Positions 1-6,578 of a stretch of 6,578 bases of DNA are shown one piece after another (the stretch's first letter is position 1; every line of letters starts with the position of its first letter). This DNA comes from an archaeon (lineage in GTDB: Archaea > Iainarchaeota > Iainarchaeia > Iainarchaeales > Iainarchaeaceae): NCBI GenBank assembly GCA_024653865.1, contig JANLHD010000173.1:1-6578 (forward strand), in the 5' to 3' direction. Position numbers and translations under genes: made by a program. The notes under the pieces are model-generated. The model was not told the DNA's origin. It ran no database searches and was given only the letters and a program-made list of their open reading frames with translations.

Positions 1-339
1 GTCCTCGAGAAAAACGCCGAACGAGTTGAGGGCCTCTAGGTAGTAATCAATCCTTGCCTTGCTTGCTGGAAGAGAGCTTTCTATCCTGAAAGTGTTTGCG
101 TCCGAGGAGTATGTGAAGGGGATTATTCTTGAATCAATTTGTTTTTCCGCCTCGTTTAGGGTCAGGTTTGAGAGGTTGTTTTGGATGTTTGAGTACTTGT
201 CCGACACCCTGCGGAATGCGTTCATTTCGCTTTGCGCATCGGAAAATTCCGATGAGTGGTCGGTTGAACTTAGGAACAGCGAAATTGTCGCCCCCAAAAG
301 AAGAACCACCATCAGGGAAAATACGACTCCGCGGGTCAT
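1..339 (-). CDS. Membrane-anchored pilin-like surface protein, 3' end cut off by the window edge
   Basis: This open frame starts at ATG 339 and runs off the left edge after 113 codons with no stop, so the C-terminus is missing. The start overlaps the stop of the upstream large gene as ATGA, and a GGAGG lies 8 nt upstream, which fixes the start. Residues 5-23 form one hydrophobic helix after MTRG, resembling the neighbours' prepilin-like starts (R-G, then VVFSL). The rest that is visible is hydrophilic and Asn/Ser-rich, with N-linked sequons (NLS, NLT), a predicted helical stretch around residues 33-70, and no cysteine. This fits an anchored protein with its bulk outside the cell. I recognise no family. 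As the fifth gene of the pilin-like operon, translationally coupled to the vWA/propeller protein, it is inferred to work with it. The reading frame is secure and the function unknown. Confidence 0.8.
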   Translation of the reverse strand, partial: MTRGVVFSLMVVLLLGATISLFLSSTDHSSEFSDAQSEMNAFRRVSDKYSNIQNNLSNLTLNEAEKQIDSRIIPFTYSSDANTFRIESSLPASKARIDYYLEALNSFGVFLED

Positions 340-3083
340 GTTTGTTGCCTCCATACCGCGTATTCGACTTCGAACACCTCTGTTGCCGGCCCGCCGTAAC
401 AGTTCACCGCATCGATGTTGTAAAGCGGGCATTCGCGCAGCGAGTTGTCGTCGTTTATGGTCGCGTAGATTACTCCTTCGTTTTCGATTGATATTCCCGT
501 ATATGCCTGGACGAAGCTTGTGCATGATGGCGTATCCGCCGAGCATAGCGCCGGAACTTCGAGTTCATTTAGGATTTCGCCCTGCGTGTCGCCAAGGTAA
601 AATCTCAGCGCGGTGGAATTCGCGTCGAGTTCTCCTATGTTTTCCACCGTTACCTCAAGGGAGACGTCGTTTCTTCCGGTTATTTCCCCAGAGGTAATGT
701 CGACAGAGAGGTCCCTTGAATTGAATGCAAGTGTTGCCGATGCGTTGAAATCAATCGAGTAAAAATTGCCGTCCGACCCCACGAAATTGAATGTCGTGCC
801 TTCCCCGGGGAATGTGAGTGCGTCTATGCCGCACACGTTGGCGTTGTCGCATGGGAAGTTCAGTACGTAAGTTACGCTCCATGGGCTGTCCGGGGTTATG
901 GAGCCCGCGCTGAAAACCAGGTTGCCGTCTCCGAATACTCCGCCGCCTGTGTCGATGATGTCTGCGCCGTTGATGACTGGCACGCTTACATTCGAGTCGT
1001 TCGCGAGTTCGCTTATCTTCGCCGCTATGATTTCATAAATGTCCTGGAGCGCATTCTGGTCACCCGCATAGTAATACTCGCCGCCGGTTGCGTCTGCAAT
1101 TGCGCGCAGTTCGATTTCGCTTGCGTCCTCCCCGAATCCTACTGTAAAAATTATTATGCCATTTGCCACGGCATCTATGGCGGCGGCTTCGGAGTCGCCT
1201 TCGTTTGACTGGCCATCGCTTAGAACAACCTGAAAGCTAAGCGCGCTGGGGTTTGCCCTTGCGGAAGTTAGTTCTGATGTTGCCGAGTATATTCCGCTTG
1301 CTATGTCCGTGCCTCCCGAGGCGGTGAGTGCATTGATTGCTGAATGGATGAGTGAAATATTCGAGGTGAGGGGCTGGTTTAGGGAGCCGGTTGTGTTGAA
1401 TGTTGATAGTGCGAGTTGGTCTGGCGGCGCGCTCCATCCATTGAAGTCCGCGAAAGTGTTTGCCGCAACCTGCGCGTTGTTTATCCGCGGCCCTGTTGCG
1501 ATTTCTATCGTCACAAATCCTATTGAGCCCGCTGTCAGGAAGGCGAACCCGTCAGAATACGCAACGTCGGCGTAGGTGTAGGGTGTTGCGAATGAATCCA
1601 TCAGGCTAATGTTGCTCGGGTCGCTGACGTCGAGAATTTGCAGGCTTGTCGAGTCCGCAACGTATGCGACGCCGTTTTCGACGTGCACGTTGTATGCATT
1701 TGACGGCGTGTTGAATGTGTCGAGAAGAACGATGTTATTGGGGTCGCCAACGTTTATTGTGGCAAGGCCGGAAGAGCCCAACGCAACGTATGCGACGTTT
1801 CCTGAAACAAAAACACCGTTCGCGCTTCCGCCGGGGTCGAGTGTGTCCGTTTCAGAAATGTTGTTTTTGTTCGAGATGTCTACAACACTCAGGCCTGAGC
1901 CCCCCCGTGCCACATAGGCGTAATTTCCCAAGACAAAAACGTCAATGCTGCCTGAGAGATTTACCCTGTCCGCGAAAGAGAGGTTCGAGGGATTTGAAGC
2001 CGAGTAAACATATAATCCTAAACTGTTGCCCCCGCCTGTGCCGTCGCCTGCCACATACACGTATCCGGAGTCCGCGAATACGCCGTATATTGTATCAAAT
2101 TGGATGTTGTCGAGAAGCTGCATTGCGGAAGGGTTGCTTATGTTATAGGAAAACAATTCATCCGTGGAGTAGGTGTCCGCAACAAATGCGTAGTCGCCAT
2201 AGCCGTGAACATCCATGTAGGTCCCGGAGTCCACTCTTTGGAATTCGGTTGGTAGGCGCGGGTTTGAGACATCAATGCTCCGCAGGCCATATGCTCCGTC
2301 GGCGAGGAATATTTCGGTTCCGCTTAGCCAGATGGCTTGCGCGCTGCTCGCATTAGAATGGCCGCTCCAGCTCATGCTTCCGCTTCTATCCATTACTATG
2401 GCAACATCCACCGGCTTTCTTACTTCTTCGGGGATTGACACGCCAAGGGTTATGGAAACGTTTTGGTCGCACACTATTGCATCGCCTGGCTCCACGGTGA
2501 GGCTGAAGTCAACCAGGATGTTCACGTCGGCAAAATGCGCCTCGGAGAAAAGCGCCCCTTCAACGCCTTTTTGGTTTTCGAATGGGAGCCAGAAGGCCTC
2601 TTCGAACTGGGCAAAGGAAACGTTGCAGTCCCCTGGCGGCTGCTTGCGCAAAAAGTACTTCGAGCCCCCCACAAAATCTTCGGGCGCGCCAAAGCCCGCC
2701 GTGCCGGTTATGATGTTCGAATCTGGAAAGCACGCCTCGAATGTCTGGCTTGCGGCGCATGCGGTTTCTTCAAGCGTGAATGAGCGCACTGTGACGTTCG
2801 CATCAAAGCCTTCGGGGAGGTTTGAGAGGAGTTCTTGCCTGAAAAGCGCGGCGGCCTGCGTGGGCGAATTGGAGTCGAGGGTTGTTACGACATAGCCAGT
2901 GTTCTCAAGCACGAACAATAGGTCCTCGGCCACATTGCTTGTTTGCATGGCTCCCAGCGCCTGATTGGAACTAAGGCCTATGAAAAAAAAGCTCGCGCTT
3001 ATGAGTATGGACACGGCTATTGCCATGTCGAGGGTGAATGCGAAGCCTTTTTCACTCGAGTTCGTAGAGCGTGAGTTTTGCAA
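336..3083 (-). CDS. Large surface protein: vWA domain with an inserted LVIVD beta-propeller
   Basis: Likely an extracellular adhesin- or sensor-like protein anchored by one N-terminal helix. From TTG 3083 it is about 915 aa. K12-G13 precede a hydrophobic helix (14-38) in a prepilin-like setting. An unrecognised exported domain follows (about 40-220, Cys 109, 118, 153, 205). The vWA domain opens at about 223-237 with the metal-site motif DRSGSM (D232, S234, S236). About seven LVIVD-type blades of 41-47 aa follow (about 250-528; recurring cores such as GNYAYVA and LQILDVSDPSN). The vWA fold then resumes (about 532-691) with SGGTD (T592) and VLSDG (D623). The C-terminus (about 789-900) is Ig/CARDB-like, with six of the ten cysteines lying between 745 and 895. 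Many N-X-S/T sequons suggest a glycosylated surface protein. It overlaps the upstream gene by 32 nt. An in-frame TTG at 3110 is possible, but GGAGG 8 nt before TTG 3083 favours the shorter form. Domain calls are confident; the ligand is unknown. Confidence 0.9.
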   Translation of the reverse strand: MQNSRSTNSSEKGFAFTLDMAIAVSILISASFFFIGLSSNQALGAMQTSNVAEDLLFVLENTGYVVTTLDSNSPTQAAALFRQELLSNLPEGFDANVTVRSFTLEETACAASQTFEACFPDSNIITGTAGFGAPEDFVGGSKYFLRKQPPGDCNVSFAQFEEAFWLPFENQKGVEGALFSEAHFADVNILVDFSLTVEPGDAIVCDQNVSITLGVSIPEEVRKPVDVAIVMDRSGSMSWSGHSNASSAQAIWLSGTEIFLADGAYGLRSIDVSNPRLPTEFQRVDSGTYMDVHGYGDYAFVADTYSTDELFSYNISNPSAMQLLDNIQFDTIYGVFADSGYVYVAGDGTGGGNSLGLYVYSASNPSNLSFADRVNLSGSIDVFVLGNYAYVARGGSGLSVVDISNKNNISETDTLDPGGSANGVFVSGNVAYVALGSSGLATINVGDPNNIVLLDTFNTPSNAYNVHVENGVAYVADSTSLQILDVSDPSNISLMDSFATPYTYADVAYSDGFAFLTAGSIGFVTIEIATGPRINNAQVAANTFADFNGWSAPPDQLALSTFNTTGSLNQPLTSNISLIHSAINALTASGGTDIASGIYSATSELTSARANPSALSFQVVLSDGQSNEGDSEAAAIDAVANGIIIFTVGFGEDASEIELRAIADATGGEYYYAGDQNALQDIYEIIAAKISELANDSNVSVPVINGADIIDTGGGVFGDGNLVFSAGSITPDSPWSVTYVLNFPCDNANVCGIDALTFPGEGTTFNFVGSDGNFYSIDFNASATLAFNSRDLSVDITSGEITGRNDVSLEVTVENIGELDANSTALRFYLGDTQGEILNELEVPALCSADTPSCTSFVQAYTGISIENEGVIYATINDDNSLRECPLYNIDAVNCYGGPATEVFEVEYAVWRQQT
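348..352 (-). promoter_or_regulatory. Shine-Dalgarno site of the last operon gene
   Basis: On the minus strand GGAGG lies 8 nt before ATG 339, inside the last codons of the large upstream gene. It favours ATG 339 over the in-frame ATG at 354, which overlaps the motif itself. Confidence 0.7.
1500..2336 (-). repeat. LVIVD-type beta-propeller repeat block inserted in the vWA domain
   Basis: This stretch encodes about seven tandem degenerate repeats of 41-47 residues. Each runs roughly V-x-V-x-G-x-x-A-Y-V-A, then G-L-x-I-x-D-V-S-D-P-x-N, then a strand ending in a small hydrophobic pair. The clearest units contain GNYAYVARGGSGL, GNVAYVALGSSGL and NGVAYVADSTSLQILDVSDP. The last unit lacks its final strand, which suggests that the first residues of the block close the ring (inference). 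It lies between the two halves of the vWA fold, with Ser/Gly/Asn-rich linkers on entry and a short ATGPR exit. Confidence 0.85.
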
Positions 3084-3552
3084 TTGCCTCGCCTCCTTTG
3101 TATTCCACAATTCTCGAGAGCACTATTTTTGTTGCGTCCCCTCCGGGTGCAAGGCCGGCGCTTGAGTTGTCTATTCCATCGAATTCAAAGAAAAAATCGT
3201 ATCTTCCGATGTTCATTTTTTGCCTGAGCAGTTCATAATCGGCTGAGTGGTTCGAGAATGCTGCGAGTTTTTGCTCAAAGAGCCGCCTGTCCGATATGGC
3301 AAGGCCTGGCCTGTTGAGGTCGCCAATTTCTAGGGTTTCCCAGCCAGATGGCTCGCCGGGGCTTCTGGCAAGGTAGTCGAGCGCGTAATCGGCCTTTATT
3401 CGCATTTCCAAAAAATCCGCATCGCCCCTAACTTGCGCGTCGCGTTCCTGGAACTGCGTTGCGATGAAAAACCAGGCGACAACAAAAATGAGCACAGCGA
3501 GGGCAAAGTCCATGAGCACTGCCTGGGCTTTTTGGCTAGATGTTTTCAACAA
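3052..3552 (-). CDS. Pilin-like membrane-anchored protein (third gene of operon)
   Basis: A 166-aa protein with a short polar N-terminus (K3, K8), then one hydrophobic helix (about 16-31, ALAVLIFVVAWFF), then a soluble, cysteine-free, presumably extracytoplasmic region. The start resembles a class III prepilin signal (KA, then QAVLMD), but the acidic residue is Asp one position later than the usual Glu. The helix is followed by a charged amphipathic stretch (QERDAQVRGDADFLEMRIKA). Then comes an ARSPGEPSGWETL segment of a kind I associate with archaeal pilin-like proteins, and C-terminal strands. Two tandem TTG codons (3552, 3549) are the only plausible starts, because an in-frame TGA lies two codons upstream. 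GGTGAT is better spaced for 3549 than for 3552. It overlaps the upstream gene by 17 nt and the downstream gene by 32 nt. Likely a minor pilin or pseudopilin; no family name is certain. Confidence 0.85.
   Translation of the reverse strand: MLKTSSQKAQAVLMDFALAVLIFVVAWFFIATQFQERDAQVRGDADFLEMRIKADYALDYLARSPGEPSGWETLEIGDLNRPGLAISDRRLFEQKLAAFSNHSADYELLRQKMNIGRYDFFFEFDGIDNSSAGLAPGGDATKIVLSRIVEYKGGEAIAKLTLYELE
3092..3096 (-). promoter_or_regulatory. Shine-Dalgarno site that decides the start of the vWA/propeller gene
   Basis: GGAGG, in the context AAGGAGGCGA on the minus strand, lies 8 nt before TTG 3083. The alternative TTG at 3110 lies upstream of this motif and has no comparable site that I can see, so the later TTG is preferred. 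The protein then starts at LQNSRSTNSS. Confidence 0.65.
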
Positions 3553-3901
3553 AAATCACCCCGCCAATTTTTTCCACCAAAACAGTTCCGCTTGAAAGCT
3601 CCGAGTTTATATGGGTGCCTTCAATGTAGCAAAAGCTTTTTTGGAAACTGATTGTGGACCCTGTTATGTTGGCGTCGAAATAGAGTGTTGTTTCAATTGA
3701 GGCGTTTCCTTGCGTGGCAAGCACCGCGCTGATTGCTGACTGGAGTTTTGTGCACTCAATTGCCTGCCTTGAGTCCTCTGCCGAGAACCTCGCCGCCTCG
3801 TTGAAGTTTCCGAGCTGCAAATAAACGAACAAAAGCAGCAAGAGAACCCCTAGAAATGCGATTACTGTTTCGACCGCGACCTGCGCCCTAGCACTAGCCA
3901 A
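3536..3901 (-). CDS. Small class III-signal (type IV pilin-like) protein
   Basis: A 121-aa protein with the archaeal class III signal pattern right at the N-terminus: MASARA, then Q7-V-A-V-E11, then a long hydrophobic helix (about 12-30). Cleavage by an EppA/PibD-type prepilin peptidase would be expected just before Q7. The Glu five residues into the mature protein is the residue pilins use for assembly. The helix continues into an amphipathic segment (GNFNEAARFSAEDSRQAIE), then a small beta-rich domain with C50 and C91, which could form a disulfide, and sequons NAS and NIT. TTG is the only possible start: an in-frame TAG lies immediately upstream and no other start codon occurs before the signal. 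A weak GGTGG lies 6 nt upstream. It overlaps the first pilin gene by 8 nt. Best read as a minor pilin. Confidence 0.87.
   Translation of the reverse strand: MASARAQVAVETVIAFLGVLLLLLFVYLQLGNFNEAARFSAEDSRQAIECTKLQSAISAVLATQGNASIETTLYFDANITGSTISFQKSFCYIEGTHINSELSSGTVLVEKIGGVIFVENI
3555..3560 (-). promoter_or_regulatory. Shine-Dalgarno-like GGTGAT before tandem TTG starts
   Basis: GGTGAT on the minus strand matches the 3' part of the archaeal SD consensus GGAGGTGAT. It ends 5 nt before TTG 3549 and 2 nt before TTG 3552, so initiation at 3549 is somewhat more likely. It lies within the last codons of the upstream gene, consistent with coupled translation. Confidence 0.5.
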
Positions 3902-4340
3902 CTATATCCACCGCCACGTTCCCGTCGGAAAAGGTGGCCTTGAGCTTGTGCCTGCCAGGCCCTGCCGCAATTGTCGAGGGGGTTAGGCTTGGTTTTGTGT
4001 ACGCAAACACATCGCTGATTCCGGCGCCTGTTTCTATTCGTATTGTGACGCTTTTTTGGGAGACGCTAAATGATTCCATGTTGTTTGGCAATTGGACTTC
4101 GAAAAAAACCGTGCTGCCCTCGCCGTAGGATGCGACTATGTTTGCGTGGTTAGCCACCTGGGTAACTGCAGAATCCGCGGTTGCGAATGCGGAGGATTCG
4201 TTGAAGGACCAGAGCGAAAATCCGAACAAGACCCCTGCAACAATGAGCGAGAATGCAAGAAGGATTAGGTACTCGATGGAAACCTGCGCACGCCTTCCCG
4301 GGCGTGAGCGCAAGCTGGGGGTTGGTATTTTTTTGGCCAC
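3894..4340 (-). CDS. Archaeal type IV pilin-like protein with canonical class III signal peptide
   Basis: A 148-aa protein and the first gene of the operon. The basic leader (residues 1-18, ending GRRA) is followed by Q19-V-S-I-E23-Y and a hydrophobic helix to about residue 44. This is the textbook class III signal (QXSXEXXXL) cut by an archaeal prepilin peptidase just before the Gln. The mature head (about 45-148) is cysteine-free and beta-rich, with a GEGSTVFFEVQLPNN segment and a C-terminal GPGRHKLKATF...VAVDIVG hairpin, as in many small archaeal pilins. GTG 4340 is the first start codon after an in-frame TAG. A TATA-like element sits about 23-26 nt upstream, so the transcript is probably leaderless or nearly so. 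A downstream TTG (codon 10) is less likely. Probably the pilin that founds or leads this complex; whether it is a major or minor subunit cannot be seen. Confidence 0.92.
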   Translation of the reverse strand: MAKKIPTPSLRSRPGRRAQVSIEYLILLAFSLIVAGVLFGFSLWSFNESSAFATADSAVTQVANHANIVASYGEGSTVFFEVQLPNNMESFSVSQKSVTIRIETGAGISDVFAYTKPSLTPSTIAAGPGRHKLKATFSDGNVAVDIVG

Positions 4341-4353
4341 TATTAAATGACGC

Positions 4354-4369
4354 TATTTTATATAAAAAG
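4354..4369 (-). promoter_or_regulatory. Putative archaeal TATA promoter of the pilin-like operon
   Basis: On the minus strand this reads CTTTTTATATAAAATA, centred about 23-26 nt before GTG 4340, the spacing expected for a TBP site driving a leaderless transcript. GGAGGA just upstream (about 4372-4377) lies outside such a transcript, so it is more plausibly part of the TFB-contact region than a ribosome site. All five operon genes overlap downstream, so this is the only visible promoter for them. Confidence 0.6.
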
Positions 4370-4426
4370 TTCCTCCCGCAGTGGCGCGAAAAAAAACGCA
4401 AAAATGCCTGAATTGGGTTATTTTTT

Positions 4427-4440
4427 TTGATAAAAATCAA
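4427..4440. repeat. Short inverted repeat in the divergent promoter region
   Basis: TTGAT-AAAA-ATCAA is a perfect 5-bp inverted repeat with a 4-bp spacer, between the two divergent promoters and beside a run of T. It could be an operator half-site pair. A 5-bp palindrome in an A/T-rich spacer is also easily expected by chance. Confidence 0.2.
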
Positions 4441-4501
4441 GGCAAAATGGGGTAAAGTGCCTCAAATTGGCAGTACTAGGGGTTTTTTTGCAAAAGGAAG
4501 G

Positions 4502-4508
4502 TTTAAGA
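4502..4508 (+). promoter_or_regulatory. Putative TATA box of the transglutaminase-like gene
   Basis: TTTAAGA, preceded by a purine-rich AAAAGGAAGG segment, is centred about 22-28 nt before the in-frame ATGs at 4527 and 4533. This matches a leaderless archaeal promoter and argues that the in-frame TTG at 4467, upstream of the box, is not the start. Confidence 0.5.
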
Positions 4509-4526
4509 GCAATTATCCAGGCAATT

Positions 4527-5345
4527 ATGTATATGTTTGAGGTTCCTGAGGACCAGGGTTTGAGGAGGTTCTCCTCGGAAAAATTCCTTCTGCGCAACAT
4601 AAATGCGCTTGAGCGCAGCCTACTTGATGAAAATGACGTGGAGAAAAAGCAGGATATTGTGGTGCAGCTCGAGGCATTGAAGCACGAGCTCTCAAGGCTC
4701 TCGGGCCCTGGCAGTTCGGAGTCTTCAGGCGAGAAGCTAGGCGAGGATGGCAAAATTGCGGGGAGCCGTGAAAAATTGTTCAGGCTTCTTCTGGAGCGCC
4801 ACGCGAGGCTCATAGGGGACGAGGAAACAAGGACCGTGGGCGAAATTAAGGCGATGGTCACCAAAGACGACCTCACGGTGCAGGCACTTGCCGGCTCTTT
4901 TATGGCGGAGAATTATGTTTTTGAGAAGGATTATTTGCATGCGGCGCAGAAGGCTTTCGATTATGTGAAAAATGAAATCGGGTTTGTTGACGCGAACCTG
5001 AACATATCTTTTTGGCTGACGGCAAAGGAAATCGTGGCAAATAAGCTAGGGGATGACGAGGACCAGGCCGTGCTTTTGTGTTCGCTCTTGTACGCACTCG
5101 GTGATGAAAATGCCGAGGTCGTGGTTGCGGAGCTCGAGGACGCGTCCGCGCATGCATTTGTTCTCACAAATTTTGGCGGGAAAACCATTATTCTTGACCC
5201 AATCCAAAACATTGATTTTCGAAGATACTTCGGGGAAAAGAGTGCGGTTCTTTCCAAGTACTCCTACAGGGGAAGCAAAATCAGGCGGTTTATTTTCCGG
5301 TTCAACAATTCGAACTACGAGCAGTTTGAAAATTCAGAGTTTTGA
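4527..5345 (+). CDS. Transglutaminase-like fold protein lacking the catalytic Cys
   Basis: A 272-aa protein with no signal peptide or membrane helix, so probably cytoplasmic. Residues 1-60 are charged and helical, 61-80 a Ser/Gly-rich linker, 81-120 helical. From about 125 to 230 it resembles the transglutaminase-like (papain-fold) superfamily: HAAQKAFDYVKNEIGF, then W163 and the segment leading to G175-DDEDQAVLLCSLLYALG, then AHAFVL (H209) and IILDP (D224). Family members usually read GDCEDQA-LL-SLL-ALG at the first motif. Here the catalytic Cys position is Asp (D177, codon GAC), while the His and Asp of the triad remain. C185, eight residues later in the same helix, is unlikely to substitute. 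ATG 4527 (or 4533) is chosen because a TATA-like box lies just upstream; TTG 4467 would add 20 residues lacking support. It ends 12 bp inside the convergent kinase gene. The fold is fairly sure, loss of activity inferred, role unknown. Confidence 0.82.
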   Translation: MYMFEVPEDQGLRRFSSEKFLLRNINALERSLLDENDVEKKQDIVVQLEALKHELSRLSGPGSSESSGEKLGEDGKIAGSREKLFRLLLERHARLIGDEETRTVGEIKAMVTKDDLTVQALAGSFMAENYVFEKDYLHAAQKAFDYVKNEIGFVDANLNISFWLTAKEIVANKLGDDEDQAVLLCSLLYALGDENAEVVVAELEDASAHAFVLTNFGGKTIILDPIQNIDFRRYFGEKSAVLSKYSYRGSKIRRFIFRFNNSNYEQFENSEF

Positions 5346-6293
5346 GGGTTTTGCAAAACTCCCTTTTCCGTATTTTTTTATGAAAGCCCCAATTTTTTGG
5401 GGGGAGAGCAAAACGTTTTTTGTGCCCAGCTCGAGTATCACAGAATTTGCGTTCGCCGTTCCCCACAGTAGAGCATCTGGCATGCTTTTGCCCTTGATTA
5501 TTGCCGATACAAAACCCGACCCGAATGCGTCCCCCGCGCCGGTTGCATCAACCGGGGTTACCTTAAAGCTCGGGACCGAATAAATGAGCTCTCCGTTTGT
5601 TGCGTGGCTGCCGTGGGCGCCTTCCGTGATGACGACGTTGTTTGCAAGCGCCAGCAGGTGCTTTAGGTTCCTGTGGATGTCCCCCGAGCCCGTGAGTTTT
5701 ATCGCCTCCTCCTTGTTCAAAAGCAGCACTTCGAGGCGCCCGAAAATTTCTTGTATCCGCCCCTTTCCGAGGGCGAGTTCGGCCTGGCCCGGGTTGAATG
5801 CTATTTTCATTTTGCTTTTTTTTGCGTGGCTCGCGAGCTTTTTTAGCAGGGGAATGTTTCCGTGGAGCGAGGAGATGTAGAGCCATTTGGAATTGAGTTT
5901 TTTTGTGTCAAGGGTTTTTCCAAGGCTTGCCGCCATTTTCATGTAGCAAAGGACAACGCGGTCCCTGCCAAAGCCGGTCAAAATTACGGAGTAACTGGTT
6001 TTTTTCCCTTTCTTTATTTCCGCCAGTGAGGTTGATACTCCCTCTTCGCGAAGGTTTTGGAGGACGCTTTTTCCGGATTCGTCGTCGCCAATTGCGCATA
6101 GCGCCGCTGCCTTGAACCCCATTCTTGCAAAGGCAACGGATGTATTGGTTGCCCCGCCGCCGGTGAAGTAGTTCATCTCGTTTATTTCGACCTTTGTGCC
6201 GGGGACGAACACGAATCGCTCGCCCAAATATTTGGGGGGGATGTGGACAAATACGTCCTCGGTTGCGGAGCCAACGGAAATTATGTCAAACAT
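5334..6293 (-). CDS. PfkB-family (ribokinase-like) sugar or nucleoside kinase
   Basis: A 319-aa cytoplasmic kinase of full family length that transfers a phosphate to a sugar, nucleoside or related alcohol. The N-terminus (MFDIISVGSATEDVFV) gives the first beta strand, with D13 where ribokinases contact substrate. GGGATNTSVAFARMG (45-59) is the first PfkB signature and substrate loop. NKEE (193-196) is the NxxE metal/phosphate motif. DATGAGDAFGSGF (249-261) is the second signature, with the anion hole and catalytic base D255. The NPGQ motif (167-170) and GRDRVVL (109-115) are of the type seen in archaeal and CPR/DPANN PfkB proteins. Substrate specificity (ribose, fructose phosphate, adenosine and so on) cannot be read from sequence alone. 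ATG 6293 is well supported by a TATA-like box 26-27 nt upstream. The 3' end overlaps the convergent transglutaminase-like gene by 12 bp. Confidence 0.95.
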   Translation of the reverse strand: MFDIISVGSATEDVFVHIPPKYLGERFVFVPGTKVEINEMNYFTGGGATNTSVAFARMGFKAAALCAIGDDESGKSVLQNLREEGVSTSLAEIKKGKKTSYSVILTGFGRDRVVLCYMKMAASLGKTLDTKKLNSKWLYISSLHGNIPLLKKLASHAKKSKMKIAFNPGQAELALGKGRIQEIFGRLEVLLLNKEEAIKLTGSGDIHRNLKHLLALANNVVITEGAHGSHATNGELIYSVPSFKVTPVDATGAGDAFGSGFVSAIIKGKSMPDALLWGTANANSVILELGTKNVLLSPQKIGAFIKKYGKGSFAKPSKL

Positions 6294-6315
6294 TTAGTAC
6301 ATTACCGTTTAGTTG

Positions 6316-6323
6316 AATATTAA
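6316..6323 (-). promoter_or_regulatory. TATA box of the PfkB kinase gene (leaderless)
   Basis: TTAATATT on the minus strand is centred 26-27 nt before the A of ATG 6293, the TATA-to-transcription-start distance expected in archaea. Transcription would begin at or next to the start codon. No SD motif is present between box and ATG, as expected for a leaderless mRNA. Confidence 0.6.
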
Positions 6324-6330
6324 GATTGCG

Positions 6331-6345
6331 CTGCGGTTGCCGCAG
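6331..6345. repeat. GC-rich perfect hairpin between the small gene and the kinase promoter
   Basis: CTGCGG-TTG-CCGCAG is a perfect 6-bp inverted repeat with a 3-nt loop. It starts 1 nt past the stop of the upstream small gene and ends shortly before the kinase TATA box. It could be a transcript 3'-end hairpin or a regulator site. The following T content on the minus strand is modest, so it is not a convincing intrinsic terminator. Confidence 0.35.
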
Positions 6346-6346
6346 A

Positions 6347-6574
6347 TTACTTTCCGCGGTGCTTCGGGGGTTCCTTTCGCCTGATGCGCGCCTGGCGCAA
6401 GTTGGTTAATTGCTCACGCAACATTGCTTCTGTGTTTGCCATCCTATTGGATGTTTGAATATTCTGCAATTTCTCGGCCCTTGTCTTGGATGGCGTATTT
6501 AACAAAATCGCCCTGCGTTTCACCAATTTTTTTAGTGCATCTTCACGCGCCTGTATTTCCTCATCAATGCCCAT
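6347..6574 (-). CDS. Small charged helical (coiled-coil-like) protein, unknown function
   Basis: A 75-aa protein from ATG 6574, four bases from the window edge, so its promoter and any ribosome site are not visible. Nearly the whole chain is predicted helical and rich in Glu, Lys, Arg, Gln and Leu. Residues about 3-27 (EEIQAREDALKKLVKRRAIL) and 46-64 (TEAMLREQLTNLRQARIRRK) have leucine/alanine spacing suggestive of two helices of a coiled-coil hairpin. The tail RRKEPPKHRGK is strongly basic, which could contact nucleic acid or acidic partners (inference). There is no signal peptide, membrane segment or cysteine. I recognise no family. It reads in the same direction as the downstream kinase, but a 53-nt gap holding a hairpin and a TATA box suggests separate transcription. 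The length and absence of a clear homologue in memory keep confidence moderate. Confidence 0.6.
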   Translation of the reverse strand: MGIDEEIQAREDALKKLVKRRAILLNTPSKTRAEKLQNIQTSNRMANTEAMLREQLTNLRQARIRRKEPPKHRGK

Positions 6575-6578
6575 GCAA

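Follow-up and report, generated by a model that had tools for sequence, protein, structure and literature searches.

The pilin-like vWA protein encoded in the window (the whole stretch analysed, a 6.6 kb contig of 6,578 nucleotides from a draft archaeal assembly of 0.99 Mb, 80.5% complete) is probably a type IV pilus-like tip subunit that carries an exchangeable module in the vWA loop behind the DxSxS metal motif. Sequence comparison establishes the insertion point, the five metal-site residues, the operon around the gene and the presence of differing inserts at one and the same point; membership in a filament, suggested by the pilin-like N-terminus, and a binding role of the module are proposals.

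A propeller in the metal-site loop of a vWA domain

The gene (336..3083, minus strand, as are all features of the protein given below) ends with a stop codon at 336-338 and likely starts with TTG at 3083. Upstream, no stop codon interrupts the frame as far as a TTG at 3110, and 3083 is favoured as the start region of many homologues; the start of P0001 (915 aa) lies at the equivalent position. The predicted protein opens with a pilin-like hydrophobic helix (2970..3032, residues 27-47), which is conserved and follows the sequence KGFAFTLD, and continues from this helix to the vWA domain with an N-terminal domain (2436..2951, residues 54-225) that has no Pfam match. Strand 1 of the vWA domain and the DRSGSM metal motif (2370..2411, residues 234-247, with D241, S243 and S245) lead into an LVIVD (PF08309) propeller that occupies the loop between strand 1 and helix 1 (1497..2369, residues 248-538). 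The remainder of the vWA domain resumes from helix 1 (1002..1496, residues 539-703) and contributes the metal-site residues Thr601 of SGGTD (1308..1310) and Asp632 of VLSDG (1215..1217). The C-terminal beta-rich part (339..1001) displays strands in the structure model and a weak CARDB match (E 1e-4, 22.9 bits against a Pfam cut-off of 22.7).

The initial annotation had proposed that a propeller of about seven blades is inserted into the metal loop of a single vWA domain whose metal-site residues survive the insertion, reversing the nesting known from integrin alpha chains, and each of these points held. The rear vWA part alone reached 63.7 bits against the Pfam VWA profile (cut-off 23.8), whereas the joined flanks reached 76.5 bits and completed the profile, covering positions 1-173 of 174. 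All five metal-site residues (D241, S243, S245, T601 and D632) are kept in the window protein. The LVIVD repeats scored 95.7 bits over five stretches (cut-off 20.2), and the predicted structure contains a closed propeller of seven blades, lying within the vWA domain and built from LVIVD rather than FG-GAP repeats. Modelling also predicts one vWA fold across the insert, and the vWA domain is unbroken in P0056, a natural relative lacking the insert. Because of its position in the chain, the propeller would adjoin the metal site, where, as the initial annotation suggested, it may gate or supply ligand binding.

A second look at the window model with VIA-align returned mostly propellers, so that the vWA part was hardly probed there, and the vWA span was shown instead on the model of P0050, with a fold match to Mfa5. 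In a sequence comparison with solved structures, the window protein gave six weak matches, the best of which (E 0.0032) was a vWA domain, and a small beta-rich insert found in relatives gave nothing significant (two matches, best E 0.27). A scan of the genome contigs with the window protein as single query detected no relative.

A pilin-like operon around the vWA gene

Five genes with pilin-like N-termini, judged by eye, lie on the minus strand of the window; the names pil4, pil3, pil2, down and tgl were coined in this analysis. They comprise pil4 (3894..4340, RAQVSIEYLILL), pil3 (3536..3901, RAQVAVETV), pil2 (3052..3552, KAQAVLMDFALAVL), the vWA gene and a downstream gene (1..339, MTRGVVFSLMVVLLLG) that is cut by the contig end and whose counterparts in syntenic loci mostly encode 275-425 aa, with one of 713. 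Both pil4 and pil3 have weak profile matches, the former to Class_IIIsignal (E 2.4e-4, 21.4 bits, under the cut-off of 23.7) and the latter to ArlF (E 0.0094), and pil4, pil3 and pil2 are syntenic. Divergent from the pilin operon is tgl (4467-5345, plus strand), a transglutaminase/CEP76-peptidase-like gene, adjoined by a pfkB-type kinase gene (5334-6293, minus strand).

In 40 fetched loci, selected by a match to the vWA protein, pil4 and pil2 accompanied the vWA gene in 31, all five genes were present in 24, and tgl was likewise found in 24. Of the remaining nine loci, in which pil4 and pil2 are missing, five are truncated by contig ends or sit on short contigs, three come from outside the order, and L067 falls into neither group. 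The pilin-like operon with its vWA gene occurs across an order of uncultured archaea, Diapherotrites by the names of the relatives, and its conserved synteny indicates that the locus is orthologous although the content of the slot differs. In four loci (L066, L059, L061 and L065) the pilin operon is repeated in tandem, although some of the copies are truncated by the limits of the region fetched. In L066 two copies lie side by side, and the metal loop contains a propeller-type insert in one vWA gene but LamG and Sialidase-N-like domains in the other.

The reading of the protein as part of a pilus is supported by the pilin-like N-termini and by the genome, which has four matches to T2SSE and six to T2SSF. 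Weak support comes from Foldseek, whose match list for the window model, given without ranges, includes PitA and Mfa5, two pilus-tip proteins, at rmsd 11 and 26. As in modular pilins, a bulky module, here the vWA domain with its propeller, stands behind the pilin-like part. The window contains no pilus assembly gene, the ATPase and TadC-type matches of the genome are located on different contigs, and the class III signal match is weak, the helix at residues 27-47 remaining unmatched by the Pfam profile PF04021. These observations would also fit a non-pilus surface complex or a secretion pseudopilus in place of an adhesive pilus tip. We regard this alternative as unlikely in view of the five pilin-like N-termini and of the matches to PitA and Mfa5, high as their rmsd values are.

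A variable slot and its possible link to the metal site

A protein search at E <=1e-3 yielded 209 matches; from the 120 listed, 61 were used (P0001-P0062 without P0061) and the other 59, mostly LVIVD proteins without a listed VWA, were set aside. Further searches added P0121 and P0122-P0148, with P0149 and P0150 omitted. The fetched loci provided 39 vWA frames of at least 450 aa, of which 11 duplicated P rows and 28 were added, giving 117 rows; removal of L051_4, L074_4, L071_0, P0144 and P0148 as truncated or outside left 112. Several relatives bear the source name Candidatus Diapherotrites, and the host of the window probably belongs to that group.

The slot holds a propeller-type insert of 288-305 aa in 35 of the 112 rows and a longer insert, combining LVIVD repeats with further sequence, in another 35, according to classes based on insert length and on Pfam where run or precomputed. 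A single small beta-rich module (a label that rests on the P0050 model) occupies it in 17 rows and a double-length one in four. Propeller and LamG occur together in two rows, LamG without LVIVD in two and other inserts in seven, while eight rows and the two outgroup rows are insertless. The LVIVD-bearing rows number 72 in all, and the reversed integrin nesting is a single case of a wider pattern, that of a slot with variable content in the metal loop. Among the longer inserts, those of P0048 and L058 matched DUF4082 above the cut-off, and the match was weaker in P0020, L055, L066_3 and L022, with no match in P0032, P0041 and L046; the extra stretch of P0020 and P0032 sits between propeller blades. 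P0041, P0048, L058_100 and P0139 have an additional stretch of ~150-170 aa in a second vWA loop. This loop connects the helix that follows SGGT to the strand that precedes SDG/GDG and should lie at the far end of the domain from the metal site; by eye, the stretch in P0041 and P0048 resembles the domain inside the propeller.

The history of the slot was traced on a scaffold tree of the 112 rows from which the insert columns had been removed (quick search, support by SH-aLRT only, no bootstrap). On this tree the nine slot classes require at least 25 changes, against a mean of 63.1 after shuffling and with none of 200 shuffles as low as 25; at least 19 changes remain when the other-type and outgroup rows are removed. 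Slot content is therefore inherited for a while, yet changes often. Several groupings with starred support unite rows of unlike slot content: P0034, which has a double module, stands next to the propeller rows P0026 and P0142; P0028, with a small module, next to seven rows that lack an insert; and L055_30, of the propeller type, next to P0143, with a small module. For 34 propeller rows, and with clades picked after the trees were seen, the 15-row scaffold clade containing the window was rejected by the cassette data (p-AU 0.011), and the 13-row cassette clade containing the window by the scaffold data (p-AU 2e-89, or 3e-76 without the long row P0145). The window propeller is closest to that of P0010 (55.0%) and the window scaffold to that of P0002 (60.0%). 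As the trees show, propellers and their scaffolds have different histories.

Two positions after SGSM, all but two of the 72 LVIVD-bearing rows have W or Y (70 rows, 62 by pattern and eight pattern-missed rows read by eye), the two exceptions, P0026 and P0142, having L. Neither W nor Y occurs there in the 30 insert-bearing rows without LVIVD repeats, so that the junction itself seems to move along with the module. Mean identity over 33 rows was 39% for the propeller, 54% for the vWA domain and 34% for the N-terminal domain. The propeller is thus more variable than the vWA domain but less so than the N-terminal domain, which gives no special sign of diversifying selection, and this candidate explanation was set aside as unsupported.

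The five metal-site residues were intact in 99 of the 102 insert-bearing rows, the exceptions being L063_11 and L064_34, without the Thr, and P0055 (named partial), with Ala in the column of the first metal-site Asp. All eight in-family insertless rows had lost the site (pattern D,S,P,N,D, with P and N in place of the second Ser and of the Thr), a loss for which only two events on the tree are needed. When the outgroup is included, three independent pairs can be compared, two agreeing and one showing no difference, a number with which a sign test cannot reach 0.05 and significance cannot be claimed. The joint loss in both in-family insertless lineages and the retention of the site alongside very different inserts speak for some coupling between insert and metal. 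Counter to this stand the outgroup rows P0146 (named Micrarchaeota) and P0147, in which the site is intact and no insert is present; they make an insertless, metal-competent ancestor a plausible inference. A strict rule of no insert, no metal site is broken by this outgroup and, in part, within the family by L063 and L064. In these two an insert of ~155 aa accompanies the replaced Thr, and they are possibly an intermediate of metal-site loss.

A proposed role of the module and comparison with known systems

In the pilus-tip reading that we favour, the pilin-like N-terminus would place the vWA protein in a filament, probably at its tip because the protein is bulky. There the module would supply or sharpen binding to a partner, perhaps a glycan or a protein on another cell, and the metal site and the module may cooperate, either as a composite binding face or in holding the ligand under load. 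Module exchange would then retarget the pilus while the scaffold stays. More tentatively, the metal loop might be a tool-changing slot in which modules are swapped by recombination and metal and module form one composite grip. This bolder proposal takes in the propellers, lectins, small beta-rich domains and nested modules at one orthologous locus, and in its composite grip the metal site and the module would be kept or lost together.

The place of the insert at the metal loop and the loss of the site with the insert within the family could also be expected of an internal regulator, docked over the metal site and gating it somewhat as in integrins, that does not itself bind a partner; in RrgA, GBS104 and Mfa5 the MIDAS cleft is covered by a lid of extra loops (PMC7835359). 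A specific contact of this kind should not outlast swaps among unrelated modules, and related vWA domains bear propeller, small beta-rich and LamG-type inserts, which leaves gating improbable. It is less probable still that the insert is passive bulk, a spacer or shield in an exposed loop, with the metal site alone binding the ligand. The termini of a propeller lie close together, making its insertion structurally cheap, and the outgroup P0146/P0147 has an intact site without any insert; filler would nevertheless not be expected to be swapped repeatedly for unrelated modules, lectin-type ones included, or to disappear together with the metal site. Finally, although the window, 6.6 kb long, is a contig from a draft assembly, misassembly or the reading through of two separate domains is ruled out, with negligible residual probability, by the identical arrangement in many further assemblies and by the VWA profile that completes across the insert.

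If the favoured reading is true, small-genome archaea could retarget a pilus by exchanging the module that the metal loop of a single domain carries, no rebuilding of the pilus being needed. Modular pilins would be extended to archaea with a deeper modularity, a domain within a domain, and the inserts would form a natural series for probing how MIDAS sites cooperate with neighbouring domains. The tool-changing slot, if real, would parallel, on an archaeal pilus, the swapping of receptor-binding proteins, and swapping its modules would alter what cells can grip.

The nearest known kind, to which the protein may belong, is that of vWA modular pilins; among these an exchangeable cassette in the MIDAS loop would be a new form. 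The comparisons that follow draw on the available parts of the sources cited. In Streptococcus sanguinis, PilB has a vWA domain that binds Mg/Mn and human proteins, with a demonstrated role in adhesion, and there is a further modular pilin, PilC, whose module is of lectin type (PMC8179133). PilB and the window protein share a vWA domain with MIDAS, which follows a pilin N-terminus in PilB and a pilin-like one in the window protein; two arms flank the MIDAS of PilB. PilB differs in being bacterial, with small arms and no whole exchangeable domain described in the DxSxS loop, where the archaeal protein has a propeller in a slot that varies among relatives. RrgA, GBS104 and Mfa5 likewise have vWA domains with extra segments beside the MIDAS (PMC7835359). 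They belong to other pilus types, and neither of their segments is a domain between strand 1 and helix 1: ARM2 (98-123 residues) separates strand 4 from helix 4, and ARM1 (38 residues) interrupts a strand. Where ARM2 sits, the window model predicts a short loop (strand 624-631 to helix 640-649). Integrin alpha chains with alpha-I also nest a seven-bladed propeller and a vWA domain, the latter between blades 2 and 3 of an FG-GAP propeller (PMC3192720), the reverse of the archaeal LVIVD arrangement.

The pilus-tip proteins PilY1/PilC resemble the window protein in containing a propeller, in P. aeruginosa together with a vWA domain, and in being fixed carriers of variable modules (PMC8179133). 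They are not pilins, and their propeller is C-terminal and of another family (IPR008707); the PilC-type propeller gave no Pfam match up to E 1 in the window protein, whose LVIVD propeller is central instead. In the MIDAS adhesin Bd0875 of Bdellovibrio, a cap region lies above the metal site and, in the view of the authors, probably determines which partner is chosen (PMC11003981); the main cap (residues 143-176) is far smaller than a propeller, and Bd0875 is described as a lipobox protein. The available text of PMC8179133, PMC7835359 and PMC11003981 does not describe a whole domain in the DxSxS loop, nor do the available parts of the LVIVD/von Willebrand literature found (PMC3192720 and PMC7848895, few subscription journals covered) report a propeller within a vWA domain. 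A search combining Diapherotrites with von Willebrand, most subscription journals being outside its scope, returned no literature. The accessible part of an archaeal type IV pilus census (PMC4858521) does not mention 'propeller'; it assigns the role of pilus adhesin to DUF2341 proteins and that of regulator to vWA proteins. Outside the order and within the same domain of life, a distant vWA protein (L070, genome G093) has ~113 aa between DCSGSM and helix 1, so that the metal loop may be a slot elsewhere too.
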